A DNA stretch of 64,000 bases from a virus, in IMG/VR virus record IMGVR_UViG_3300027969_000039, positions 124,001-188,000 of that record; one strand, given 5' to 3'. Positions 1-64,000 of this stretch are shown piece by piece. The notes below the pieces were generated by a model. It did not search any database. It saw only the letters and a program-made list of their open reading frames with translations, and had not been told where the DNA came from. Within the stretch, counting starts at the first letter, position 1; each line of letters opens with the position of its first letter. Both the position numbers and the translations under genes were made by a program.

Positions 1-60
1 TGGCATCTTTGCTTCTGGTTCAGACTCAATTTCTTCTAATAATTCTCGTATACGCATCAT
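1..60 (-). CDS. 5' end of an unidentified gene (partial)
   Basis: Reading leftward from the ATG at 60 (a second ATG follows at 57), the frame stays open to the window edge and begins MMRIRELLEEIESEPEAKMP. Only 20 residues are visible, predicted helical and acidic, so no function can be given. An ATAAATA box on the minus strand at 63-69 lies directly before the start codons, the same late-promoter-like element found before many genes here. The short RxRELLEE start resembles the amphipathic N-termini of other large-phage proteins, but this is only an impression. Confidence 0.6.
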   Translation of the reverse strand, partial: MMRIRELLEEIESEPEAKMP

Positions 61-96
61 TATATTTATCTGTACAGTATAGGAACGATTTTATAG

Positions 97-103
97 CTAA
101 ATA
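97..103 (+). promoter_or_regulatory. Late-promoter-like CTAAATA box
   Basis: CTAAATA lies 39 bases before the ATG at 143, with an AAGGAG ribosome site in between. It matches the (C/A)TAAATA element repeated before structural and membrane genes in this window and resembles the T4 late promoter TATAAATA. Promoter activity is inferred from recurrence only. Confidence 0.45.
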
Positions 104-142
104 CATAGTACAACAATAATAACAATAATAAGGAGTACAAAA

Positions 143-310
143 ATGGTAACAAAAAAAGTTACTACTAGGCGAAAAGTAGTCGAGCCGCCTCCCCCTCCAT
201 CAGTAAAGAGTTTCCCGACCGCTGCCTTAGGTGTAGGTATGGTTATCCTAACTAATTACCAAGCAGAAGTAAAGCAAGCACTAGGATTAATAATGAAAGC
301 ATTAACATGA
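143..310 (+). CDS. Small membrane protein, 55 residues
   Basis: An ATG at 143 follows a strong ribosome site (AAGGAG at 130-135). The product has a basic start (MVTKKVTTRRK), a five-proline run, then a moderately hydrophobic stretch (AALGVGMVILTNY) that could cross the membrane once. Its TGA overlaps the ATG of the next gene (ATGA at 307-310), so the two are translationally coupled. No family is recognised. It opens a plus-strand run of small membrane proteins ahead of the giant adhesin gene. Confidence 0.75.
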   Translation: MVTKKVTTRRKVVEPPPPPSVKSFPTAALGVGMVILTNYQAEVKQALGLIMKALT

Positions 311-1050
311 AAATATTAGATAAAATTTTAGAATTTAAGAGAACTCCATATGTTATTGCAGGGGTTATATTTGTAAGCAGTTTGGCTGTTCTTAGTTGTT
401 TCAAAAGTGCAGAAACGCAACTAACCACACTAAATCATGCTGCTTCTCTCACTCGCACTATGGCTAAATCGTCAGATGATTTGACTAATTATGCTAGATT
501 TTTCGTGACGACCAAGAATGAACAATGGAGAACAGAATTCAATAATGTGCTTAAAATCCGAAACGGAGAAGTAGCGGATGATAAGGGTGTGACAAAATCA
601 TTCAAAGACAGAGTAAAAGAAGTACCGTTTTTACAGACCGAATTAGATCAGTTATTAAAAGCAGAACAACTAAGCAACAATCTCGCTAAACTAGAAGTTG
701 AAGCGTTCGCATGGATAGATAAGGGTAAGCCTGAATTGAATTTTGACATAATGATGCACCATTACACAGAAGCACAGATGTTGATGTTTGGAGATGATTA
801 CAAAAAATACAAGAAAGAGATCGTTGTCACTACGGATGAATTCTATGTGATGGTGGTAAGCAGATTACAATCAGAATATATGTTCTATATGACAGCAGCA
901 TGGACGATGATCATTGTCATAAATCTAAGTTTGATTTTATTAGTGATGGTTATCAAGCATAAAGAAGTAGTTGATAAAAAACCGGTTAGAAAAGTTATTA
1001 AAAAGATACCGGTAAAAAAGCCAGCAGTTAAAAAAATTATTAAGGAGTAA
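307..1050 (+). CDS. Chemoreceptor-like sensor protein lacking a signalling domain
   Basis: The 247-residue protein has an N-terminal membrane segment (about 17-36), a helical domain of about 160 residues and a second membrane segment (about 197-217). The motif SSDDLTNYARFFVTT (about 54-68) and the following EFNNVLKIRNGE match the ligand-binding four-helix bundle of methyl-accepting chemotaxis proteins and related sensor kinases. After the second membrane segment there is only a Lys/Pro-rich tail (KKPVRKVIKK and repeats), with no HAMP, methylation helices or kinase-control tip. It may act as a decoy or heterodimer partner of host chemoreceptors, or be a repurposed membrane spacer. It overlaps the previous gene by four bases and is followed after 3 bases by the DUF4337 gene. 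Confidence 0.75.
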   Translation: MKILDKILEFKRTPYVIAGVIFVSSLAVLSCFKSAETQLTTLNHAASLTRTMAKSSDDLTNYARFFVTTKNEQWRTEFNNVLKIRNGEVADDKGVTKSFKDRVKEVPFLQTELDQLLKAEQLSNNLAKLEVEAFAWIDKGKPELNFDIMMHHYTEAQMLMFGDDYKKYKKEIVVTTDEFYVMVVSRLQSEYMFYMTAAWTMIIVINLSLILLVMVIKHKEVVDKKPVRKVIKKIPVKKPAVKKIIKE

Positions 1051-1053
1051 AAA

Positions 1054-1575
1054 ATGGCAGAATCACGCAGCGAGAGAGAGGCACACATCAAAGATAGAGC
1101 CGGATGGACTATCACAGTAATAGCAGCATTATTAGCAGTTAACACATATATTGCTAATGGAATCAGTGGTAGTGTATTGACTAACACTATCAAAGCTAAC
1201 GATACTTGGAACTTTTATCAAGCAAAAAGCATCAAACAGACTATAGCAGAAAATGCTAGAGATGATGCTATCGCCCGCAAAGATACTAAGAAAGTTGAAC
1301 AATTGACTGCTAAGATCGACCGTTATGAGAGCGATCCAGTCAAGAATGAAGGTAAGAAAGAACTCATGGAAAAAGCTAGAAAGTTAGAAGCTGAAAGAGA
1401 TGAGGCAAAACAACATAGTCCATGGTTAACATTTGCTGGATCAACATTACAACTTAGTATCGTATTATTATCTGCTAGTATTTTAGCAGTTAGTATGGGA
1501 ATGTTTTACTCTAGCATTGGTGTAGGATTGATTGGTGCAATATTGATGAGCCAAGGCATTTGGATGTGGATGTAA
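1054..1575 (+). CDS. DUF4337-like membrane protein
   Basis: The 173-residue protein has an N-terminal membrane helix (about 15-34), the phrase NDTWNFYQAKSIKQ (about 49-62) characteristic of the DUF4337 family, a charged coiled coil (about 70-120) and a hydrophobic C-terminal hairpin (about 124-173). DUF4337 proteins are widespread bacterial inner-membrane proteins of unknown function. A ribosome site (AAGGAG at 1041-1046) precedes the ATG. It sits between other small membrane proteins and was probably acquired from a bacterial host. The family call rests on recall of its motif, not a search. Confidence 0.75.
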   Translation: MAESRSEREAHIKDRAGWTITVIAALLAVNTYIANGISGSVLTNTIKANDTWNFYQAKSIKQTIAENARDDAIARKDTKKVEQLTAKIDRYESDPVKNEGKKELMEKARKLEAERDEAKQHSPWLTFAGSTLQLSIVLLSASILAVSMGMFYSSIGVGLIGAILMSQGIWMWM

Positions 1576-1585
1576 GGCCATACTT

Positions 1586-1828
1586 ATGGCTAACATGGTA
1601 TGGTCTATCGCAATAATCAGTGCAGGGATTGTATCGCCGGTTATACAGCAGATTGGATATTTTCAAGATGAGGCTACTTGTCAAAGAAGCCTAACCGACC
1701 TTAAATCACAGATACCTGTACAACATAAAATGGTATGTGTACAATACCCAGAACCTCCGCCACCTCCACCGCCTCCTCCACCAACCCCTAAGTCACAATC
1801 ACTTAATTCTAAGGATGCACGAAAATGA
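1586..1828 (+). CDS. Small protein with polyproline tract
   Basis: This 80-residue product begins with a hydrophobic segment (about 5-20, possible signal anchor), continues with two cysteines (about 32 and 51) and ends in a run of ten prolines plus a Ser/Lys tail. The polyproline tract suggests a rigid linker. The ATG at 1586 has only a weak ribosome site; the TGA overlaps the ATG of the next gene (1825-1828). No family recognised. Confidence 0.65.
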   Translation: MANMVWSIAIISAGIVSPVIQQIGYFQDEATCQRSLTDLKSQIPVQHKMVCVQYPEPPPPPPPPPPTPKSQSLNSKDARK

Positions 1829-2316
1829 TCGATCCGTTCACCGCATTTGCGATAGCACAAGCAACAGTGGCCGGAATAAAGAAAGCAGTTGCATTGGGAA
1901 AAGATATAAACGGCCTCATAAACGAATTTAGCAAATTCTATAATTCTGCTGATGAGGTACATAATGCTAGTGTCAAATTAAAAGTACAAAGCATCAGGAT
2001 GAGTGATGCTCAAATTAATTCCCAAGCGTTACAAATGGCTATGCACTCCCGAGCATTGAGGCAATATGAGAAAGAACTGAAAGATATACTATTCTGGTCT
2101 GGCAACGCAGAAGTCTATTATGAGATGCAAGCTGAACGCAGGAGATTGATGGAAGAACGCCAAGCAGAAGATAGACGCATAGAAGAACAGAAGCAAAAAG
2201 ACCGTGAAGCCAAAGCAAGAGCCATCATGGGAACATTATGGATCATGGGTTCTCTATGCATCATCGCACCACTAATAACTATTACATTCCAAGTGATAAC
2301 TAATAAAGGTTTTTAA
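1825..2316 (+). CDS. Coiled-coil protein with C-terminal membrane anchor
   Basis: The 163-residue protein begins with a small hydrophobic helix (AFAIAQATVAGIKKAVALG), has a long charged coiled coil rich in Glu, Gln and Arg (about 75-135), and ends in one membrane helix (about 138-158). The pattern resembles small virion-associated or tail proteins of large phages, but no specific family is recognised. It closes the coupled membrane-protein run 143-2316 and lies directly before the adhesin gene. Confidence 0.7.
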   Translation: MIDPFTAFAIAQATVAGIKKAVALGKDINGLINEFSKFYNSADEVHNASVKLKVQSIRMSDAQINSQALQMAMHSRALRQYEKELKDILFWSGNAEVYYEMQAERRRLMEERQAEDRRIEEQKQKDREAKARAIMGTLWIMGSLCIIAPLITITFQVITNKGF

Positions 2317-2322
2317 CTTAAC

Positions 2323-2329
2323 ATAAATA
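2323..2329 (+). promoter_or_regulatory. Late-promoter-like ATAAATA box
   Basis: ATAAATA stands 24 bases before the ATG at 2354, leaving room for the AGAGGAA ribosome site. It marks the giant adhesin gene as a likely late gene by analogy with T4 late promoters. Confidence 0.5.
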
Positions 2330-2353
2330 TTAGAGTATTAAAGAGGAATAATA

Positions 2354-5300
2354 ATGGCAAATAGATTTTGGGTAGGAGGGTCAGGAACTTGGAGTACAAC
2401 TGCTACTACTAACTGGTCAGCAACTTCGGGCGGAACGGCTGGCGCAAGCGTTCCGACAGCCGCAGATAGTGTTTTCTTTGACCAAGCTGCTACTTATAAT
2501 GTCACAATGACAGGTGCATTAACATGCTTAGATATTACCATTAGTGCCGGTGTGGTTTTACTTATTACTGGTACTGCGCCCACATTGACAGTATCCGGTT
2601 CTATGACATTATCTAACACTACTGCTTGGTCTATCACTGGTCTTCTAACATTTAACTCTACAAGTGCAGGTAGAACAATAACTACCAATAACACAACGAT
2701 ATCTTCCCCAATAACATTTTCTGGTGTAGGTGGTGTATGGAGTTTAGGCGGTAATTTAACTACTACTAGTACTATTACCACAACATTGACTAACGGTACA
2801 ATAAACTTAAATGGGTTTGATTTAACTACTGGTATATTTAATAGTCAAAATGCTAACACTCGTGCAATAACATTTGGTAGTAATTTTATTTACCTAGTAC
2901 ATCCTACCGCAGCAACAACTGTATTAAATATAGGAAATACTGGTATTACTTATACAGGAACTGGTGGTTTTAGCACAGCAATGACAGTTACCAGGACATT
3001 TACTGCTACAACTACCCCGACTGTTACGGGAGGTGTTCCACTTTATATTACATCTGGCACCTCAGCAGTTACATTTACAGCGAGTTCTTGGTTTACACTT
3101 TTAAATTTTAATGGCTATACTGGTACTGCCTCAGGAACGATATTTGCTAAAGACCTTACATTAAGTTCTGGCGGAACTTACACAGGTATCGTATTAACTA
3201 CGTACGGTACAGGATCATTAAATGCTAACGGAAGCACAACTGGTATAGGTGCCCTAACACTTGGCGTAGCTACTCCTAACCCAACTGTAACTACACTGGC
3301 AACTAATTTTAATTGCTCTACTTATACCCAATCAGTAGCGACTGCAACATTTAATATAAATGGATTTACTTTAACTTGTTCAACTACAGCTAATTATAAT
3401 GCTGGTACTTTATCAATAAATGCAGGTACTATAAATTGCACAACATTCCAAACTGGTGATAGTTTTACTCTTAACAGTGGTACTATAAATCCATCTGTTT
3501 CTTTTGTTGCGAACTTTGGTGCACCTAGTGCAACATTCACTTATTCACCAGGCGGCACTTTAACAGCAGTTCCTACTTTTACTCAGCAAAATGGTACTGT
3601 TGTTTTAAATCAAAATCTTACATTGGCTCAAAATGGAACTTATACTTTTTCTCTAGTCGCTGCAAGTGGTGTACTAACACTAAACAATAACACATTATCA
3701 ACCGGTGGATTTGTTCGTACAGTATCTGGTGCAAATACTATAAATTTTGGAACTAGTGGACAAATATTGTTAACCGGAAACAACATGACTGTTTGGGGAG
3801 TTACTGGTGCGTTGATAACCACAACAGGTACGGTGTCCATAAACAGCACATACACTGGTAGTGTTGGCACTAGAACTTTTAGTTTTTACCTAGTTTCGCA
3901 GTTCAACGTTGCTATAGGGTCTGGAACTGGCAATACCATGTATTTAGCGTCTGGTGCAACAGATACGGTAACATTACTTGGCGGCATGAACTCAGTTGAT
4001 TTAACTGGAATGACCTTTACACTATCTCAATCCAGTGCATGTACAATAGCGGGACCTTCTTTTATTATACCTGCAACAGGGGGTACAGTAAGTCCAGGCA
4101 CAGGTCTGATTGAATTTAATGGCGCTGCTGTTGGTATATCTGTAAACAGAGCAATTGATAATCCTTTGTCTTTTACTAGTGGTTCTGTATGCACATTACT
4201 TGCTAACTTAACAACTGGTAGTACTAGATCATCAACGATGAACAGTGCCACATTACGTCTTAACGGGTATCAATTGACAACTGGCACATTTGCAGCCACA
4301 ATTGCTAGTACAAGAACAATAGCGTTTGGTACCACTGGAGTAATCAATGTAACTGGTACTGGTACTGTTTGGAACACAGGAACTATTACTCTTTTAACTA
4401 TTACTGGTATTCCCGTTGTCAATGTGACTAGTACTGGTAGCACTGCAATTACTGTTGCATCTGGGGCATTGCCAGAAGCACAAGCAATAAGTTTCAACTT
4501 TACTGGTGGAACATATGCATTAACTTTCTTAGGTACAGCAGGTTATACTGCAAAAAATGTAGACTTTACCGGGTTTGCAGGATCATGGACCTTAAGTACA
4601 GACAACACCATATATGGAAATTGGAAATATTCTACTGGAATGACCGTTACAACTGCACCAAATAGTTTAGTATTTGGCGCTACAATTGGTAATACACAAA
4701 TAATGACCAGTAATGGCAAAACAACAAATACAATAAAACTTACAGGTGGCGGGATTGTTGGTTTGGCAGACCCATTGACATTAAGTTCTGACATACTAGT
4801 AGAAGCTGGTACATTTAATTCAAACAATTATGATATATCTACTGTTAGAATTAGTTCGTATACTACTACTACAACTAGAGCAATAAATTTAGGTAGTTCT
4901 ATAGTTACAATGAGTGGTTTATTTCGTGTAAACACAATTGGATTAACATTTAATGCCGGTACAAGTACAATAGCTTATACAGGCACAAATAGTTTGACTG
5001 TAGAAAATGGATCAGTCATTGGTTTAACTTTTTACAATTTTACTAATACTACTATGGGTCCTAGTAACATTGGTATTACAGGAAAAAATACATTTAATAA
5101 TTTAACATTACCTACATCTACTTCTACTTCTGCTATATATACATTTGCTAATGATATAATAGTCAATGGTAATTTGACTATCCCTACTCCACAATCTAAT
5201 GTAAATGATGATAATAAATTAGTCGTAGCATCTGCTACCATTGGAAATCAAGTTAAAATAACTGTTAATGGTCAAATATCATCACTTACTAAAATCTTTT

Positions 5301-8300
5301 TTAGAGACATTAATGCACAAGGCAAATGGTTACCATGGGTTGGTGATCGCTTAGGCAATATAAGCAATAATAATAATATTTCATTTACTCCCGGTAGAAA
5401 TAAGTATTGGAGTTTAGCTGGTGGTGGTAATGCCACACAAGTTGCTTGGGCATTAACTTCAGGCGGAACACCGGCTGCTGCTAATTATCCTTTACCACAA
5501 GATACTATTATCATAGATAATAATGGGTTGAATACAAGTGCATCAATAACTTTTAATTCGGCTATATATTTTACTAGTATAAACATGGCAAGTAGAACCA
5601 ATGCTTTTACACTTGGTATTACTAATGGCGAGAATGTCTATGTTTCAGGAGATTGGACAAATGGTTCAGGGTTAACAAGTGTAACTAATGTGGGCGGAAA
5701 AATAAATTTTAATAACAGTCTACCGGGTTATGTTCAAAGTATAACAAGTGCAGGTAAATTGTTTAGTTCACAAATTTATATTAACACAGTTGGAATAGTT
5801 CGACTACTAGACAATTTTGATCAAGACTCGTTAGTTGGAGTTCAAGGATTTGAACTTACGAAAGGCACACTTACTCTTAACGGGTTTAGTTTAAATACTG
5901 CACAATTTAACTCAAGTTTTACAAATGTCCGTACTATTAATTTTGGTTCAACTTTTATAAATGTTACTCATCCTACAGCAGGAACTTCCGTAATAGCTAT
6001 GTCCAATGCCACTAACTTTAGTGCAACTGGTACCGGTGGCTTTAGAGCAAACATGTCAGTAACTAGAACATTTAATTGTGGCACAGGTGGTGCACCTACA
6101 GTAGCACCAAACTTGTTTATATTTACTGGTGCAAGTATACCTACTATTAGTAGTGGTAGTTATTTTAATACAATAGACTTCACCGGTAGTACTTGCTCAC
6201 CAGCAACATCAACAGTTAATGTTGTCAATGCAACATTAGCAACTGGAGTTGGAGTTTTTACTGGACTAACATTGAATTGTAGCAGTAGTGGAACAATAAC
6301 AACTAATGCAAAAACAATAGCAGCAGTTACTTTATTGTCAGGAAGTCCACAAATATCTGGAACATGTACTTGTACGACATTCACAGTTAATGGTGGAACG
6401 CTTACTGCTTGGGGCGGTACAATTGTACCAACTGGTAGTTTTATTGTTACTACTGGTAATGTATACTTAAGCAATGGCGGTACATTAACCGTGACTACGA
6501 TTACTCAAAACGGTGGTGGTGTATATCTAACTGCAAGTTTTACGATGACTGCTGGAACTAGTACATACACATTCAATGCAGGTACATTAAGTATATACAA
6601 TACACAAAGTAATCAAACATTATCAGTTGGTAGATTTATTTCTAACGGCACTGGCGTTCGTTTTTTACAAATTTATGGATATATAAGATTAACAAACACA
6701 ACGGCAGCAGCAACAGCAGTTGATATGGCAAATACAACTAACTTGATAGTTGATTATGGTACATTCTATAGTCCATCTGCTGGATTCTTAACATCTGGTA
6801 CAGTAGCACAAACATATACAATAGGAACGACTGGCGGTAACGTAAACAATGCAATAAGTATACAATGGGATAGTGGTGGAACAGCAGTACCTACGATAAC
6901 GACTGGTAGCTGGTTCGCTAACTTTAATCCAAGCGCAGCAGGCGCATTCACGATACTTGCTACTACTATTAACATAGCAAACTCAGTGACATTAAGTAGT
7001 GCTGGAACTTGGACAAACTGTTCGTTCAACTTGCGCGGCACTGGGACTTTCAATAGTAATACTAAAAGCTGTGCTACACTAACTCTTAATAGTGTTGGAG
7101 CATATAGTTTAGCTGGTTCAGGTCTACTATGTGTAACCTATCAACAGACAGCAGGTTCATTCTTCTGTGGTAATAATTTGACTTGTAGTGGCACTGCTAC
7201 TTTCAGTGGTGGTAGTTTTGGTATATCAAATGGCACATTAGCCTGTACAACATTTACAGTTAACGGTGGAACTCATGTTTGGGCAGGTGGTAATGGAACA
7301 TTAACAGCGTCGGTTGGTATTGTTGTGTCAGCAGGTTCATTCACATACAGTACCGGTACGATAACTGCGACACCAGCGTGGACTATATCGGGTACTGGTT
7401 CAGTAACATTTAACAATAGTTACTCGTTGACTGCGACTGGTACCTTCACTTTAACAGCTGGTACTTTAATACTTGCCCCAGGAGTAACTTTAACAGTTGG
7501 TATTTTTACTAGTAATGCTTCTGGTACACGTAATATTCAATTTGGTGATTCATTCACCGCAGGTAATATCTCACTAGCACATACGACAGCAGGACAAACT
7601 TGCATAGGTATGACCAATCTTACTGGTTTTACTTGGTCTGGAGCAGGTGGATTTGTTTCTGCGATGACTGTCGCTAGAACTTTTGGTGCAGGTGGAACGG
7701 GTGGAGCTACCGCAACTAATGCTCCCCCATTAACTATTACGGGAGGTTCGGCTGTAATAACATTTAATTTTCCTAGTTATTGGTCAAGACTCAATTTAAC
7801 TGGTTTTGCCGGCGTGGGTGCCGCTTCACTTCAAGGTGGCGCGCAAAACGTGACCGGTGATGTCGTTGTTGGAGCCAGTGGAAGTTATGTTCCAGGTTTT
7901 GAGTTTTTTGGAGGAAATAATACACTTACCACAAATGGTAAAATAATGGGTTCCTTGACAATATCGGGCGGTAATACTACATTGAAGGATGCATACACAG
8001 GTAATGCAACTTCAGGTTTGAGTCTCACCGGTGGAAATCTGTATACGCAGGGATTTCCTATAACAACGAATACATTTGGTGGTACCGGGGCAAATGTTAG
8101 AGGTATATTTGGAACTGGTCAAATATTTAATATTACCGGATCAGGTCTTAATCAACCTAGTCAATTTAGTGGTTCAAATTTAACAGTAAGTGGATTGATT
8201 CTTAATTATAGTAATGCTAGTGCAAAATTTGTTTCAGTTGGAAACGTCGGAAACCTTACTTTTGACTCAACAATTAATATAGGTGCAGGTCAATTGACTA

Positions 8301-8704
8301 TTACTGGTAACAGTACCGCTACTTTTAATAACATAACAAATTCAGTTCAACCATGCACTCTTACAATTGCTACCGGTCTCGGAACCCCAACATTTATTAA
8401 TTTCAATTTGCGTGGCACAGCAGGAAATTTAGTAACTATCAACTCAAATGTTGCGGGCACTCGTGCAACAATTCGTAAAGCTAGCGGCACAGTATATGGA
8501 GATTATCTATCTATCCAAGATATAAATGCGACCGGTGTAACCGGTCAGACCAATAGTGCTCCTACTTGGTATGCAGGACCCACTTCAACCAATGTAAGTA
8601 ACAATACAGGTTGGATATTCACGCGACTACCCATCATCTCAATGGGTAATGTATCCATCGATGCAAGCAATGGCGGCATTACTTTTGGCGACCAACCCGT
8701 TTAA
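2354..8704 (+). CDS. Giant repeat-rich adhesin or tail-fibre protein (2116 residues)
   Basis: The opening MANRFWVGGSGTWSTTATTN followed by ASVPTAADSVFFD is a recurring N-terminal module of phage tail-fibre or adhesin-like proteins. The rest is built from Thr/Ser/Gly/Asn-rich strands with phrases such as TITLNGFxLTTGTF and TRTIxFG, typical of parallel beta-helix rungs. A second copy of the opening module (NKYWSLAGGGNATQVAWALTS then DTIIIDNNG) lies near residues 1015-1060, so the protein looks like two fused fibres. It is almost free of charged residues and Cys. A ribosome site (AGAGGAA) precedes the ATG at 2354. It probably forms a long host-contact fibre or capsid decoration; there is no recognisable enzymatic domain. 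Confidence 0.85.
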   Translation: MANRFWVGGSGTWSTTATTNWSATSGGTAGASVPTAADSVFFDQAATYNVTMTGALTCLDITISAGVVLLITGTAPTLTVSGSMTLSNTTAWSITGLLTFNSTSAGRTITTNNTTISSPITFSGVGGVWSLGGNLTTTSTITTTLTNGTINLNGFDLTTGIFNSQNANTRAITFGSNFIYLVHPTAATTVLNIGNTGITYTGTGGFSTAMTVTRTFTATTTPTVTGGVPLYITSGTSAVTFTASSWFTLLNFNGYTGTASGTIFAKDLTLSSGGTYTGIVLTTYGTGSLNANGSTTGIGALTLGVATPNPTVTTLATNFNCSTYTQSVATATFNINGFTLTCSTTANYNAGTLSINAGTINCTTFQTGDSFTLNSGTINPSVSFVANFGAPSATFTYSPGGTLTAVPTFTQQNGTVVLNQNLTLAQNGTYTFSLVAASGVLTLNNNTLSTGGFVRTVSGANTINFGTSGQILLTGNNMTVWGVTGALITTTGTVSINSTYTGSVGTRTFSFYLVSQFNVAIGSGTGNTMYLASGATDTVTLLGGMNSVDLTGMTFTLSQSSACTIAGPSFIIPATGGTVSPGTGLIEFNGAAVGISVNRAIDNPLSFTSGSVCTLLANLTTGSTRSSTMNSATLRLNGYQLTTGTFAATIASTRTIAFGTTGVINVTGTGTVWNTGTITLLTITGIPVVNVTSTGSTAITVASGALPEAQAISFNFTGGTYALTFLGTAGYTAKNVDFTGFAGSWTLSTDNTIYGNWKYSTGMTVTTAPNSLVFGATIGNTQIMTSNGKTTNTIKLTGGGIVGLADPLTLSSDILVEAGTFNSNNYDISTVRISSYTTTTTRAINLGSSIVTMSGLFRVNTIGLTFNAGTSTIAYTGTNSLTVENGSVIGLTFYNFTNTTMGPSNIGITGKNTFNNLTLPTSTSTSAIYTFANDIIVNGNLTIPTPQSNVNDDNKLVVASATIGNQVKITVNGQISSLTKIFFRDINAQGKWLPWVGDRLGNISNNNNISFTPGRNKYWSLAGGGNATQVAWALTSGGTPAAANYPLPQDTIIIDNNGLNTSASITFNSAIYFTSINMASRTNAFTLGITNGENVYVSGDWTNGSGLTSVTNVGGKINFNNSLPGYVQSITSAGKLFSSQIYINTVGIVRLLDNFDQDSLVGVQGFELTKGTLTLNGFSLNTAQFNSSFTNVRTINFGSTFINVTHPTAGTSVIAMSNATNFSATGTGGFRANMSVTRTFNCGTGGAPTVAPNLFIFTGASIPTISSGSYFNTIDFTGSTCSPATSTVNVVNATLATGVGVFTGLTLNCSSSGTITTNAKTIAAVTLLSGSPQISGTCTCTTFTVNGGTLTAWGGTIVPTGSFIVTTGNVYLSNGGTLTVTTITQNGGGVYLTASFTMTAGTSTYTFNAGTLSIYNTQSNQTLSVGRFISNGTGVRFLQIYGYIRLTNTTAAATAVDMANTTNLIVDYGTFYSPSAGFLTSGTVAQTYTIGTTGGNVNNAISIQWDSGGTAVPTITTGSWFANFNPSAAGAFTILATTINIANSVTLSSAGTWTNCSFNLRGTGTFNSNTKSCATLTLNSVGAYSLAGSGLLCVTYQQTAGSFFCGNNLTCSGTATFSGGSFGISNGTLACTTFTVNGGTHVWAGGNGTLTASVGIVVSAGSFTYSTGTITATPAWTISGTGSVTFNNSYSLTATGTFTLTAGTLILAPGVTLTVGIFTSNASGTRNIQFGDSFTAGNISLAHTTAGQTCIGMTNLTGFTWSGAGGFVSAMTVARTFGAGGTGGATATNAPPLTITGGSAVITFNFPSYWSRLNLTGFAGVGAASLQGGAQNVTGDVVVGASGSYVPGFEFFGGNNTLTTNGKIMGSLTISGGNTTLKDAYTGNATSGLSLTGGNLYTQGFPITTNTFGGTGANVRGIFGTGQIFNITGSGLNQPSQFSGSNLTVSGLILNYSNASAKFVSVGNVGNLTFDSTINIGAGQLTITGNSTATFNNITNSVQPCTLTIATGLGTPTFINFNLRGTAGNLVTINSNVAGTRATIRKASGTVYGDYLSIQDINATGVTGQTNSAPTWYAGPTSTNVSNNTGWIFTRLPIISMGNVSIDASNGGITFGDQPV

Positions 8705-8705
8705 C

Positions 8706-8712
8706 ATAAATA
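8706..8712 (+). promoter_or_regulatory. ATAAATA box 5 bases before a start codon
   Basis: ATAAATA is separated from the ATG at 8717 by four bases, with no ribosome site. If the box is a -10-like late promoter, transcription would start at or near the ATG and give a leaderless mRNA. Confidence 0.5.
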
Positions 8713-8716
8713 AAAT

Positions 8717-9043
8717 ATGAAATACTTAACCATCACCTTACTATGCCTGTCCTTCCTACCCGTTTATGCACAAGATAAACCCGATGAAGTTGTAAATGTC
8801 AAAATAGAATGTTACAATACTATGAAGATATTCACAGAGTTACAGAAAACTTATAAAGAAATTCCTGTTATCCTAGGTAAGACTAGTGATGAAGCAGGTT
8901 CTACTATGACATTATGGATGAGTCCAAAAGAGAAAACTTGGACAATCATAGCAACTAAAGATAAACTTAGTTGTATTGTTGGAGCCGGCACTGAAGCTGA
9001 GTTCTCTCCTATCTTTATGAAAAAGAAAGATTTATTTAATTGA
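8717..9043 (+). CDS. Small secreted protein, paralogue of the gene at 33749-34045
   Basis: The 108-residue product has a signal peptide (MKYLTITLLCLSFLPVYAQ, cleavage near 18-19) and a small mature domain with two cysteines (about 33 and 85) and the pattern W-x8-TWTIIATKDKLSCIVG. The product of 33749-34045 has the same layout (signal peptide, two Cys, TWTVVQYDKTMACVL), so the two are probably paralogues with a periplasmic role. The stop overlaps the TTG start of the next gene, so secretion proteins are coupled here. No known family is recognised. Confidence 0.75.
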   Translation: MKYLTITLLCLSFLPVYAQDKPDEVVNVKIECYNTMKIFTELQKTYKEIPVILGKTSDEAGSTMTLWMSPKEKTWTIIATKDKLSCIVGAGTEAEFSPIFMKKKDLFN

Positions 9044-9774
9044 AAAAATGTATCACAGCCTTACTGCTATGTGCTTCTTTTTGTGCTAATGCTTACCCCG
9101 CATTGACTGCACAAGCATGGTTAGTTGCTGATGACAATGGACTTATATTAGATGGTTCACACACTAAAGACGTTCGTTCTATTGCTAGCATAACTAAACT
9201 GATGACTAGCATAGTTGTATTGGATAGTGGACAATCATTAACTGAAACAATACCAAAGAAACTATACAATAGAACATTCACTCGACAAGAGTTACTCAAT
9301 CTAGCCATTATCAAATCAGATAACAATGCTGCTAGAATGCTTTGCGAATACTATCCGGGCGGTATGTTTAGATGCATTCAAGCAATGAATAATAAAGCTA
9401 CTGAATTAAAAATGCACAGTAGCAATTTCACTGACCCAACCGGGTTGCTTACTACCAATGTAAGCACCGCAGAAGATTTAGTTAAGTTGGTAATGGCAGC
9501 AAAGAATTACCCAACTATTACTAACGCAAGCAATACCTCAACCATTCAATGGCAAATTAACAAAAAGACTCGTGCTATCTTTCACAATACCAATGACCTA
9601 GTTGGCAAAGGCGTTGACTTTATAGTAAGTAAAACAGGATGGATAACCGCTAGCGGTGGCTGCATTGTTATGATGCTACACGGAGAGCAGGGAGTTAGGA
9701 CAGTTGTATTACTAGGTAGTAAGAATACAAAGACCCGTATACCAGAAGCGTATATGGTATCTAAATTACATTAA
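9040..9774 (+). CDS. PBP-type D-Ala-D-Ala carboxypeptidase/endopeptidase (peptidase S11)
   Basis: The 244-residue protein has all three penicillin-binding motifs of the DacA/PBP7 family: SITK (50-53, catalytic Ser and Lys), SDN (93-95) and KTG (198-200). A signal peptide (about 1-18) sends it to the periplasm, where it would trim or cut peptidoglycan cross-links. It lacks the C-terminal beta-sandwich of full-length DacA and so resembles the compact PBP7/endopeptidase type. The start is TTG at 9040, overlapping the TGA of the preceding gene; no ATG in the region would keep the signal peptide. A role in lysis or wall entry is inferred. Confidence 0.85.
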   Translation: MKKCITALLLCASFCANAYPALTAQAWLVADDNGLILDGSHTKDVRSIASITKLMTSIVVLDSGQSLTETIPKKLYNRTFTRQELLNLAIIKSDNNAARMLCEYYPGGMFRCIQAMNNKATELKMHSSNFTDPTGLLTTNVSTAEDLVKLVMAAKNYPTITNASNTSTIQWQINKKTRAIFHNTNDLVGKGVDFIVSKTGWITASGGCIVMMLHGEQGVRTVVLLGSKNTKTRIPEAYMVSKLH

Positions 9775-10016
9775 CGCTTTTTAGGCATGTAATCTACTCC
9801 TGCAATGGGAGTAAAGTCTTTGGTAAGATTGTTAATCATATCTTCACCGTACTTTAGTGTAATGAGGCTGAAATTTTGCTCATTACCTTCTTTGTGTATA
9901 CCGATCATTAAATGTCGATGCCATTTAATTTTTGTGGCAATGATTTTTTTGACAGAATTATCATTTAAGATATCATCAAAGTTATTATTTTCACGGAAAA
10001 AAGTATAGTATTTCAT
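9771..10016 (-). CDS. Hypothetical protein, 81 residues
   Basis: The start at 10016 is preferred because its ATG overlaps the TGA of the upstream gene (10013-10016) and GGAAA lies before it; an in-frame ATG at 10025 lacks a ribosome site. The product (MKYYTFFRENNNFDDIL...) is charged and soluble with no recognised motif. It converges on the peptidase gene with a four-base overlap. Confidence 0.65.
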   Translation of the reverse strand: MKYYTFFRENNNFDDILNDNSVKKIIATKIKWHRHLMIGIHKEGNEQNFSLITLKYGEDMINNLTKDFTPIAGVDYMPKKR

Positions 10017-10213
10017 TGTTTCCACAACACAAAGGCTGTATAGTCTCGTTCTTCTTCAAAGTAAAATTCGTACATGCCACCATCACTACCAGCTGGTACT
10101 ACACAATTGTAACCCCATTCGCCAATACAGTTTCTCTCTAACCAGCCTATCATTGGTCTTAGTTTGCCATAATCAATAATGATTTCAGCTTTGAGTTTCG
10201 TATTTAGTGACAA
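10013..10213 (-). CDS. Hypothetical protein, 66 residues
   Basis: This small acidic protein contains an aromatic-rich second half (GWLERNCIGEWGYN, YEFYFEEERDYTAFVLWKQ) typical of small phage proteins of unknown role. Its start lies 28 bases inside the end of the dCMP deaminase gene, and its stop is coupled to the next gene. It belongs to the minus-strand run that starts near 13379. Confidence 0.6.
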   Translation of the reverse strand: MSLNTKLKAEIIIDYGKLRPMIGWLERNCIGEWGYNCVVPAGSDGGMYEFYFEEERDYTAFVLWKQ

Positions 10214-10634
10214 CTAACCCACTACTTTCTAGGAATTGTATTCCTGACGTATCTCTATATGTATCTCGGTAGTATAAGCTATTGATACCACTCTGATATA
10301 TTAGTTTAGCACAATTGATGCATGGCGCATGTGTGCAGAACATAGTCGCACCCTCGCTAGATTCTGTGCTTGCGGACACTTTAGCAATTGCGTTTGTTTC
10401 TGCATGTAATACTTCTTGCTTGGTTACAAGCCGCTTTACAAACTTCTCATCCAATTCAACTACCTCAACTGTCTCACAAGTATTATCCCATCCACTTGGC
10501 ATACCATTGTAACCTGTAGCAAGTATCTTGTTACCCTTGACAATGACAGAACCAACTTGCAATCGTTTAGCATAACTCAATGTGCTAGTGAGTTCTGCTA
10601 CCTTCATGTAATAATCAATAAATTTTTGTTTCAT
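10185..10634 (-). CDS. dCMP deaminase-like cytidine deaminase
   Basis: The 149-residue protein carries the zinc deaminase motifs: HAE (77-79, zinc His and catalytic Glu) and PCINC (104-108, zinc Cys pair), with the SYAKRLQVGSVIVKGNKILATGYNG phrase split across the N-terminal strand region. It would convert dCMP to dUMP, feeding dTMP synthesis for phage DNA. Length fits the phage and ComEB-type deoxycytidylate deaminases. Its ATG overlaps the TGA of the upstream gene (10631-10634). Confidence 0.9.
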   Translation of the reverse strand: MKQKFIDYYMKVAELTSTLSYAKRLQVGSVIVKGNKILATGYNGMPSGWDNTCETVEVVELDEKFVKRLVTKQEVLHAETNAIAKVSASTESSEGATMFCTHAPCINCAKLIYQSGINSLYYRDTYRDTSGIQFLESSGLVVTKYETQS

Positions 10635-11095
10635 TCTGATTCAACCTCAATCCAAGTATGATCTCCTAACCATTTAACAGCAGCAATATATTCATAACTT
10701 TCTGGAGCACTAGCACTCCAACCATTTGGTCCTGTTTTAGCTAATATCGTTTTCTTCTTTTCTCTTTCAAATACTAACCAATATGTTTGCCCATGGTAAG
10801 TTTGGAACTGATATTCAGCAGCGTGTACTGCGTCGGTTATTTCTAATCTGCGTTTAATCTGTCGTGCTTGTTTTTCTAATACACTAACCAATTCCATAAT
10901 ACGATTGTATTCTTGCTCGGCATGCATTCTGCCAACGTTGAGCATTATATCTTTTTGTTTTTCAACCGGGACTAAATCAAATTTAACACCGCCTGCTTCA
11001 GTTGGGTATGGGGTAATGTTTCTATTAAAGAAGGGCACAAGCGTATTGCCTGTGGTTATATCAAAACTATTTCTTCCTTTAAGTTTGTTACTCAT
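10631..11095 (-). CDS. DUF2452-like protein
   Basis: The 154-residue product has an N-terminal loop, a helical pair (MHAEQEYNRIMELVSVLEKQ followed by ARQIKRRLEI) and a strand-rich end (YHGQTYWLVFEREKKKTILAKTGPNGW). This arrangement resembles the DUF2452 family of bacteria and phages, whose function is unknown. It is coupled at both ends by four-base overlaps. The assignment is from memory of the family pattern. Confidence 0.6.
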   Translation of the reverse strand: MSNKLKGRNSFDITTGNTLVPFFNRNITPYPTEAGGVKFDLVPVEKQKDIMLNVGRMHAEQEYNRIMELVSVLEKQARQIKRRLEITDAVHAAEYQFQTYHGQTYWLVFEREKKKTILAKTGPNGWSASAPESYEYIAAVKWLGDHTWIEVESE

Positions 11096-11328
11096 TTTAC
11101 ATAGAATGTTTTGATATGTTCTCTAGCTGACCTGTTGTTTAATATACTTAGTACATAATTTGTCTGATTATATTTTTCACAAAATGCTTCACCTAATTTA
11201 GTATTACCTTTGAGTTCTTCAAATAGAAAATTCTTACAAAAATCATCAAATTCTTCTTGGGTGATATAGAAGCCTTCAGCTTTGCCCGGAAAATACGATA
11301 CTAATTCTTTTGCCATCTGTTCAAACAT
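11092..11328 (-). CDS. Hypothetical protein, 78 residues
   Basis: The ATG at 11328 is chosen because it follows the upstream TGA by one base and has GTGGGA before it; a longer frame from 11391 would overlap the upstream gene by 62 bases. The protein (MFEQMAKELVSYFPG...) is helical and acidic with no recognised domain. Confidence 0.6.
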   Translation of the reverse strand: MFEQMAKELVSYFPGKAEGFYITQEEFDDFCKNFLFEELKGNTKLGEAFCEKYNQTNYVLSILNNRSAREHIKTFYVK

Positions 11329-11329
11329 A

Positions 11330-11863
11330 TCAATCCCACATGCTACGAAAATACTTACCGAACAGTTCCAAACCTTCTTGTATCCGTTCATCGTGTTTCA
11401 TGTGCCCGACATGGTCATACCAGTGTGCATCAGGATTCTTATCTACCATTTTGTATGTTGCTTCCAACACACCAGTAACTGGATTAGGATATTGTTTATC
11501 GGTCTTTACCCAATCATATTTAGGTTCGCCATGATGATATTGATCATCATAATCAGCTTTGAGTAGTTGCTCAAAAGACCATATCATCTTGTCTAGTGTT
11601 TCATCCCATTTTTCTAGTCCTGCTTTCCAAGCATCATCGTATGACTCTTGGTAAAACTCAAAACTATCTTGACTGCTAGAGGATCCATCATCAGCAAATT
11701 CATTTGGTACACCTTGCTTAGTTGCTTTAAGTTGCAGTAATGCTGGGTATATGATTAGTGCTAGAGTATGGTCCAATCCCCAAGTATCGTATGTATCAAT
11801 TTGTACATCAATCTTTCTACGGGTCTTGTTATTCTTTGGATATTTGCCTATGTTTATTTTCAT
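11330..11863 (-). CDS. Conserved T4-like phage protein of unknown function
   Basis: The 177-residue protein has the pattern found in a conserved protein of T4-like and cyanophage genomes: MKINIGKYPKN, IDTYDTWGLDHTLALII, a middle helix WDETLDKMIWSFEQL, and the C-terminal RIQEGLELFGKYFRSMWD. The function is unknown in those phages too. It supports a T4-like affiliation for the genome. Confidence 0.75.
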   Translation of the reverse strand: MKINIGKYPKNNKTRRKIDVQIDTYDTWGLDHTLALIIYPALLQLKATKQGVPNEFADDGSSSSQDSFEFYQESYDDAWKAGLEKWDETLDKMIWSFEQLLKADYDDQYHHGEPKYDWVKTDKQYPNPVTGVLEATYKMVDKNPDAHWYDHVGHMKHDERIQEGLELFGKYFRSMWD

Positions 11864-11865
11864 GT

Positions 11866-12060
11866 TTAGCAGTCAATATCTACATTACGACCTTTTGGTA
11901 AACTCAATCTCTTATTGCGTTGGATGCGTGTTTCTTCCATAGCAGCAGTTTCAAGTGCTTTTAAATGATGCTTGTGATTTTCTTGTTGATATTGTTTGAT
12001 AGCCGCAAGGTGACGAACTTGAAAAGCCTTTTCTTGTTCCGTTACCTTGTTTACCTTCAT
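11866..12060 (-). CDS. Hypothetical protein, 64 residues
   Basis: Start at 12060 chosen because its ATG overlaps the upstream TGA (12057-12060). The product is a basic, His/Gln-rich helix (RHLAAIKQYQQENHKHHLKAL) likely to form a coiled coil; no family recognised. Confidence 0.6.
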   Translation of the reverse strand: MKVNKVTEQEKAFQVRHLAAIKQYQQENHKHHLKALETAAMEETRIQRNKRLSLPKGRNVDIDC

Positions 12061-12407
12061 AATGTTGTTTTTACTTCCCCGTCGACAAACCAAACTATTT
12101 CTTCATCATAAGTAACACCTGCAATCTCTGTTTTGCCTTTTGCAATTAATGCAAGTTCTTCCAATGATTTACCTTGACCAATAAATTGATTACTGGTATG
12201 CTCATATAGATAAAGTAATTCATTAATATTTTCAATGAAATATTTCTTAACTTGGATTACTTCAACCTTTTCCTCTTCCTCAAAATCTACCCCGGCTTCT
12301 TCTAATGCTTTCTGTAGACGATATAGTGTATATCTTGTACCAAAAAAAGCTCCTGCTAAAAATATAGACAATGACTGGAGTAGATAAATGATTGTAGAGT
12401 ATTCCAT
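12057..12407 (-). CDS. Membrane-anchored hypothetical protein, 116 residues
   Basis: One N-terminal membrane helix (about 6-27) is followed by an acidic helix (KALEEAGVDFEEEEKVEVI) and a soluble C-terminal domain. No ribosome site is present; an ATAAATA box ends six bases before the ATG, making it one of the apparent leaderless genes. Function unknown. Confidence 0.65.
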   Translation of the reverse strand: MEYSTIIYLLQSLSIFLAGAFFGTRYTLYRLQKALEEAGVDFEEEEKVEVIQVKKYFIENINELLYLYEHTSNQFIGQGKSLEELALIAKGKTEIAGVTYDEEIVWFVDGEVKTTL

Positions 12408-12411
12408 AGTA

Positions 12412-12693
12412 TTATTTATTAATAGTTAAATTAGACCATTTTTTCAACTTGTGAAACTTATTTAGTTTAGCTTCTTTAATTCCTTCAACAGTGACACCAA
12501 CATTCATATCTGTCAACAGTTCTACCATTGCAAACAAGTCACCAATTTCTTCTTCAAGCATATTTATGTTAGTTCTGTTTTTACCCGGTTTCATTTGATC
12601 GGGTCCAAAACGCATACACTTACTAACTGCTTGTGTGACCTCTGCACATTCCTCTTGTAATATTAGTAATAATTCTTTTGTTTGTTCGTTCAT
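12412..12693 (-). CDS. MazG-like nucleotide pyrophosphohydrolase
   Basis: The 93-residue protein shows the all-alpha NTP pyrophosphatase signature: EECAEV (metal-binding EExxE) near 14-19 and EEIGDLFAM (ExxD) near 47-55. Such single-domain MazG-like enzymes hydrolyse (d)NTPs or related nucleotides and are common in phages, where they may act on nucleotide pools or alarmones. The start at 12693 overlaps the upstream stop (TAATG) and follows GGAA; a start at 12705 is possible. Confidence 0.8.
   Translation of the reverse strand: MNEQTKELLLILQEECAEVTQAVSKCMRFGPDQMKPGKNRTNINMLEEEIGDLFAMVELLTDMNVGVTVEGIKEAKLNKFHKLKKWSNLTINK
12413..12419 (-). promoter_or_regulatory. ATAAATA box 6 bases before a start codon
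   Basis: On the minus strand ATAAATA ends at 12413 and the ATG begins at 12407, leaving five bases between with no ribosome site. It is part of the recurrent box-plus-start arrangement. Confidence 0.5.
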
Positions 12694-12911
12694 TACTTGT
12701 TCCATTGTGTATTCAGTATAGAAACAACATAATCAGTTGATTCAGATACTTCCCATGTTCCATGTGGTGGACAGAAAACAAAAGTAACATTCTCTGTTTC
12801 TCCAGTTTCTCTGAGTACAGGTGATGTATGAATTGATTGAATCAAATCACTATTAAGTGCTATCTGCGTTCCACGATAAGCTGGGTTTGCGTTTGTTAGT
12901 ATAATGTACAT
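12693..12911 (-). CDS. Hypothetical protein, 72 residues
   Basis: A strong ribosome site (AAGGAA) lies before the ATG at 12911. The protein appears strand-rich (MYIILTNANPAYRGTQIAL, ENVTFVFCPPHGTWEV) and resembles small phage proteins of unknown function. It is coupled to the MazG-like gene downstream. Confidence 0.65.
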   Translation of the reverse strand: MYIILTNANPAYRGTQIALNSDLIQSIHTSPVLRETGETENVTFVFCPPHGTWEVSESTDYVVSILNTQWNK

Positions 12912-12920
12912 TTTGTTTCC

Positions 12921-13379
12921 TTAGTTTGTTTTTGCGTTTTTTAAATATGTCTCGTTATGTATCCATTTGTTATTCGTAAAGAATCCCCAATCTCGTTGCT
13001 GAGGTCCCATAAAGAATAACGTAGTAGCAGGTTTGTTGTTATCCAGTTCAAGCCAATGATATTCATTTGACTTACGCATGATAATGCTTCCCGGGCCGCG
13101 CCATCTAATAAATTCAGCGAATTGCTCACCTTTACTATTAAATTGAGGGGTATGCTCATAGTAACCGCCACTAAGAATGATTGTCATAAAAGACCATGGA
13201 TGATCATGCATAATTGGATCATCAGACCTTACAATCTTATGTAGTGTGACATTGAAGGGGAACCATTTGCGGTCTTTGAGAAAGACATAGTAACGGTGCA
13301 TATAGTCTGCGCCAGTTCTACGATCTGGAATTAACCTGTATCGACCTAGTTTGTTCATAACCTTATGAAATATGTTCAT
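12921..13379 (-). CDS. Cupin-fold protein
   Basis: The 152-residue protein has cupin features: motif 1 MHDHPWSFMTIILSGGYYEH (about 57-76) with its His pair, and motif 2 around GSIIMRKSNEYHWLEL with a further His. It ends with FFMGPQQRDWGFF. Such phage cupins may bind a metal and a small ligand, for example a sugar, but no substrate can be named. A ribosome site AGGAG lies before the ATG and a hairpin separates it from the upstream gene. Confidence 0.75.
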   Translation of the reverse strand: MNIFHKVMNKLGRYRLIPDRRTGADYMHRYYVFLKDRKWFPFNVTLHKIVRSDDPIMHDHPWSFMTIILSGGYYEHTPQFNSKGEQFAEFIRWRGPGSIIMRKSNEYHWLELDNNKPATTLFFMGPQQRDWGFFTNNKWIHNETYLKNAKTN

Positions 13380-13402
13380 GTAACTCCTAGTATAAAATAA
13401 TT

Positions 13403-13423
13403 AACGGGCTTGAGGTGCCCGTT
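13403..13423 (-). terminator. Hairpin between winged-helix and cupin genes
   Basis: AACGGGC (13403-13409) pairs with GCCCGTT (13417-13423) around a seven-base loop. On the minus strand it is followed by an AT-rich stretch with a short T run, so it is a weak intrinsic terminator or processing hairpin. Confidence 0.5.
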
Positions 13424-13441
13424 GAACCTAGCTAGTCAATA

Positions 13442-13699
13442 TTAGACTAGACCAAGAGCCAAAGCCTTGTAACCAGCAGCTACAACTTCACGGCTAGGAC
13501 GACCCAAACGGTACTTAGTAGAAGTACGACCTTTAGTGTCGGTGTGCTTGTTAGCATATACAGCAAAACCTGCATAACGCAAATCGCTAACAGTAGCGGT
13601 TGGGTTCTTCACGCCAAAACGTGCAGCAATTTGTTTTGCGGTGAGTTGCTCACCTTTTTGTAGTGCCTCTAAGACACGGGCTTGTTTAGTTAAAGTCAT
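13442..13699 (-). CDS. Small helix-turn-helix protein
   Basis: The 85-residue product begins MTLTKQARVLEALQKGEQLT, with a winged-helix pattern (LTAKQIAARFGVKNPTATVS then DLRYAGFAVYAN) and a basic wing (TDTKGRTSTKYRLG). It most likely binds DNA as a small phage regulator. The start at 13699 follows AAGGAA; longer upstream frames lack a ribosome site. It has its own sigma70-type promoter and a hairpin after the stop, so it appears to be its own transcription unit. Confidence 0.8.
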   Translation of the reverse strand: MTLTKQARVLEALQKGEQLTAKQIAARFGVKNPTATVSDLRYAGFAVYANKHTDTKGRTSTKYRLGRPSREVVAAGYKALALGLV

Positions 13700-13745
13700 T
13701 TTGTTTTCCTTATTAAATGATTCATCGTTGTTACGATGTACTACA

Positions 13746-13774
13746 ATTATACGATAATATCTATTCTTATACAA
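13746..13774 (-). promoter_or_regulatory. Sigma70-type promoter of the helix-turn-helix gene
   Basis: On the minus strand TTGTAT (13774-13769) and TATAAT (13751-13746) are separated by 17 bases, about 50 bases before the ATG at 13699. Confidence 0.6.
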
Positions 13775-13800
13775 GAAGTATTGGACATATTGTTGCATAT

Positions 13801-14643
13801 TTAAATGTCCAAAAACAATGTCTGAAACACATCGGCTTGACTATCATGTCCTGCATAACCTCGAGGATTGCAAACCACGCGGGTCGTACCAACCATGTAG
13901 TCACTAGGATCATGCATATGACCGTGAGTCCAAAGAACAATCTGTGGATGATCCAAGATAAATTCGCTCAAGTCGCTAGCATATCCACCGTTCATCAATT
14001 GATCATTGCGATAGCGTTCATGTATGCTATTCAATGTAGGTGCATGATGCCCTACAACAACAACTTTGTTATCTTTTCTATCAGCCAATACTGTTTTAAA
14101 ATAAGCTACTGTTCTTTGATGGCGATGCATTGCGTGAGCAGGACGCAACTTAGTAAAGCCGAGTTCATCATTACGAATGATTCTAAAGTCATTCATCATA
14201 TCACCCAATGCATGTAATGTAAGAGGATCACCTTTGTTACAGTCAGTCCACAATGTTGCACCAATGAATGTTACATCATCAATGACCTTAAGTTCTTGCT
14301 CAAGGAAATAGATGTTTGGAAACTTACTATATTCATCACGCAGGTACTGGATACTGGCTTTCCAATTACCATGATAAAATTCGTGATTGCCTGCAATTAC
14401 CACAACATGCGGGAATTGAAAACTACAACGTTTCATAAAGTCACGGAATCGTTGTGCTGATGCTTGTCTGCGACCTAAGTTAGGGATGTTCACCGGGTCC
14501 ATTGGATGCACCTCAGGATGGTTGTGCAGGTCCTCAGCGACAAGAATATCGCCGGACAATATCAATACATCAGCATTCTCTGTATTCTGAATGTTGATAT
14601 CTTGGAACTCTAAGTGCAGGTCACTGCACAATGCTATTTTCAT
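13801..14643 (-). CDS. Calcineurin-like metallophosphoesterase
   Basis: The 280-residue protein keeps all five metallophosphoesterase motifs: SDLHLEF (about 7-13), LSGDIL, AGNHEFYHG, VVGHHAP and THGHMHDP, so it should bind two metals and hydrolyse a phosphoester. The substrate is unknown; similar phage and bacterial proteins are annotated only as phosphohydrolases. It overlaps the upstream gene by four bases. It is an intact counterpart to the degenerate copy at 21249-21953. Confidence 0.9.
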   Translation of the reverse strand: MKIALCSDLHLEFQDINIQNTENADVLILSGDILVAEDLHNHPEVHPMDPVNIPNLGRRQASAQRFRDFMKRCSFQFPHVVVIAGNHEFYHGNWKASIQYLRDEYSKFPNIYFLEQELKVIDDVTFIGATLWTDCNKGDPLTLHALGDMMNDFRIIRNDELGFTKLRPAHAMHRHQRTVAYFKTVLADRKDNKVVVVGHHAPTLNSIHERYRNDQLMNGGYASDLSEFILDHPQIVLWTHGHMHDPSDYMVGTTRVVCNPRGYAGHDSQADVFQTLFLDI

Positions 14644-15008
14644 TTTAATGCTTTTTTCATTTGTTTATCGTTCATATAAACATCATATGTGTTTGGCCCA
14701 GTTTGATGTAATGCTAACAAGTCTGATTGACTTATTGATGTTCCCACAACGCTAGCCTTTTTCCCTACGGGAACATTTTCATTTTCCTCGTGTGTAATAT
14801 TTAGTTCCATAGGCTCACCTGTTTCATCTACTGCCATAGAATTCAGTAGATAGTCATCTTCATCTAGTTCCATGATTAACCCACTCATGTACTTTTTATC
14901 ATGCGGGTTATGAACATCAAAAATTTCTAGCCCGTAGTATTCTGGGAAGCGAGAAATCAATGTTGCGCCATTCCGTTTCAATTCTAGTATGCGATCAAAT
15001 CCGTTCAT
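14640..15008 (-). CDS. Hypothetical protein, 122 residues
   Basis: A soluble acidic protein (MNGFDRILELKRNGATLISRF...) with no recognised domain. A ribosome site TTAGGAAT and the sigma70-like promoter at 15036-15064 precede it, and its stop is coupled to the metallophosphoesterase gene, so the two form a unit. Confidence 0.6.
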   Translation of the reverse strand: MNGFDRILELKRNGATLISRFPEYYGLEIFDVHNPHDKKYMSGLIMELDEDDYLLNSMAVDETGEPMELNITHEENENVPVGKKASVVGTSISQSDLLALHQTGPNTYDVYMNDKQMKKALK

Positions 15009-15035
15009 AATCTATTCCTAAGTAATTAAAATAGT

Positions 15036-15064
15036 AGTATACACTAAGTTTGATTTATAGTCAA
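15036..15064 (-). promoter_or_regulatory. Sigma70-type promoter (TTGACT-17-TATACT)
   Basis: On the minus strand TTGACT (15064-15059) and TATACT (15041-15036) have a 17-base spacer and drive 14640-15008 plus the metallophosphoesterase gene. Confidence 0.7.
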
Positions 15065-15066
15065 TC

Positions 15067-15333
15067 TTATTTTGTTAACAATTCTATTAATTTCTTTTGG
15101 GTGATAACCTCGTGAACACCCTTTACTTCTTTTACTATCATTTCCATCTCAACGATTTCCCAATCAGATATTTTGTGACTCTGATGTTGGTTTGACATAA
15201 CAACTGTCAGGAATGATCGTAAGCCTCCAATCTTTTGAAAGATTCGTCCAATATTATCATAGTGATTATGATATGGAGTACCACTTACAAACATCGCTGG
15301 GTTGTCTTTACTTCTAATCTTGTAATAAATCAT
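15067..15333 (-). CDS. Hypothetical T4-like phage protein, 88 residues
   Basis: The start at 15333 is taken because the longer frame would run into the upstream gene. The sequence (MIYYKIRSKDNPAMFVSGTP, GRIFQKIGGLRSFLTVVM, SDWEIVEMEMIV) resembles a small conserved protein of T4-like cyanophages with no known role. Confidence 0.65.
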   Translation of the reverse strand: MIYYKIRSKDNPAMFVSGTPYHNHYDNIGRIFQKIGGLRSFLTVVMSNQHQSHKISDWEIVEMEMIVKEVKGVHEVITQKKLIELLTK

Positions 15334-15338
15334 TACAT

Positions 15339-15584
15339 TTAACCGTGTTTTAAAACAAACCATACCTCATCACTATTAGTATTAATTCGTATTTCAGTCA
15401 AAGTACGGTATTCACCACTAAATATGAATTCTGTATCGTAATTAAATTTGCTCTTTAAAAATTTTTTGATATTGGTATGATACTCAACTGTACTTTCAGG
15501 GTTTGTTACTGGTCCGATTAATTTATAAAATGCATTTGTAACATTTTCATTTTTGGTAGGCCTAACCATGTCAATTATAATCAT
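15339..15584 (-). CDS. Hypothetical protein, 81 residues
   Basis: The ATG at 15584 overlaps the upstream TGA (15581-15584). The product is small and soluble (MIIIDMVRPTKNENVTNAFY...), no recognised family. Confidence 0.6.
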   Translation of the reverse strand: MIIIDMVRPTKNENVTNAFYKLIGPVTNPESTVEYHTNIKKFLKSKFNYDTEFIFSGEYRTLTEIRINTNSDEVWFVLKHG

Positions 15585-15913
15585 ACTAATTCTGCTATAT
15601 GTTTGCAAGTGCCACGGAATGTATATCCAGGGCAGGTGCATGACTTTTCTTCTGTGTCAATAGAGTACACCTGACCCTTGCTACCGGACACTTTGATAAT
15701 TGTACTCTTTTCTTTAACCTTTTTAAAGGGATTTGGGTTAAGTGCTACAAACTTACGACCACGCTTGTCAATAGTCAGTGGTGTTTTGAAATAGAGTGGC
15801 GTAGTAGAACCCTGCTTGATGTATGCAAGCACCTTGGTACCATCAAGCAAATATTTATGATTGGGCTGAACATCTCCCGACCATACTGTTGTTTCTACTA
15901 CTGCTTCCATCAT
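15581..15913 (-). CDS. SWIM-type zinc finger protein
   Basis: The 110-residue protein ends in a SWIM zinc-binding motif, CTCPGYTFRGTCKHIAEL (CxCxnCxH, about 91-108), after a strand-rich N-terminal half (TVWSGDVQPNHKYLLDGTKV). SWIM fingers bind DNA or protein; here the protein is stand-alone, so its partner is unknown. Coupled by overlaps on both sides. Confidence 0.8.
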   Translation of the reverse strand: MMEAVVETTVWSGDVQPNHKYLLDGTKVLAYIKQGSTTPLYFKTPLTIDKRGRKFVALNPNPFKKVKEKSTIIKVSGSKGQVYSIDTEEKSCTCPGYTFRGTCKHIAELV

Positions 15914-16116
15914 TAAACCTTAAACAAATCGTTGAGTGAAGTCCACGGAACAGTGGAATAGTTACTATCATAACTATCATTCACCAGTCGATACTTACGG
16001 CCCATGGATTTTATATACTCGCCCTGACCGTCAGTATAAACCCGTCGCATTTCTGTATAGGTGTTTTTCACAACTCCGTCCAGTAGCGCACGACAGGTAA
16101 TTTTACGCTTGTTCAT
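15913..16116 (-). CDS. Hypothetical protein, 67 residues
   Basis: A small basic protein (MNKRKITCRALLDGVVKNTY...) with no recognised motif. Its ATG overlaps the TGA of the small upstream gene (16113-16116) and its stop overlaps the SWIM gene start. Confidence 0.6.
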   Translation of the reverse strand: MNKRKITCRALLDGVVKNTYTEMRRVYTDGQGEYIKSMGRKYRLVNDSYDSNYSTVPWTSLNDLFKV

Positions 16117-16262
16117 TTTTCAACTCCGTACTTGGCAAGTTCCTCGAAGGTGTTGATGGTGCCATCTTCAATCAATGCAATCAAACAATCAAACTCGTCA
16201 CGATCACTAGAGCCAAACTCGTCTTCCTGCTCGTAAGCTAGGGCTAGTAGTTGTTCTTTCAT
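16113..16262 (-). CDS. Small acidic protein, 49 residues
   Basis: This frame from ATG 16262 to TGA 16113 fills an otherwise empty gap and is coupled at both ends: TAATG with the upstream gene and ATGA with the next. The product (MKEQLLALAYEQEDEFGSSD...) is acidic and helical. The coupling makes it a likely real gene despite its size; function unknown. Confidence 0.65.
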   Translation of the reverse strand: MKEQLLALAYEQEDEFGSSDRDEFDCLIALIEDGTINTFEELAKYGVEK

Positions 16263-16729
16263 TATGCAGTCACCTTAGCCAATTGCTCAGCCAATACATA
16301 CAATTGTCCAGGCACCATTGAATCATGGCTACGATTAACACCAACATACCACACACCATCACACATAATGTAATAGTATTCGCAATCATATTCCTTGCTC
16401 AAAAATTCGGCATACGATTGGTCCACTGTGAATTCAACATTTTTATCGCCGCGATCACGACCATAGAATGTAGTCATCTTGCCGTACAATTCGGCATACT
16501 TTTCATGGGAGATGTTAGGGATAACATCGCAACCGCTGAAGGGATGTTTTTCACCGATTTCTTCTTTAAGACTAGAGATAAAACCAAGAGCAACCAGATG
16601 ATTTGCCTTAGCACTATCATAGTGGTCCTGCAGGATACGACCATTGTGTTCCAGATAACCATCCCAGTGACAGTAAACGCTTTTCAGTTTCTCACCATGC
16701 ATGACACCGATTCGTGAACGTGTACCCAT
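16262..16729 (-). CDS. Conserved phage protein (MGTRSRIG family)
   Basis: The 155-residue protein starts MGTRSRIGVMHGEKLKSVYC and continues HWDGYLEHNGRIL, a pattern recurring in many unrelated large phages with unknown function. It has its own ribosome site (CAGGAG) and a strong sigma70 promoter at 16763-16791. Confidence 0.75.
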   Translation of the reverse strand: MGTRSRIGVMHGEKLKSVYCHWDGYLEHNGRILQDHYDSAKANHLVALGFISSLKEEIGEKHPFSGCDVIPNISHEKYAELYGKMTTFYGRDRGDKNVEFTVDQSYAEFLSKEYDCEYYYIMCDGVWYVGVNRSHDSMVPGQLYVLAEQLAKVTA

Positions 16730-16762
16730 TTGAAACTCCTGTTGTTAACTGATTAAGACTCT

Positions 16763-16791
16763 ATTATATACCCGAATCCATTTATTGTCAA
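16763..16791 (-). promoter_or_regulatory. Repeated sigma70 promoter cassette, copy 1
   Basis: On the minus strand TTGACA (16791-16786) and TATAAT (16768-16763) are 17 bases apart. The spacer ATAAATGGATTCGGGTA is a slightly diverged version of the cassette found at four other sites. Confidence 0.85.
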
Positions 16792-16794
16792 CTA

Positions 16795-17112
16795 TTAAGA
16801 TCCAGTGTGCAACATTAGGACTTCAGGGTTAGCAGTATTTTGCTCAAAAGCCTCGATAAAATTGTGATGTGTTTTGGACCGATTGAGCACCGCATTTGCT
16901 GCAACAAACAAAGCCGCATAAGTAAGACCATTAATTTCCACAGTAATATCTTTGCCAAAGAAGTCTTTGTATGTCAAGAATTTGACACCTTCGTAGGGAT
17001 GACGGTCGCTAAGATTGTCAATCTCATAGATGGACCAAATAGCACTCAATCCCAACTCCTCACGAACGGTCTCGTAGTAGTCAAATTTAGTGTCAAATTC
17101 TGTATCTGTCAT
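16795..17112 (-). CDS. Hypothetical protein, 105 residues
   Basis: Start ATG 17112 follows AAGGAC. The protein (MTDTEFDTKFDYYETVREEL...) is acidic with no recognised domain. It is a single-gene unit behind cassette copy 2 and resembles in setting the other small genes with these promoters. Confidence 0.65.
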   Translation of the reverse strand: MTDTEFDTKFDYYETVREELGLSAIWSIYEIDNLSDRHPYEGVKFLTYKDFFGKDITVEINGLTYAALFVAANAVLNRSKTHHNFIEAFEQNTANPEVLMLHTGS

Positions 17113-17145
17113 TTTCAAGTCCTTTAATTAACTGTCTAAGTATGT

Positions 17146-17174
17146 ATTATATACCCAAAACCATTTAATGTCAA
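17146..17174 (-). promoter_or_regulatory. Repeated sigma70 promoter cassette, copy 2
   Basis: TTGACA (17174-17169) and TATAAT (17151-17146) with the 17-base spacer TTAAATGGTTTTGGGTA on the minus strand, followed by a shared leader. It matches copy 3 over about 50 bases with few differences. Confidence 0.9.
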
Positions 17175-17176
17175 CC

Positions 17177-17449
17177 TTAAACTAGGTCCACTTGAATCTG
17201 TTTACCGCGGATAGTAGTGCCAAGTCCAGTTGGGATAGCTTTGCGGTGTGCTTTAGCCAAGTATCGCTCAGCCGCTAGCATTTCCATCGCATCCCAGCAC
17301 AATACGCGGGCGTTAGTGGTAGCAAACATTTCGGTCATTTGCTGGACTGTCATGTACATGCCAATGTCGTTCTCGGAGCCATCGCCCTTGAAAATCACAC
17401 GGAATTTTTGAGAATTTTTCAAACCTTCAATGATAGTCTTTGTACGCAT
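17177..17449 (-). CDS. Hypothetical protein, 90 residues
   Basis: Behind cassette copy 3 with ribosome site AAGGAC. The product (MRTKTIIEGLKNSQKFRVIF, GMYMTVQQMTEMFATTNARV) shows no recognised family. Codon use is slightly less AT-rich than the surroundings by eye. Confidence 0.65.
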   Translation of the reverse strand: MRTKTIIEGLKNSQKFRVIFKGDGSENDIGMYMTVQQMTEMFATTNARVLCWDAMEMLAAERYLAKAHRKAIPTGLGTTIRGKQIQVDLV

Positions 17450-17482
17450 TTTCTTGTCCTTTAATTAACTGTCTAAGTATGT

Positions 17483-17511
17483 ATTATATACCCAAAACCA
17501 TTTGTTGTCAA
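17483..17511 (-). promoter_or_regulatory. Repeated sigma70 promoter cassette, copy 3
   Basis: TTGACA (17511-17506) and TATAAT (17488-17483) with a 17-base spacer on the minus strand; it begins only three bases beyond the stop codon of the small gene upstream. Confidence 0.9.
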
Positions 17512-17514
17512 CCT

Positions 17515-17610
17515 TTAGGGTTTCATCATAAACGCAAAGTAATAGAAAAACGGGCCAAACATCACCGAAGTGATGATGGCCGCTTGAAGTAGTTCAATTA
17601 AGTATTTCAT
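17515..17610 (-). CDS. 31-residue membrane peptide, probably leaderless
   Basis: From ATG 17610 to TAA 17515 the frame encodes MKYLIELLQAAIITSVMFGP followed by FFYYFAFMMKP, a single hydrophobic helix. A promoter (TTGACA-17-TATACT) ends seven bases before the ATG, so the mRNA would begin at the start codon with no ribosome site. Its placement exactly between two promoters supports it as a real micro-gene. Function unknown; small hydrophobic phage peptides often act on the host membrane or on membrane proteins. Confidence 0.6.
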   Translation of the reverse strand: MKYLIELLQAAIITSVMFGPFFYYFAFMMKP

Positions 17611-17616
17611 GTTGTA

Positions 17617-17645
17617 AGTATAGCACAAAACCCATTTATTGTCAA
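17617..17645 (-). promoter_or_regulatory. Sigma70 promoter with predicted leaderless transcript
   Basis: TTGACA (17645-17640), 17-base spacer starting ATAAATGGGTTTTG, TATACT (17622-17617). The start codon at 17610 is seven bases beyond the -10 element. Confidence 0.8.
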
Positions 17646-18685
17646 CCGTAAGTTATATAGTCTCTTATATTGATTTTTCTTAAGGAATCTTGTTTTTTGA
17701 CAAAATTATCAAAATCAGTTTGATTGTCATTCCCACTAGCAATTAAGTTAGAGTAATGATTCAAAGTTGAATTTTCTTCTTTGGTAAATTTTTCTCTAGC
17801 TGCCAAAGTAAATGAATTTACACTAGTTATCAAAAGTTCTTTTTTGTCAGCTATGTTATTGAAACTATGACCTATATTATGTTCTTTCACAAAGTTTATA
17901 ATATTATCAAAATCATAAATATTCAATGCAGTAAGTGTGGTATATAAATTGATACTAACTGCTTCATAATTGCTTGCAAATTTTTTATATTTTTCTAATA
18001 CATCACAAAAAATATTCCACTTAGTGGGCCATCTCATATATTCTTGAACTTTTCCTACTCCATCTAGACTTATAGTAATTTGTATGGAGATACCTGTTTC
18101 AGCGATAGGAATTAACTCATCCATAAATGAGGTACAATTAGTATTAACTCTAATTGATTTTATATTTGGTGGCAAACTTTTTAATACTTCTTTTATATTT
18201 TTGCTATTGCTTGGTTCGCCACCAGTTAAGTCTAGTTGAGTTATTCTATCAATGGGCAATACTTTACTATTATAATAAGGAGTAGCATCTCTTATTTCAT
18301 AATTAGAAGATATTAAAGATGCTATCTTAGTACTAACATGCGGACTACAAAATTGACATGCAGTATTACAAATATTATCTAACATTAAATCTACTGTTAG
18401 ATAATCAATATCAGATTGCATTTTCATATCTTCGTTATAATACATCCTATCACTTTTTTGATTAATTTCTTCTTTTTCTTGGCACCGAACGCATTCTTTG
18501 GGAAATTTATTTTCTTTAAAAGTATTTTTTATATTTTTCATCCAGTTACTGTTTATCATTTCGCTATAACTAGAAAAAAAAGGTATATCGTTCATAACGC
18601 AACACCCACTGATCACTGCATTTGATCCAAACTCAACATAAGGTGGTGTAAGTTTAGCATAGTGATCAAGTCTAGCACAGTACAT
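17642..18685 (-). CDS. Radical SAM protein with N-terminal SPASM/twitch-like Cys motif
   Basis: The 347-residue protein has an N-terminal Cys set (CC near 28-29 and CVRC near 65-68) resembling an auxiliary Fe-S (twitch/SPASM) region, then the radical SAM core: CNTACQFC (CxxxCxxC, about 110-117), LTGGEPSN, and SLDGVGKVQEYMRW. It would use SAM and a 4Fe-4S cluster to start radical chemistry on an unknown, probably peptide, substrate. It resembles the five similar proteins at 51426-57616 but stands alone, coupled to clpP (TAATG). Confidence 0.85.
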   Translation of the reverse strand: MYCARLDHYAKLTPPYVEFGSNAVISGCCVMNDIPFFSSYSEMINSNWMKNIKNTFKENKFPKECVRCQEKEEINQKSDRMYYNEDMKMQSDIDYLTVDLMLDNICNTACQFCSPHVSTKIASLISSNYEIRDATPYYNSKVLPIDRITQLDLTGGEPSNSKNIKEVLKSLPPNIKSIRVNTNCTSFMDELIPIAETGISIQITISLDGVGKVQEYMRWPTKWNIFCDVLEKYKKFASNYEAVSINLYTTLTALNIYDFDNIINFVKEHNIGHSFNNIADKKELLITSVNSFTLAAREKFTKEENSTLNHYSNLIASGNDNQTDFDNFVKKQDSLRKINIRDYITYG

Positions 18686-19272
18686 TACGGACGCTTTTTC
18701 AGTACAGAATCAGCTAATCCGTATGCTACTGCTTCGGTAGCACTCATAAAAAAGTCTCGTTCCATATCTTTAGCTAGTTCCTCGTATGTCTTACCAACAC
18801 TATTGTGGTCAACATAGATTTGTGTAAGACATTTTTTCATAGTTATAATTTCTCTGACTTGAATTTCCATGTCGGTAGCTTGACCTCGTGCGCCACCACT
18901 GGGCTGATGAATCATATGCCTTGCGTTGGGCAACATATAACGCTTACCTTTTGCTCCCGCTTGTGCAAGCAAACTACCCATACTACATGCTTGACCCATG
19001 ACGATGGTCATAACATCAGGCTTAATGAATTGCATACAATCGTAGATTGCCATACCAGCAGTTACACTACCACCTGGGCTATTGATGTAAACACTAATAT
19101 CCTTCTCGCCTTCGCTTTCTAAGTAAAGCAATTGGGCAACGACTAGATTTGCCATTTGATCGTGTACTTCGCCCTCAAGCAAAATAACACGGTCACGCAA
19201 CATGCGGCTGTATATATCATAACTACGCTCACCTTTGCTTGTTTGTTCTAAAACCATTGGGACTAAACTCAT
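18685..19272 (-). CDS. clpP: ClpP protease subunit
   Basis: The 195-residue product has the complete ClpP triad: Ser97 in GQACSMGS, His122 in HMIHQP and Asp173 in ERDFFM. It also has the conserved [12 protein letters not shown] loop. The start at 19272 ([10 protein letters not shown]) has AAGGAAG before it and matches the usual ClpP propeptide-cleavage neighbourhood; an upstream in-frame ATG at 19320 lacks a ribosome site. ClpP forms the barrel protease that works with ClpX, also encoded here (23113-24321). A TTGCAA-17-TATACT promoter precedes it. Confidence 0.95.
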
Positions 19273-19291
19273 ATACTTCCTTAAAATTAAA

Positions 19292-19320
19292 AGTATAACA
19301 GAAAGATTAGCTAGTTGCAA
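19292..19320 (-). promoter_or_regulatory. Sigma70-like promoter of clpP
   Basis: On the minus strand TTGCAA (19320-19315) and TATACT (19297-19292) with a 17-base spacer, 20 bases before the clpP ATG. Confidence 0.6.
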
Positions 19321-19329
19321 CTATATTGG

Positions 19330-20859
19330 TTACCGTTTGCGTTTTTCTCTTGTACCTACTTCTTTGGGTTTTGATACTGGGTTGACGATATTTTTAGATG
19401 CAGTTGCTAATTGATCAATGCCTGCACTTTTTTCTCGTTTGGCTCTAGGTGTAGTTGTTGTCTGTTCATCATCTTTTGGCGCACCAGAACCTTTGTCAAT
19501 TTTAAATGTGTAATTACCTTTTATACCAGTACTATAATATGTTTTACCTGCTGATAGATAAACGCCTTTGATGCTTGTACCTGGATAAATTGTATTGAAT
19601 TCTTGCAGTGTCCATTTACCTTTGCCTTCACTTGCTTTGGTATACATCTGTACTAATGCACCATTGTTTAATATATCAGCAGCAGCTTTACTAAAATTTG
19701 TTTTTTCATTTACTTCTTGTGCTGCTTTATGCGCTACTGCTGCCATCAAGTGATAATACAAATTAACATTATCTGGGTCATCTGTGTTACGTTCTTCTGC
19801 TAACTTTGTTAAATTATCACTAAGTCCAAGTTGTCCAAGATTATCTAAACTAACAGGACCTATTTTCTTAAATGCTCTGATCATTTCAACATCGTCTGGA
19901 CTAATGATACCATAACGTACACCCAGCATCAATGGAGAACCTGCTTGTCCTGCATCTTGTATCTCACGTAATATATCAACTACTTCTTTATGTTTGTTTA
20001 AGAATTTTCCACCATCCGGGGTTTCTGCTATCTTATCAATCTGATCAATCAAATTACTTGCGCTAGCTGTAGCACCTTTGCCACCTTTTGTACTAACTAA
20101 TACGCTACCACCTTGACTATTAGTTATAACGCTATCACTAAGTCCTGCTGTTTTACTATCATCAAAACTAATCAATGTCTTTTGAAATGTTCCACCTAAA
20201 AACTTATTTGCAGCTTCACCGGCATTACCGGTGTATTGACCTTTTTGCAATGCTATTGGTTGTAGTATCTCACAGAAGTAATCACGAAAAGCCGAAAAGC
20301 TAACTCCCTCAGGTGCTTCAAATGATATTGGTAATGGTTGTCCTATTGCGATATTATGTGCTAGTGCATACAATGGACTATCTGTTCCTAAACTGCTAGC
20401 AAGTTGATTCATTATCTTTGAGATAGTTAAATCAAGTTTGTCAGTTAATAAATCTTGTGGACTTAAGCCAGCATCTGCTTTTGCTGCTGCTTTACCGCCA
20501 AACTTATATGTTGAACCATCTACTGTGAATGTGTTTGATACTTTGTTATCAGTAAGTGAGGGCTTAACTTCTTGTAGATATTGTCCAATAACAAAAGTAC
20601 CAAATGAGATTATTGCAAACCCACCTGTACGTCCAGAACGACTATTTTGCCATTGAATATCTGGAACTTGTTGTTCAATTTGAATTAATGCTTGATCTAA
20701 TTCTTCGGGTGTAAATTTGCCACCACCTTCCGGGAAGAATTTAATATCGTTAAATATTGCTTCATCACCGTTTTCATTTTTGAAAACGTCGCCTGGTTTG
20801 CGACCTGCTAATCCTGTACTTTCGTTCAGTTGGTCTAATAATGTTATAAATTCACGCAT
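19330..20859 (-). CDS. Unidentified 509-residue protein, possibly head-internal
   Basis: The protein begins MREFITLLDQLNESTGLAGR, an amphipathic start like the capsid-targeting sequences of T4 internal head proteins, and continues as a long, mixed, soluble protein rich in Gly, Ala, Lys and Asp. It ends in a basic tail (KPKEVGTREKRKR). No catalytic motif was recognised. An ATAAATA box (20867-20873, minus) lies eight bases before the ATG, suggesting late expression. A virion or head-packaged role is a guess from the N-terminus and the promoter class. Confidence 0.7.
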   Translation of the reverse strand: MREFITLLDQLNESTGLAGRKPGDVFKNENGDEAIFNDIKFFPEGGGKFTPEELDQALIQIEQQVPDIQWQNSRSGRTGGFAIISFGTFVIGQYLQEVKPSLTDNKVSNTFTVDGSTYKFGGKAAAKADAGLSPQDLLTDKLDLTISKIMNQLASSLGTDSPLYALAHNIAIGQPLPISFEAPEGVSFSAFRDYFCEILQPIALQKGQYTGNAGEAANKFLGGTFQKTLISFDDSKTAGLSDSVITNSQGGSVLVSTKGGKGATASASNLIDQIDKIAETPDGGKFLNKHKEVVDILREIQDAGQAGSPLMLGVRYGIISPDDVEMIRAFKKIGPVSLDNLGQLGLSDNLTKLAEERNTDDPDNVNLYYHLMAAVAHKAAQEVNEKTNFSKAAADILNNGALVQMYTKASEGKGKWTLQEFNTIYPGTSIKGVYLSAGKTYYSTGIKGNYTFKIDKGSGAPKDDEQTTTTPRAKREKSAGIDQLATASKNIVNPVSKPKEVGTREKRKR

Positions 20860-20866
20860 AGTTTAG

Positions 20867-20873
20867 TATTTAT
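20867..20873 (-). promoter_or_regulatory. Late-promoter-like ATAAATA box
   Basis: On the minus strand ATAAATA ends at 20867, eight bases before the ATG at 20859; no ribosome site is visible. Confidence 0.45.
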
Positions 20874-20930
20874 CTATAGGAAAAATTATAAATTTATTGC
20901 CCGATAGTAAATACAATGAAGGAGAAAATT

Positions 20931-21248
20931 ATGTTAAAATTTCTAAAAAGTCTGTTTGGTATGGGACCATATAGCGAGAGTCGCCCGATTGATGCAGTTG
21001 CACCTGGTGCAGCACCTTATAAGGTACCAGAACCCGCTGCAACTACGCCGATTCCGTATGTTCCCGAATCACCACTTGTGAAGTTAGGTCCTGAGCCTAC
21101 CGCAGTGCCGGTCGTTGAAACTACACCTAAGCCAAAAGCAGTAGCTAAACCGAAAGCAACAAAGCCAGCTGTAAAGCCAGCAGCTAAAGCACCAGCTAAG
21201 CCAAAAGCACCAGCAACAAAAAAGCCTAAGATTAGCATTGCTAAGTAA
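20931..21248 (+). CDS. Ala/Pro/Lys-rich protein with histone H1-like tail
   Basis: The ATG at 20931 is preferred because GGAG lies just before it; an ATG at 20916 would include the ribosome site in the gene. The 105-residue protein has a short hydrophobic start (MLKFLKSLFGMG), a Pro/Ala linker, and a tail of KPK, PAA and KAP repeats (about 68-105) like histone H1 or bacterial DNA-condensing tails. It might bind nucleic acid or anchor to the membrane; neither can be shown. The next gene begins directly after its stop. Confidence 0.7.
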   Translation: MLKFLKSLFGMGPYSESRPIDAVAPGAAPYKVPEPAATTPIPYVPESPLVKLGPEPTAVPVVETTPKPKAVAKPKATKPAVKPAAKAPAKPKAPATKKPKISIAK

Positions 21249-21953
21249 ATGAATACGATAGGGTTTGACTTAATAAGTGACTTGAATCTAATCCCTGAGG
21301 ATAGTTTCAATTGGGAAGGTAAAGCAACTAGTTTATACTGTATAATAGCAGGAAACATTAGTCAAGATTTACGCACTATTAAGCAAACCTTATCTCATTT
21401 ATCTAAATTCTATCAAGGTGTATTCTATACGTTAGGTTCACTAGAATATCATAACACTGATGTTGTAGCTAAACGCACAGACGAAATACACAAAGCCTGC
21501 AAAAGTATACGCAATTTAGCAATCATGCATCATCATGTAGTAGTGATTGATGGCATTGCTATCATAGGTGCTAATGGTTGGTATGGAAACACAGTAGAAA
21601 CTGATGATGTTGTAGTCAATGCTATAGTTGAAGTACATCGCAATGAAGATTTGATCTATCTAAAGAGTACCATTGAACGCTTACAAAAACATTTAGATGT
21701 TAAAAAAATTGTAGTAGTCTCTAACTCTGCGCCCAATGAAGAATTGTATTTTGGGGAACATCCAAAGCATTTAGAAAATCAATTACACATGAGTATGAGT
21801 TTAATATCCGATACTGAAAACAAAGTATCGCACTGGTTATACGGCACATATGGAAAAGTAGTTGACACCAATATCAATGGCATCAACTACATAAACAACG
21901 GGTGTTTTAAAAGAAACCCTTATTGGGCTAAAAGAATAGAAATTACTCTTTAA
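21249..21953 (+). CDS. Metallophosphoesterase-like pseudoenzyme
   Basis: The 234-residue protein follows the layout of calcineurin-like phosphoesterases, but nearly every metal ligand is changed: SDLN (10-13) instead of SDxH, AGN (34-36) for AGD, GSLE (63-66) for GNHE, VSNSAP (157-162) for GHHAP, and YGTYG (198-202) for HGHTH. The surrounding phrases (SLEYHN, GANGWYG, NNGCF) still align, so the fold is probably kept while catalysis is lost. It starts right after the stop of the preceding gene and converges on clpS with a four-base overlap. A binding or regulatory role is possible. Confidence 0.75.
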   Translation: MNTIGFDLISDLNLIPEDSFNWEGKATSLYCIIAGNISQDLRTIKQTLSHLSKFYQGVFYTLGSLEYHNTDVVAKRTDEIHKACKSIRNLAIMHHHVVVIDGIAIIGANGWYGNTVETDDVVVNAIVEVHRNEDLIYLKSTIERLQKHLDVKKIVVVSNSAPNEELYFGEHPKHLENQLHMSMSLISDTENKVSHWLYGTYGKVVDTNINGINYINNGCFKRNPYWAKRIEITL

Positions 21954-22255
21954 GCCTCTGCTTCAACTTTAATTTGAAGTGGATAACCTTGACTACGTGC
22001 TTCTAACGTAACCTCAATACCTTTTTGTTCTGCAATTTCATAAGGCAGTACAGCAACTACAGCACTACCTTCTTCATGGATATTGTGTGTAATTGTACTA
22101 GCAGTATCTTGATTATAATTAAAGTAATCAATTAAACTACCTACGACAAACTCTATACTAGTTACATTATCATTGATGTAAATGATTTTGTACAATGGAG
22201 GCTCAGCCAATGCTAGATTAGGTTTGATTTTGATTTTTGTTTCCGTTTTAGACAT
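21950..22255 (-). CDS. clpS: ClpS adaptor protein
   Basis: The 101-residue product matches ClpS: YKIIYINDNVTSIEFVVGSL (22-41) corresponds to the NDDYTPMEFV region that binds N-end-rule residues, and NIHEEGSAVVAVLPYEIAEQ (58-77) to the HxxGxAxxGxxxxExAExK region with its conserved His60. ClpS normally delivers substrates with destabilising N-terminal residues to ClpAP; no clpA is seen here, so it may use host ClpA. Start ATG 22255 has no clear ribosome site. A terminator hairpin separates it from hsp20. Confidence 0.88.
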   Translation of the reverse strand: MSKTETKIKIKPNLALAEPPLYKIIYINDNVTSIEFVVGSLIDYFNYNQDTASTITHNIHEEGSAVVAVLPYEIAEQKGIEVTLEARSQGYPLQIKVEAEA

Positions 22256-22274
22256 AGTTAGTTTATATGTGTTA

Positions 22275-22311
22275 GTTATAAAAAGTGTGTAGTCACCATA
22301 ACTACACACTT
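22275..22311 (-). terminator. Intrinsic terminator after hsp20
   Basis: AAGTGTGTAGT (22283-22293) and ACTACACACTT (22301-22311) form an 11-base stem with a seven-base loop, followed on the minus strand by TTTTTAT. It lies between the hsp20 stop and the clpS start. Confidence 0.85.
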
Positions 22312-22322
22312 ATGCTATTATA

Positions 22323-22787
22323 CTATTTAGTATAGGTAATAGCAATAGACTTGGGCTTTTTCTCTTCAGGAATTTCACGTTTTAAGTGAACATTAAGAAT
22401 ACCCAATTCTAAATGAGCATTAGAAATTTCTACATAATCAGCAAGTTGAAATTCACGACGGAAGTTTCGTTCGCTGATTCCTTTGTGTAGATAATTAACC
22501 TCATTTGTCTCAACTGTATCCGCAGCATGATTACCTTCAATTATTAAGAAATTTTTGTCTTTTGTAACTGACAGGTTATCGTGACCAAATCCCGCAACAG
22601 CAATACTAATCATATACTCGTCCTCATTTATTTGGATTACATTATACGGGGGATAGTGTGAATTGGAATTTAGATGTTGAGAATGCATTCTGTTCAACTC
22701 GTCAAACATAGTATCAAAACCGATACCAAATTTGTGTAGTTGTGGAATGTCAATGGTGCGAAGGTGTAAAGTTTTTGTGTTTGTCAT
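22323..22787 (-). CDS. Small heat shock protein (Hsp20/IbpA type)
   Basis: The 154-residue protein has the alpha-crystallin domain in order: N-terminal GFDTMFDELNRM, YPPYNVIQINEDEYMISIAV, AGFGHDNLSVTKDKNFLIIE, GISERNFRREFQLADYVEIS and LGILNVHLKREIPEEKKPKS, ending with IAITYTK. It closely follows the IbpA layout and would hold unfolded proteins for refolding or proteolysis. A strong ribosome site (AAAGGAG) precedes the ATG. An ATAAATA box at 22852-22858 (minus) and a TATAAT at 22857-22862 lie upstream. Confidence 0.92.
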   Translation of the reverse strand: MTNTKTLHLRTIDIPQLHKFGIGFDTMFDELNRMHSQHLNSNSHYPPYNVIQINEDEYMISIAVAGFGHDNLSVTKDKNFLIIEGNHAADTVETNEVNYLHKGISERNFRREFQLADYVEISNAHLELGILNVHLKREIPEEKKPKSIAITYTK

Positions 22788-22894
22788 TTGTTTTCTCCTT
22801 TATAAGCAAGATGACTATTAAGTAGACCCGATTATCGGCATCTACAATGAGTATTTATTATACTAAAAATACGCAAAAAATTCTACTATTTAGG

Positions 22895-23116
22895 TCAAAA
22901 TAGTTTTTTGGGAAGACTTTGGTCACGTAAGTATTTTTGCCATCTGCGTTTGGCTAGACCTTTATCTACTTTACGCTGTATACTAGGCTTGACATATTGT
23001 TCCCGATCACGCAATTCCTGCAATAGGTTTTGGTCTGTAATCTTCTTTTTAAACTTCCGTAATGCTTTTTCAACATTTCCATCTGTTACAATAACTCGTC
23101 TTCCTTTAATACTCAT
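22895..23116 (-). CDS. rpsU: Ribosomal protein bS21
   Basis: The 73-residue, very basic protein fits bS21: [20 protein letters not shown] (about 15-34), then [12 protein letters not shown] and the C-terminal [15 protein letters not shown]. bS21 sits near the 30S platform and aids mRNA engagement; phage-borne bS21 has been described in huge phages and may bias host ribosomes toward phage mRNAs. The gene overlaps the clpX stop by four bases (ATGA), so both come from the same transcript. Confidence 0.92.
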
Positions 23117-24321
23117 AAAATTGATTTTGGTTCTAAAACTTGCTCCCTTGTTATATTTATCTCAGTTACGTTATTTTCTCTGTACTTTTTGGTGTTGAAC
23201 ATATGCGGCATGAGTACTTTTTCAATTTCCGTGTGTAATCCACGTGCCCCAGTCTTTAATTTCAAGCAATTTTCAACAATTTGTTCTAGTGCCCCGGCAT
23301 CAAATTCTAATTTGATATTGTCAATACTCAATAGATACTTGTACTGGTCAATATAGTTGTTTTTTACTTCCGTAAGTACACGCAGCAATTCTTGCTTATT
23401 TAATTCCCCGATGCTAACCGTAGTAGTAAAACGGCCGATAAATTCAGGAATCATCCCGTACTTAGTTAAGTCATCCGGAGAAACTTGTCCTAAATCACCT
23501 TCTTTTTTGTGGTCTTTGATCTCTGCACCAAATCCAATACTAGTTCCGTTCATGCGGTTATTGATTATATCTTTCAATCCAACAAAGGCTCCGCCTGATA
23601 TGAATAATATATTTTTCGTATCAATCTCCAGCATTTCTCCACCAGGATGCTTTCTGCCACCTGCTGCTGGAATACGACAAACTGTACCTTCAACCAACTT
23701 AAGCAATGCTTGTTGCACACCTTCACCTGATACATCGCGTGTAATGTTTACGCTTTCTCCTTTACGTGCAATCTTGTCAATTTCATCAACGAACACAATG
23801 CCACGCTCTGCTAGTCTAGGATCACCTCCAGCAGCATTCACCAACATGCTAATCATTGATTCAACATCATCACCAACATATCCTGCCTCAGTTAAACTTG
23901 TAGCATCAGCAACGACAAAGGGCACTTTGAGATATTTGGCTACAGTCTTAGCAAGCAAGGTTTTACCTGAACCAGTTGGTCCAATCAACAATACATTACC
24001 TTTTTGAATGTCTAAATCTTTAGGAGGATGTGTGATGCGCTTATAGTGATTAGCGATAGCCACACTCAGTACCTCCTTGGCACTATCTTGACCAATAACA
24101 TGCTGGTCTAGATAATCTTTAATTGAAGAAGGATCGTTGTATGGTTCTTCTTCTTTGGGTTTAGGAGTTTCTGCTACTAGATTTTCATCTTCAATAAGTT
24201 GGGTACATAGTTCAATACATTCACTACATATAGCAACATCATCTCCAACGATTAGTTTTTTAACTTTATCTTTATGTGTATTACAAAAAGAACAATATGT
24301 CAATTTTGATTCAGTGGTCAT
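23113..24321 (-). CDS. clpX: ClpX ATPase/unfoldase
   Basis: The 402-residue protein has the ClpX zinc finger (Cys10, 13, 32, 35), Walker A GPTGSGKT (114-121), the pore loop GYVGDD (147-152), Walker B IVFVDEID (175-182), the ClpP-docking tripeptide IGF (262-264) and the arginine-bearing IPEFIGRF. It should unfold tagged proteins, including those ending in LAA from tmRNA, and pass them to ClpP. Slightly shorter than host ClpX (about 424). It is coupled to bS21 downstream. Confidence 0.96.
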
Positions 24322-24360
24322 ATATTAATTTATCTTTTTGTCACGGTATTCATATTTTAC

Positions 24361-25347
24361 TTAAGTGCAACCACTAACACTTACAACAGACAATTCAATC
24401 TTACTTGTTTGTTGTAGTACTGGATTGTATCCAGGTGAAATTTTTAGTTGTAGGAACCCAGACTCTATTCCATTACCAAATATAAAAATACCACGACGGT
24501 CATTCATATTATAGAATACTGGCTTTCTGTTTGCAATAGCATCCGGAGTATAGCATGTTTTATATAATGATTTACCATTACCATCAAGCATATCTAATGC
24601 AATTCGTACTTCTTTTCTACCAGAGATTTCAGTTTTAACATTTTGTAAGGTAGGCATGTCATTAAACTTAAACCAATTTCTATCACCTTGCGTATTATTC
24701 TTATCAGTAATGATAATGTTTGCGGGAGCCATTGCACCTGTTTTATAAGTGTTGTCCTCTAACAATCCCATAGCCTCACGCATTGCAATAATAAAATCAT
24801 TGTTCCATTGAATACTATACGGAATCTTTAAGATAGTATTACGATAGCTATCCACAGATAATACATAAGGCTGTTGATTGATTACAAAAGCATTCTTTGG
24901 ATAACTACCCATTACAGTTTGTAGTAGTTGATCACCTTTTTGCTTTTGATTCAAAAATGAATTAAGAGTAGTAGCTACCTTCTCACCATCAAAGGACTTT
25001 TTATCTTTACCCTGTGATAGTTTTTGATTCATCAACTTACTATCAGCAACTAGTACATCTACTGTAACTTCTACATTAGAGTTTTTTGGTACAATTGAGA
25101 TTATTTTAAAATCATCAACATATCCAGCACTATAGACAGAAACATTGTCCTTTAATGTATTCTCAAAACTTGATTCACGCTCACTAAGAACAATTGTACC
25201 TACTCGTATTTGAATGGCTTCACGAAAAGCAAGTTCTTTTGCTTGTTCAAGTGTGGGTGCTGTGCTAACTACACGAATGTATTTGTTTTCAGCAACTGCA
25301 CTACCAACAAACAATAAACATGCCACTAAACTTAGTAGCTTGTTCAT
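24361..25347 (-). CDS. Secreted protein with LPP20/FlgT-like N-terminal domain
   Basis: The 328-residue protein has a signal peptide (about 1-19) and an N-terminal domain (YIRVVSTAPTLEQAKELAFR then EAIQIRVGTIVLSERES) that resembles the N-terminal domain of FlgT and LPP20-type envelope proteins. The C-terminal 200 residues are strand-rich, with one Cys pair, and unrecognised. It is two bases from the lipoprotein gene upstream (25350-26030), and the pair is probably co-expressed to act at the host outer membrane or periplasm. Confidence 0.65.
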   Translation of the reverse strand: MNKLLSLVACLLFVGSAVAENKYIRVVSTAPTLEQAKELAFREAIQIRVGTIVLSERESSFENTLKDNVSVYSAGYVDDFKIISIVPKNSNVEVTVDVLVADSKLMNQKLSQGKDKKSFDGEKVATTLNSFLNQKQKGDQLLQTVMGSYPKNAFVINQQPYVLSVDSYRNTILKIPYSIQWNNDFIIAMREAMGLLEDNTYKTGAMAPANIIITDKNNTQGDRNWFKFNDMPTLQNVKTEISGRKEVRIALDMLDGNGKSLYKTCYTPDAIANRKPVFYNMNDRRGIFIFGNGIESGFLQLKISPGYNPVLQQTSKIELSVVSVSGCT

Positions 25348-25349
25348 GT

Positions 25350-26030
25350 TTATTTTCCGTCGAATTTTTTACGCAACATAGTTGCGGCAACATCGCTTTC
25401 AGTATCCCAGCGCAAAGTAACTGCTACTTCTTGTGGGCCAATCTTTTCTTGCTTGACCACACGGAAACCACGCAAGATACCTTGTGCATTTACTGCAATG
25501 TTATCAGTAAGATTGTGTGCAGTGTCGTTGTAGTTGTTACGTTCCATGAAGTTGGTAGACTTATCGGCTGCATCTTCTTGCTTAGCCTTCAACACTTCTT
25601 CATCACTCAGTGCTACAGTATCGCCGCTAGGAGCACGTTGTTTCATCTTGTCCATTGCTTGCTCAATGTTCTTAGCAATAGTACGATTTACACGGCTGCT
25701 GCTAACATCTTCATTGATGAAGTGCCGAACATTAGCACGGGCTTTGTCGCCTGCACGAATCAATGCTACACGGACATTGTTCTCAGTATTACCATTGGTA
25801 GCAGCAGTACCTACAGCCTCGATAGCCGTAATGTCACAATTTTTCTTGCTAGTGAACCAGCTGCATTCAGATTCAATTGTAATTGCCTCTGCTTTAAAAC
25901 TAGTAGCCAATTTCTGAGAACGAATCGGCTCAATTTTATTATCAGCGGCCTCATCTTTTTTACCAGATGATGCACATCCGACAAGGGCCACAGCAAATGC
26001 TAACGCAGTAAGTTTAAGTTTCATTTTCAT
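25350..26030 (-). CDS. LPP20-like outer-membrane lipoprotein
   Basis: The 226-residue protein has a lipoprotein signal with lipobox LVGC|AS (Cys at about 19), followed by a charged linker and a mature domain with AEAITIESECSWFTSKKNCD and a conserved VxVALIRAGDKARANVRHFI region typical of LPP20-like envelope lipoproteins. Start ATG 26030 follows GGAG. A sigma70-like promoter (26061-26089) drives it and the gene at 24361-25347. Its presence suggests remodelling or receptor masking of the host envelope; this is inferred. Confidence 0.7.
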   Translation of the reverse strand: MKMKLKLTALAFAVALVGCASSGKKDEAADNKIEPIRSQKLATSFKAEAITIESECSWFTSKKNCDITAIEAVGTAATNGNTENNVRVALIRAGDKARANVRHFINEDVSSSRVNRTIAKNIEQAMDKMKQRAPSGDTVALSDEEVLKAKQEDAADKSTNFMERNNYNDTAHNLTDNIAVNAQGILRGFRVVKQEKIGPQEVAVTLRWDTESDVAATMLRKKFDGK

Positions 26031-26060
26031 TGGATTTCTCCAGTAGTTAAAGATATATGT

Positions 26061-26089
26061 ATTGTATACTAGAATGGATTAAAGTTCAA
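26061..26089 (-). promoter_or_regulatory. Sigma70-like promoter of the lipoprotein pair
   Basis: On the minus strand TTGAAC (26089-26084) and TACAAT (26066-26061) with a 17-base spacer, about 30 bases before ATG 26030. Confidence 0.6.
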
Positions 26090-27609
26090 GAGTTTTTGGT
26101 CAAATAATCTTCAATTTGTTGTTTCTCTATTTCGGACAACAATTCAATGTCATATTCACCTTCTTCAATCTTTTGAACCAAATACTTAATGTATTCTTGG
26201 TCGTGTAGATAGGTATTGGATTGGTCCTTGTTGACCATAATCCATCTTGCGCCGTCAAATTTGTAAACCTTATTTGGTAAGGAATCTACCCGAACAAAGG
26301 TGTCACCTTTGCCAGCTATAGTTGGAAACGATGTTCCAAAATTTGTTTTAGTTTGTTTACCCGAATCTGCAACTAATTTTAATATATCTGGGCGCATGCC
26401 AGTCAATACATCTTTGTGCATATGCTTGTTGTCAAACATTACATAACCACCATCTAATTCTTGGTATGGAATAGTATTAGATTCTATCACTTCTGGCAAT
26501 TCAACTATCTTGATAGGTTCTTCAATTACAACCGGCTCTATATCTTGCAGATAAGGACTATCAAAAACATCACACTCTTTATTTGGGCAGAATGGACCGA
26601 TGCCAGGAGCATCAACTAATGGGGTGCCACACTTATAGCAAGGCTCTAATATAGGGTCACTTGGTTCACTCTTGTAGACTTGGATAGGTACGGGTTCTAT
26701 TCCAGGTGGTGTTTGACTACCAGCCGGTGTAAACAAGTATGGATGGTCATTGATATCAAATTCTTCTATAGGTTCTTCTTCTATAGGTTCTTCTATAGGT
26801 TCTTCTATGACTTCTTCTATGACTTCTTCTATGGGTTCTTCATCGTCCCAGTCTTTACTCTGATTAGCAGCTAATACTAACATCAACGCTAATGGATCAA
26901 ACACGATAACAAGCAAGATGATGACCCAGCGTACTGCTTTTTCTAAGATGTTTTGATCAGGGTTATCTCCATATATCAGTGCAGCGATATACTTGATAGG
27001 ACCTACTTCAGCCTCTACTTTACGCAATTGACTAGCAATAGGTGCCCGTTCTTCATTGAATGTTTTAATTGCAGACTGTGACGCAGCGATATCACGCTGT
27101 AATGCTACTCTTTCCTTTGCTTGATTACGGCGAATCTGTACTGCTTTCTCAGCACCTTTATCCGTATCAGTACGACTCAACATCTGGTCTACTTGAGCAT
27201 CCATCTGTTGTAATGCTTTTTTACTTGTCTCTATGTTATCACGTTCGGTCTTTATTTTCTCATCAAGCAATGATACTTGGGCACCGATATCACCTGTGCC
27301 GATACCTTGATCAATGTGTGCTTTGCTTAAGAAACCAAAGATACCCATGCTTGTAATCAATGCAATAGCCATTACAGCAGGCACTAAGTATAGTTTGAGT
27401 AGTAATCCAGCACGATGCCAATACTTACGCAACCAAACAGTTGTGGTAATCTTAGCGAGTTCAAGTACTGAACCCATGATGATAACTGGAACTACTGCTC
27501 CAGCAAAGATAGTAGTCAACCCGATAATACTATACCATGCGGCGATAGTACTAACTGTTAATGCTACTAATAAGGTGAAATTGGAAAAACTGAAAATTCT
27601 TTTGAGCAT
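26086..27609 (-). CDS. Multi-pass membrane protein with coiled coil, Glu-rich repeats and Zn-ribbon
   Basis: The 507-residue protein has three N-terminal membrane helices (about 8-28, 33-52, 72-94), a coiled coil (about 110-200), a fourth helix (about 225-248), an acidic repeat tract of EEPIEE units (about 255-285), a CYKCG...CPNKEC zinc-ribbon-like pair (about 324-346) and a C-terminal domain with FGTSFPTIAGKGDTFVRVDS followed by a KVYKFDGARWIMVNK phrase. Similar proteins occur in T4-like aquatic phages with unknown function. A CTAAATA box ends five bases before the ATG with no ribosome site. Confidence 0.75.
   Translation of the reverse strand: MLKRIFSFSNFTLLVALTVSTIAAWYSIIGLTTIFAGAVVPVIIMGSVLELAKITTTVWLRKYWHRAGLLLKLYLVPAVMAIALITSMGIFGFLSKAHIDQGIGTGDIGAQVSLLDEKIKTERDNIETSKKALQQMDAQVDQMLSRTDTDKGAEKAVQIRRNQAKERVALQRDIAASQSAIKTFNEERAPIASQLRKVEAEVGPIKYIAALIYGDNPDQNILEKAVRWVIILLVIVFDPLALMLVLAANQSKDWDDEEPIEEVIEEVIEEPIEEPIEEEPIEEFDINDHPYLFTPAGSQTPPGIEPVPIQVYKSEPSDPILEPCYKCGTPLVDAPGIGPFCPNKECDVFDSPYLQDIEPVVIEEPIKIVELPEVIESNTIPYQELDGGYVMFDNKHMHKDVLTGMRPDILKLVADSGKQTKTNFGTSFPTIAGKGDTFVRVDSLPNKVYKFDGARWIMVNKDQSNTYLHDQEYIKYLVQKIEEGEYDIELLSEIEKQQIEDYLTKNS
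26764..26850. repeat. Short tandem repeat encoding EEPIEE/EEVIEE
   Basis: Units of 12-15 bases built on TTCTTCTATAGG and TTCTTCTATGAC are repeated about seven times in the coding strand complement, giving the acidic Pro/Ile repeat of the membrane protein. Copy number may vary by slippage. Confidence 0.8.
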
Positions 27610-27613
27610 TGTT

Positions 27614-27620
27614 TATTTAG
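27614..27620 (-). promoter_or_regulatory. CTAAATA box 5 bases before a start codon
   Basis: CTAAATA on the minus strand ends at 27614; the ATG of the 507-residue membrane protein begins at 27609. No ribosome site lies between. Confidence 0.5.
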
Positions 27621-27643
27621 TCTGAAACAGACTACCTAAATAG

Positions 27644-27841
27644 TCATTCAAATAGCTGACCGTAGATATCAATGAATTGTTCTAAATTTAATACTAACTT
27701 TTGTGGAATGCCTGGACCTTGATAAGCCAAGTAAGTAACACTAGCACCACCGCGGTGTTCATCTTGTTCTCTTACTTGTATTATCTCCATGCGATTGCCA
27801 TCCTCAAAGGTATATGATCTACCTACTAATGGATGTGTCAT
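27644..27841 (-). CDS. Hypothetical phage protein, 65 residues
   Basis: A small strand-rich protein (MTHPLVGRSYTFEDGNRMEI, VTYLAYQGPGIPQKLVLNLE) of a type common in large phages, function unknown. It is coupled by ATGA overlap to the gene upstream. Confidence 0.65.
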   Translation of the reverse strand: MTHPLVGRSYTFEDGNRMEIIQVREQDEHRGGASVTYLAYQGPGIPQKLVLNLEQFIDIYGQLFE

Positions 27842-28065
27842 ATTATATGACCAGTAACTTGATAGATTAGTTGATCCAATTCTGTTTGATAATCGTGATT
27901 ACCTTGTCTACGCTTCAACCAGATTTTTTCTAACAATTCTTTACCTTGAAAATCTTCTTCCATTGGCAACGAACTGCGACTGGCTAATTCGTCAAGTAAA
28001 TCTTCGGTTTCAAAGTCACTCAAATCAACATCAACTTCTACTTCGGTATAAACTGTTTTGTACAT
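27838..28065 (-). CDS. Hypothetical acidic protein, 75 residues
   Basis: The product (MYKTVYTEVEVDVDLSDFET...) is acidic and resembles small T4-like phage proteins with an LSDFETEDLLDEL helix. No function recognised. It lies two bases after the upstream stop and overlaps the downstream start. Confidence 0.65.
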   Translation of the reverse strand: MYKTVYTEVEVDVDLSDFETEDLLDELASRSSLPMEEDFQGKELLEKIWLKRRQGNHDYQTELDQLIYQVTGHII

Positions 28066-28067
28066 GA

Positions 28068-28601
28068 TTATGCCTCAGTTGATTCTTCATCTTCTGCACT
28101 AGTCCATGGCCATCGCGCTTTAGTTTCAGCATCTTTCTTTTCTTGTTCGACTCCAACTTCGGTCAATTCAGTAGCACTATCACACATTGGACAAATCTTA
28201 ATGGCTTCATCTAACTCAACACCATTATCATCTTCCCATTTCCATTCTGCATCAAATTTTGAACCAGTCCATTTGCATTTAGTACATTTGTGGGTGATAG
28301 GTGATACATAATCTTCATGCACTTCCCATTCTTCTAAACTATAGGTAACTTCATATCCGCCCTTGCGGTCAGTCCACCAATCATCTTCATTGAGATAATC
28401 CCAATCAATATCTACATCATTGTCATAGGCATCACCTAGAATAGTATCAATATCTTCTTCACCTGATTCTAGTTCAGCAAGTTTTGCCTCAATCTCATCT
28501 TCATCCAATTCAGGATAAATCTCACTCAATAGATCGGTGTCTATCTCTAGACCATATCGTTTCTCTACTTGATGCCATTCGCTCTTAACAACTGATACCA
28601 T
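28068..28601 (-). CDS. Acidic protein with zinc-ribbon-like motif
   Basis: The 177-residue protein is rich in Asp/Glu (DEDEIEAKLAELESGEEDID) and in its second half has HKCTKCKWTG ... ICPMCDS, a CxxC pair set about 36 residues apart typical of a zinc ribbon. It follows the small gene at 28605-28781 by three bases. Function unknown; possibly nucleic-acid or protein binding. Confidence 0.7.
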   Translation of the reverse strand: MVSVVKSEWHQVEKRYGLEIDTDLLSEIYPELDEDEIEAKLAELESGEEDIDTILGDAYDNDVDIDWDYLNEDDWWTDRKGGYEVTYSLEEWEVHEDYVSPITHKCTKCKWTGSKFDAEWKWEDDNGVELDEAIKICPMCDSATELTEVGVEQEKKDAETKARWPWTSAEDEESTEA

Positions 28602-28604
28602 GAT

Positions 28605-28781
28605 TTACTCCACAGAACGTAAAATTTTCTCACTATAAACATGCAACACGCCGCGGTCATCTTCAACGACCAAACGAATTGCGCCACTTAGTTTAGCAAA
28701 GACTGCTACAACATGACCTACAAAGGTATAGTCACCGCCGACCTTTTCTACCTTATCACCTACTTTAAATTGTGCTTCCAT
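28605..28781 (-). CDS. Small conserved phage protein (KOW-like), 58 residues
   Basis: From ATG 28781 the frame encodes MEAQFKVGDKVEKVGGDYTF then GHVVAVFAKLSGAIRLVVED and DRGVLHVYSEKILR. This pattern, a small beta-barrel like a KOW or SH3-type domain, recurs in many large phages and bacteria with unknown function. AGGAG before the ATG lies in the loop of a small hairpin (28784-28800). Confidence 0.8.
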   Translation of the reverse strand: MEAQFKVGDKVEKVGGDYTFVGHVVAVFAKLSGAIRLVVEDDRGVLHVYSEKILRSVE

Positions 28782-28783
28782 AT

Positions 28784-28800
28784 CTTAACTCCTGGTTAAG
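28784..28800 (-). promoter_or_regulatory. Hairpin presenting the ribosome site
   Basis: On the minus strand CTTAAC and GTTAAG can pair, leaving CAGGA in the loop, so most of the AGGAG site of the 58-residue gene is in a loop just before ATATG. An extended -10 (TGATATAAT at 28805-28813) lies upstream. Confidence 0.45.
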
Positions 28801-28810
28801 ATATATTATA

Positions 28811-30145
28811 TCACTTATCGTCTCGGAAGCGAAGGAATCTGGGAAAACGTAAACTGTAAGTTCCGTCTTTATTTTGTGTTATGGTATCACACAAGATTTC
28901 AGCAGTACGACCAATGACCATATCACTATTATCCCAATAGTCAGTTCTATCACTGTCAGTAAACCCGCTACCAACATTGACTGAAATATCGAACCCAAGG
29001 TCGACGCCGGCGCAAACAAGAGCTCCAAGTCGTCCTTTATTCTTACCAGTGCCTTCTTCAACATCAATAACCTCCAAGTCTACAGTAACGGTGGGTTTCC
29101 ATTTCATCCAAGCGGTAGTACGCTTGCATTCATAGAATGCGTCTAGGTCTTTAATCATAATACCTTCGAACCCATCTGCTACATTCTCTCTAGCATAGCG
29201 TTCAAGTTGATTGCGGCCTGCAGCAGTATCTAAATTGACTTTGATATGAGGCAAGTAATCAACATTGGGCATGAGTTCAATTACTTCTTTCATCTTATCT
29301 AATACTTTAAGTCTCTTAGTAAGAGGTTCTTCCCAACGACCTTTAAAGAATTCTTCTAATGGAATAATATCAAAGATATTAAATATGCTATCATCTGCTT
29401 TTACATCAGATTTTCTACGTGCTTGGCGCATTAGTTCTTGGAATGATGCTCCAATTACTTCTCCATCGAGTACAAAACCTTTCTTCAATAGCCTAGAATT
29501 TGTTTTCAACAATAAAGAATAATTAGTAGTAATCTGTTCTTCAATCAGTTTGAAATTTTCAAACTCTTTGCCATTGCGACTATAACATATAACTGCACAT
29601 CCACCTGTATCATTTGGTGTTACTGTCATCAATACACGTACACCATCTAATTTAGGTTCAAGCCGTTTGATACCTTGCATCTCGGGTCTATCTTCACTAG
29701 TGGTTGCTAGTTGACAACCAAATATTGGTATCTCAAATTCAGTACCTTTGCATATTTTGTTAATTGTTTTTTCACTTATACCTGCACGAAGGTCTCTACG
29801 AATGATAGGTGCAACAAATCCATTCCATTCTTCACTATCAAATTTCCATGCCATTTGATGTACTGCTGTAATTGCTGCATTACCTGACAATTCACGCAAA
29901 CTTAATTTGTACAACAAATCGCCAAATTCATCCCAAGGATTAGGGCAATGATTAACCCCTTTAGATTCTGGTACATCACGTACACCGAATGTTACATACG
30001 GATTATAACAGGCCTTTGCAAAGGTAAGGAAATTAATAGCACTTTCATTGCCTAGGACACTTGCGTCTAACGCTTCTTTGATGACCTCTTCCTTATGAAT
30101 TCGGCTATCACTTTCATTCAACTTAGATATCCAACTAACTGACAT
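28811..30145 (-). CDS. ATP-dependent DNA ligase
   Basis: The 444-residue protein has the ligase motifs in order: PKLDGVRV (motif I, adenylated Lys at about 188), FVLDGEVIG (III), ADGFEGIMIKD (IV, EGxMxK) and AWMKWKP (V). It would seal nicks during replication, like T4 gp30. The N-terminal region resembles the DNA-binding domain of phage ligases. Ribosome site GGAG before ATG 30145; an ATAAATA box lies at 30172-30178 on the minus strand. Confidence 0.92.
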   Translation of the reverse strand: MSVSWISKLNESDSRIHKEEVIKEALDASVLGNESAINFLTFAKACYNPYVTFGVRDVPESKGVNHCPNPWDEFGDLLYKLSLRELSGNAAITAVHQMAWKFDSEEWNGFVAPIIRRDLRAGISEKTINKICKGTEFEIPIFGCQLATTSEDRPEMQGIKRLEPKLDGVRVLMTVTPNDTGGCAVICYSRNGKEFENFKLIEEQITTNYSLLLKTNSRLLKKGFVLDGEVIGASFQELMRQARRKSDVKADDSIFNIFDIIPLEEFFKGRWEEPLTKRLKVLDKMKEVIELMPNVDYLPHIKVNLDTAAGRNQLERYARENVADGFEGIMIKDLDAFYECKRTTAWMKWKPTVTVDLEVIDVEEGTGKNKGRLGALVCAGVDLGFDISVNVGSGFTDSDRTDYWDNSDMVIGRTAEILCDTITQNKDGTYSLRFPRFLRFRDDK

Positions 30146-30191
30146 GGTTTCTCCTATATATACTCACATTATATTTATTCAGAAATTGTTT

Positions 30192-30401
30192 CTACGATTT
30201 TTTGTTAGTGACTGTTTCGGCTTTAATGCGACATTCATCTACTACTTCCTCAGGAATATCCTCATATTCATCTAGTTCAGAACATTTATATTCAATTATC
30301 ACACTGTCTGGATCCTCAGGCGCCATGCATTCTGGATCAACTTTGATCCAGCACATTATTACTGCTACTCCTAGCACACCTATGATAACATTTTTAATCA
30401 T
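30192..30401 (-). CDS. Small membrane or secreted protein, 69 residues
   Basis: One N-terminal hydrophobic helix (about 2-18) leads into an acidic, Cys-containing domain (three Cys at about 25, 40 and 57). It may be inner-membrane anchored with an acidic periplasmic tail. It overlaps the upstream gene by eight bases. No family recognised. Confidence 0.6.
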   Translation of the reverse strand: MIKNVIIGVLGVAVIMCWIKVDPECMAPEDPDSVIIEYKCSELDEYEDIPEEVVDECRIKAETVTNKKS

Positions 30402-30747
30402 TTGGCACCAAACTTAGTTTTTCTTCTTTTAAGATTCTGACCATTTGAATATTGCGTTCATCTTGTTCTTTGCGTTCACGCTTTTTGTCAAGGTTCCTAT
30501 CAGTGTTCATGCGGTCGTATTCTCGTGCCCACAATACACCTTGCATCCACTGACCAGCCCCTTCAAGTGAACCAGCAAACAATACTGCATCACGGGTATA
30601 GATGGGCAATGCGTCATTGTCTTTTGGGATTAATGCCACATTGTCACCGTAACGGGCATCATGCTTATAGGGAGCCAACTTCATGCCCAGCAAGTCCGCC
30701 CGTTGTTCAATTGAACGAATTTGTGTGATTATGTTCCATCCACTCAT
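30394..30747 (-). CDS. Hypothetical protein, 117 residues
   Basis: The product (MSGWNIITQIRSIEQRADLL, RYGDNVALIPKDNDALPIYT) ends in a charged helix (REYDRMNTDRNLDKKRERKE). The pattern is common in large phages without a known role. It follows the upstream stop by one base. Confidence 0.65.
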   Translation of the reverse strand: MSGWNIITQIRSIEQRADLLGMKLAPYKHDARYGDNVALIPKDNDALPIYTRDAVLFAGSLEGAGQWMQGVLWAREYDRMNTDRNLDKKRERKEQDERNIQMVRILKEEKLSLVPND

Positions 30748-30748
30748 A

Positions 30749-31108
30749 TTATGCCTTTAATTCTTCCCAGATTAATAGTTTTTCCATCATGTCAACAAAC
30801 TTGGTTCTGCGGTTGTCAACATCATGCAACCAACATTCTACTAGTTTTTCATGTCCCCAACTATTTTTAGGAACTATTGGTTCAAGAGTCAACCATTGTA
30901 CAATCTCATAGATAACATGCTTGTTAGCATAGTCTGCACTTCTAACTGCACCGTATAGTTCGTTAGTAAGAATGCTCGTAAGGAACCCGCCCGGTTCCCA
31001 ACCTCTGAGGAAATAATTATCCAATGCTTCCACAGTATGTTGAGGAATAGACAATTCGCCTAATAGGCGCTTAGTTTCTTCCCCGGGAAACAATGTTAGT
31101 TTAGCCAT
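30749..31108 (-). CDS. Hypothetical phage protein, 119 residues
   Basis: The start at 31108 (MAKLTLFPGEETKRLLG) follows GGTAAG, and avoids overlap with the small gene upstream. The phrase GWEPGGFLTSILTNELYGAV followed by ADYANKHVIYEIVQWL recurs in small proteins of many phages. Function unknown. Confidence 0.65.
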   Translation of the reverse strand: MAKLTLFPGEETKRLLGELSIPQHTVEALDNYFLRGWEPGGFLTSILTNELYGAVRSADYANKHVIYEIVQWLTLEPIVPKNSWGHEKLVECWLHDVDNRRTKFVDMMEKLLIWEELKA

Positions 31109-31121
31109 GCTTACCAAAACA

Positions 31122-31253
31122 TTACTGATTAGCCTGCTCGTGTGCAACAGCTTTTATTTGATTCACACCACTATCTAGCATTCTAGCTATAGGTGCTACA
31201 CCTGTAGTAGATACTACGATACCAACTACCGCGCCTAAAAGAAAATTCATCAT
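31122..31253 (-). CDS. Small membrane protein, 43 residues
   Basis: From ATG 31253 to TAA 31122 the frame encodes MMNFLLGAVVGIVVSTTGVA then a short charged tail (PIARMLDSGVNQIKAVAHEQ). It has one membrane helix and sits between the small lipoprotein gene and 30749-31108 with tight spacing. Function unknown. Confidence 0.6.
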   Translation of the reverse strand: MMNFLLGAVVGIVVSTTGVAPIARMLDSGVNQIKAVAHEQANQ

Positions 31254-31254
31254 G

Positions 31255-31377
31255 TTATTTGCTCCGAATCCATTCGCCTGCTTTAGTCAAGTCTGACCCA
31301 GCACCACTGACTGCACCACCAACAGTACCACATGCGGTAAGCATACTTAACAAGAATGCAATAACAATAACTTTCAT
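31255..31377 (-). CDS. Entericidin-like small lipoprotein, 40 residues
   Basis: The frame from ATG 31377 encodes MKVIVIAFLLSMLTACGTVG followed by GAVSGAGSDLTKAGEWIRSK. The lipobox LTAC predicts lipidation at Cys16, and the Gly-rich mature peptide strongly resembles bacterial entericidin A/B lipoproteins. GGAG lies before the ATG. Alternatives are an outer-membrane spanin subunit or an envelope-stress peptide. It pairs with the 43-residue membrane protein immediately downstream. Confidence 0.7.
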   Translation of the reverse strand: MKVIVIAFLLSMLTACGTVGGAVSGAGSDLTKAGEWIRSK

Positions 31378-31407
31378 ATTAACTCCAAAATGATTTGAAT
31401 GCGAACA

Positions 31408-32052
31408 TTATACTACAGAAAGGACTTTTACCCTATTTAATTGGGTAACATTGTCACGGTGAACTTTGACAGTACCATAAAGGTCATACATCTTGCCCAC
31501 TTCTAATGGTTGTTTGAATGCAAAGAATAGAACCTGATCATCACTAGTGATACCAGTGATGTAGTTTGTGTTCCAATTTTGCGAATAGAAAGATTTGAGT
31601 ACCTCAATCGTAGGGGATACTTTGTTACCCACAACGCTAATGTACCCGCCCTTAGCGAAACTGATACGCTGATCCACAGTCTGGCGTTTCATGCCGCGCT
31701 CGTAGCCTGAGGGCAAACTAGTGATTACTGCAAGGTCGTAATTGGTATCAATGATTTCACGATTGGCAAGTAGCATTGCAGTGTTGTCAAATTCAGACAA
31801 CTTAATACCTTTAAGAATTTTGAATGTAAATCCTTGATAGAATTTGCGAACCAATTTACCTTGTTCACGATCCTCGTCGGTGATTTGAGTAGTGTCGGCA
31901 AGAAATTTTGTTACCAAATTGCGGTTTGTTTGCCCTGCAGGAGCATCTTCACTAACCTTGATGTAGCCTTGATTCAATCGTTGTGCCTGGCAAGCAGCGG
32001 CCCAAACATCATCGGCAGCAAGATTGAGGGGTACAGGTTTTTTATAAGCCAT
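31408..32052 (-). CDS. Conserved phage protein, 214 residues, possible OB fold
   Basis: The protein (MAYKKPVPLNLAADDVWAAA...) ends in strand-rich phrases (VLFFAFKQPLEVGKMYDLYG, TVKVHRDNVTQLNRVKV) that look like an OB-type barrel. Similar proteins occur in other large phages without known function; nucleic-acid binding is possible but unproven. AAGGAAT precedes the ATG. Confidence 0.65.
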   Translation of the reverse strand: MAYKKPVPLNLAADDVWAAACQAQRLNQGYIKVSEDAPAGQTNRNLVTKFLADTTQITDEDREQGKLVRKFYQGFTFKILKGIKLSEFDNTAMLLANREIIDTNYDLAVITSLPSGYERGMKRQTVDQRISFAKGGYISVVGNKVSPTIEVLKSFYSQNWNTNYITGITSDDQVLFFAFKQPLEVGKMYDLYGTVKVHRDNVTQLNRVKVLSVV

Positions 32053-32071
32053 TTTTATTCCTTAAACAGTT

Positions 32072-32407
32072 TTATACTTTACGAAACAGACGATAAGTAA
32101 CACCCTGTGCAGTCTTGCACTTTTCAAAATCTTCGTTTGCATAGCAAGTTTCTAGCATTGTTAGGCCCTTGCGATCACGCACGGTGGGCTTCTCTACTTT
32201 GACGCTGATAAATGTTTTGCGAAATTCAATATAAACTCTATCAGCACTATAGACCATTTCTAGGCCCAATTTGACTTGTTCAGCACGAATTTTTTGGATT
32301 TCAGTAAACAAAGAACTGTTCACTATACTACGCATTCTTGCATCACGTTCAGCAAACCACGCAAAATTGCCAGCAGATTTGTGTTTAGTTTCTTTTTCAA
32401 TCATCAT
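32072..32407 (-). CDS. Hypothetical protein, 111 residues
   Basis: Behind sigma70 cassette copy 4, with ACGGAG before two adjacent ATG codons (32407 and 32404). The basic product (KETKHKSAGNFAWFAERDAR, RVYIEFRKTFISVKVEKPTV) has no recognised domain. Confidence 0.6.
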   Translation of the reverse strand: MMIEKETKHKSAGNFAWFAERDARMRSIVNSSLFTEIQKIRAEQVKLGLEMVYSADRVYIEFRKTFISVKVEKPTVRDRKGLTMLETCYANEDFEKCKTAQGVTYRLFRKV

Positions 32408-32439
32408 ATAAACTCCGTTTGTTGACTGTCTAAGATTGT

Positions 32440-32468
32440 ATTATATACCCAAAACCATTTAATGTCAA
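32440..32468 (-). promoter_or_regulatory. Repeated sigma70 promoter cassette, copy 4
   Basis: TTGACA (32468-32463) and TATAAT (32445-32440), 17-base spacer TTAAATGGTTTTGGGTA on the minus strand, identical to copy 2 in the spacer although 15 kb away. Confidence 0.9.
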
Positions 32469-32716
32469 CCGGGAAGATTCTCTCCAGTATCAGTGTCGAT
32501 CTGTCCAGTGACAAAGGCAAAGCCTGTAGGAGTATCTGGGTAGTTGTAGAAGTGCTCACGGTTGTAAACTGCCGCATATCCATATGCCTCATCTTGGGCT
32601 GCTCCTAGATATACTTCACCTTCAACCGCGAACTCTCGCTCGCTTAGGACCTTGTAGAAATCGGGTCGGGCAGTCTCGGGATTGACCCGGTATACTTGAA
32701 CATTCCAAACGATCAT
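32465..32716 (-). CDS. Hypothetical protein, 83 residues
   Basis: ATG 32716 follows TTGGAG. The protein (MIVWNVQVYRVNPETARPDF...) is soluble with no recognised family. It is a one-gene unit between cassette copies 4 and 5; its stop codon overlaps the -35 of copy 4. Confidence 0.6.
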   Translation of the reverse strand: MIVWNVQVYRVNPETARPDFYKVLSEREFAVEGEVYLGAAQDEAYGYAAVYNREHFYNYPDTPTGFAFVTGQIDTDTGENLPG

Positions 32717-32749
32717 AATTAACTCCAATAATTGACTGTCTAAGATTGT

Positions 32750-32778
32750 ATTATATACCCAAAACCATTTATTGTCAA
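32750..32778 (-). promoter_or_regulatory. Repeated sigma70 promoter cassette, copy 5
   Basis: TTGACA (32778-32773) and TATAAT (32755-32750) with a 17-base spacer on the minus strand, nearly identical to copies 2-4. Confidence 0.9.
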
Positions 32779-32782
32779 CCGT

Positions 32783-33037
32783 TTATTTCATTAGTAGGCC
32801 CATCAGAATTAGCTTTTCCAAGTGGTCTATCGCTTTATTAATGTTGTCAACTTGAGTTTGGGTATAATCTGTACTGCGAATTCTACGACCATTTACTTCA
32901 AGTTTGCTTAGTTCGGTCACCATAACTTGAATATTATCATACATCTTTTTCAAGTCTGGATTGTAACCCATGCGGTGTAGATCAGTCTTTAGTCTATCTG
33001 ATACTTCTTGCCAATCTAGTGCTGTTTGGATTTTCAT
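32783..33037 (-). CDS. Hypothetical helical protein, 84 residues
   Basis: The start at 33037 is fixed by the promoter at 33044-33072, whose -10 lies seven bases before it; a longer frame from 33118 would run through that promoter. The product (MKIQTALDWQEVSDRLKTDL...) is helical with a Leu-rich C-terminus. No ribosome site, so probably leaderless. Confidence 0.6.
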   Translation of the reverse strand: MKIQTALDWQEVSDRLKTDLHRMGYNPDLKKMYDNIQVMVTELSKLEVNGRRIRSTDYTQTQVDNINKAIDHLEKLILMGLLMK

Positions 33038-33043
33038 ATTGTT

Positions 33044-33072
33044 ATTATAATACCTTTTGGTATTTATGTCAA
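33044..33072 (-). promoter_or_regulatory. Sigma70 promoter with palindromic spacer
   Basis: TTGACA (33072-33067), TATAAT (33049-33044), 17-base spacer. The spacer contains AATACC-TTTT-GGTATT (33049-33064), a perfect inverted repeat that could be an operator. The start codon is seven bases beyond the -10. Confidence 0.8.
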
Positions 33073-33087
33073 GGATGTTGTACAAAC

Positions 33088-33094
33088 ATAAATA
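33088..33094 (+). promoter_or_regulatory. ATAAATA box 6 bases before a GTG start
   Basis: ATAAATA on the plus strand, five bases before GTG 33100, no ribosome site. It is back to back with the minus-strand sigma70 promoter. Confidence 0.5.
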
Positions 33095-33099
33095 AGATT

Positions 33100-33744
33100 G
33101 TGAAACCCACAATCGCATTATTCTTGTACGACCCGAAATGCTCCGTCCAATCAGGAAACGGGATGATGAAGGCTTTAAGTGAGTATTATAACTTCAAAAT
33201 CTTTAGTAAAAATAAGTTAGAATACGATTTCTTTGACGGGGTAGATATGATTGCTGTTCCGGGAGGGATCGGGGATAGTGATACATTCAAACAACTTTTC
33301 AAAAACAACGGAAAACGAGTAAAAGATTTCATCCATGGTGGCGGTAGATACTTAGGTATCTGTATGGGTGCATATTGGGCAGGTAGTCATTACTTGAATG
33401 TACTAGATGATGTTGATGCGGTACAGTATATCAAACAACCTGGTACTGATACACGTAGACCACATGCTAAAAACTTAGCAATAACATGGAAAGACGAACC
33501 CATGAACATGTTCTTCTATGATGGGTGTTCGCTAGTTGGCAATAGACACAAATTCAGAACGGTCGCTACATACGCAAATGGTGATGCGATGGCTATCTAT
33601 CAAAAACGCATAGGACTGATTGGTTGTCATCCTGAAAGTGAACAGTTTTGGTATGATAGCTACAGCTACATGAAGGGCAAGTGGCACGGCGGCGAGCAGC
33701 ACGAATTGTTGTTAGATTTCACTAACGATTTAATGAATAGGTAA
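33100..33744 (+). CDS. Class I glutamine amidotransferase-like protein (BPL_N type)
   Basis: The 214-residue protein, starting at GTG 33100, has VPGGIGDS, the nucleophile elbow GICMGAY (Cys88) and CHPESEQFW with His177 and Glu179, completing a Cys-His-Glu triad. This arrangement is seen in the N-terminal domain of eukaryotic biotin-protein ligases (BPL_N) and related bacterial proteins. The substrate is unknown. An upstream extension to 33019 would overlap the minus-strand promoter and is unlikely. Confidence 0.75.
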   Translation: MKPTIALFLYDPKCSVQSGNGMMKALSEYYNFKIFSKNKLEYDFFDGVDMIAVPGGIGDSDTFKQLFKNNGKRVKDFIHGGGRYLGICMGAYWAGSHYLNVLDDVDAVQYIKQPGTDTRRPHAKNLAITWKDEPMNMFFYDGCSLVGNRHKFRTVATYANGDAMAIYQKRIGLIGCHPESEQFWYDSYSYMKGKWHGGEQHELLLDFTNDLMNR

Positions 33745-33748
33745 TACC

Positions 33749-34045
33749 CTATTCTAGATCCTTGTCTCTGATCTTAAATCCTTCACCATTGTTCAATACA
33801 CACGCCATAGTCTTGTCATATTGAACTACAGTCCAAGTGAGGGTCTCAGTATTGATCATCACAACGGTTTGAGTATCAGAGTATTTGCTATCTCCAACCC
33901 AGATTATTTTCTCTTTGGCCATCTTGGTTAGTGCCTCAAGAACAAATTTAGTTTTTCCGCAAGTTAATTTTCTGTCATACTCTGCTAGTTGGGCAAATGA
34001 AATAGTGGTTGTTAGGCATAACAATGCCAATATTAGGTGACGCAT
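33749..34045 (-). CDS. Small secreted protein, paralogue of 8717-9043
   Basis: A signal peptide (MRHLILALLCLTTTISFAQ) is followed by a compact domain with two Cys (about 29 and 83) and TLTWTVVQYDKTMACVLNNG, matching the TWTIIATKDKLSCIVG region of the product of 8717-9043. A strong ribosome site (GGGGGA) and an ATAAATA box (34067-34073, minus) precede it. Periplasmic role unknown. Confidence 0.75.
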   Translation of the reverse strand: MRHLILALLCLTTTISFAQLAEYDRKLTCGKTKFVLEALTKMAKEKIIWVGDSKYSDTQTVVMINTETLTWTVVQYDKTMACVLNNGEGFKIRDKDLE

Positions 34046-34081
34046 GGATTCCCCCTTTGTTGTCTGTATTTATTGTCATAA

Positions 34082-34103
34082 TAGTGAAATAAAAATTTCA
34101 CTA
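34082..34103. promoter_or_regulatory. 22-base palindrome between divergent genes
   Basis: TAGTGAAAT (34082-34090) and ATTTCACTA (34095-34103) flank AAAA in a perfect inverted repeat. It lies between the divergent starts 34045 and 34125 and overlaps the CTAAATA box at 34101-34107. An operator is likely; a terminator is not, since neither gene ends here. Confidence 0.6.
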
Positions 34104-34107
34104 AATA
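34101..34107 (+). promoter_or_regulatory. CTAAATA box
   Basis: CTAAATA lies 18 bases before ATG 34125, with TGGGGT between as ribosome site, and overlaps the palindrome at 34082-34103. Confidence 0.45.
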
Positions 34108-34124
34108 GTAAAATGGGGTAAACT

Positions 34125-34736
34125 ATGAAAGAAATACTAGAGACATTAAGAGTGCAACGCTGGGACGATCATCGCTATTATCATCACAGCAGGATAAATC
34201 AATTTTTGCATTTAATTAGTGCATTATCATTCATAGTAGCATATGCTTATCTATTCATTGATCCCGTAATTAGTGCTTACATCGCGTGGTTTATCTCAAT
34301 GACTACAAGACAAGCAGGACATTTCTTCTTTGAACCCAAAGATTACGACACATACAATCAGGCCACACAAGATCATAAAGAGGCTATCAAGATTGGATAC
34401 AATCTCAAACGCAAACGAGTATTGATCGCTTGCTGGTTGGCTGTGCCGTTGCTGGCATACTTTGATGCGGCATTGTTTAACTTTGTGATGCCAGACGCTG
34501 CACCAGACACACTAATAGATAGGATTGGTTGGGGTTGGTTATGGTTAGGATTAGCAGCAGTTGTGTTTAGAATGATACAACTTACTGCTATTCAAAGCCG
34601 CAAAGTAGCACTAGTATGGTGCTTAAAGATAATGACAGATCCATTCCATGATGCTGTCATCTATCGCAAGAGTCCATTATATCTGATGCGTGGGCAGTTG
34701 ATTGATCCTGACTTGCGTCAAGATTATGAAGATTAA
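34125..34736 (+). CDS. Multi-pass membrane protein, 203 residues
   Basis: The protein begins with a His-rich amphipathic region (WDDHRYYHHSRINQFLHLIS), has about four membrane helices (about 27-45, 47-60, 106-125, 137-160) and conserved charged phrases (TTRQAGHFFFEPKDYD, QDHKEAIKIGYNLKRKRVL). The HH/Q...GHFFFEP pattern resembles membrane proteins related to lipid metabolism (Mpo1/DUF962-like or desaturase-like) but the match is uncertain. It converges with four-base overlap on the lipid glycosyltransferase gene, so a role in the same membrane remodelling is possible. Confidence 0.65.
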   Translation: MKEILETLRVQRWDDHRYYHHSRINQFLHLISALSFIVAYAYLFIDPVISAYIAWFISMTTRQAGHFFFEPKDYDTYNQATQDHKEAIKIGYNLKRKRVLIACWLAVPLLAYFDAALFNFVMPDAAPDTLIDRIGWGWLWLGLAAVVFRMIQLTAIQSRKVALVWCLKIMTDPFHDAVIYRKSPLYLMRGQLIDPDLRQDYED

Positions 34737-35731
34737 AGCGGAGTAAGATTGTCGCGGAATATCTTCCAGGCTCTCTCCCAACTCCAACGCTGGCTACCTT
34801 CTAATACTCTATCTCTATCTAATTGTAGGCAACCAGTTATAGCATCAGCTAGGTTCTCATTCACAAATCCAGTGACACCTTGCTCAACAACATCTAATGG
34901 TCCTAGCACAGGGTATGCTGCTACAGGAGTGCCGCAGGCCATGGCTTCAATCATCACAATGCCAAATGTTTCCCACCGTGAAGGAAACACAAACACATCA
35001 GCATCAGCATAGCATTGTGCTAGAGCGAAGCCGGTCTTGAATCCTTTGAACTCCACATCAGGATATAGTTTTTCCAGTCTAGCACGATCCGGCCCGTCAC
35101 CTACTAATACTTTGCGAGCACCAGGATAATCCAAACTGCAAAACGCATCCAGATTCTTTTCTATGCTGAGTCTGCACACACACAACAGCACAGGACCGGT
35201 GCCTCTGCTGCCGCGATAACCGGGATTAAATATGCTTCGGTCAACGCCGCGGGTCCATGAGTTGATCTCGCCCCAGAAGCCATGTTCTTTCAGTTCCTTC
35301 ACCATACTATCTGTAGTAGTCAATACACGACCACTATGTTTGTGAAACCATCTCACATATTTCCAAGTTATAGATTGTGGTATCCTTAGATACTTATGTA
35401 AGGCTTCAGGATACTTTGTATGATAAGCAGTATTATACCTACGATAGTGCCGGTCAAGATAAAATCTAGCGTAGAGACCAAGAGGACCCTCTGTGGCGAT
35501 GTGTATATAATCCGGAGCCACCGCCCTAATCTTCTCCCCAATCTTCCAGGGAATCGAAATTTTAACTTCACTGTAGCCTGGGCAATCAAAAAATAGGAAC
35601 TCCATGGGAGTAAGGAAAACAACACGATAGTCGTCCAGAACCGCACACGCCTCAATATTCTTATATGTAGTGACAACGCCATTTATTTGCTCTGGTAAGT
35701 TATCCGTTATTATCAGTATCGTCTTGATCAT
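34733..35731 (-). CDS. agt: GT4 glycosyltransferase, likely diacylglycerol glycosyltransferase (Agt)
   Basis: The 332-residue GT-B enzyme starts with KTILIITDNLPEQINGVVTT (acceptor-side Gly loop) and has the GT4 signature RWETFGIVMIEAMACGTPVA with the EX7E pair. Its gene overlaps plcP by 32 bases. In phosphate-starved marine and soil bacteria, plcP and agt form a pair: PlcP releases diacylglycerol from phospholipids and Agt adds a sugar to make glycolipids. By this context the enzyme probably glycosylates diacylglycerol. The exact sugar cannot be read from sequence. Confidence 0.82.
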   Translation of the reverse strand: MIKTILIITDNLPEQINGVVTTYKNIEACAVLDDYRVVFLTPMEFLFFDCPGYSEVKISIPWKIGEKIRAVAPDYIHIATEGPLGLYARFYLDRHYRRYNTAYHTKYPEALHKYLRIPQSITWKYVRWFHKHSGRVLTTTDSMVKELKEHGFWGEINSWTRGVDRSIFNPGYRGSRGTGPVLLCVCRLSIEKNLDAFCSLDYPGARKVLVGDGPDRARLEKLYPDVEFKGFKTGFALAQCYADADVFVFPSRWETFGIVMIEAMACGTPVAAYPVLGPLDVVEQGVTGFVNENLADAITGCLQLDRDRVLEGSQRWSWERAWKIFRDNLTPL

Positions 35732-36473
35732 TTTCTCTAGTCCATGTAACTATTTCCCACTTACCATCATGATGCTCTACCAATGCTGTGCATGACTCTA
35801 CCCAGTCACCGTCGTTCATGTAAGTGATTCCATCTATATCTTTGATTTCAGCATGGTGAATATGTCCACATATAACCCCATCAAAGCCTCGCTTCTTACA
35901 GTACTTAGCGAGGTTGTGTTCAAAGTGAAAAATAAAATCAACAGCTTTTTTCACACGCTGTTTCAAATACTGACTAAGACTCCAATAACCAAATCCCATC
36001 TTATGTCTTATCCAATTGAATCTGCTATTCCATGCTAGGATAGTATCGTATGCATAATCTCCTAAGAAACTTATCCAAGGTGCTAGTCTAGTTATACCAT
36101 CAAACAAATCTCCATGCACTACAAGATAATGCTTGCCATCTGCACCTATATGTTCTATCTGATTGTGTATCTCAACGAGTCCAAAACTGAATCCATATGG
36201 AATCATCGGGCGTAGAAATTCATCGTGATTACCAGCAACATATATAACTCTTGTTCCACGTTTAGCGTGACCAAGAACACGACGGACTACATTAGTGTGA
36301 CTCTGCTTCCAACGCCATTTATTTTGTTGGATACGCCATGCATCAATTATATCCCCTACTAGATATAGTGTATCGCATGAGTTATGCTTTAGAAAGTTGT
36401 TGAGTTTGTCAGCTTGACAATCTTTGGTTCCTAAATGCACATCAGAGATAAAAATTGATCTATATGTTTTCAT
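35700..36473 (-). CDS. plcP: PlcP-type phospholipase C (metallophosphoesterase)
   Basis: The 257-residue protein has SDVHLG (10-15), LVGDIIDAW (38-46), AGNHDEF (80-86), VHGDLFD (119-125) and CGHIHHAE, plus NDGDWVESCTALVEH. These phrases match PlcP of Sinorhizobium and relatives, which strips head groups from phosphatidylcholine and phosphatidylethanolamine under phosphate starvation, rather than LpxH of lipid A synthesis, although automated tools often call it UDP-2,3-diacylglucosamine diphosphatase. It overlaps the glycosyltransferase gene and follows pstS, supporting lipid remodelling. Confidence 0.85.
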   Translation of the reverse strand: MKTYRSIFISDVHLGTKDCQADKLNNFLKHNSCDTLYLVGDIIDAWRIQQNKWRWKQSHTNVVRRVLGHAKRGTRVIYVAGNHDEFLRPMIPYGFSFGLVEIHNQIEHIGADGKHYLVVHGDLFDGITRLAPWISFLGDYAYDTILAWNSRFNWIRHKMGFGYWSLSQYLKQRVKKAVDFIFHFEHNLAKYCKKRGFDGVICGHIHHAEIKDIDGITYMNDGDWVESCTALVEHHDGKWEIVTWTRENDQDDTDNNG

Positions 36474-36488
36474 TATTATTATTCTAAT

Positions 36489-36510
36489 AAAAAAGAGCCT
36501 TTCGGCTCTT
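36489..36510 (-). terminator. Intrinsic terminator/attenuator between pstS and plcP
   Basis: AAGAGCC and GGCTCTT form a seven-base stem with a TTTC-type loop, followed on the minus strand by six T residues. It lies between the pstS stop and the plcP start, so plcP-agt would need read-through, or partial termination sets the ratio. Confidence 0.8.
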
Positions 36511-36555
36511 AGTGCTGGTTACGAGTTCCAGCCTCCTCTCTATCTTGAGGTCGGT

Positions 36556-37551
36556 TTAAAATAATCCTAGTTGTTTCCAATCAGAACGAATCTTAGCTTT
36601 GACTGCTGCCGGTAATGCAACATAGTCTAACTCATCTGCGGCTTTGTCGCCATTATTGAAAGCCCAATCAAAGAATGTTAGAGCAGTTTTAGATGCAGCA
36701 ACATCACCTGGCTTTACATAAACAAGAATGAATGTAGCACCACTGATAGGCCATGCTTCTTTGCCTGCTTGATTAGTCAATATCTGATAGTAACTCTTGT
36801 TCCAGTCAGCGTTAGCAGCGGCTGCTTTGAATGCATCTTCTGTAGGTGCTACCCAATTGCCTGCTGCATTCTGCACATTGACCCAGTTCATCTTGGCTTG
36901 TTTTACATAAGCATATTCAACATAGCCCAATGCCCCCGGAAGTTGGCGAACCATAGCAGAAACGCCTTCGTTACCCTTACCACCTGCTCCTGTTTTCCAA
37001 CTAACAGCAGTGCCTTCACCGATTGTATCTTTGAACTCTTTGCTGACTTTGCTCAAGTAGTTGGTCCAGATGAATGTTGTGCCACTTCCATCTGCACGGC
37101 GAACCACTGTGATAGCTTGATCGGGCAATGCTAGTGACGGGTTCAATGATTTGATAGCAGCATCATCCCAACGGGTGATCTTGCCCAAGAAGATATCAGC
37201 CATGACTGCACCTGTCAAGCGTAGTTGTCCGGGCTCAATTCCTTTGAGGTTGATTACCGGAACAACTCCACCAATTGCTGTAGGAAACTGAAACAAGCCT
37301 GATGCTTGAAGTTTGTCATCGGTGAGTGGCATGTCACTTGCACCGAACGTGACGGTCTTTGCTTCAATCTGCTTGATGCCTGCGCCTGAACCAACTGATT
37401 GATAGTTGATCTTGATGTTGGTAGACTTGTTATATTCACTCGCCCACTTTGCATATAACGGAGCCGGGAATGTTGCCCCGGCTCCTGTAATCTCTTGTGC
37501 TGATGCAGCGAATGCTATCACTGCCAATAATGTTGTAAACAGTTTTTTCAT
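36556..37551 (-). CDS. pstS: Periplasmic phosphate-binding protein PstS
   Basis: The 331-residue protein has a signal peptide (about 1-18), GAGATFPAPLYAKW with the phosphate-binding Thr, SVGSGAGIKQIEAK, FGASDMPL, RADGSGTTFIWTNYL and the C-terminal FFDWAFNNGDKAADELDYVA, all typical of PstS. It would capture phosphate for the host PstCAB transporter. Start 37551 follows AAGGAG. A PHO box lies 32-49 bases upstream. Phage-borne pstS is well known in cyanophages; here it leads a lipid-remodelling pair. By eye less AT-rich than its neighbours, in line with host origin. Confidence 0.95.
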   Translation of the reverse strand: MKKLFTTLLAVIAFAASAQEITGAGATFPAPLYAKWASEYNKSTNIKINYQSVGSGAGIKQIEAKTVTFGASDMPLTDDKLQASGLFQFPTAIGGVVPVINLKGIEPGQLRLTGAVMADIFLGKITRWDDAAIKSLNPSLALPDQAITVVRRADGSGTTFIWTNYLSKVSKEFKDTIGEGTAVSWKTGAGGKGNEGVSAMVRQLPGALGYVEYAYVKQAKMNWVNVQNAAGNWVAPTEDAFKAAAANADWNKSYYQILTNQAGKEAWPISGATFILVYVKPGDVAASKTALTFFDWAFNNGDKAADELDYVALPAAVKAKIRSDWKQLGLF

Positions 37552-37566
37552 GTAATCTCCTTGTGT

Positions 37567-37600
37567 GTTACACAAATATTTAGTGACATAATTGTGACAG
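37567..37600 (-). promoter_or_regulatory. PHO box and promoter of pstS
   Basis: On the minus strand two seven-base direct repeats, CTGTCAC (37600-37594) and ATGTCAC (37589-37583), are separated by AATT, the exact PhoB box layout (7-4-7). A -10-like TGTAAC (37572-37567) lies ten bases beyond. This implies induction by host PhoB during phosphate starvation. Confidence 0.75.
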
Positions 37601-37617
37601 TAATATTACATCCATAA

Positions 37618-37641
37618 GAAAAGGGCAACTAGTGCCCTTTG
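37618..37641 (-). terminator. Intrinsic terminator of the porin gene
   Basis: AAAGGGCA (37620-37627) pairs with TGCCCTTT (37633-37640) across a five-base loop; the minus strand continues TTCTTAT. Confidence 0.8.
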
Positions 37642-37658
37642 TTCTAATTTGAGTTAGA

Positions 37659-38558
37659 TTAGAAATTGAATTCTACGCCTACACCGTATTGATTAATATC
37701 AGTAGCAGCATCTAGGTAACTCCAACGAGCATTGAATGTCAATGCTTTGTTCATCGCATAGCTTACACCCAAACCACGACCGGTCACGCTAGTGTTAGTC
37801 TGACCATATGTACCTTGAACTGCAAAACGATCACCGATTGCTTGGCTGATACCAACGCTAGAACCTGTGGTGCTTACATTAGATACCTTGTCATCGCTAT
37901 ACATTCCGAACACTGTAGTTCCAGTACTAACCAATTTGTATTTCACACCAACGATAGTGCTGAGACTGGTGCTGCTGTCATCATAACGAGCGACTGTAGC
38001 AGACATAGGTCCCAAAGTGTAGCTGATGCTACCAGTCTGAACATTAGTAGTTCCAGCAGTTTCGCTATTAGCCATCACATATTGTCCTGTGAAGCCAGCG
38101 ATACTTGCTGTGTTCACGAACAAACCATTTTGCAAACGACTGCCTTGTGCAGAGTGAATGGTAGCGGCAATAGTGCCATACGCATTGTCAAATGCGTCAT
38201 AGTTATCCAACACACGAACTACACTGTGCTTGTCACGACCCATGCCTAAAGAACCTAAATTATTGCTCAAGCTAAAGAGTGAAGTACGATCACCTAAAGT
38301 GGTAGCACTTGGTGCGTCCATTGCTACGCCAGTTTCGATGATAACGGCAGCGGTGATTCCATCACCAACATCACTAGAGGCTTTTACACCTAAGCGGCTT
38401 GAGTCATTGGTCAACCGAGTGAGGGCACTAGCGGTACCAGCTGTGTATGATTCTTGATACTCACGTACTTTGCCATAGACGCTGACTTGGGGAGCGGTTT
38501 GTGCTAGCACAAAACCTGAGGCCAATGCTAGGGCCAAGAGTAAAGCATATTTCTTCAT
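37659..38558 (-). CDS. Outer-membrane porin (Burkholderiales general-porin type)
   Basis: The 299-residue protein has a signal peptide (MKKYALLLALALASGFVLAQ), an opening strand APQVSVYGKVREY, RLGVKASSDVGDGITAAVII with the eyelet-loop GD region, MGRDKHSVVRVLDNYDAFDN and a C-terminal beta signal ending in Phe (YGVGVEFNF). Such porins are about 350 residues in betaproteobacteria, so some loops are shorter. It would add an outer-membrane channel during infection, maybe for phosphate or as receptor masking. Promoter TTGACA-17-TATTAT precedes it. Confidence 0.88.
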   Translation of the reverse strand: MKKYALLLALALASGFVLAQTAPQVSVYGKVREYQESYTAGTASALTRLTNDSSRLGVKASSDVGDGITAAVIIETGVAMDAPSATTLGDRTSLFSLSNNLGSLGMGRDKHSVVRVLDNYDAFDNAYGTIAATIHSAQGSRLQNGLFVNTASIAGFTGQYVMANSETAGTTNVQTGSISYTLGPMSATVARYDDSSTSLSTIVGVKYKLVSTGTTVFGMYSDDKVSNVSTTGSSVGISQAIGDRFAVQGTYGQTNTSVTGRGLGVSYAMNKALTFNARWSYLDAATDINQYGVGVEFNF

Positions 38559-38600
38559 ATTATATTTCCTTTAGTTTATAATAACCCTTCTGGGGTTAGA

Positions 38601-38629
38601 ATAATATTTAGTCCGACAAATCCTGTCAA
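38601..38629 (-). promoter_or_regulatory. Sigma70 promoter of the porin gene
   Basis: TTGACA (38629-38624), 17-base spacer, TATTAT (38606-38601) on the minus strand. A CTAAATA sequence overlaps the -10 (38605-38611), and a leader hairpin AACCC/GGGTT lies at 38582-38596. Confidence 0.7.
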
Positions 38630-38691
38630 ATAAATTATGTATTCAAGCAAAGAGTATACACTGATTACGCAATGTATTCTACTTAATATGG

Positions 38692-38715
38692 AAAAAGACA
38701 CCTAAGTGTCTTTTT
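38692..38715. terminator. Bidirectional intrinsic terminator after pqqA
   Basis: AAAAAGACAC (38692-38701), loop CTAA, GTGTCTTTTT (38706-38715): a ten-base stem with A and T runs on both sides. It ends the pqqA unit and isolates it from the porin promoter. Confidence 0.85.
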
Positions 38716-38730
38716 TGGTTAATATGTGAA

Positions 38731-38805
38731 TTAACGATTAGCAATATACATGGTAATTTCAAAACCGAAACGCATATCGCTTGCTTGAGGGGTAGTCCAT
38801 TTCAT
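38731..38805 (-). CDS. pqqA: PQQ precursor peptide PqqA (24 residues)
   Basis: From ATG 38805 to TAA 38731 the peptide begins MKWTTPQASDMRFGFEITMY and ends IANR. This matches PqqA in length, in the MxWxxP start, and in the FGFEITMY core with the Glu and Tyr (E-x3-Y, residues 16 and 20) that PqqE cross-links to build pyrroloquinoline quinone. A good ribosome site (AGGAG) lies before the ATG and a terminator after the stop, so it is a separate unit between porin and tmRNA. No pqqB-E is visible; none of the radical SAM genes here has the PqqE layout, so host PqqB-E would process it. PQQ serves periplasmic alcohol and sugar dehydrogenases, for example in methylotrophs. Confidence 0.9.
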   Translation of the reverse strand: MKWTTPQASDMRFGFEITMYIANR

Positions 38806-38912
38806 AATTGTTCTCCTATATCAAATTGACATTGTATATATCGTTTATATGTGTTGCCATAACCTAAATAACATAGTGAAAAGTATGAATCTTTATTAGT
38901 GTTACTACTAAT

Positions 38913-38934
38913 AAGAAACCCGCCGAAGCGGGTT
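38913..38934 (-). terminator. Intrinsic terminator of the tmRNA gene
   Basis: On the minus strand AACCCGC, TTCG tetraloop, GCGGGTT, then TCTT. It closes the tmRNA gene. Confidence 0.9.
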
Positions 38935-38935
38935 C

Positions 38936-39220
38936 TGGTTGTTTCTTTTATACAGTAAGTCCTACTGCACCTTAGCTTAAGCAGCTAAAGAATATAACTC
39001 ATCGTTTGCAGTTATGAAATTTGCTTGATTAACGGTCATCGCCTACCGTGTTGCCGTCTCTACTATCTACCTCTGTCGAAACCAGGGCAGGCCCGTCAGA
39101 AGCATACTCCTACAGATCGAAACTGATAAAGATAAGTGCGTACACCTATCCGAGTGAGTATGCTTATGGTGGACCTGGCGGGAGTCGAACCCGCGTCCAG
39201 AAGTCCTTCGCTTTGAAGGG
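38936..39220 (-). ncRNA. ssrA: Permuted (two-piece) tmRNA
   Basis: On the minus strand the acceptor piece comes first: T arm CGCGGGTTCGACTCCCG and acceptor end CAGGTCCACCA (CCA ends at 39167). Then a spacer with a ten-base hairpin (39156-39165 with 39100-39109), then the coding piece from 39094, GGGCCTGCCCTGGTTTCGAC. GGGCCTG pairs with CAGGTCC to rebuild the acceptor stem, and CAGAGGT in the coding piece pairs with ACTTCTG of the acceptor piece (helix P2). The tag frame 39009-38977 encodes ANDELYSLAA then stop. The circularly permuted order is known in alphaproteobacteria, some cyanobacteria and some betaproteobacteria. The outer ends are approximate. tmRNA rescues stalled ribosomes and tags products for ClpXP, both subunits of which are encoded in this window. 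Confidence 0.93.
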
Positions 39221-39243
39221 ATTACAACAATAACTTCTATTTA

Positions 39244-39387
39244 TCACCAAGTTTTCTTAGCGATCCAATGTTGGATTTCTTGCACCCGCCATGCTAGTCC
39301 CCAAGGCAGTGTGAAAAATATCTTCTCACCACTAGGAGTATACATGGTCCGACCATCACTGTCAACCCCCATCAATCCTATAAACAT
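39244..39387 (-). CDS. Small hypothetical protein, 47 residues
   Basis: ATG 39387 follows a very strong ribosome site (AGAGGAG). The product (MFIGLMGVDSDGRTMYTPSG...) is hydrophobic at the start and ends in WRVQEIQHWIAKKTW. It overlaps the upstream zinc-ribbon gene by ten bases. Function unknown. Confidence 0.6.
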   Translation of the reverse strand: MFIGLMGVDSDGRTMYTPSGEKIFFTLPWGLAWRVQEIQHWIAKKTW

Positions 39388-39524
39388 ACGTTCTCCTCTG
39401 ATAATTTGCCACAATGTGGACAATATAACTTCTTTGGTTTCCACGCTTCCATAGTAGCGATACTAAACCACCCTTTACACTCAGCACAAGTGAAATGATA
39501 GATGGTTTCTTTTTCTACATTCAT
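39378..39524 (-). CDS. Small zinc-ribbon protein, 48 residues
   Basis: From ATG 39524 the frame encodes MNVEKETIYHFTCAECKGWF ... YCPHCGKLSEENVCL with CxxC pairs (13-16 and 35-38) forming a zinc ribbon. It overlaps the upstream stop (TGATG) and the downstream start, so it is part of a coupled trio. A nucleic-acid or protein contact role is likely but unspecified. Confidence 0.75.
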   Translation of the reverse strand: MNVEKETIYHFTCAECKGWFSIATMEAWKPKKLYCPHCGKLSEENVCL

Positions 39525-39715
39525 CAAACAAAACTTAGATGTCCAGTAGCATATAACACTGCCATCACTGGCCCTGCAATATGTTCACCAATCTCATACA
39601 ATGCCCAGACAGTCAATGCGACCGCCCACCATGGATTAGTTTCGGCTTTGTGTCCTAACCACATGAAAAACTTTCCATGTAATTGTCCTATCTTGTTTGC
39701 GAATTTGACTATCAT
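39524..39715 (-). CDS. Small membrane protein, 63 residues
   Basis: The ATG at 39715 lies just after an ATAAATA box (39717-39723, minus) and TATAAT. The protein (MIVKFANKIGQLHGKFFMWL...) has one or two hydrophobic helices (about 30-60). A GTG at 39730 is an alternative start. It opens the trio with the zinc-ribbon and 47-residue genes. Confidence 0.6.
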   Translation of the reverse strand: MIVKFANKIGQLHGKFFMWLGHKAETNPWWAVALTVWALYEIGEHIAGPVMAVLYATGHLSFV

Positions 39716-39722
39716 GTATTTA

Positions 39723-41930
39723 TTATACACTTTTAAATTCTAGTTTGTCAAATTTAATGGGTGTATAATGTTTTGGAGATGTAGTATGTGAATTAGGAAC
39801 AGCTACGTTATATCTTTCAGGATTTGCCCATGAACCAGTATCTTGCCATTTATGTTTAAATGAGAAATCAATTGTACTATTTAAATGTCTTTCTTCTGCA
39901 ATTAACTCCATGAATTCTTCGTGATTTCTGCCACCGTCTCCCCACTTTGGTTTAGCTAGTTTTCTAGCACGAATGGATGCATTAGATTGTTGTCTAGAAT
40001 AATCTTGTGCAAAAAACGGAGATTTTGCCGATAAAGGATCTACTGGATCGATAATAGTGACCGGTTGTTGATAGTAATAATCAAAATCTGCTTCCCAATT
40101 ACCTTCATCATCTATTGTAAAATTATGATTAGCCCAATAAGGGCCGGCATTTCTTTCACCAAATTCTATCATATCTAAATCTTGATCAAATTTAATTGTA
40201 GCAGTAAATCCTCCTCGTGTACGCCATAGTATTCTAAACAATGTAAATATTTCATTTACTAAACTATCAGCAAAGGGATTGATGTCAGGATGTATTATAT
40301 TGTAATCAAAGTTTTCATATTCAATTTCTTTTTGCATTGTAGGATCATCAAACACAATTTTATAATGATGCATTGGCAAATTACCACGCTGCGGGATTGA
40401 AACTGATTTTTCAGTTAACAAATGCTGCAAGAATACTGCAAATACTTTCATCCTAACCATGACATGAAATTTAGAAAGTTTGAAATCTTTAGTTATCCAT
40501 CCACCTGCATACTTGTGTGCTAGTAAATTAAACTTATCAGGATTTTGTCCAACAATAGTATCCATACCTAAACCAAATCCAAATCCAGCAGCAATATTAG
40601 CTATGTTGTTATTTCTATTACGCCATAAAAAAGTCATTGTATCTGCAAAATTTTGATATGATTCTGTTGGGAACCCTACTATCCAATTGGTAAAAGCATT
40701 TACTCCAGTTTTCTTCCCATCTATAAAGTTTTGTTCCATTTCAGCAATAGTAACACCTTTGTCAATATCATCTAGTACAGGCTGACTTCCAGACTCTATG
40801 CCATAGTTTAACATATGACAACCTGAATCAGCTAAATCTTGATAGAATGCTAAATCCATTCGTCCATCACATCTTGCATATCCAGTCCAATGAATTTTCA
40901 TACCTTTAGCAATGACTCCTTTGCAGAAGGCTCTAAGTTCATTTAGATTTCCATTTACCAAACTATCAATAAACCAAACTATGTCAGTTCCTTTTTCATA
41001 GTATAATGTTTCTATTTCTTTTAGAATATCAGTAGCCATGCGTTGACGATATTTCCAAAAATGTGTTTCTTCACAAAAGGTGCATTTTGCAGTACAACCT
41101 CTACTCAGTTCACTATTAACTCCATTTGGAAATTCATATTCATTGAAATCAAAATTAGAATAATCAGGCATAGGCAAGTCATTCAAATTTAATCTTTGTT
41201 CTTCAGGTTGTGCTAGCTTTTGAACCTTGTCGTGAATTATTCCGTTTTCAATTTCTTCTAAAATTTCTAAAAGAAGTAATTCACCTTCCCCATTGATAAC
41301 ATAATCAAACATATTATCATCTTCTCCACTCCAAGCATGTGGTTCTTGGCAAGGTCTAATATTAGGACCACCTACTAGTATTTTAATATTTGGCAATCTT
41401 TCTCTTAATTTTTTCACCATATACTTAACTGGTTCTGCATTTGTATAGTACATAGTAAATCCTATAACGTCAGGAGGATTTTTAACAATCTGTTCTATGT
41501 ATTTGTTTAATAAAATGCTCAGATGCGGATGTATATCACTATGGTAGTCTTTTGCTAACCATTTCCAATCTCTTGCGCCGTCCCACGGGTCGAAATCAAT
41601 AAGTCCATCATTTCGCCATTTGTGAGATAAGTTATATGCCTTTACATTCAAATCAATACAATTAGATTCATATCCAGCGCCTTTTGCAACCGCAGACAGT
41701 CTTGCAAGATTGAACGGTGGAAACATTGGTGCCCATTCTGGACAAAGTATTAATAATAACTTTGTTTTTCTATACGCATAGTTGATATCAATAGTAGTTA
41801 CATTTTTTTGAACTTTAGTTTTTGCATAAGGTGCAATAGCTTGCAACATAGCCAGATGCTTAATATCAGCGTCAGGCTCTAGTGGTCTTGATTCCACTAT
41901 CTTTTTTTTATATTGATATAATTCACTCAT
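39723..41930 (-). CDS. B12-binding-type radical SAM protein (735 residues)
   Basis: An N-terminal cobalamin-binding-like domain (KLLLILCPEWAPMFPPFNLA, DVIGFTMYYTNAEPVKYMV, KILVGGPNIRP, VINGEGE) is followed by a radical SAM core with CTAKCTFC (CxxxCxxC, about 280-287), WFIDSLVNGN, YGIESGSQPVLDDI and NWIVGFPTE. The C-terminal 250 residues are unrecognised. B12 radical SAM enzymes often methylate unactivated carbons or act on lipids, sugars and peptides; the substrate is unknown. It overlaps the start region of the repeat protein upstream by eight bases. Confidence 0.85.
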   Translation of the reverse strand: MSELYQYKKKIVESRPLEPDADIKHLAMLQAIAPYAKTKVQKNVTTIDINYAYRKTKLLLILCPEWAPMFPPFNLARLSAVAKGAGYESNCIDLNVKAYNLSHKWRNDGLIDFDPWDGARDWKWLAKDYHSDIHPHLSILLNKYIEQIVKNPPDVIGFTMYYTNAEPVKYMVKKLRERLPNIKILVGGPNIRPCQEPHAWSGEDDNMFDYVINGEGELLLLEILEEIENGIIHDKVQKLAQPEEQRLNLNDLPMPDYSNFDFNEYEFPNGVNSELSRGCTAKCTFCEETHFWKYRQRMATDILKEIETLYYEKGTDIVWFIDSLVNGNLNELRAFCKGVIAKGMKIHWTGYARCDGRMDLAFYQDLADSGCHMLNYGIESGSQPVLDDIDKGVTIAEMEQNFIDGKKTGVNAFTNWIVGFPTESYQNFADTMTFLWRNRNNNIANIAAGFGFGLGMDTIVGQNPDKFNLLAHKYAGGWITKDFKLSKFHVMVRMKVFAVFLQHLLTEKSVSIPQRGNLPMHHYKIVFDDPTMQKEIEYENFDYNIIHPDINPFADSLVNEIFTLFRILWRTRGGFTATIKFDQDLDMIEFGERNAGPYWANHNFTIDDEGNWEADFDYYYQQPVTIIDPVDPLSAKSPFFAQDYSRQQSNASIRARKLAKPKWGDGGRNHEEFMELIAEERHLNSTIDFSFKHKWQDTGSWANPERYNVAVPNSHTTSPKHYTPIKFDKLEFKSV

Positions 41931-44900
41931 ATATATTTTTAAATTTTTCTTTTAACCAAACCCAATCATAGCTTAGTCGTAATTGTGTTAAGTCACCGTT
42001 GACTTGTTCATAATATTGTACAGCATGTTGGGCACCTTGTAAACTATATTCGGCAAAGTCACCAATTGCTGTTGTTAGCCATGTATTTAATCGTATTTCA
42101 TTTTCTTCCGTTTTGGATGCTTTTAACTTAATACATTCACGGAAAGCTGTACGCCATGCATCCCACTCACTACTGTTATACATACCAATACCACAATTAA
42201 CAGGAACAACTTCATGCTCACTATCCATTGTAAAGTCTAACCCAGTACCAAAGTTCTCTAATGTAAGTTTTTTGTTGTTAGCAACGATAGCTTGATGACC
42301 ATATACTAACCCGTTCACTGGATTGGTAGCATGAAATATATAGTGCTTAGGTATCTGTAATCTGTCCGGTTGCCAGTTAAAATCAAACTTTGCTGATACT
42401 TTTAATTTAGCGTTTACTAAAAAATACCATGGTGTATTGCTACTATTTGCCGCAGCGTGTTGACTTTTTACACGACCATTTATACCGTCTATTCTAGTAA
42501 TTTTGTTTGGTAATCCTTGTGTTATCTTTAATAGATGTTCGTAATTTCTATCAGCACTAGTTTCACCGTTACTAAAGAACACAATGTCCAATGGGTTAGA
42601 TTCTATAAGTTTATTATTCTTAATAATGTATGGATAATCGTATAACTCTTTCTTTACATACTGTTTAGCTTCTTTTGGAACTATAATTCTTGTTCCACCT
42701 GTACTAGTAATAGTAATATTTTTAGTTTCATTGCTCCATAGATTCATTGGTTCAACATCAACGGCATTGATGTTTTTATTATCTTCAGTCACAAACACAG
42801 CGTATGGAAAATTAAAATCAGTATTTACGCTAGAAGCATGTGTATCATTTTCTGTAATAATGATTGGAGCCGGCAATCGGTTTACTCTTTGATGTTGATT
42901 ATAGTTAATCTTCCCATACTCTTCCAAAGAGTTCATATTATCAATCAATGTTCTAAGTTTATTAACATCAATTAAAAATGTGTCACCAAACTTTTGCCTA
43001 TCGCTAGGAAATACATGTAAGTGTTCTTTAGCAAATGGGTCGCAAATATAAGTAAAATCAAAATCTTTATAATCACATACTGTACTAGCTACCCACACAT
43101 AATGTTCTTTTTTTACTGGGAGTTTATCTAGCATACTCTTAAAAGTATTCAAATAACTAGTTTCATACTTAATAATTAAGTTATTGATATTAGACAAGTC
43201 TTTATTGTCATGGTCGATATAAACTATATCATACAATACATTAGACGCTTTGGCTTTTATAGTTTTAACAAAATTCAAGTTAGAAAGATGTTCAATAATT
43301 TTTATATATTTGGTATCTTGCGGGAATGTTTCTTTATTAACTAAGTAAGTGGTACCCCAATGACTCCACTGAGTGCCGAACACATGCACCATCTTCATTT
43401 GCCATGGGTTAGGATAATATTCAAAATCAAAATCAGTGTAATCTAATTCACTATTGAGTATCCAACATAAATTACTGGTAGCACGATTGATGCAGCGATT
43501 TATTGTATCGACCCAACTGTTTAAATATCTTGTCTTTATTATATTTGGGAATCTAATCTTAAGTTTTTCAAATCTAGTTTGTGATTCAATATTACTTCTA
43601 TCAACAAAGAACATATCAATTTTATTTTTTATTTGTTCTTCTACCCAATTAAACTCAGTATTTCCTCTGAGCCACATTACAGAGTTTACTAAAAAAGTTT
43701 GTGTTTTTGTGTTTTCACTTGAACCAAACACTTGAATATACTGTGACTGCTCAATACTAGGTTTCCAATCAAAATTAAAATTAGTATAATCTATGTGAGG
43801 ATTTAATGCCCAAAATATTTCGTCAGGATGTTGTTTAATCAAATCTTCTAATGAAGTGGTCAACAAATATTTAGGATAAGATTTTTCAATTTCAATTGGC
43901 TTTTCTAAAACTATTCTTTCCATATACACTGATTCACCAGTGTTATCAGGGGTCAAATATCTAGGACCGTCATCCCTATCTAATATTGTACCAAATCTAT
44001 AAACAAACGGTGGGCTGGTATCATCGGGATGCCAGCTGAAATCAAAGTTACTAACATCTATACCATCAGATACTTTCCAATTAACCATTGTAGCTAATCG
44101 CACAGATTTTATATCATCTATATATTTTATTTCAGTTGCATCTTCAACTACATATCTTGGGCCATTTGTTTTTTGATGTTGTGTTCCAAATTGGTATATG
44201 TATGGTTTTTCATTAGTGTTGGGGTGCCAGCTAAAATCAAACTGACTAATATCAATAGTATTTGGAATGATCCAATTTGGTGATATTTCTGTGGTAACCA
44301 CTGTTGCCCTTAAGGTGTCTATATATTTAATTTCAGATGCGCCTTCAACTTCATATCTCAATCCACCTGTACTTTGATGCTGTGTTCCAAATTCATATAT
44401 TAATGGAGGGTCAGTATCATCAGGGTGCCATGAGTAATCAAAATTATCAATAGGAAGAAGTTCTTTCCAGTTTTTTTTATTAGGCAATCTTTTTGCTTTT
44501 TGAACGCTTACATATTTTATTTCAGTGGCATTTTCAACTATATATTTTGGTCCACCTGTCTTTTGATGTTGTGTACCAAATTGATATATGTATGGGGGTG
44601 CATCTGGGTGGGGAACCCATGTAAAATCAAAATTTTCTGTGTCTATGTCAGACGGTATGCTCCAGTTATTTTTATTTGCTTTGGTACATGCTTTGATATC
44701 TTCTACGTAACTAAATTGTGTAGCATCTTTAACTACATATTTTGGACCACCGCGGTTATTCCATATAGTAGCAAATTCGTAAATATATGGTGGACTAGTT
44801 GGATTAGGTCTCCAACTGAAATCAAACTTAGTAGCATCAATATTATCAGGTATTTCCCAATTAGTTTGATCAGGCAATAATTCAACTTCATCGAACATAT

Positions 44901-45984
44901 ATTTTCGTTTAGTTGCCCCTGGACAATAATAAGCTAATACAGGTTCAACCGCTGCTTCATTCCACTTGCTGCCCCATACATACACAAACGGAGGTTCGGT
45001 ATCATCTGGGTGCCATGAGTAATCAAAATTAGTTACTGGTAGTATTTCTTTCCAGTTTTCCCTATTAGGCAATCTTTTTGCTTTTTGAATATCTATATAT
45101 TTTATGTCTGTGGCATCTTTAACTATATACCTTGGCCCACCTGTCTTTTGCCATTGAGTACCAAATTCGTATATATATAGAGGACTAGTTGGATTAGGTC
45201 TCCAACTAAAATCAAATTCAGCAGTGTCAATGTTATCAGGTATTTCCCAATTAATTTTATTAGGCATCAAGTCTAATAAAGTATCAAGATATTTTCTGTT
45301 AGTTGCGTTAGGACAATAATAAGCTAATACAGGTTCAACCGCTGCTTCATTCCACTTGCTACCCCATACATACACAAACGGAGGTTCTCTCGGGTCAGGT
45401 CTCCATGACAAATCAAACTTAGACTTATCAATAGGTATTATTTCTTTAAAATTTTTGCTGGGTAATAATTCAACTACTTGATCCATATACTTACGATCAA
45501 TATCATGCGAATAAGGAGCATGATATTCTAGTACTGGTTGTAATTCTACCGGATTCCATTTATTACCCCATACATATACATATGGAGGGCTAGATGGATC
45601 TGGATGCCAACTGAAATCAAATTTAGTTTCATCAACTAAATCTAGCAATACCCAATTGTCGTTTTTTTCGTTTTTTCTTTTTAGTGGATCAACATCAGCA
45701 CGATATATAATTATTTCACTATATTGTTTAGGGCATAACCATGTGCCACTATCTTTTTGATGAAAGCTAGGCCATACATTGTTATGTTCTTCTGCCCAAA
45801 CATCCTCATCGGGCAAGAATTCAAAGTCAAAATCCCAATCAAAATTACGATAATCACAATGTTCGTTGATTATCCAAAAATGTTCCGTGGTACATTGATT
45901 TCTAGCATCTTCTATTGAAGTTGCAAATCTTTCTCTTGGGTGAATATTGGGTTTAGAGCCGTAATAAAAGACATCTCGTAGCAT
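41923..45984 (-). CDS. 1353-residue repeat protein of the glycan-modification island
   Basis: About nine tight copies (positions about 100-680) of a 55-60 residue unit carry FDFSWHPDxxxPPYIYxFGTQ, ATEIKYID and RLPNKxNW, preceded and followed by diverged copies (for example FDFEYYPNPWQMKMVHVFGTQ). The C-terminal 200 residues (DIVFFSNGETSADRNYEHLL, ITRIDGINGRVKSQHAAA, PWYFLVNAKLKVSAKFDFNW) match the product of 57610-58563, which carries a DGD-type glycosyltransferase motif. It is therefore a GT-A-like protein with multiplied, probably non-catalytic, sub-domains, perhaps a scaffold or glycan-binding ruler. A TTAAATA box ends five bases before ATG 45984. Confidence 0.75.
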   Translation of the reverse strand: MLRDVFYYGSKPNIHPRERFATSIEDARNQCTTEHFWIINEHCDYRNFDWDFDFEFLPDEDVWAEEHNNVWPSFHQKDSGTWLCPKQYSEIIIYRADVDPLKRKNEKNDNWVLLDLVDETKFDFSWHPDPSSPPYVYVWGNKWNPVELQPVLEYHAPYSHDIDRKYMDQVVELLPSKNFKEIIPIDKSKFDLSWRPDPREPPFVYVWGSKWNEAAVEPVLAYYCPNATNRKYLDTLLDLMPNKINWEIPDNIDTAEFDFSWRPNPTSPLYIYEFGTQWQKTGGPRYIVKDATDIKYIDIQKAKRLPNRENWKEILPVTNFDYSWHPDDTEPPFVYVWGSKWNEAAVEPVLAYYCPGATKRKYMFDEVELLPDQTNWEIPDNIDATKFDFSWRPNPTSPPYIYEFATIWNNRGGPKYVVKDATQFSYVEDIKACTKANKNNWSIPSDIDTENFDFTWVPHPDAPPYIYQFGTQHQKTGGPKYIVENATEIKYVSVQKAKRLPNKKNWKELLPIDNFDYSWHPDDTDPPLIYEFGTQHQSTGGLRYEVEGASEIKYIDTLRATVVTTEISPNWIIPNTIDISQFDFSWHPNTNEKPYIYQFGTQHQKTNGPRYVVEDATEIKYIDDIKSVRLATMVNWKVSDGIDVSNFDFSWHPDDTSPPFVYRFGTILDRDDGPRYLTPDNTGESVYMERIVLEKPIEIEKSYPKYLLTTSLEDLIKQHPDEIFWALNPHIDYTNFNFDWKPSIEQSQYIQVFGSSENTKTQTFLVNSVMWLRGNTEFNWVEEQIKNKIDMFFVDRSNIESQTRFEKLKIRFPNIIKTRYLNSWVDTINRCINRATSNLCWILNSELDYTDFDFEYYPNPWQMKMVHVFGTQWSHWGTTYLVNKETFPQDTKYIKIIEHLSNLNFVKTIKAKASNVLYDIVYIDHDNKDLSNINNLIIKYETSYLNTFKSMLDKLPVKKEHYVWVASTVCDYKDFDFTYICDPFAKEHLHVFPSDRQKFGDTFLIDVNKLRTLIDNMNSLEEYGKINYNQHQRVNRLPAPIIITENDTHASSVNTDFNFPYAVFVTEDNKNINAVDVEPMNLWSNETKNITITSTGGTRIIVPKEAKQYVKKELYDYPYIIKNNKLIESNPLDIVFFSNGETSADRNYEHLLKITQGLPNKITRIDGINGRVKSQHAAANSSNTPWYFLVNAKLKVSAKFDFNWQPDRLQIPKHYIFHATNPVNGLVYGHQAIVANNKKLTLENFGTGLDFTMDSEHEVVPVNCGIGMYNSSEWDAWRTAFRECIKLKASKTEENEIRLNTWLTTAIGDFAEYSLQGAQHAVQYYEQVNGDLTQLRLSYDWVWLKEKFKNIYE
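43960..45640. repeat. Tandem coding repeats in the 1353-residue protein gene
   Basis: Near-identical segments of roughly 160-220 bases recur; for example the stretch reading ACAATAATAAGCTAATACAG near 44925 and 45312 is identical in both places and continues identically for about 70 bases. The pattern indicates recent duplication or gene conversion. Confidence 0.8.
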
Positions 45985-45988
45985 CTTA

Positions 45989-45995
45989 TATTTAA
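45989..45995 (-). promoter_or_regulatory. TTAAATA box 5 bases before a start codon
   Basis: TTAAATA on the minus strand ends at 45989; ATG begins at 45984 with no ribosome site between. Confidence 0.45.
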
Positions 45996-46006
45996 ACAGT
46001 TACTGT

Positions 46007-47074
46007 TTATGTGAAATATTTTTCAATGTTTTTAGTTGTGCTATAATCAGTTGACGAATGGAAATGCTGTTTGTTATGTTCTACAATTTCTTTTATATTA
46101 GTTTGCCATTCTATCCATTCTTCAGCTGGTTTAGAAATTAATCTTTGTATTTCTTTAAAGACTGCTATCAATCTTTCTTCATTATTTTCAATAGAATCAT
46201 ATGATTCATTAATGAATGGACTAAATGTTTTGTACCCTATTTTTCTCAGAACTTTTAATGTGTGGGGTCTACCTAACATAACAAAGGGATGCATACAACC
46301 TAAACATTTGAATGTTTTTTCAGTTATAAAAGTTGAATCAACTCCATAATTTGGTTCAGTATAAAACAATGTCTCAGTTATTATACTGAAATAACTATCA
46401 TCAAAATATTTTATGTCATCAGGTATAATATCAATTGGATTACTTCTATCTGTAGTGATATTAAGCCTTAAAGGAAATTTATTACGATTCTTTTTTATAT
46501 TAACATATTCATCAGATAATATATCCCAATTGAGTCCTGGCCCTTCAAATGAATAATATCCTTTGTCTATGTAGGAATACATCAATTCTAATAAATCTAG
46601 TCTATGCTTTCTAGGCATTTTATTAAAACATAGAAATACTTTTTCTTTTTCTTTTATATTATATTCAACTGGCAAAGAACTTAATATTGAATAATTTAAA
46701 CTAAACCAATGTGCGTTAACACATATTACTGAAATTTTGTTTTTCCAATTGTATTGTTTATATATTTTTTCATACACTTCTAGCCCATCTGATGCACCAC
46801 ATACATAAATTAAATCTTTAGAATCTATATTATTTTTTAGTAAACTAGCAATATCTTGAATTTTTTGAAGCATCTGCAATACTATTCCTTCACCTATCAG
46901 ATAAAATAAAAACTTAGTTTTTCCTTCTTTTTTTGCTTGTAGTATGTCTTTTACAATTATTTCATTGCTAGTAGTAGGAAATGCGGTATGTAAGTGCGAA
47001 TCAATAATATGTATATTATCTATATGATTTTGTAATTCTGGCCATATTTTTAGTAATAGCGTAGTAGGGGTCAT
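46007..47074 (-). CDS. Fucosyltransferase-like glycosyltransferase (355 residues)
   Basis: The C-terminal part contains FITEKTFKCLGCMHPFVMLG followed by KIGYKTFSPFINESYD, a pattern of phage proteins related to GT10/exostosin-like glycosyltransferases (EKxxKxxxxxxPFVxxG). The N-terminal half has a Rossmann-like start (IHIIDSHLHTAFP). The product of 50231-51424 is a paralogue. It likely transfers a sugar, acceptor unknown. It overlaps the sugar dehydrogenase gene by four bases. Confidence 0.65.
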   Translation of the reverse strand: MTPTTLLLKIWPELQNHIDNIHIIDSHLHTAFPTTSNEIIVKDILQAKKEGKTKFLFYLIGEGIVLQMLQKIQDIASLLKNNIDSKDLIYVCGASDGLEVYEKIYKQYNWKNKISVICVNAHWFSLNYSILSSLPVEYNIKEKEKVFLCFNKMPRKHRLDLLELMYSYIDKGYYSFEGPGLNWDILSDEYVNIKKNRNKFPLRLNITTDRSNPIDIIPDDIKYFDDSYFSIITETLFYTEPNYGVDSTFITEKTFKCLGCMHPFVMLGRPHTLKVLRKIGYKTFSPFINESYDSIENNEERLIAVFKEIQRLISKPAEEWIEWQTNIKEIVEHNKQHFHSSTDYSTTKNIEKYFT

Positions 47075-48267
47075 TTAAATTTCCTAGTATTACCATAATG
47101 CTTAACTACATGTCCTAACGTTGGAAGCATTTCGCGCCATGGATCAATAAAAGTATAAATTCGTTTTGTTTCTTTTTCCCAATCAATATCTCTTACCCAT
47201 TGCTCCCAGTAACCAATTAAGTACACCTCTGTACTATCTGTTTTTAAATCTAGATCACCGGTATTAACATCATAGTAGTTAACTATTCCGCCGTACTGTT
47301 CTATATAATGTCCTACTAACATACTACCACTTCCGTTAGTATACGGCACACTAGGCTTATATGCTTTTCCTATAATAGTAACATTCTTGCCGTACTGTAA
47401 ACATTTTTTAGCCATGCGATCTGCTTGTACTTCTCGTGCTTTCATTATAGCATCAAATAAGTCATACCCTAAATCTAATCTATCGGCTAGATAACGCAAT
47501 GCAATATTATCCCTTGGATGACATGCACCACCATCTCCCATGCCAGCTTTCATGTATGCAGGCCCAGTGATTCTATGTGTACTTTTTGATAATGCGTTAG
47601 TTACAACATCTACATTAATATTGCCATTTGTTTCAGCAACATCTTGTATCATATTAACTAATGCAACTTTTGTAGATATAAACGTATTATAGAAAATTTT
47701 AATAGACTCGGCTTCATCCCATGTTCCTACTTCATACCTAGGATCATTCTCTATAAACACTTTGTAGAACTCAATCAATTCTTTTGCGTCTCCAGTAATA
47801 CTACCATCATCAGTGCCAATAATAACCATTTCAGGATTTACCATATCCCACTTAGTAGTACCCATAGCTATAAGATATGGGTTGTAAATAAATCTAGCAT
47901 TAGTGATACAAGGTTCTAATATATTACGAACTGTCCCCGGTAACACTGTACTAATCAATACAACTAATTGGTTTTTATTTACATACTTATTAACTTCCAA
48001 TAAGATGTTAGTAACTATAGAATAGTCAAAATCTTTATTAGGCAAATGACTAGTTGGAGTCTCGCCGCCATATATGGGGTCATGCGCGGTGGGTGCTGCA
48101 ATAAAGATAATATCTCTACCTTGTACTGCTTCTTCAATTGTTTTTTTCATAGGAAAAGCAGGATTTCTGTTCTCTACATCATAACCTACTACATCATAAT
48201 GTTGTGCCATAACTTCAGCACACTCTTGCCCTAATTTACCTACCCCAATCATTGATACTGTTGTCAC
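47071..48267 (-). CDS. Nucleotide-sugar dehydrogenase (UDP-glucose/GDP-mannose dehydrogenase family)
   Basis: The 398-residue protein has the NAD site GVGKLGQECAEVMA (8-21), ISTVLPGTV, IYNPYLIAMG, the central helix region WDEAESIKIFYNTFISTKVA, the active-site Cys in GDGGACHPRDN and the UDP-binding end domain (IIGKAYKPSVPYTNGSGSML). It should oxidise a nucleotide sugar to a uronic acid for use by the neighbouring glycosyltransferases. The active-site loop reads CHPRD where CxxKD is usual. The start is GTG 48267 with AAGGAA before it. Confidence 0.85.
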   Translation of the reverse strand: MTTVSMIGVGKLGQECAEVMAQHYDVVGYDVENRNPAFPMKKTIEEAVQGRDIIFIAAPTAHDPIYGGETPTSHLPNKDFDYSIVTNILLEVNKYVNKNQLVVLISTVLPGTVRNILEPCITNARFIYNPYLIAMGTTKWDMVNPEMVIIGTDDGSITGDAKELIEFYKVFIENDPRYEVGTWDEAESIKIFYNTFISTKVALVNMIQDVAETNGNINVDVVTNALSKSTHRITGPAYMKAGMGDGGACHPRDNIALRYLADRLDLGYDLFDAIMKAREVQADRMAKKCLQYGKNVTIIGKAYKPSVPYTNGSGSMLVGHYIEQYGGIVNYYDVNTGDLDLKTDSTEVYLIGYWEQWVRDIDWEKETKRIYTFIDPWREMLPTLGHVVKHYGNTRKFK

Positions 48268-48305
48268 AAAATTTCCTTATTTAATATAATGGTTAAAATT
48301 ATTTA

Positions 48306-48312
48306 GTAAATA
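48306..48312 (+). promoter_or_regulatory. GTAAATA box 5 bases before a start codon
   Basis: GTAAATA on the plus strand, four bases before ATG 48317, no ribosome site. A TTAAATA (48279-48285) serves the divergent GTG gene. Confidence 0.45.
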
Positions 48313-48316
48313 ATAG

Positions 48317-50239
48317 ATGAAGAAAAAGAAAATTAGTTTCGTACAACCCAATTTTCAGCAAGGACCCAAAGAGTTTAATGCTTATTATTTGCCATATTCA
48401 GCCGGGGTGATTTTAAGTTACGCATTGAATGATGAAAAAATCAAAGAATCTTGGAAATTACATCACTTAGTATGGCGCAGGGAACCTATTGATGAATTAG
48501 CATTAAAACTCAGCACCAGTGACCTAGTAGCATTCTCGACTTATGTCTGGAACCATCGTTACAATTATAAATTAGCACATATGATAAAGGTGCTTAATTC
48601 AAAGTGTTTAATTGTTTTTGGTGGACCAGAACCTGCTATTGAAGATACTAAACTGTTTGAGAAAGAACCGTTTATGGATTTAGTAATCAAGATGGAAGGA
48701 GAAGTGACATTCAAGCGTATATTAGAAGATTTTGATTCGGACTATACGCACATACCTGGATTGTTAATTAACTCTCCTAATGGAATGATTAATACCGGAG
48801 ATCCTAACCGCATAAATGAGTTAGATGAGATTCCTAGTCCATACTTGACAGGTATATTTGATAAAATAATTTCAGAAAATCCTAACATAATATGGAACGC
48901 TACACTAGAAACAAATCGCGGTTGTCCCTATGCATGTACATTTTGTGACTGGGGAAGTCTTACCTATAACAAAGTAAAGAAGTTTGATATGCAAAGGGTA
49001 TATGATGAATTAGATTGGATTGGAGAACATTGTGGATTCGTCACTATCACCGATGCTAACTTTGGAATGTTTGTAGAGCGTGACAATGCTATTGTAGATA
49101 AATTAATTGAAGTGCAAAAGAAGTGGGACAATTTAAAAAGTTTCTCAATGACATGGGCAAAAAATCAAAAGAATGAAGTAGTTGATATTGTCAAAAAACT
49201 AATAACTGAATCTCCTAATTTTGGGCAAGGACTTACCGTTAGCGTACAGAGCATGGATCAAGATGTACTAGAAAACATAAAACGCAGGAATCTTGACCAA
49301 CACAAGATTGACGAAATCTTTGCACTATGTGATAAGAATAATATACCAGTATATACAGAATTGATATTAGGTTTACCCGGTGAGACAGTAGAATCATGGA
49401 AAAATGCTTTCTGGAAAATATTCCGTGCGGGCAATCATAATGGAATTAACATTCTACAATGTCAATTACTAGAAAATGCTGAGATGAATTTATTGCAGAA
49501 AAAACTATACAAGTTAGAATCAGTTGCTGTATATGATTATATGAGTGGTAGTTACGGTGACAAAGATTTAAATGAAAGCATTGATGTAGTAGTATCAACA
49601 AAAACTATACCGCATGAATTAATGTTAGATACTCTAGTATGGTCTAGTTTTATACAAACATTTCATATCAATGGGTTGACAACGTACATAGCTAGATACT
49701 TAGCTAAACAAGATATAGACTATTCTGTGTTCTATGAAAATTTATATGAATGGATTAAAAAAGATTCATGGTTTAGATTACAATTCGCAGATACACGCAG
49801 TTATTTTGCTAACTGGATGACCAATGGTAGAATCGATCACCCTAAGATTGGTAACATTGAAGTATTTGGGTGGAACCTTATGCACAGAACTACTCTGTAC
49901 ATGGTCAAAGACAAAATGATTAATTATGTATTTGAATCATTAGATGAATTTTTGCGAGAAACTTATAATATTGAATCTCCTGTTAGAGAACAACTATTAC
50001 AATTCCAAAGAAACTATGTTATTGATTACAGAGACCTAGGTGCTCTGCCACGATATCAAAGTTTTGATTATGATTTTTTAGGATATATTCAAGACAACAG
50101 TAATATAAAAAATAGTGCAATTTATAAATTTGACACTACTGAAGATAAAGATATGAGCCAAGACCGTTTCTTAGAAAATATGTATTTTGGTAGAAAAAGA
50201 AACTTTGGAAAAACTATTATTTCTCGTGCATCAGTTTAG
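48317..50239 (+). CDS. B12-binding-type radical SAM protein (640 residues)
   Basis: The N-terminal B12-binding-like domain (ISFVQPNFQQGPKEFNAYYL, LVAFSTYVWNHRYNY, LIVFGGPEP, KMEGEVTFK) precedes the radical SAM core CPYACTFC (about 199-206), TDANFGMF, VSVQSMDQDVLENIKR and LILGLPGET. The C-terminal 250 residues match no known domain. This layout is typical of cobalamin-dependent radical SAM enzymes of unknown substrate. It is the only plus-strand gene of the island and converges with a nine-base overlap on the next gene. Confidence 0.85.
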   Translation: MKKKKISFVQPNFQQGPKEFNAYYLPYSAGVILSYALNDEKIKESWKLHHLVWRREPIDELALKLSTSDLVAFSTYVWNHRYNYKLAHMIKVLNSKCLIVFGGPEPAIEDTKLFEKEPFMDLVIKMEGEVTFKRILEDFDSDYTHIPGLLINSPNGMINTGDPNRINELDEIPSPYLTGIFDKIISENPNIIWNATLETNRGCPYACTFCDWGSLTYNKVKKFDMQRVYDELDWIGEHCGFVTITDANFGMFVERDNAIVDKLIEVQKKWDNLKSFSMTWAKNQKNEVVDIVKKLITESPNFGQGLTVSVQSMDQDVLENIKRRNLDQHKIDEIFALCDKNNIPVYTELILGLPGETVESWKNAFWKIFRAGNHNGINILQCQLLENAEMNLLQKKLYKLESVAVYDYMSGSYGDKDLNESIDVVVSTKTIPHELMLDTLVWSSFIQTFHINGLTTYIARYLAKQDIDYSVFYENLYEWIKKDSWFRLQFADTRSYFANWMTNGRIDHPKIGNIEVFGWNLMHRTTLYMVKDKMINYVFESLDEFLRETYNIESPVREQLLQFQRNYVIDYRDLGALPRYQSFDYDFLGYIQDNSNIKNSAIYKFDTTEDKDMSQDRFLENMYFGRKRNFGKTIISRASV

Positions 50240-51424
50240 TTGAGTTAAGAATGTAGTTTGATTTAATAACACTTTTTGATTATATTCACAGATTGGTTTA
50301 ACGTTATTTAAGAATTCTGATAACTCATTGGGTTTCAATTCGCACAATCTTTTAATTTCTGCTACTACCTTTAACATCCTTTTAGAGTCATTTAATTCTA
50401 AATCATAACTTTCGTCTATCCATGGGGAGAATGTTTTGTATCCTAACTCTCTTAATTTAATCAAAGAATGGGGAGGAGATACTAACAATGCCGGGTGTTT
50501 ATTTGCTATAGTTTTAAAAACTTTTTCAGTTAAATGCCTACCAAACCCATGGTAACTAACACTTGGTGATCCATCTTCAAACGTATCACTGGTATAATAA
50601 TTAGTCTCAGACACTACACTAAAATAAGTATTTTCATATAGGTAATCAGTAGAGGAATCTAGTATTGCTCGATTTGTAACTAAATCGTTTGTATCGATAT
50701 ACAAATTTGGCATGTTTAATATCTGTTGTTCGTTATTCTTCAAAAGATTAACTATCTCAGGAGTATTTGCGTGACAGCTTAACATACTACTCCAAACAGT
50801 TTGCCATGATCTGTTGTCATCACTTGATGCCATGCTAACATACCCTTTGTCTAGCAAGTTATTAGCATACAATAAACTAACCAGCACTGGGCGATGCAAT
50901 CTCCATCTTCTATTAAAGTTGATAAATTTTTTATTGTATACTTTATCTTTTAGTGTGTTTAGTTCAGTATATCCATCTACAGACATTATCAATTGTTTGT
51001 TAGATTTTATGTCAAACTCCATTATGCGTGTCCATACACATTTCATTTCTTCTACATTATACAATTTGCTAAATTTTCTAATTTCAAATAATATATCTGC
51101 GGACTCTGACATTAAAATAATTTGACTAGGTGGTAGTTTAGCTGTTACAATCAATCCTTCATATACACCTTGAACAACATTGTGAAATGATTCATGGCTA
51201 TTATTTACAACTAATTTAATTTCTCTATTTCTTATTCGTTGTATGTCTCTTGCAGGAATTAAATCTTCAATCGGAAACATTTGAAAAACTGACATATGTT
51301 TAAATTCATAGTAGTAGTAATCACTATCTACAAAATTCAAGTGCTGCCACCATACTGACCCACTACGCAATTCTTTAATACTATCAAGATAGTAAAATGC
51401 ATTGGTGTTTAACATCATTCCCAT
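50231..51424 (-). CDS. Glycosyltransferase-like protein, paralogue of 46007-47074
   Basis: The 397-residue protein shares the C-terminal pattern RHLTEKVFKTIANKHPALLV and LRELGYKTFSPWIDESYDLE with the product of 46007-47074. Its N-terminal half is different and unrecognised. It probably transfers a sugar in the same modification pathway. It follows the upstream radical SAM stop by one base. Confidence 0.65.
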   Translation of the reverse strand: MGMMLNTNAFYYLDSIKELRSGSVWWQHLNFVDSDYYYYEFKHMSVFQMFPIEDLIPARDIQRIRNREIKLVVNNSHESFHNVVQGVYEGLIVTAKLPPSQIILMSESADILFEIRKFSKLYNVEEMKCVWTRIMEFDIKSNKQLIMSVDGYTELNTLKDKVYNKKFINFNRRWRLHRPVLVSLLYANNLLDKGYVSMASSDDNRSWQTVWSSMLSCHANTPEIVNLLKNNEQQILNMPNLYIDTNDLVTNRAILDSSTDYLYENTYFSVVSETNYYTSDTFEDGSPSVSYHGFGRHLTEKVFKTIANKHPALLVSPPHSLIKLRELGYKTFSPWIDESYDLELNDSKRMLKVVAEIKRLCELKPNELSEFLNNVKPICEYNQKVLLNQTTFLTQLN

Positions 51425-51425
51425 A

Positions 51426-52670
51426 TTATATCCAATAATCTTTCATATACGGTATATAATCAAATATATTTCTATTACGATGCTTATCTAATGACGTAAC
51501 AAATTTTTGCATTTCTAACCACTTATTGATTCGCAACTCGCTATCAACTTGTTTGTTTATTACAGTATTAAGTATGTTATTAATTGCCGAAGTGTACTTA
51601 TCTCCTAAATTGCGTTCAGCAGATAATTGAATTACTCGTTGTAGAGTATCTTTAGCTTTCTCTTTCATCTCATTTGGCATGTATATAGGATCAAAATAGT
51701 CAGGGTTATTAACACATTGTATGTGCGGGAGACTTTTTAATATGCTTGAATTAGTTTCAATCTGAGTTTCCCACCAATCAATTAAAGTATCCAATGTGAG
51801 CAGGTTCAATGAGATTACAGTATGACTTAATCCAATATGGTAATTGCCATGCTGTTTAGCAATTTCTTTTAAATTATCTAACTGTGATGTTACCTTATTC
51901 CAACTGAAGGGGTATCTAATATATTCATTAATAGGACCTACTCCATCTACACTAATAGTAATATGCTTAGTACTAAAGTGACTCCACAACTCTAACAATT
52001 CATCTGAGACTCCAGTCAAATTAGTTACATATCCTAATGTTATATTTTTTGCTCTACCTTGGTCAATCAATCGTTTTAATAAAAATATATGTGGTTCATT
52101 GATTGTAGGTTCGCCGCCTAAAAACTGTATAGCACTAAGGTTAGGTAAGTTATCAATCAAGTTAGGTATATTTTCTTCAGTAAACCAGTTTGGAGTAATC
52201 CAATCCATTTTTTCACCAGTGATAATCTCTTGTTCTTTTTTCCAAAGTGAACTAGCAGATTCATTACACATTAAACATGCACTATTACATTTATTACCCA
52301 CTGTTATATCTAATAAAAATATATTAGATAAGTCAGGTATAGTAGCAGTAGCAGTATGAAGATTTTTATTTAATCTAGATTCCACACTATCTAACGTATT
52401 ATTGAATATTTGTCTGGTACTAGCTTGTCCATGCTGTTCTCTAGTACGACACATGTTACATATAGGATCCCATTTACCATCTAGTAGTTTTGTTCTTAGC
52501 GATACTAACTCATCATTGTTAAACCATTTTACTACATTATTATCATAGTTCTTTAGTTGATGCCGTGTTTGCCCGGGCCAAAAATAAGTATCTACTGCAC
52601 AACAAGGTCTTATGGTTCCGTCGTATCCAAAACTTATAGAATTTGATGCTAGCGCACAATACAGTGACAT
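51426..52670 (-). CDS. Radical SAM protein with N-terminal SPASM-like region (414 residues)
   Basis: An N-terminal Cys set (GTIRPCCAVD and CNMCRTREQHG) is followed by the core CNSACLMC (about 129-136), FLGGEPTINEP, SVDGVGPINEYIRYP and a helical C-terminus. The unit is directly adjacent to the next radical SAM gene. It most resembles phage twitch/SPASM radical SAM proteins acting on peptides or small molecules, substrate unknown. Confidence 0.85.
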   Translation of the reverse strand: MSLYCALASNSISFGYDGTIRPCCAVDTYFWPGQTRHQLKNYDNNVVKWFNNDELVSLRTKLLDGKWDPICNMCRTREQHGQASTRQIFNNTLDSVESRLNKNLHTATATIPDLSNIFLLDITVGNKCNSACLMCNESASSLWKKEQEIITGEKMDWITPNWFTEENIPNLIDNLPNLSAIQFLGGEPTINEPHIFLLKRLIDQGRAKNITLGYVTNLTGVSDELLELWSHFSTKHITISVDGVGPINEYIRYPFSWNKVTSQLDNLKEIAKQHGNYHIGLSHTVISLNLLTLDTLIDWWETQIETNSSILKSLPHIQCVNNPDYFDPIYMPNEMKEKAKDTLQRVIQLSAERNLGDKYTSAINNILNTVINKQVDSELRINKWLEMQKFVTSLDKHRNRNIFDYIPYMKDYWI

Positions 52671-53642
52671 TTAAATTTCCTTTGTAATAAGTATATCGGT
52701 TCCGCATGTACATTGCTGCTTTTTACATATCACTGGTTCTGCTACTGTAGTAACAGTATCATATATATTACCCAATGAAGGGCCTTGCCCACAACTTGCA
52801 GCAGTTATATGTCCAGTACTATTTATAAACAAACTTTCATCAACATAGCATTTCCATCCTGAAAAGAAATTTTTACGTTCTGCCACCAGTCTATTACCGT
52901 TCAACGGTTGCTCTGTTTCAGACTCATATACTTCTTTGCTTGCAGTTCGCCATTTACTTCCATTTGGCTTACTAATTTTAGTTTGTGATTCAAATGTATG
53001 TGTCTCAAAGAATTCATACATTCTAGGTTCACTGTATTTCCATGGACCCACATTGACACTAATGTCATCAAACAATGGCACCCATTCTAAATTATAATTT
53101 TGTAAAATAGATTTTACTCTTTCCCCAAACTCAACAACTTCATCAAATCTATTTTCTTGCATCATCATTCTACAGCATAGATAATTTACCTTATCTTGTA
53201 AAAAAATCAAGTTGTCTAAGTACCTAGGAGTATTTGCAAAATCAATATGATAGCTAGCTACAACGTCATGGAACAAGTGATAATTCTCTTTCCACCAGTT
53301 AGTGCTAGTACTCAAATTAGTATTGATTGCAATTTGCGGGTCATCTAGTCGTTCTTTTAACCATTTAATCAATGGTAATAAATGAGGCCAAACAGTAGGC
53401 TCTCCCCCACTAAAGAAGAATTTAAATCCTTTATATCCCCTAGCTTCTTGTGCAGTTAAAATTATGTTTAAATTGTCTACTATCTTATCAAAATCTTTTG
53501 GCTCATTCTTCTTAGGATTTTTGCCTGCCCAGTTACCAGGATTGCAATAACTACATTTAAAATTACAGAAGTCACTTACTTGCCAGGTTATATTGATATA
53601 CGGAGTTTCTACCGGTCTTATCGCTATCAATTTATCATTCAT
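52671..53642 (-). CDS. Radical SAM protein (323 residues)
   Basis: The core motif CNFKCSYC lies near the start (about 27-34), then FFFSGGEPTVWPHLLPL and INTNLS. The C-terminus has a Cys-rich end (CYVDESLFINSTGHITAASC, CKKQQCTCG) that may hold an auxiliary cluster, so unlike its neighbours this one has the usual core-then-SPASM order. It is coupled by ATGA overlap to the upstream gene. Confidence 0.85.
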   Translation of the reverse strand: MNDKLIAIRPVETPYINITWQVSDFCNFKCSYCNPGNWAGKNPKKNEPKDFDKIVDNLNIILTAQEARGYKGFKFFFSGGEPTVWPHLLPLIKWLKERLDDPQIAINTNLSTSTNWWKENYHLFHDVVASYHIDFANTPRYLDNLIFLQDKVNYLCCRMMMQENRFDEVVEFGERVKSILQNYNLEWVPLFDDISVNVGPWKYSEPRMYEFFETHTFESQTKISKPNGSKWRTASKEVYESETEQPLNGNRLVAERKNFFSGWKCYVDESLFINSTGHITAASCGQGPSLGNIYDTVTTVAEPVICKKQQCTCGTDILITKEI

Positions 53643-55000
53643 ATGATATCCTTAAACAATTCAGTACCTTTCAAATTACGATGCTTGTCATTAAACTCAA
53701 TAAAATGTTTTAATCTGTCACTCAACTCGCTATTGTATGGAGAATTTAATACTGAATCTTTATACGCATTAAAAGTATGGTCATCAACTACAAATCTATT
53801 TGGGGCGTCATTGTAATATTTTCTATAATTCATTGATTGTTTGGTAACTATTTCAATATATTCTTCTCTAATGTTTTTAGGAATAGCGTTCAATGAAAGA
53901 AATTCAGGTGCAGATAAAGTTATAGGCCACCACGTTATGTGTTTATCATGTTTAGAAGATAGCAAATACAACATACTCCAAATTGACATAACATGCTTAA
54001 AATTCATAGCTTGTAGTACAGTATAGCATTTTATCTTCCAACCTGGTCGAGTTGATGCTAACTCAACTGCTTTATCTACGTTTTCTCTAACTTTGGCAAA
54101 GTCACTAGGATACCTAATATATTCACCTACTTCACCAACCCCGTCAATACTCATCTGTATTTCAACGTTTTTAAATTTTTCTAACTTACTATAGAATGAT
54201 TGATTCCAAGTTGTCATATTACTAGTAAATTCTATTTGGCAGTCTGTGTTATTTGCTTCCAATAACATTTCAAACATTTTGTAATTAGCTTTAATTAAGG
54301 TAGGTTCACCGCCGGTAGTATATAATCTACGCAAAGTAGGAGCCATCTTTTTAAAATTGTTGTAAAATATTTCAGTTTCAAACCAATCACGAACATCAGT
54401 CTCATTAACTATTTGTTGTTCTGTTTTCCACTTTGACTTTAACCAACTTAATTTTGGATTATCTAAATAATTTTTATCTAAATATTCTGTTCTTTCTTGA
54501 TGTATCAAAGAACTACTCATGCCCCAACAACTAACACATTGTAAGTTACATTGATTGCCTAATCTAAGTTCCAGGCTAACAGGTAATTGTGGTACTGATT
54601 GTTTTTCTAAATTTGCATCTAAATAATTAGATAACAATTTATCTTTTTGTATATATGACAACCACATTGCATTTTGACCCATTCTAGGACTATGTCCTGA
54701 TAGTTTTTCTATTTTGTAGCAATCTTGACAATCAGGAGCACCTTCTCCTTTTATTTTTCTTTCTCTAACATATTGCATATAAATGCTGTCCCATATTTCA
54801 TCAATGTCATGGTATCCTAAATTGTAAGATTTAGCATTTTTATCTGAGACAAAGGTATCTAAAGGAATACTACAGCATAGTTTTATATTACCGTTTGGGT
54901 TAGTGTTTAAATTTAACCATGGCAAAGTACAAAATTTATCTACACTTTTAATAGCCCAATCAAGTTTTTTAGTAACTGGTGCAGTTTCTAATTCATTCAT
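53639..55000 (-). CDS. Radical SAM protein with N-terminal SPASM-like region (453 residues)
   Basis: The N-terminal FCTLPWLNLNTNPNGNIKLC and CQDCYKIE phrases look like a SPASM/twitch auxiliary-cluster region, followed by the core CNLQCVSC (about 152-159), TTGGEPTLIKANY and SIDGVGEVGEYIRYP. The ATG at 55000 lies in the second copy of a 20-base tandem duplication. Substrate unknown. Confidence 0.85.
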   Translation of the reverse strand: MNELETAPVTKKLDWAIKSVDKFCTLPWLNLNTNPNGNIKLCCSIPLDTFVSDKNAKSYNLGYHDIDEIWDSIYMQYVRERKIKGEGAPDCQDCYKIEKLSGHSPRMGQNAMWLSYIQKDKLLSNYLDANLEKQSVPQLPVSLELRLGNQCNLQCVSCWGMSSSLIHQERTEYLDKNYLDNPKLSWLKSKWKTEQQIVNETDVRDWFETEIFYNNFKKMAPTLRRLYTTGGEPTLIKANYKMFEMLLEANNTDCQIEFTSNMTTWNQSFYSKLEKFKNVEIQMSIDGVGEVGEYIRYPSDFAKVRENVDKAVELASTRPGWKIKCYTVLQAMNFKHVMSIWSMLYLLSSKHDKHITWWPITLSAPEFLSLNAIPKNIREEYIEIVTKQSMNYRKYYNDAPNRFVVDDHTFNAYKDSVLNSPYNSELSDRLKHFIEFNDKHRNLKGTELFKDII

Positions 55001-55030
55001 AATATTTTTAATTCATTCATAATATTTTTA
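54991..55030. repeat. 20-base tandem duplication at a gene junction
   Basis: The 20-base unit ATTCATTCATAATATTTTTA occurs twice head to tail, covering the stop of the 55017-56219 gene and the start of the 53639-55000 gene. It creates a 7-codon frame and moves the two genes apart. Confidence 0.95.
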
Positions 55031-56219
55031 ATTCCGGATAAATTTCTATAAATTTTTCATTTCTAACTTCATCAATGACTGTTATTTGTTTTTTAAATTC
55101 AGATAACAGATTAGTATGATCTACACTATCCATATAACTTACTATTCCTTTTACATCATGTATGATGTTGTCTTTTGCATTATTCTTAACTAACCAATCA
55201 CAATATTCTTCATACAGTTGTCTAATTTTTTCTTTCTCATCTTCTGGTAAAATAGTAATTGAAAAGTATCTTGGATGTGTCAAAATATTTATTCGTATGT
55301 TATTGATGTCCAATAATCCTTCTTCTACCCATGATTTATGAAACTCAAACAAACTATGCACACTAAAGATACCTACAGTAGGGGTGATTTCGAAATAAAC
55401 ATCTGGACAAAGCATTATCATTTGTTGTCTGTTTAGTACTATGTCATCCCAGTTAGTTCCTTTCCTAGCATATTCAGCTATCTTGCCGTGCGTATCTAAA
55501 CTAGCAGCGACACGAACATCTTTGAACTTTTTCCAATAATCAAGTATAGACTTGTCCTTGTAACGGAAATTACTAAAGTTAGTTGTATATCTTAACTTGA
55601 TATGTGTAAGACCTTTTGACAACCAGTAATCTAGTATCTCATAATGTTGGGGAGTTATCAATGCTTCGCCTCCGGCAAAATACACTTCTTCTATCGTATC
55701 TAAATGCGGCATTAAATCATTCATAAAGTTAGGATTAGATTTTAAATCAATGAATTTCTTTGTTACTGATTCTGGGTGCAATTTTACTTGATCATCATAC
55801 CAACTGCTACTCAAGCTAGGACCGCATGTCCTGCATTTCATGTTGCATAAATTACTGAATCTAATATCTAAGTATCTCATTTTAAAGTCATCAATGCTAC
55901 CATCTTCTTTAGTTTCAGTTAAGTAAGGTAAATGATTTTTAAAACTTTGTAAACTGTTTTTACGCAACGTCCAACTGTCTGCGGTATCTTCTAACTCATA
56001 ACACCGTGAACATGCTGTAGGTTTTTCTCCATTAAGCATTTGTTTTCGTATGGTTTTATAGTTGGTATTGTTCATCAAATCATTAAGAGATTCTTTATGA
56101 ACATTCCCAAATACTTCTTTAGTATCACTCATGCAACATGGAAACGCATCGCCGTTAGGCCATATGTGTGTATGTATCCATGGCATCAAACAAATAACAT
56201 TTTGATCAATATTTTTCAT
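55017..56219 (-). CDS. Radical SAM protein with N-terminal SPASM-like region (400 residues)
   Basis: CLMPWIHTHIWPNGDAFPCC (10-29) and CSRCYELED match an N-terminal SPASM-like region; the core CNMKCRTC (about 125-132), YFAGGEALITPQHYEIL and ASLDTHGKIAEYARKG follow. It resembles the neighbouring three proteins. It overlaps the upstream gene by four bases. Confidence 0.85.
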   Translation of the reverse strand: MKNIDQNVICLMPWIHTHIWPNGDAFPCCMSDTKEVFGNVHKESLNDLMNNTNYKTIRKQMLNGEKPTACSRCYELEDTADSWTLRKNSLQSFKNHLPYLTETKEDGSIDDFKMRYLDIRFSNLCNMKCRTCGPSLSSSWYDDQVKLHPESVTKKFIDLKSNPNFMNDLMPHLDTIEEVYFAGGEALITPQHYEILDYWLSKGLTHIKLRYTTNFSNFRYKDKSILDYWKKFKDVRVAASLDTHGKIAEYARKGTNWDDIVLNRQQMIMLCPDVYFEITPTVGIFSVHSLFEFHKSWVEEGLLDINNIRINILTHPRYFSITILPEDEKEKIRQLYEEYCDWLVKNNAKDNIIHDVKGIVSYMDSVDHTNLLSEFKKQITVIDEVRNEKFIEIYPELKIL

Positions 56220-57616
56220 AATGGATTAAGTTGGTTGGTAGATTGGCACAATCTATAAAAATCTAACATTTCAGGAAATATAGCTAACATATCAGTCTCC
56301 CTGCGTTCATCTAATTCGTTGAACCAATTATAGAAATCTCTACGTCCTTCTATTAATTTGTTTTCTGGATAAACTGTCTCTGCCATATAATCTACTACAC
56401 GTTTAAACTTTTCATATTCAACCGTAGTAAATTTATTGCTAGCATTATCATCTACGTTTTCTTCCATGAACTTCAATGCATCGTGCATATAAGGCATAAA
56501 TTTATCTTTAGGCAATATGTTCATATCGTATTGAATTGGTTCACGCAGATATGGGGTATCAAATCTAATACGATGACTTTTTGTATCTTCATACCAATTA
56601 TATTGCTGACGCCATTCTAAGAATTTAGCCAAATACTCTTTAAACGTAGTTACACTAAAGATATTAAACGTAATCATAAATGTGATTGGGCTATCTGTGC
56701 GTTGTAAGTATGCGTGAAAATTCTTTTCCCACAATTCTAAGTCTAGTCCAGTACGAATATATTCGGCACGAGGTCCCCAGGTGTCTAGACTAGTGAACAA
56801 CTTAAATGCACGGATTTTTCCATCGTCACACAACTGTTTAACATTGTCACTTAGTTTCTCAACCAGACTTGTTTTAGTACCTAGGTTACTGTTGATATTT
56901 AACTCTAACCATGGCATAGGTTGATTGTCAATCTCTTTCAATAACTTCCATGTACTAGTGTGCATTGTAGGTTCGCCACCTGTTACACGCATGATATTCA
57001 ATGTCTTACGTAATTCAGGCCACCATTTCCAAAATGCGTCAACGTATGGATTTTCTTCTTCACGCTGATATAGTTTCATCCAATCAATATCGCAACGATG
57101 ATTCTTAACTGTAGTAACAGGACCGTTATTTTTTATTTCATTGTAAAAACTAGTAGAGTACTTCGGATGACAATATCCGCATTTGAAATTACACTCATTA
57201 CCAAAATTAATCTCTATGTATTCCGGGTTAATGTTTTGATCCCATGGACCTTCTACTGTTTGTTTATAGCGTTCTTCGTTGAATATTGAAGCATTACGAA
57301 TGTGCCTGTCACTAATATAGTCAGGGCCCATTGCTTCAATGTTCCAGCAATATTGACATCCAGTTGGCTTACTACCTTCAAGCATTTCTTTACGCTCAAG
57401 TTTCTTATGCATTGTATTATGCAATGCTGATGGGTTATCAGCTAATTCACTTAAGGGAATTTTGTGTGGTTTGGGATGATAGCAACTATGTGTCTCACCT
57501 GATTGCAAGTACATAGTTACATGGTGCCACTTAGCTAAACAAAAAGAAGGGGTGGTTTCATTCGCAATCTTAATCTTAATGTCTTGAATTCTTTGGTGTT
57601 CACTACTCATCACCAT
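56216..57616 (-). CDS. Radical SAM protein with N-terminal SPASM-like region (466 residues)
   Basis: FCLAKWHHVTMYLQSGETHS followed by CYHPKP and CQYCWNIEAMG forms the N-terminal Cys region; the core CNFKCGYCHPKYS, RVTGGEPTMHTSTWKLLKEI and TSLDTWGPRAEYIRTGLD follow. It overlaps the GT-like gene upstream by seven bases, linking radical chemistry to glycosyl transfer in one operon. Confidence 0.85.
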   Translation of the reverse strand: MVMSSEHQRIQDIKIKIANETTPSFCLAKWHHVTMYLQSGETHSCYHPKPHKIPLSELADNPSALHNTMHKKLERKEMLEGSKPTGCQYCWNIEAMGPDYISDRHIRNASIFNEERYKQTVEGPWDQNINPEYIEINFGNECNFKCGYCHPKYSTSFYNEIKNNGPVTTVKNHRCDIDWMKLYQREEENPYVDAFWKWWPELRKTLNIMRVTGGEPTMHTSTWKLLKEIDNQPMPWLELNINSNLGTKTSLVEKLSDNVKQLCDDGKIRAFKLFTSLDTWGPRAEYIRTGLDLELWEKNFHAYLQRTDSPITFMITFNIFSVTTFKEYLAKFLEWRQQYNWYEDTKSHRIRFDTPYLREPIQYDMNILPKDKFMPYMHDALKFMEENVDDNASNKFTTVEYEKFKRVVDYMAETVYPENKLIEGRRDFYNWFNELDERRETDMLAIFPEMLDFYRLCQSTNQLNPL

Positions 57617-58563
57617 CCTTCAATCTTGCGAATAACATCCATTTCAGTTACTAATGGCCCCAGATTACGAAAATCTGCTTTATAATGTCTCTTAAAGAAT
57701 TTGCTTTGTCCTCTATCTAGTGTACACATTGGCAATCCAAGTTTGTCATGTAATCCTGCACCTAATAGTGTTGCTTCACGCTCTGGATCTCTATTATATT
57801 CTTGTTCTTCCCACATTGTTATATAGTTGTCAAACCATTGAACACTGGTGTGGTCCCAATCAGTTAACATGGTCATGTATGTTCCAAGTCTTGCCCCGTA
57901 AATAGCCCACATCCCATTCTCAACATCAGCACCTACATTGTGCCATATGGTTAAGTTGTTTAGATTGCGACTAGCAACTGTTTCTTTGAAAGTATTAATA
58001 TCAGGCTTTGCTCCTTTGTCTAAACACATCTTGACTCCTTCACGGAATCCAGCACGCCATGCTTGAAATGGTGTATAGTTAGGGTAAGTAGTAGAGTAAC
58101 AATCATACATTGCCCAGTATAGGTTATCTTTGCTGTCTAAACAAAAGTCAGCAATACGTGATACATCACCGTCAGTTTGATGCTCATGTGTTTTCATTTC
58201 ACGCACATAAGTTTTTGTCCAGCTACTCATACCGCCATTGCCGTAACGTAATCCATTTATACTATTAACTGCTTTCCAACGGAACTGTGCTTTCTGAAAC
58301 TTTTCATCTTTGCTAGTGAAGTCTAATTGAATGTTGAAGAAACTTTCTTCTGGCATGTTGTCACCATCAATCAATATGAATCGTTCAGTATCACTAGCCT
58401 CACCTGCTGCTTTGTGTGCGGCATCACTACCTTTGACTCCGTCAACTCTTTTAGCCCATGGGACCATATTCTTAATCTTAAGCCAAAATTCTTCTTTCTG
58501 TGGTTCATCATAGCTTAAGTAGATACAATCTAAATCAGCTACATCAACAATATCATAACTCAT
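57610..58563 (-). CDS. GT-A-like glycosyltransferase (317 residues)
   Basis: The protein has YLSYDEPQKEEFWLKIKNMV, AKRVDGVKGSDAAHKAAGEA and FILIDGDNMPEES, where IDGD could be the DxD-type metal/nucleotide-sugar motif. The same phrases occur in the C-terminus of the 1353-residue protein. Similar proteins in cyanophages are of unknown acceptor. It overlaps the next gene by eleven bases. Confidence 0.7.
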   Translation of the reverse strand: MSYDIVDVADLDCIYLSYDEPQKEEFWLKIKNMVPWAKRVDGVKGSDAAHKAAGEASDTERFILIDGDNMPEESFFNIQLDFTSKDEKFQKAQFRWKAVNSINGLRYGNGGMSSWTKTYVREMKTHEHQTDGDVSRIADFCLDSKDNLYWAMYDCYSTTYPNYTPFQAWRAGFREGVKMCLDKGAKPDINTFKETVASRNLNNLTIWHNVGADVENGMWAIYGARLGTYMTMLTDWDHTSVQWFDNYITMWEEQEYNRDPEREATLLGAGLHDKLGLPMCTLDRGQSKFFKRHYKADFRNLGPLVTEMDVIRKIEGW

Positions 58564-58894
58564 ATGTTTTTAATTTCCATTTAGTATGAGGATCAGTTGA
58601 TTCAACTATAATGCTTACATCATCAATACTACAAGCAATGCCTTCTAATTCATTTGGCATCAGTTTATGAACCACTGCTTCTGCTTTGAATCTTGAAACT
58701 TTACCATCAATTACTCTAACATCAGGTCTGGCTTCAACAAAGGTCATTGCATCTATAACAATATAGTTACCTTCTACTGACTTGTCTCCAGTATAGCATA
58801 TTACTTTACCATGCTCATCATAATATAATCTAAACTCAGGTGGTTCCAATTTAGGCGCTTCCCAAATTATTACATAGTCTTTTTCTTCATTCAT
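58553..58894 (-). CDS. Hypothetical protein, 113 residues
   Basis: An acidic, strand-rich protein (MNEEKDYVIIWEAPKLEPPE, FRLYYDEHGKVICYTGDKSV) with no recognised catalytic motif. Coupled by overlaps to glycosyltransferase-like genes on both sides, so it likely belongs to the same pathway. Confidence 0.65.
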   Translation of the reverse strand: MNEEKDYVIIWEAPKLEPPEFRLYYDEHGKVICYTGDKSVEGNYIVIDAMTFVEARPDVRVIDGKVSRFKAEAVVHKLMPNELEGIACSIDDVSIIVESTDPHTKWKLKTYEL

Positions 58895-59631
58895 AGTACT
58901 ATCTTATCACAAAAATTCTTCACATGATAGTGAAATGGATACTGCTGTGGCACAGTCTGTACTCTAATTTGATTAGGTAAGCATTCATATATAAAAGTAT
59001 CTGTCCAATTTTCAGTTGGAGTTCCATTGATATATTGTTTCATGTGAACCATACTCATTTCAGTAAATGTAGGCAATGTAGTTTTTTCTACTCCCATGAT
59101 ATGACATGCTAATGCATAAACCCAATCAGTACTTGCTAATTCATCTGGATTACACTTCAATATTTTTTTATATTCTTCCCAGTTATTGAATATTTCTTTT
59201 ACTAAATCAAAGAATTTACTTGCTGTATCTGATTTCTTGAAATAAGTTATAGCATTATATACGTCTGGCAATTTATTATCATCGATGAATCTACGATAGA
59301 ATCGGATATCTGATATTTCTTGTTTAAAGTTTCTGATTGTATTTGACACTACAATATCTCTGTCTTTTAGTACATCCCACCAGTGTTCAATGTTGCGTGG
59401 GATGTACATATCAGCTTCTAATTTGATTGTATAGACATACGGGCTTGCTTCATACACTTGCCAATCATTTGCAAAGCCACCCAAATTACCGTGAGGTAAC
59501 ATATCAGTTGTAATAATAGTTACATTGGCATCGGGCATTACTCTGAGTATGCTTTTCTGTAGTGTTTTGGCACAATTAGTATAGCTAATTTTCTCAGTAT
59601 CCTGTGCCATTATTACAAAACCTTTATTCAC
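58891..59631 (-). CDS. GT-A-like glycosyltransferase (246 residues)
   Basis: The pattern VIMAQDTEKISYTNCAKTL, VTIITTDMLPHG and YTIKLEADMYIPRN resembles GT8-like transferases, with EAD in the usual DxD place. The C-terminus has a His-containing HYHVKNF. It overlaps the next gene by eight bases. Acceptor unknown. Confidence 0.7.
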   Translation of the reverse strand: MNKGFVIMAQDTEKISYTNCAKTLQKSILRVMPDANVTIITTDMLPHGNLGGFANDWQVYEASPYVYTIKLEADMYIPRNIEHWWDVLKDRDIVVSNTIRNFKQEISDIRFYRRFIDDNKLPDVYNAITYFKKSDTASKFFDLVKEIFNNWEEYKKILKCNPDELASTDWVYALACHIMGVEKTTLPTFTEMSMVHMKQYINGTPTENWTDTFIYECLPNQIRVQTVPQQYPFHYHVKNFCDKIVL

Positions 59632-60430
59632 TTATCAACTCCATAAAGTTTTCTTTGTTCATAACATGAAAGTCCATATCTTTTATGGTAATGTATTCTT
59701 TTCGAATCTTTCCTCTATTCCAACTGTCAAACATTATAGTATACTCAGTGTTAAATTCATTGTCATTGTTTTTATATACACTAGTATTTTTACCAACATG
59801 CATCAGATTCCATGGGATAACATCTTCGATTGGAGTAGTATGTCCATTGACAATTCTAGTAGCCAATGTTAATGCATAGTCATTGCGGAAAGTAACAGAT
59901 ATAAACCCGTGAATACTTGCATAATGTTCAAAGTTATTTTGAATCATTTCTAAACTATTGAATATTTGTTCTGCTCTTTTTGTTTTCTTAAAGGTAACTA
60001 CAGTAGCCCACAATGTATTAAAACTGTATACACTTAACATTTCTTGCACCGCGTTTGGATGCATCAAAAAACTTGTAGTGTCGTGGCAGCAAAAGTCAGT
60101 TGGTAATTCGAAGGTCTTTAGTAACTTATCTGAATTTACCATGTAATCAGTATCTAGCAAGATAGTTTCATCATATGGACTAAATTGATATGCACGGTAC
60201 CTGCCTTTATTGTACCATGGTCCCCAATCTCTTTTGTTGGATTTATCAGCAGGAGCCATAACAATGTTATCAAATTGATATGATTGTTTAACTGGCAGTG
60301 ATTCACTATCTGTTATTAAGGTAACAGGAATATCCAAAAAGTGATTTATGCGTTTAGCAGTTGACACTGCCATCTCATAGTAATTATATTTTGGACTGTT
60401 GAATGCAAATAATAATGCGCCTCTAGTCAT
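59624..60430 (-). CDS. GT-A-like glycosyltransferase (268 residues)
   Basis: The protein contains GALLFAFNSPKYNYYEMAVS, VTLITDSESLP, ETILLDTDYMVNS (DTD motif) and DMDFHVMNKENFMELI near the C-terminus. This layout fits a nucleotide-sugar transferase of GT8 type. It is the first gene of the island operon read from the right and is coupled to the small gene upstream. Confidence 0.75.
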   Translation of the reverse strand: MTRGALLFAFNSPKYNYYEMAVSTAKRINHFLDIPVTLITDSESLPVKQSYQFDNIVMAPADKSNKRDWGPWYNKGRYRAYQFSPYDETILLDTDYMVNSDKLLKTFELPTDFCCHDTTSFLMHPNAVQEMLSVYSFNTLWATVVTFKKTKRAEQIFNSLEMIQNNFEHYASIHGFISVTFRNDYALTLATRIVNGHTTPIEDVIPWNLMHVGKNTSVYKNNDNEFNTEYTIMFDSWNRGKIRKEYITIKDMDFHVMNKENFMELISE

Positions 60431-60732
60431 CTTTTCTTCTCAAGTTCAATCCATTCATTATACCAAATTTCCATAACGTTTGCATACGTGACAGAAAGTT
60501 TATGTAGCAAGTCAATTCTATTAACTTTGACTGGGTTATTGAAAGTATCAATTAAAATTATATAATTATCAGTGGATGAGTTTAAAAAGTTGATGGTTTC
60601 TAAATTGGCTCGCCAAAGTCCAGACTGATCAGCTACGATAAACTTACTATCGTACTTGTCTTTTAGATATGATTTGGCTGAATTATGATTGAAGCGGGCT
60701 TTAGCTTCACTTATTAATGTGGTTGTATCCAT
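60427..60732 (-). CDS. Hypothetical protein, 101 residues
   Basis: A ribosome site (TAGGAG) and a CTAAATA box (60748-60754, minus) precede ATG 60732. The protein (MDTTTLISEAKARFNHNSAK...) ends in a helix YANVMEIWYNEWIELEKKR; the YLKDKYDSKFIVADQSGLWR phrase resembles small T4-like phage structural proteins. Function unknown. Confidence 0.6.
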   Translation of the reverse strand: MDTTTLISEAKARFNHNSAKSYLKDKYDSKFIVADQSGLWRANLETINFLNSSTDNYIILIDTFNNPVKVNRIDLLHKLSVTYANVMEIWYNEWIELEKKR

Positions 60733-60747
60733 GTGTACTCCTAAGAG

Positions 60748-60754
60748 TATTTAG
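60748..60754 (-). promoter_or_regulatory. CTAAATA box
   Basis: CTAAATA on the minus strand, 16 bases before ATG 60732, with the ribosome site TAGGAG between. It would drive the island operon from its right end. Confidence 0.5.
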
Positions 60755-60779
60755 ATAGATACAACTATGATGTGAAAAA

Positions 60780-61733
60780 TTATGCGCCAGTTACAGAACC
60801 GGCTATAGTAATAGTTCCCCAACTATTTGCCAAATATGTAGTTTCAGGTGCTACAGCGGTTACTGTGGTGCTAGAACCAGTTCCTACTGTCAATCCATCT
60901 GGAATTTCATCCCAAACTGTATAAATCGTAATTACACTTCCTGTATCTCCGTTGACACCTTGTGTTCCATTGCTTTTAGCAATAACACGTATAAAAGTAC
61001 TTAAATATCCTGCTGGGCCAGTTGATGCCAATTGTGTAAATACATTAGCGTTGCTTGTAGTTAACGCAAAATAACCGTTGTTTGGCAATGTAGTTGGTGC
61101 ATTTCCTCCGCCACCTATTTTAGTTATTCCGGTAAATGAAACACTGGATATAGTGATAGTACCAGTTGACGGTGCGCTTAATACGACCGTACCTATATTG
61201 CTAGCTAAATTATTAAACAACAAATTAATGCCGGCTGTGCTATTAGCATGAGCGCATGTTACTTTTAGTTGCCCACCGGAATTAAAGAAATATCTTGCGG
61301 CATTGCCATTTGCAAAAGTTACAGTATGAGTAAAAGTAGCTGCTGCTGTCCATGTAGTACCAAGAGTTGCTGTATTAGCAACAGTAGAACCTTGTGTAGC
61401 TGCATTTAATCTAGGTGCGTAAATAGTTGTCAAGTTTGTAGGTATAGCAGACAAGTAAGTTATTGTGTTACCGGCTGCCGGTGCAGTAACCGTAGTAATT
61501 GAAGTACCCTGATGTGATGCAGAATTTGCTGTTTTATTAACTAAATTAGCCCAATCTGCTGCGTAAACTTGAGTACCGACTGTTACATTTCCTAAAGCAG
61601 TTTGTCCGTACCCAGCAGTTGTTCCACCAGTGGCCCAAACTGTGTTTAGTGCTCCATTAGAAGTAACTGGATTGCCACCTACCAATGCATTATAATCCGC
61701 TGCTGCTATGTTTCCGTATTGTGCGTAAGCCAT
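60780..61733 (-). CDS. Tail-type structural protein (317 residues)
   Basis: The protein starts MAYAQYGNIAAADYNALVGG and continues NTVWATGGTTAGYGQTALGN with Thr/Gly/Ala/Asn-rich strands, typical of T4-like phage tail or fibre proteins. It has no enzymatic motif. The ribosome site AAGGAA precedes the ATG and it follows the next structural gene by nine bases. Confidence 0.8.
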   Translation of the reverse strand: MAYAQYGNIAAADYNALVGGNPVTSNGALNTVWATGGTTAGYGQTALGNVTVGTQVYAADWANLVNKTANSASHQGTSITTVTAPAAGNTITYLSAIPTNLTTIYAPRLNAATQGSTVANTATLGTTWTAAATFTHTVTFANGNAARYFFNSGGQLKVTCAHANSTAGINLLFNNLASNIGTVVLSAPSTGTITISSVSFTGITKIGGGGNAPTTLPNNGYFALTTSNANVFTQLASTGPAGYLSTFIRVIAKSNGTQGVNGDTGSVITIYTVWDEIPDGLTVGTGSSTTVTAVAPETTYLANSWGTITIAGSVTGA

Positions 61734-61742
61734 TTTTATTCC

Positions 61743-62990
61743 TTATCTTGATACAGTAACAATTGCTAATACTGTTCCAATACTTGAATCAGTTTTGTTT
61801 TCTAATGAACGACCAATAACATTGAATGCAGTTGCTTCACCCAATTTAGCTGCTCGTGCAATGCCTTCACCTGCACTAACTAAACGATCATTCTTTTTAA
61901 CTATGCCTTTAACTTTAACCTGCACACGACCTGTCATTGCGACCGGCGGATGAGTAGTATCATCGCCTGCACCTGAATTCATCAAGTAAGCAGCAGTATT
62001 TGAGATTACTCCAAAGATATCTTCACTAAGTTCATACTTAACACTAGTAATTTCTTTTTCCCCGCCCAACTCCACTACCGTGCCTGCATCATAATACGCA
62101 TCAGCTTCAAATCGTTCTGCCAAGTCAGCGTATGTTGCTTGTAATCTACTACCGGTCGTCAATGTCCAGTTACCAGTTAGTTGTCCTGCTACTGTATTTC
62201 CACCAGTTGTTATGTTTGCTGTCGTTACGCTTGAAGGAGCAATAACTCCAGTGAATTGACTAACTGAGTTAGCTCCAGTTAGATAATCAGATACATTAGC
62301 GTTGTTATATGTACCTGCGAAACTAATTGCAACCCCATTCGCATACATGTATCTATCTGTCTTAATACCATATGTGTTGCCGTTGTTATTAATTACAATA
62401 TTGCCGGCATTTACATAAAGTCCAGTGCCTGCTATGGTATTAGCAGTACCCGTGCCGTTTAAAGTCCACGTTCCAGTAATATTACCACCAGTACCTGCTG
62501 CACCTGTTGTAATATTTGCCGTGTTTAGTGTACCAATGTTACCAGTAGTTACATTAGCATTAGCAATTGTTGCGTTTGCAGTTACAGTAGCTAACCTCAC
62601 TGTTATTGTGTCTCCAACTAATGCATTAGTTGCTGTAATATTATTTGCTACTATGTTTCCAGTGACCGTTACTGCACCAAAAGTAGTTGTTCCACCACTA
62701 GCAGTTGAAGTTAATGCTAACCAGCTACTAGCTGTAGTTGTTCCGTCTGCCGGGCAGACGTACATTGTGTTACTGTTCGTATTCCACCATAGTTGACCAG
62801 CCAATGGGTTAGCCGGCGGGCTAGCATTGGCATAATTTTCTAGTTGGTGAACAAAGTTTGTATCCACGTACTGACCGTACCCTGCATAGTTCCTGCCTGG
62901 TAATGACAATGAAGTACTGCTCGTATTGATAGTACCATCGGCGATGGTCGTCAGTACTTGACCATTACTCTTTACTATTGTATATGCCAT
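61743..62990 (-). CDS. Tail-fibre-like structural protein (415 residues)
   Basis: The N-terminus TIVKSNGQVLTTIADGTINT, NYAGYGQYVDTNFVHQLENY and GQLWWNTNSNTMYVCP matches the opening of fibre/baseplate proteins in T4-like cyanophages. The middle is a repeated TVTGNIVANNITATNALVGD type beta region, and the C-terminus (ADLAERFEADAYYDAGTVVE, DIFGVISNTAAYLMNSGAGD) is a common fibre tip module. CGGAG precedes the ATG, with an ATAAATA box at 63014-63020. Confidence 0.82.
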   Translation of the reverse strand: MAYTIVKSNGQVLTTIADGTINTSSTSLSLPGRNYAGYGQYVDTNFVHQLENYANASPPANPLAGQLWWNTNSNTMYVCPADGTTTASSWLALTSTASGGTTTFGAVTVTGNIVANNITATNALVGDTITVRLATVTANATIANANVTTGNIGTLNTANITTGAAGTGGNITGTWTLNGTGTANTIAGTGLYVNAGNIVINNNGNTYGIKTDRYMYANGVAISFAGTYNNANVSDYLTGANSVSQFTGVIAPSSVTTANITTGGNTVAGQLTGNWTLTTGSRLQATYADLAERFEADAYYDAGTVVELGGEKEITSVKYELSEDIFGVISNTAAYLMNSGAGDDTTHPPVAMTGRVQVKVKGIVKKNDRLVSAGEGIARAAKLGEATAFNVIGRSLENKTDSSIGTVLAIVTVSR

Positions 62991-63013
62991 GCTGAAATTG
63001 CTCCGTTATCTGT

Positions 63014-63020
63014 TATTTAT
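63014..63020 (-). promoter_or_regulatory. ATAAATA box
   Basis: ATAAATA on the minus strand, 24 bases before ATG 62990, with CGGAG between. Confidence 0.5.
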
Positions 63021-63021
63021 C

Positions 63022-63642
63022 TTAAATTGTTACCAAGTTTGTCAAACTTTGAATTCGTACTGTATAATCAATCTGAATCTGTCTGTTTAAACTCTTTTGC
63101 ACTGGGTGAAATATTACGTGTGTCAATAATCTAGTAAGAATATTTCCATTAACGTCAGTACCATTATTTCCAAGTAATCCCAATTCGTCAAAAACATAGG
63201 AACTATCAGTTTGGGTACTATTATCAAATGCAGCTTGCCCCGCAGGCTCGCCATAATCTAATAAACATTGTACTAATATATCAGTGTAAACTTTGCCCGT
63301 TGTGTGATTTACTGTCATTTTATTACGTGTAGGATCCAAGTTAAAAACGCTAGTATCATCTACGATTTTAGCGTAAGTTTGATTGTATAATGCAGCATTT
63401 TGACCAGTGACATTTGGCGGAAGATAGGTGATAATTCCAGTGTCTGAAACGCTAGCGCCGCCGTTACCAAACGCCATTTCATATATTTCTCCAAATCCAC
63501 GACTGCTTAAAGTATCAGCAATTGCTATAGACATGTTTTCGTAATTAATAGCATTTTTCTTATCTACGAATATTTCCCCGTTGTTTGGGTCATAGATTTT
63601 CAAAAATCCTTCTATTTTGTATGTTAGTGTTATTGCTGACAT
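63022..63642 (-). CDS. Structural (baseplate/tail) protein, 206 residues
   Basis: The protein (MSAITLTYKIEGFLKIYDPN, GEIYEMAFGNGGASVSDTGI, HVIFHPVQKSLNRQIQIDYT) resembles small tail or baseplate proteins of T4-like phages. Its ATG overlaps the stop of the small gene upstream (TAATG). Confidence 0.7.
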   Translation of the reverse strand: MSAITLTYKIEGFLKIYDPNNGEIFVDKKNAINYENMSIAIADTLSSRGFGEIYEMAFGNGGASVSDTGIITYLPPNVTGQNAALYNQTYAKIVDDTSVFNLDPTRNKMTVNHTTGKVYTDILVQCLLDYGEPAGQAAFDNSTQTDSSYVFDELGLLGNNGTDVNGNILTRLLTHVIFHPVQKSLNRQIQIDYTVRIQSLTNLVTI

Positions 63643-63797
63643 TAATTATCGCCTCTTATTTGTACTAATACTTCTTTAGTATTAGGATCCGTTATCTTTA
63701 CGCTGGAAGAAAAGTAAAATCCACCGTGTTCATTGGGTTTACTTTCCTGTCTTTCCGACGGTTGGTTTTCCTTATTTTCTTCTATTTTTTCGTTCAT
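63642..63797 (-). CDS. Small hypothetical protein, 51 residues
   Basis: From ATG 63797 the frame encodes MNEKIEENKENQPSERQESK then HGGFYFSSSVKITDPNTKEV and ends VQIRGDN. It is coupled (TAATG) to the structural gene downstream and an ATAAATA box ends five bases before it with no ribosome site. Function unknown, probably virion-associated by context. Confidence 0.65.
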   Translation of the reverse strand: MNEKIEENKENQPSERQESKPNEHGGFYFSSSVKITDPNTKEVLVQIRGDN

Positions 63798-63801
63798 ATA
63801 T

Positions 63802-63808
63802 TATTTAT
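63802..63808 (-). promoter_or_regulatory. ATAAATA box 5 bases before a start codon
   Basis: ATAAATA on the minus strand ends at 63802; ATG begins at 63797, no ribosome site. Confidence 0.5.
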
Positions 63809-63810
63809 CT

Positions 63811-64000
63811 TTAAGTTATATCCGTTCTTAAGAAATTTGCACCTTGGGTGTACGCAATCTGCAATGGGTCTCCATCTTCTGTATTATAGATTCCCGGGAT
63901 TGGATTCCATGTAGCGGAATACAATACATCTGACATTCTGTTATTAGGAATCAAGCCAAACGCTTCAGAATATACCGGAATGTATGCTTGCATTCCGGTT
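63811..64000 (-). CDS. C-terminal part of a structural protein (partial)
   Basis: The frame is open from the right window edge to the stop at 63811. The visible end (YSEAFGLIPNNRMSDVLYSA, WNPIPGIYNTEDGDPLQIAY, TQGANFLRTDIT) looks like a tail or baseplate protein; its start lies outside the window. Confidence 0.6.
   Translation of the reverse strand, partial: TGMQAYIPVYSEAFGLIPNNRMSDVLYSATWNPIPGIYNTEDGDPLQIAYTQGANFLRTDIT

Follow-up and report, generated by a model that had tools for sequence, protein, structure and literature searches.

Methanol dehydrogenases depend on PQQ as their cofactor, and each molecule of PQQ consumes one whole PqqA peptide, while PqqB, PqqC, PqqD and PqqE are reusable catalysts. 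Why should a phage carry a gene for the peptide and none for the enzymes that act on it? This question is raised by a stretch of viral DNA of 64,000 nucleotides (the window; bases 124001-188000 of a 303,057-bp IMG/VR record), in which an earlier note, made from the letters alone, had placed a pqqA gene at 38731-38805 without giving its strand. The coordinates are correct and the gene lies on the minus strand, running from 38805 to 38731. Read in this direction, the translation is MKWTTPQASDMRFGFEITMYIANR followed by a stop, 24 residues in length, and the plus strand of the same interval gives an unrelated frame. In the profile search that had been suggested, the peptide scored 40.4 bits against Pfam PF08042 (cut-off 21.1), and it reached 38.1 bits against the NCBIfam PqqA equivalog TIGR02107 (E 9.2e-10, cut-off 20). 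It shares with the family its length, the Trp-x-x-Pro leader, the Arg-Phe-Gly-Phe-Glu-x-Thr-Met-Tyr core and the short tail, and the Glu-x-x-x-Tyr pair of the cross-link is present in the core GFEITMY. A chance ORF was ruled out, since both curated profiles match and the core GFE[VI]T[ML]Y did not occur in 20 six-frame shuffles of the window. A PDB search using the peptide gave no match. The record contains a single copy of PqqA, and what sets it apart from the rest of the family is that it is phage-borne, remote from any pqqB-E and arranged as a single-gene unit beside a tmRNA. As part of the explanation developed below, it is probable that the gene is a functional copy of a host pqqA.

The ribosome site and the terminator described for this gene were both recovered. 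The Shine-Dalgarno sequence AGGAGA (38812..38817, minus strand) is found 6 nt 5' of the ATG, and a terminator hairpin with flanking A/T tracts (38692..38715, minus strand; 10-bp stem, -11.3 kcal/mol, z -4.25) lies just 3' of the gene. Upstream, on the same strand, there is a complete permuted tmRNA of the betaproteobacterial type (38912..39282, minus strand; RF01850 with 155.6 bits; ARAGORN; tag ANDELYSLAA), which is context and a clue to the host and has no part in PQQ function. Since this tmRNA has a terminator-like hairpin of its own (38935-38916, minus strand), and pqqA has both a Shine-Dalgarno sequence and a downstream hairpin, a separate pqqA transcript is predicted and likely. The sole promoter-like site between the tmRNA terminator and pqqA, a sigma-70-like candidate at 38831..38860 (minus strand), is weak, and its 9/12 consensus matches are too few to count as functional evidence. 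The stand-alone transcription unit that had been proposed is plausible, though unproven.

As judged from its gene content, the genome in which pqqA sits is genuinely viral. Its 303-kb record has genes of phage families for a DNA polymerase, a portal protein and a T4-type major head protein, the last being 65-66% identical to its counterparts in jumbo phages, among them PA5oct and Vibrio phage 2.275.O. The record is the genome of a freshwater phage, a jumbo myovirus of the PA5oct/T4-head kind. Bacterial contamination of the contig was ruled out by the presence of these portal, major head and DNA polymerase genes and by relatives in many viral contigs. No pqqB-E had been seen in the window, and this holds across the whole record, in which the only candidate for PqqE was a sub-threshold radical-SAM match (25.5 bits versus a cut-off of 381), tblastn with PqqB, C, D and E returned nothing credible and the PQQ_2 dehydrogenase domain was not found. 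A genetic link of the phage pqqA to pqqBCDE is thus absent; such a link is common for PqqA, though not required. Elsewhere in the window, the interval 39723-50239 encodes a nucleotide-sugar dehydrogenase, two radical-SAM proteins of the B12-binding type (735 and 640 aa) and a protein of 1353 aa for which NCBIfam gave no match. The predicted products resemble a methyltransferase or surface-sugar cluster, which is unusual for a phage. The two radical-SAM genes (39723-41930 and 48317-50239) were ruled out as a hidden PqqE, both being of the B12-binding type with best scores to other families.

With respect to the host, a methylotroph-like or other PQQ-making bacterium had been suggested, and the evidence does not point specifically to a methylotroph. 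The nearest bacterial PqqA is that of freshwater Comamonadaceae, with 20 of 22 aligned residues identical. Because the PqqA differs at only 2/22 residues from this family, the tmRNA is of the beta type and a neighbouring porin is Burkholderiales-like (about 31-38% identity), the host is probably a betaproteobacterium, belonging to the Burkholderiales in the broad sense and not necessarily a methylotroph. Homology of the tmRNA, with short matches, and of the porin, with distant ones, supports no finer assignment.

In order to place this gene among known phages, the peptide was compared by tblastn with 50,697 phage records, of which 12 matched. Nine of them are Methylophilales phages that span several unrelated groups, namely Melnitz (four strains), Venkman, P19250A, MEP301, MEP401 and MEP402, and one is an unassigned environmental podovirus from Manatee Spring. 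The other two, filed as 'Acinetobacter phage MD-2021a', were discarded as misfiled bacterial contigs, the one opened (CAKLQF020000010.1) carrying ppk together with pqqBCDE. Three PqqA queries were used in all, two of them of different type, with E up to 10, and the two further queries returned the same 12 records and no others among the 50,697. All six cultured Methylophilales phage species that could be checked carry pqqA. No feature is annotated at the pqqA site in P19250A, MEP301, MEP401, MEP402 or Venkman, and in Melnitz and the Manatee Spring phage the annotation calls there an unrelated ORF of the other strand, so that pqqA is unannotated in every phage record opened, as expected from the remark that gene callers would skip it.

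The earlier note knew of no described phage pqqA. One had been described in 2020, in the Lake Baikal phage VP_266, and the same purpose was proposed for it (PMC7678222); pqqA is also among the viral genes listed for reservoir sediment (PMC13188868). VP_266 and the jumbo phage both encode PqqA, but VP_266 has a methanol dehydrogenase and was assigned to Methylophilaceae (PMC7678222), whereas none was found in the jumbo phage and a different betaproteobacterial host is probable. In the papers covered on these OM43 phages other than P19250A, PqqA is not mentioned, and the wider pattern appears to be unreported. As far as we have found, what is new about phage pqqA is its presence in all six cultured Methylophilales phage species tested, the precursor-only form, the lack of annotation and the jumbo phage with a probable betaproteobacterial host.

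Metagenomic viral contigs were then covered by two scans of IMG/VR. The pattern of the first, GFE[VI]TMY, fixes Glu and Tyr and is so blind to their conservation; it occurred in at least 120 stretches, and all 120 listed are short PqqA frames with the Trp-x-x-Pro leader. The second, a leader-only pattern ending before Glu, leaves both residues free; again at least 120 stretches were obtained, and Glu and Tyr were both kept in 120 of the 120 matches listed, one of which has Cys in place of Thr. Combined, the scans gave at least 166 distinct further IMG/VR contigs with pqqA, to which one was added via a capsid search. Thus the Glu/Tyr pair and the reading frame, whose loss in related phages had been named beforehand as grounds against the assignment, are both kept. 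An SD-like 4-mer is present in the 18 nt upstream of 124 of 128 phage pqqA genes, compared to 20% of shuffles, and a terminator-like site follows 48% of the phage genes versus 3% of shuffles and 75% of bacterial copies. The region upstream of the phage genes folds with a mean z of -1.37, against -0.50 for a same-locus control and -1.49 for bacterial copies; a phage-specific conserved 5' hairpin was considered and rejected, as bacterial upstream regions fold equally well. Regarding the enzymes, pqqB-E were found near none of 174 phage pqqA loci, although the same queries detected them at 24-39 of 119 bacterial loci, and PqqE was over its cut-off in none of the 50 larger pqqA records. These results indicate that many phages have an intact PqqA and almost always lack the remaining pathway.

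The explanation that we consider probable is that the phage supplies PqqA, the substrate that is consumed, to the PqqB-E of its host. If the phage shuts down its host, the supply of PqqA would be the first to stop, and a single gene of 24 codons would suffice to repair that, the host already supplying PqqB, C, D and E. PqqA made from the phage mini-gene would keep or raise PQQ synthesis after the takeover of host transcription: PqqE with PqqD would cross-link Glu to Tyr in the phage peptide, and host proteases together with PqqB and PqqC would complete PQQ. The cofactor would then load host dehydrogenases, which would be XoxF/MxaF in methylotrophs and other alcohol or sugar dehydrogenases elsewhere, and the loaded enzymes could sustain a respiration-linked energy supply in infection. 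We infer from this scheme that pqqA is expressed in infection, that the phage peptide is processed and that the phage benefits. Raising the precursor supply had already been proposed in the note, and it stands as the best mechanism, the genome being truly that of a phage, devoid of PQQ enzymes, and the peptide a true PqqA that has its Glu/Tyr pair. A similar case is psbA (D1), an auxiliary metabolic gene by which cyanophages provide the fastest-consumed part of a host machine. Phage pqqA would follow the same logic, the used-up part being carried by the phage, with the difference that PqqA is a peptide substrate turned into a cofactor, while the psbA product is a protein subunit. Another likeness is found in the orphan pqqA genes of methylotrophs (Methylophilaceae, Methylovorus MP688, M. 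extorquens), which are solitary, away from pqqBCDE and often provided with their own terminator, and raise precursor supply; these copies, however, are chromosomal and controlled by the host, whereas the present one is borne by a phage.

Several observations on bacteria bear on the demand for PqqA. The number of pqqA copies per genome is 12 in Methylotenera mobilis 13, 9 in Methylophaga muralis and 7 in Methylobacillus flagellatus, and most OM43-clade/Methylophilaceae genomes near 1 Mb have three. Three to 12 copies, usually with one of each other pqq gene, have been reported (PMC4109929), and orphan host copies are known (PMC9851590, PMC4109929). In Methylovorus MP688, the availability of PqqA has been reported to be rate-determining (as cited in PMC11317620). 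A Gluconobacter extract given the PqqA peptide showed a conversion to PQQ of 70-80% (as cited in PMC9851590), and Gluconobacter makes more PQQ when pqqA alone is over-expressed (as cited in PMC7936290). In an OM43 isolate, xoxF is the most abundant transcript (PMC5120137). On the other hand, pqqA was reported to be non-essential for PQQ in M. extorquens AM1, in a work that left the orphan copies out (PMC11317620). Also speaking against the supply of a precursor, only 62 of 300 sampled Burkholderiales genomes contain pqqA, and so does only one of 33 contigs with a related major capsid protein, most of these contigs being fragments.

The gene content around pqqA in the jumbo phage might suggest another role. 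At 34733-37575 on the minus strand, genes for PstS (427 bits, NCBIfam), a calcineurin-type metallophosphoesterase and a GT1 glycosyltransferase stand in a row, which looks like a phage-borne phosphate-stress set, possibly for membrane-lipid remodelling of the PlcP-Agt type, a name given here without a curated model. A relative of the phosphoesterase (48%) is found in pelagiphage Mosig. Between this row and pqqA, at 37659-38558 (minus strand), lies a gene for a porin-like outer-membrane protein with a signal peptide, an unusual phage-encoded porin without a match in Pfam or NCBIfam. None of the 50,697 phage records contains a relative, and its best matches are Burkholderiales porins. PQQ or PqqA could thus serve the acquisition of metal or phosphate and not energy, either in lanthanide handling or through the acid formed by PQQ-glucose dehydrogenase, which would free phosphate; in the jumbo phage, pqqA and these neighbours would then form one phosphate-stress set. 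In favour of this, pstS, the porin-like gene and the metallophosphoesterase-glycosyltransferase pair lie directly 3' of pqqA on the same strand, and two related jumbo-phage contigs, L137 and L272, have the glycosyltransferase (65-66%) and the metallophosphoesterase (85-88%) in common with the window, the pair again being within about 2 kb of pqqA. A part of orphan pqqA in lanthanide uptake has also been suggested (PMC11317620). However, a terminator lies between pqqA and the porin gene, the order of pqqA relative to the pair in L137 and L272 is different from that in the window, and neither P19250A, MEP301 nor Venkman has such neighbours within 3 kb, save for a phosphodiesterase annotated near the MEP301 pqqA. 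Moreover, other large pqqA phages often hold the gene in tRNA arrays or beside a tmRNA. We therefore regard a phosphate or metal role as unlikely. Near pqqA, L137 (3674-4138) and L272 (2454-2954) both have an ORF that, judged by eye, encodes a rubrerythrin/ferritin-like protein.

It might also be argued that pqqA is a passive passenger, a host gene that was picked up by recombination, for instance with a tRNA or a tmRNA gene, and that has yet to be lost. In the jumbo phage it indeed stands beside a tmRNA, and a tRNA or tmRNA is found within 500 bp of pqqA at 8 of 170 loci. Its distribution in the jumbo lineage is patchy as well: since one of the 33 capsid relatives carries the gene and two large ones, of 223 and 374 kb, are without it, pqqA comes and goes in this lineage, probably with the host, and is dispensable or host-specific. 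Nevertheless, pN/pS was 0.21 for 154 distinct phage pqqA sequences (0.32 without the core), similar to the 0.25 of bacterial pqqA, and phage pqqA is therefore under purifying selection in many phages. In addition, the frame was intact in all listed matches of the two scans and no broken copies were seen, although both patterns demand much of the frame, and the gene was found in unrelated isolates confined to one host order. Because of this selection and host specificity, a passenger is very improbable. Equally improbable is a decoy that, by binding PqqD/PqqE, would block or divert the PQQ synthesis of the host, or that would saturate one of its proteases. A small peptide without its enzymes could by reasoning be a competitive ligand, but a decoy would not need to keep its reactive Glu or Tyr, residues that never vary among the 120 matches listed, and over 22 aa 65 of the 169 phage peptides match a bacterial PqqA exactly.

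With the supply of the precursor as the preferred reading, the balance tilts slightly towards a broader claim, namely that a stand-alone pqqA is a near-universal and overlooked gene in phages of PQQ-dependent methylotrophs, gained repeatedly by unrelated lineages, that it marks PqqA supply as a bottleneck of methanol oxidation in infection, and that it has also been taken up by phages of other bacteria that use PQQ, among them betaproteobacterial jumbo phages like the present one. If phages commonly supply the PQQ precursor, methanol oxidation may continue in infected cells, with consequences for C1 turnover in lakes and seas. The gene may also provide a handle for host prediction, as PqqA has so far been found in phage records only in Methylophilales phages, one other phage and misfiled bacterial contigs, and the fact that a gene of 23-24 residues escaped standard annotation shows that in some phages common auxiliary metabolic genes can be invisible. 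The idea is directly testable in cultured pairs, which are Melnitz and Venkman on H5P1, MEP401/402 on FZCC0133, MEP301, and P19250A on IMCC19250.

Two further observations concern the larger pqqA contigs. In four large phages (L026, L063, L079 and L394), pqqA lies inside dense arrays of 8 to 28 tRNAs. Finally, a PQQ alcohol dehydrogenase was present in one of the 50 larger pqqA records, a viral contig of 72 kb (L075 / G017) which carries pqqA together with a full dehydrogenase of the methanol type (34049-35731) and is perhaps a relative of VP_266.
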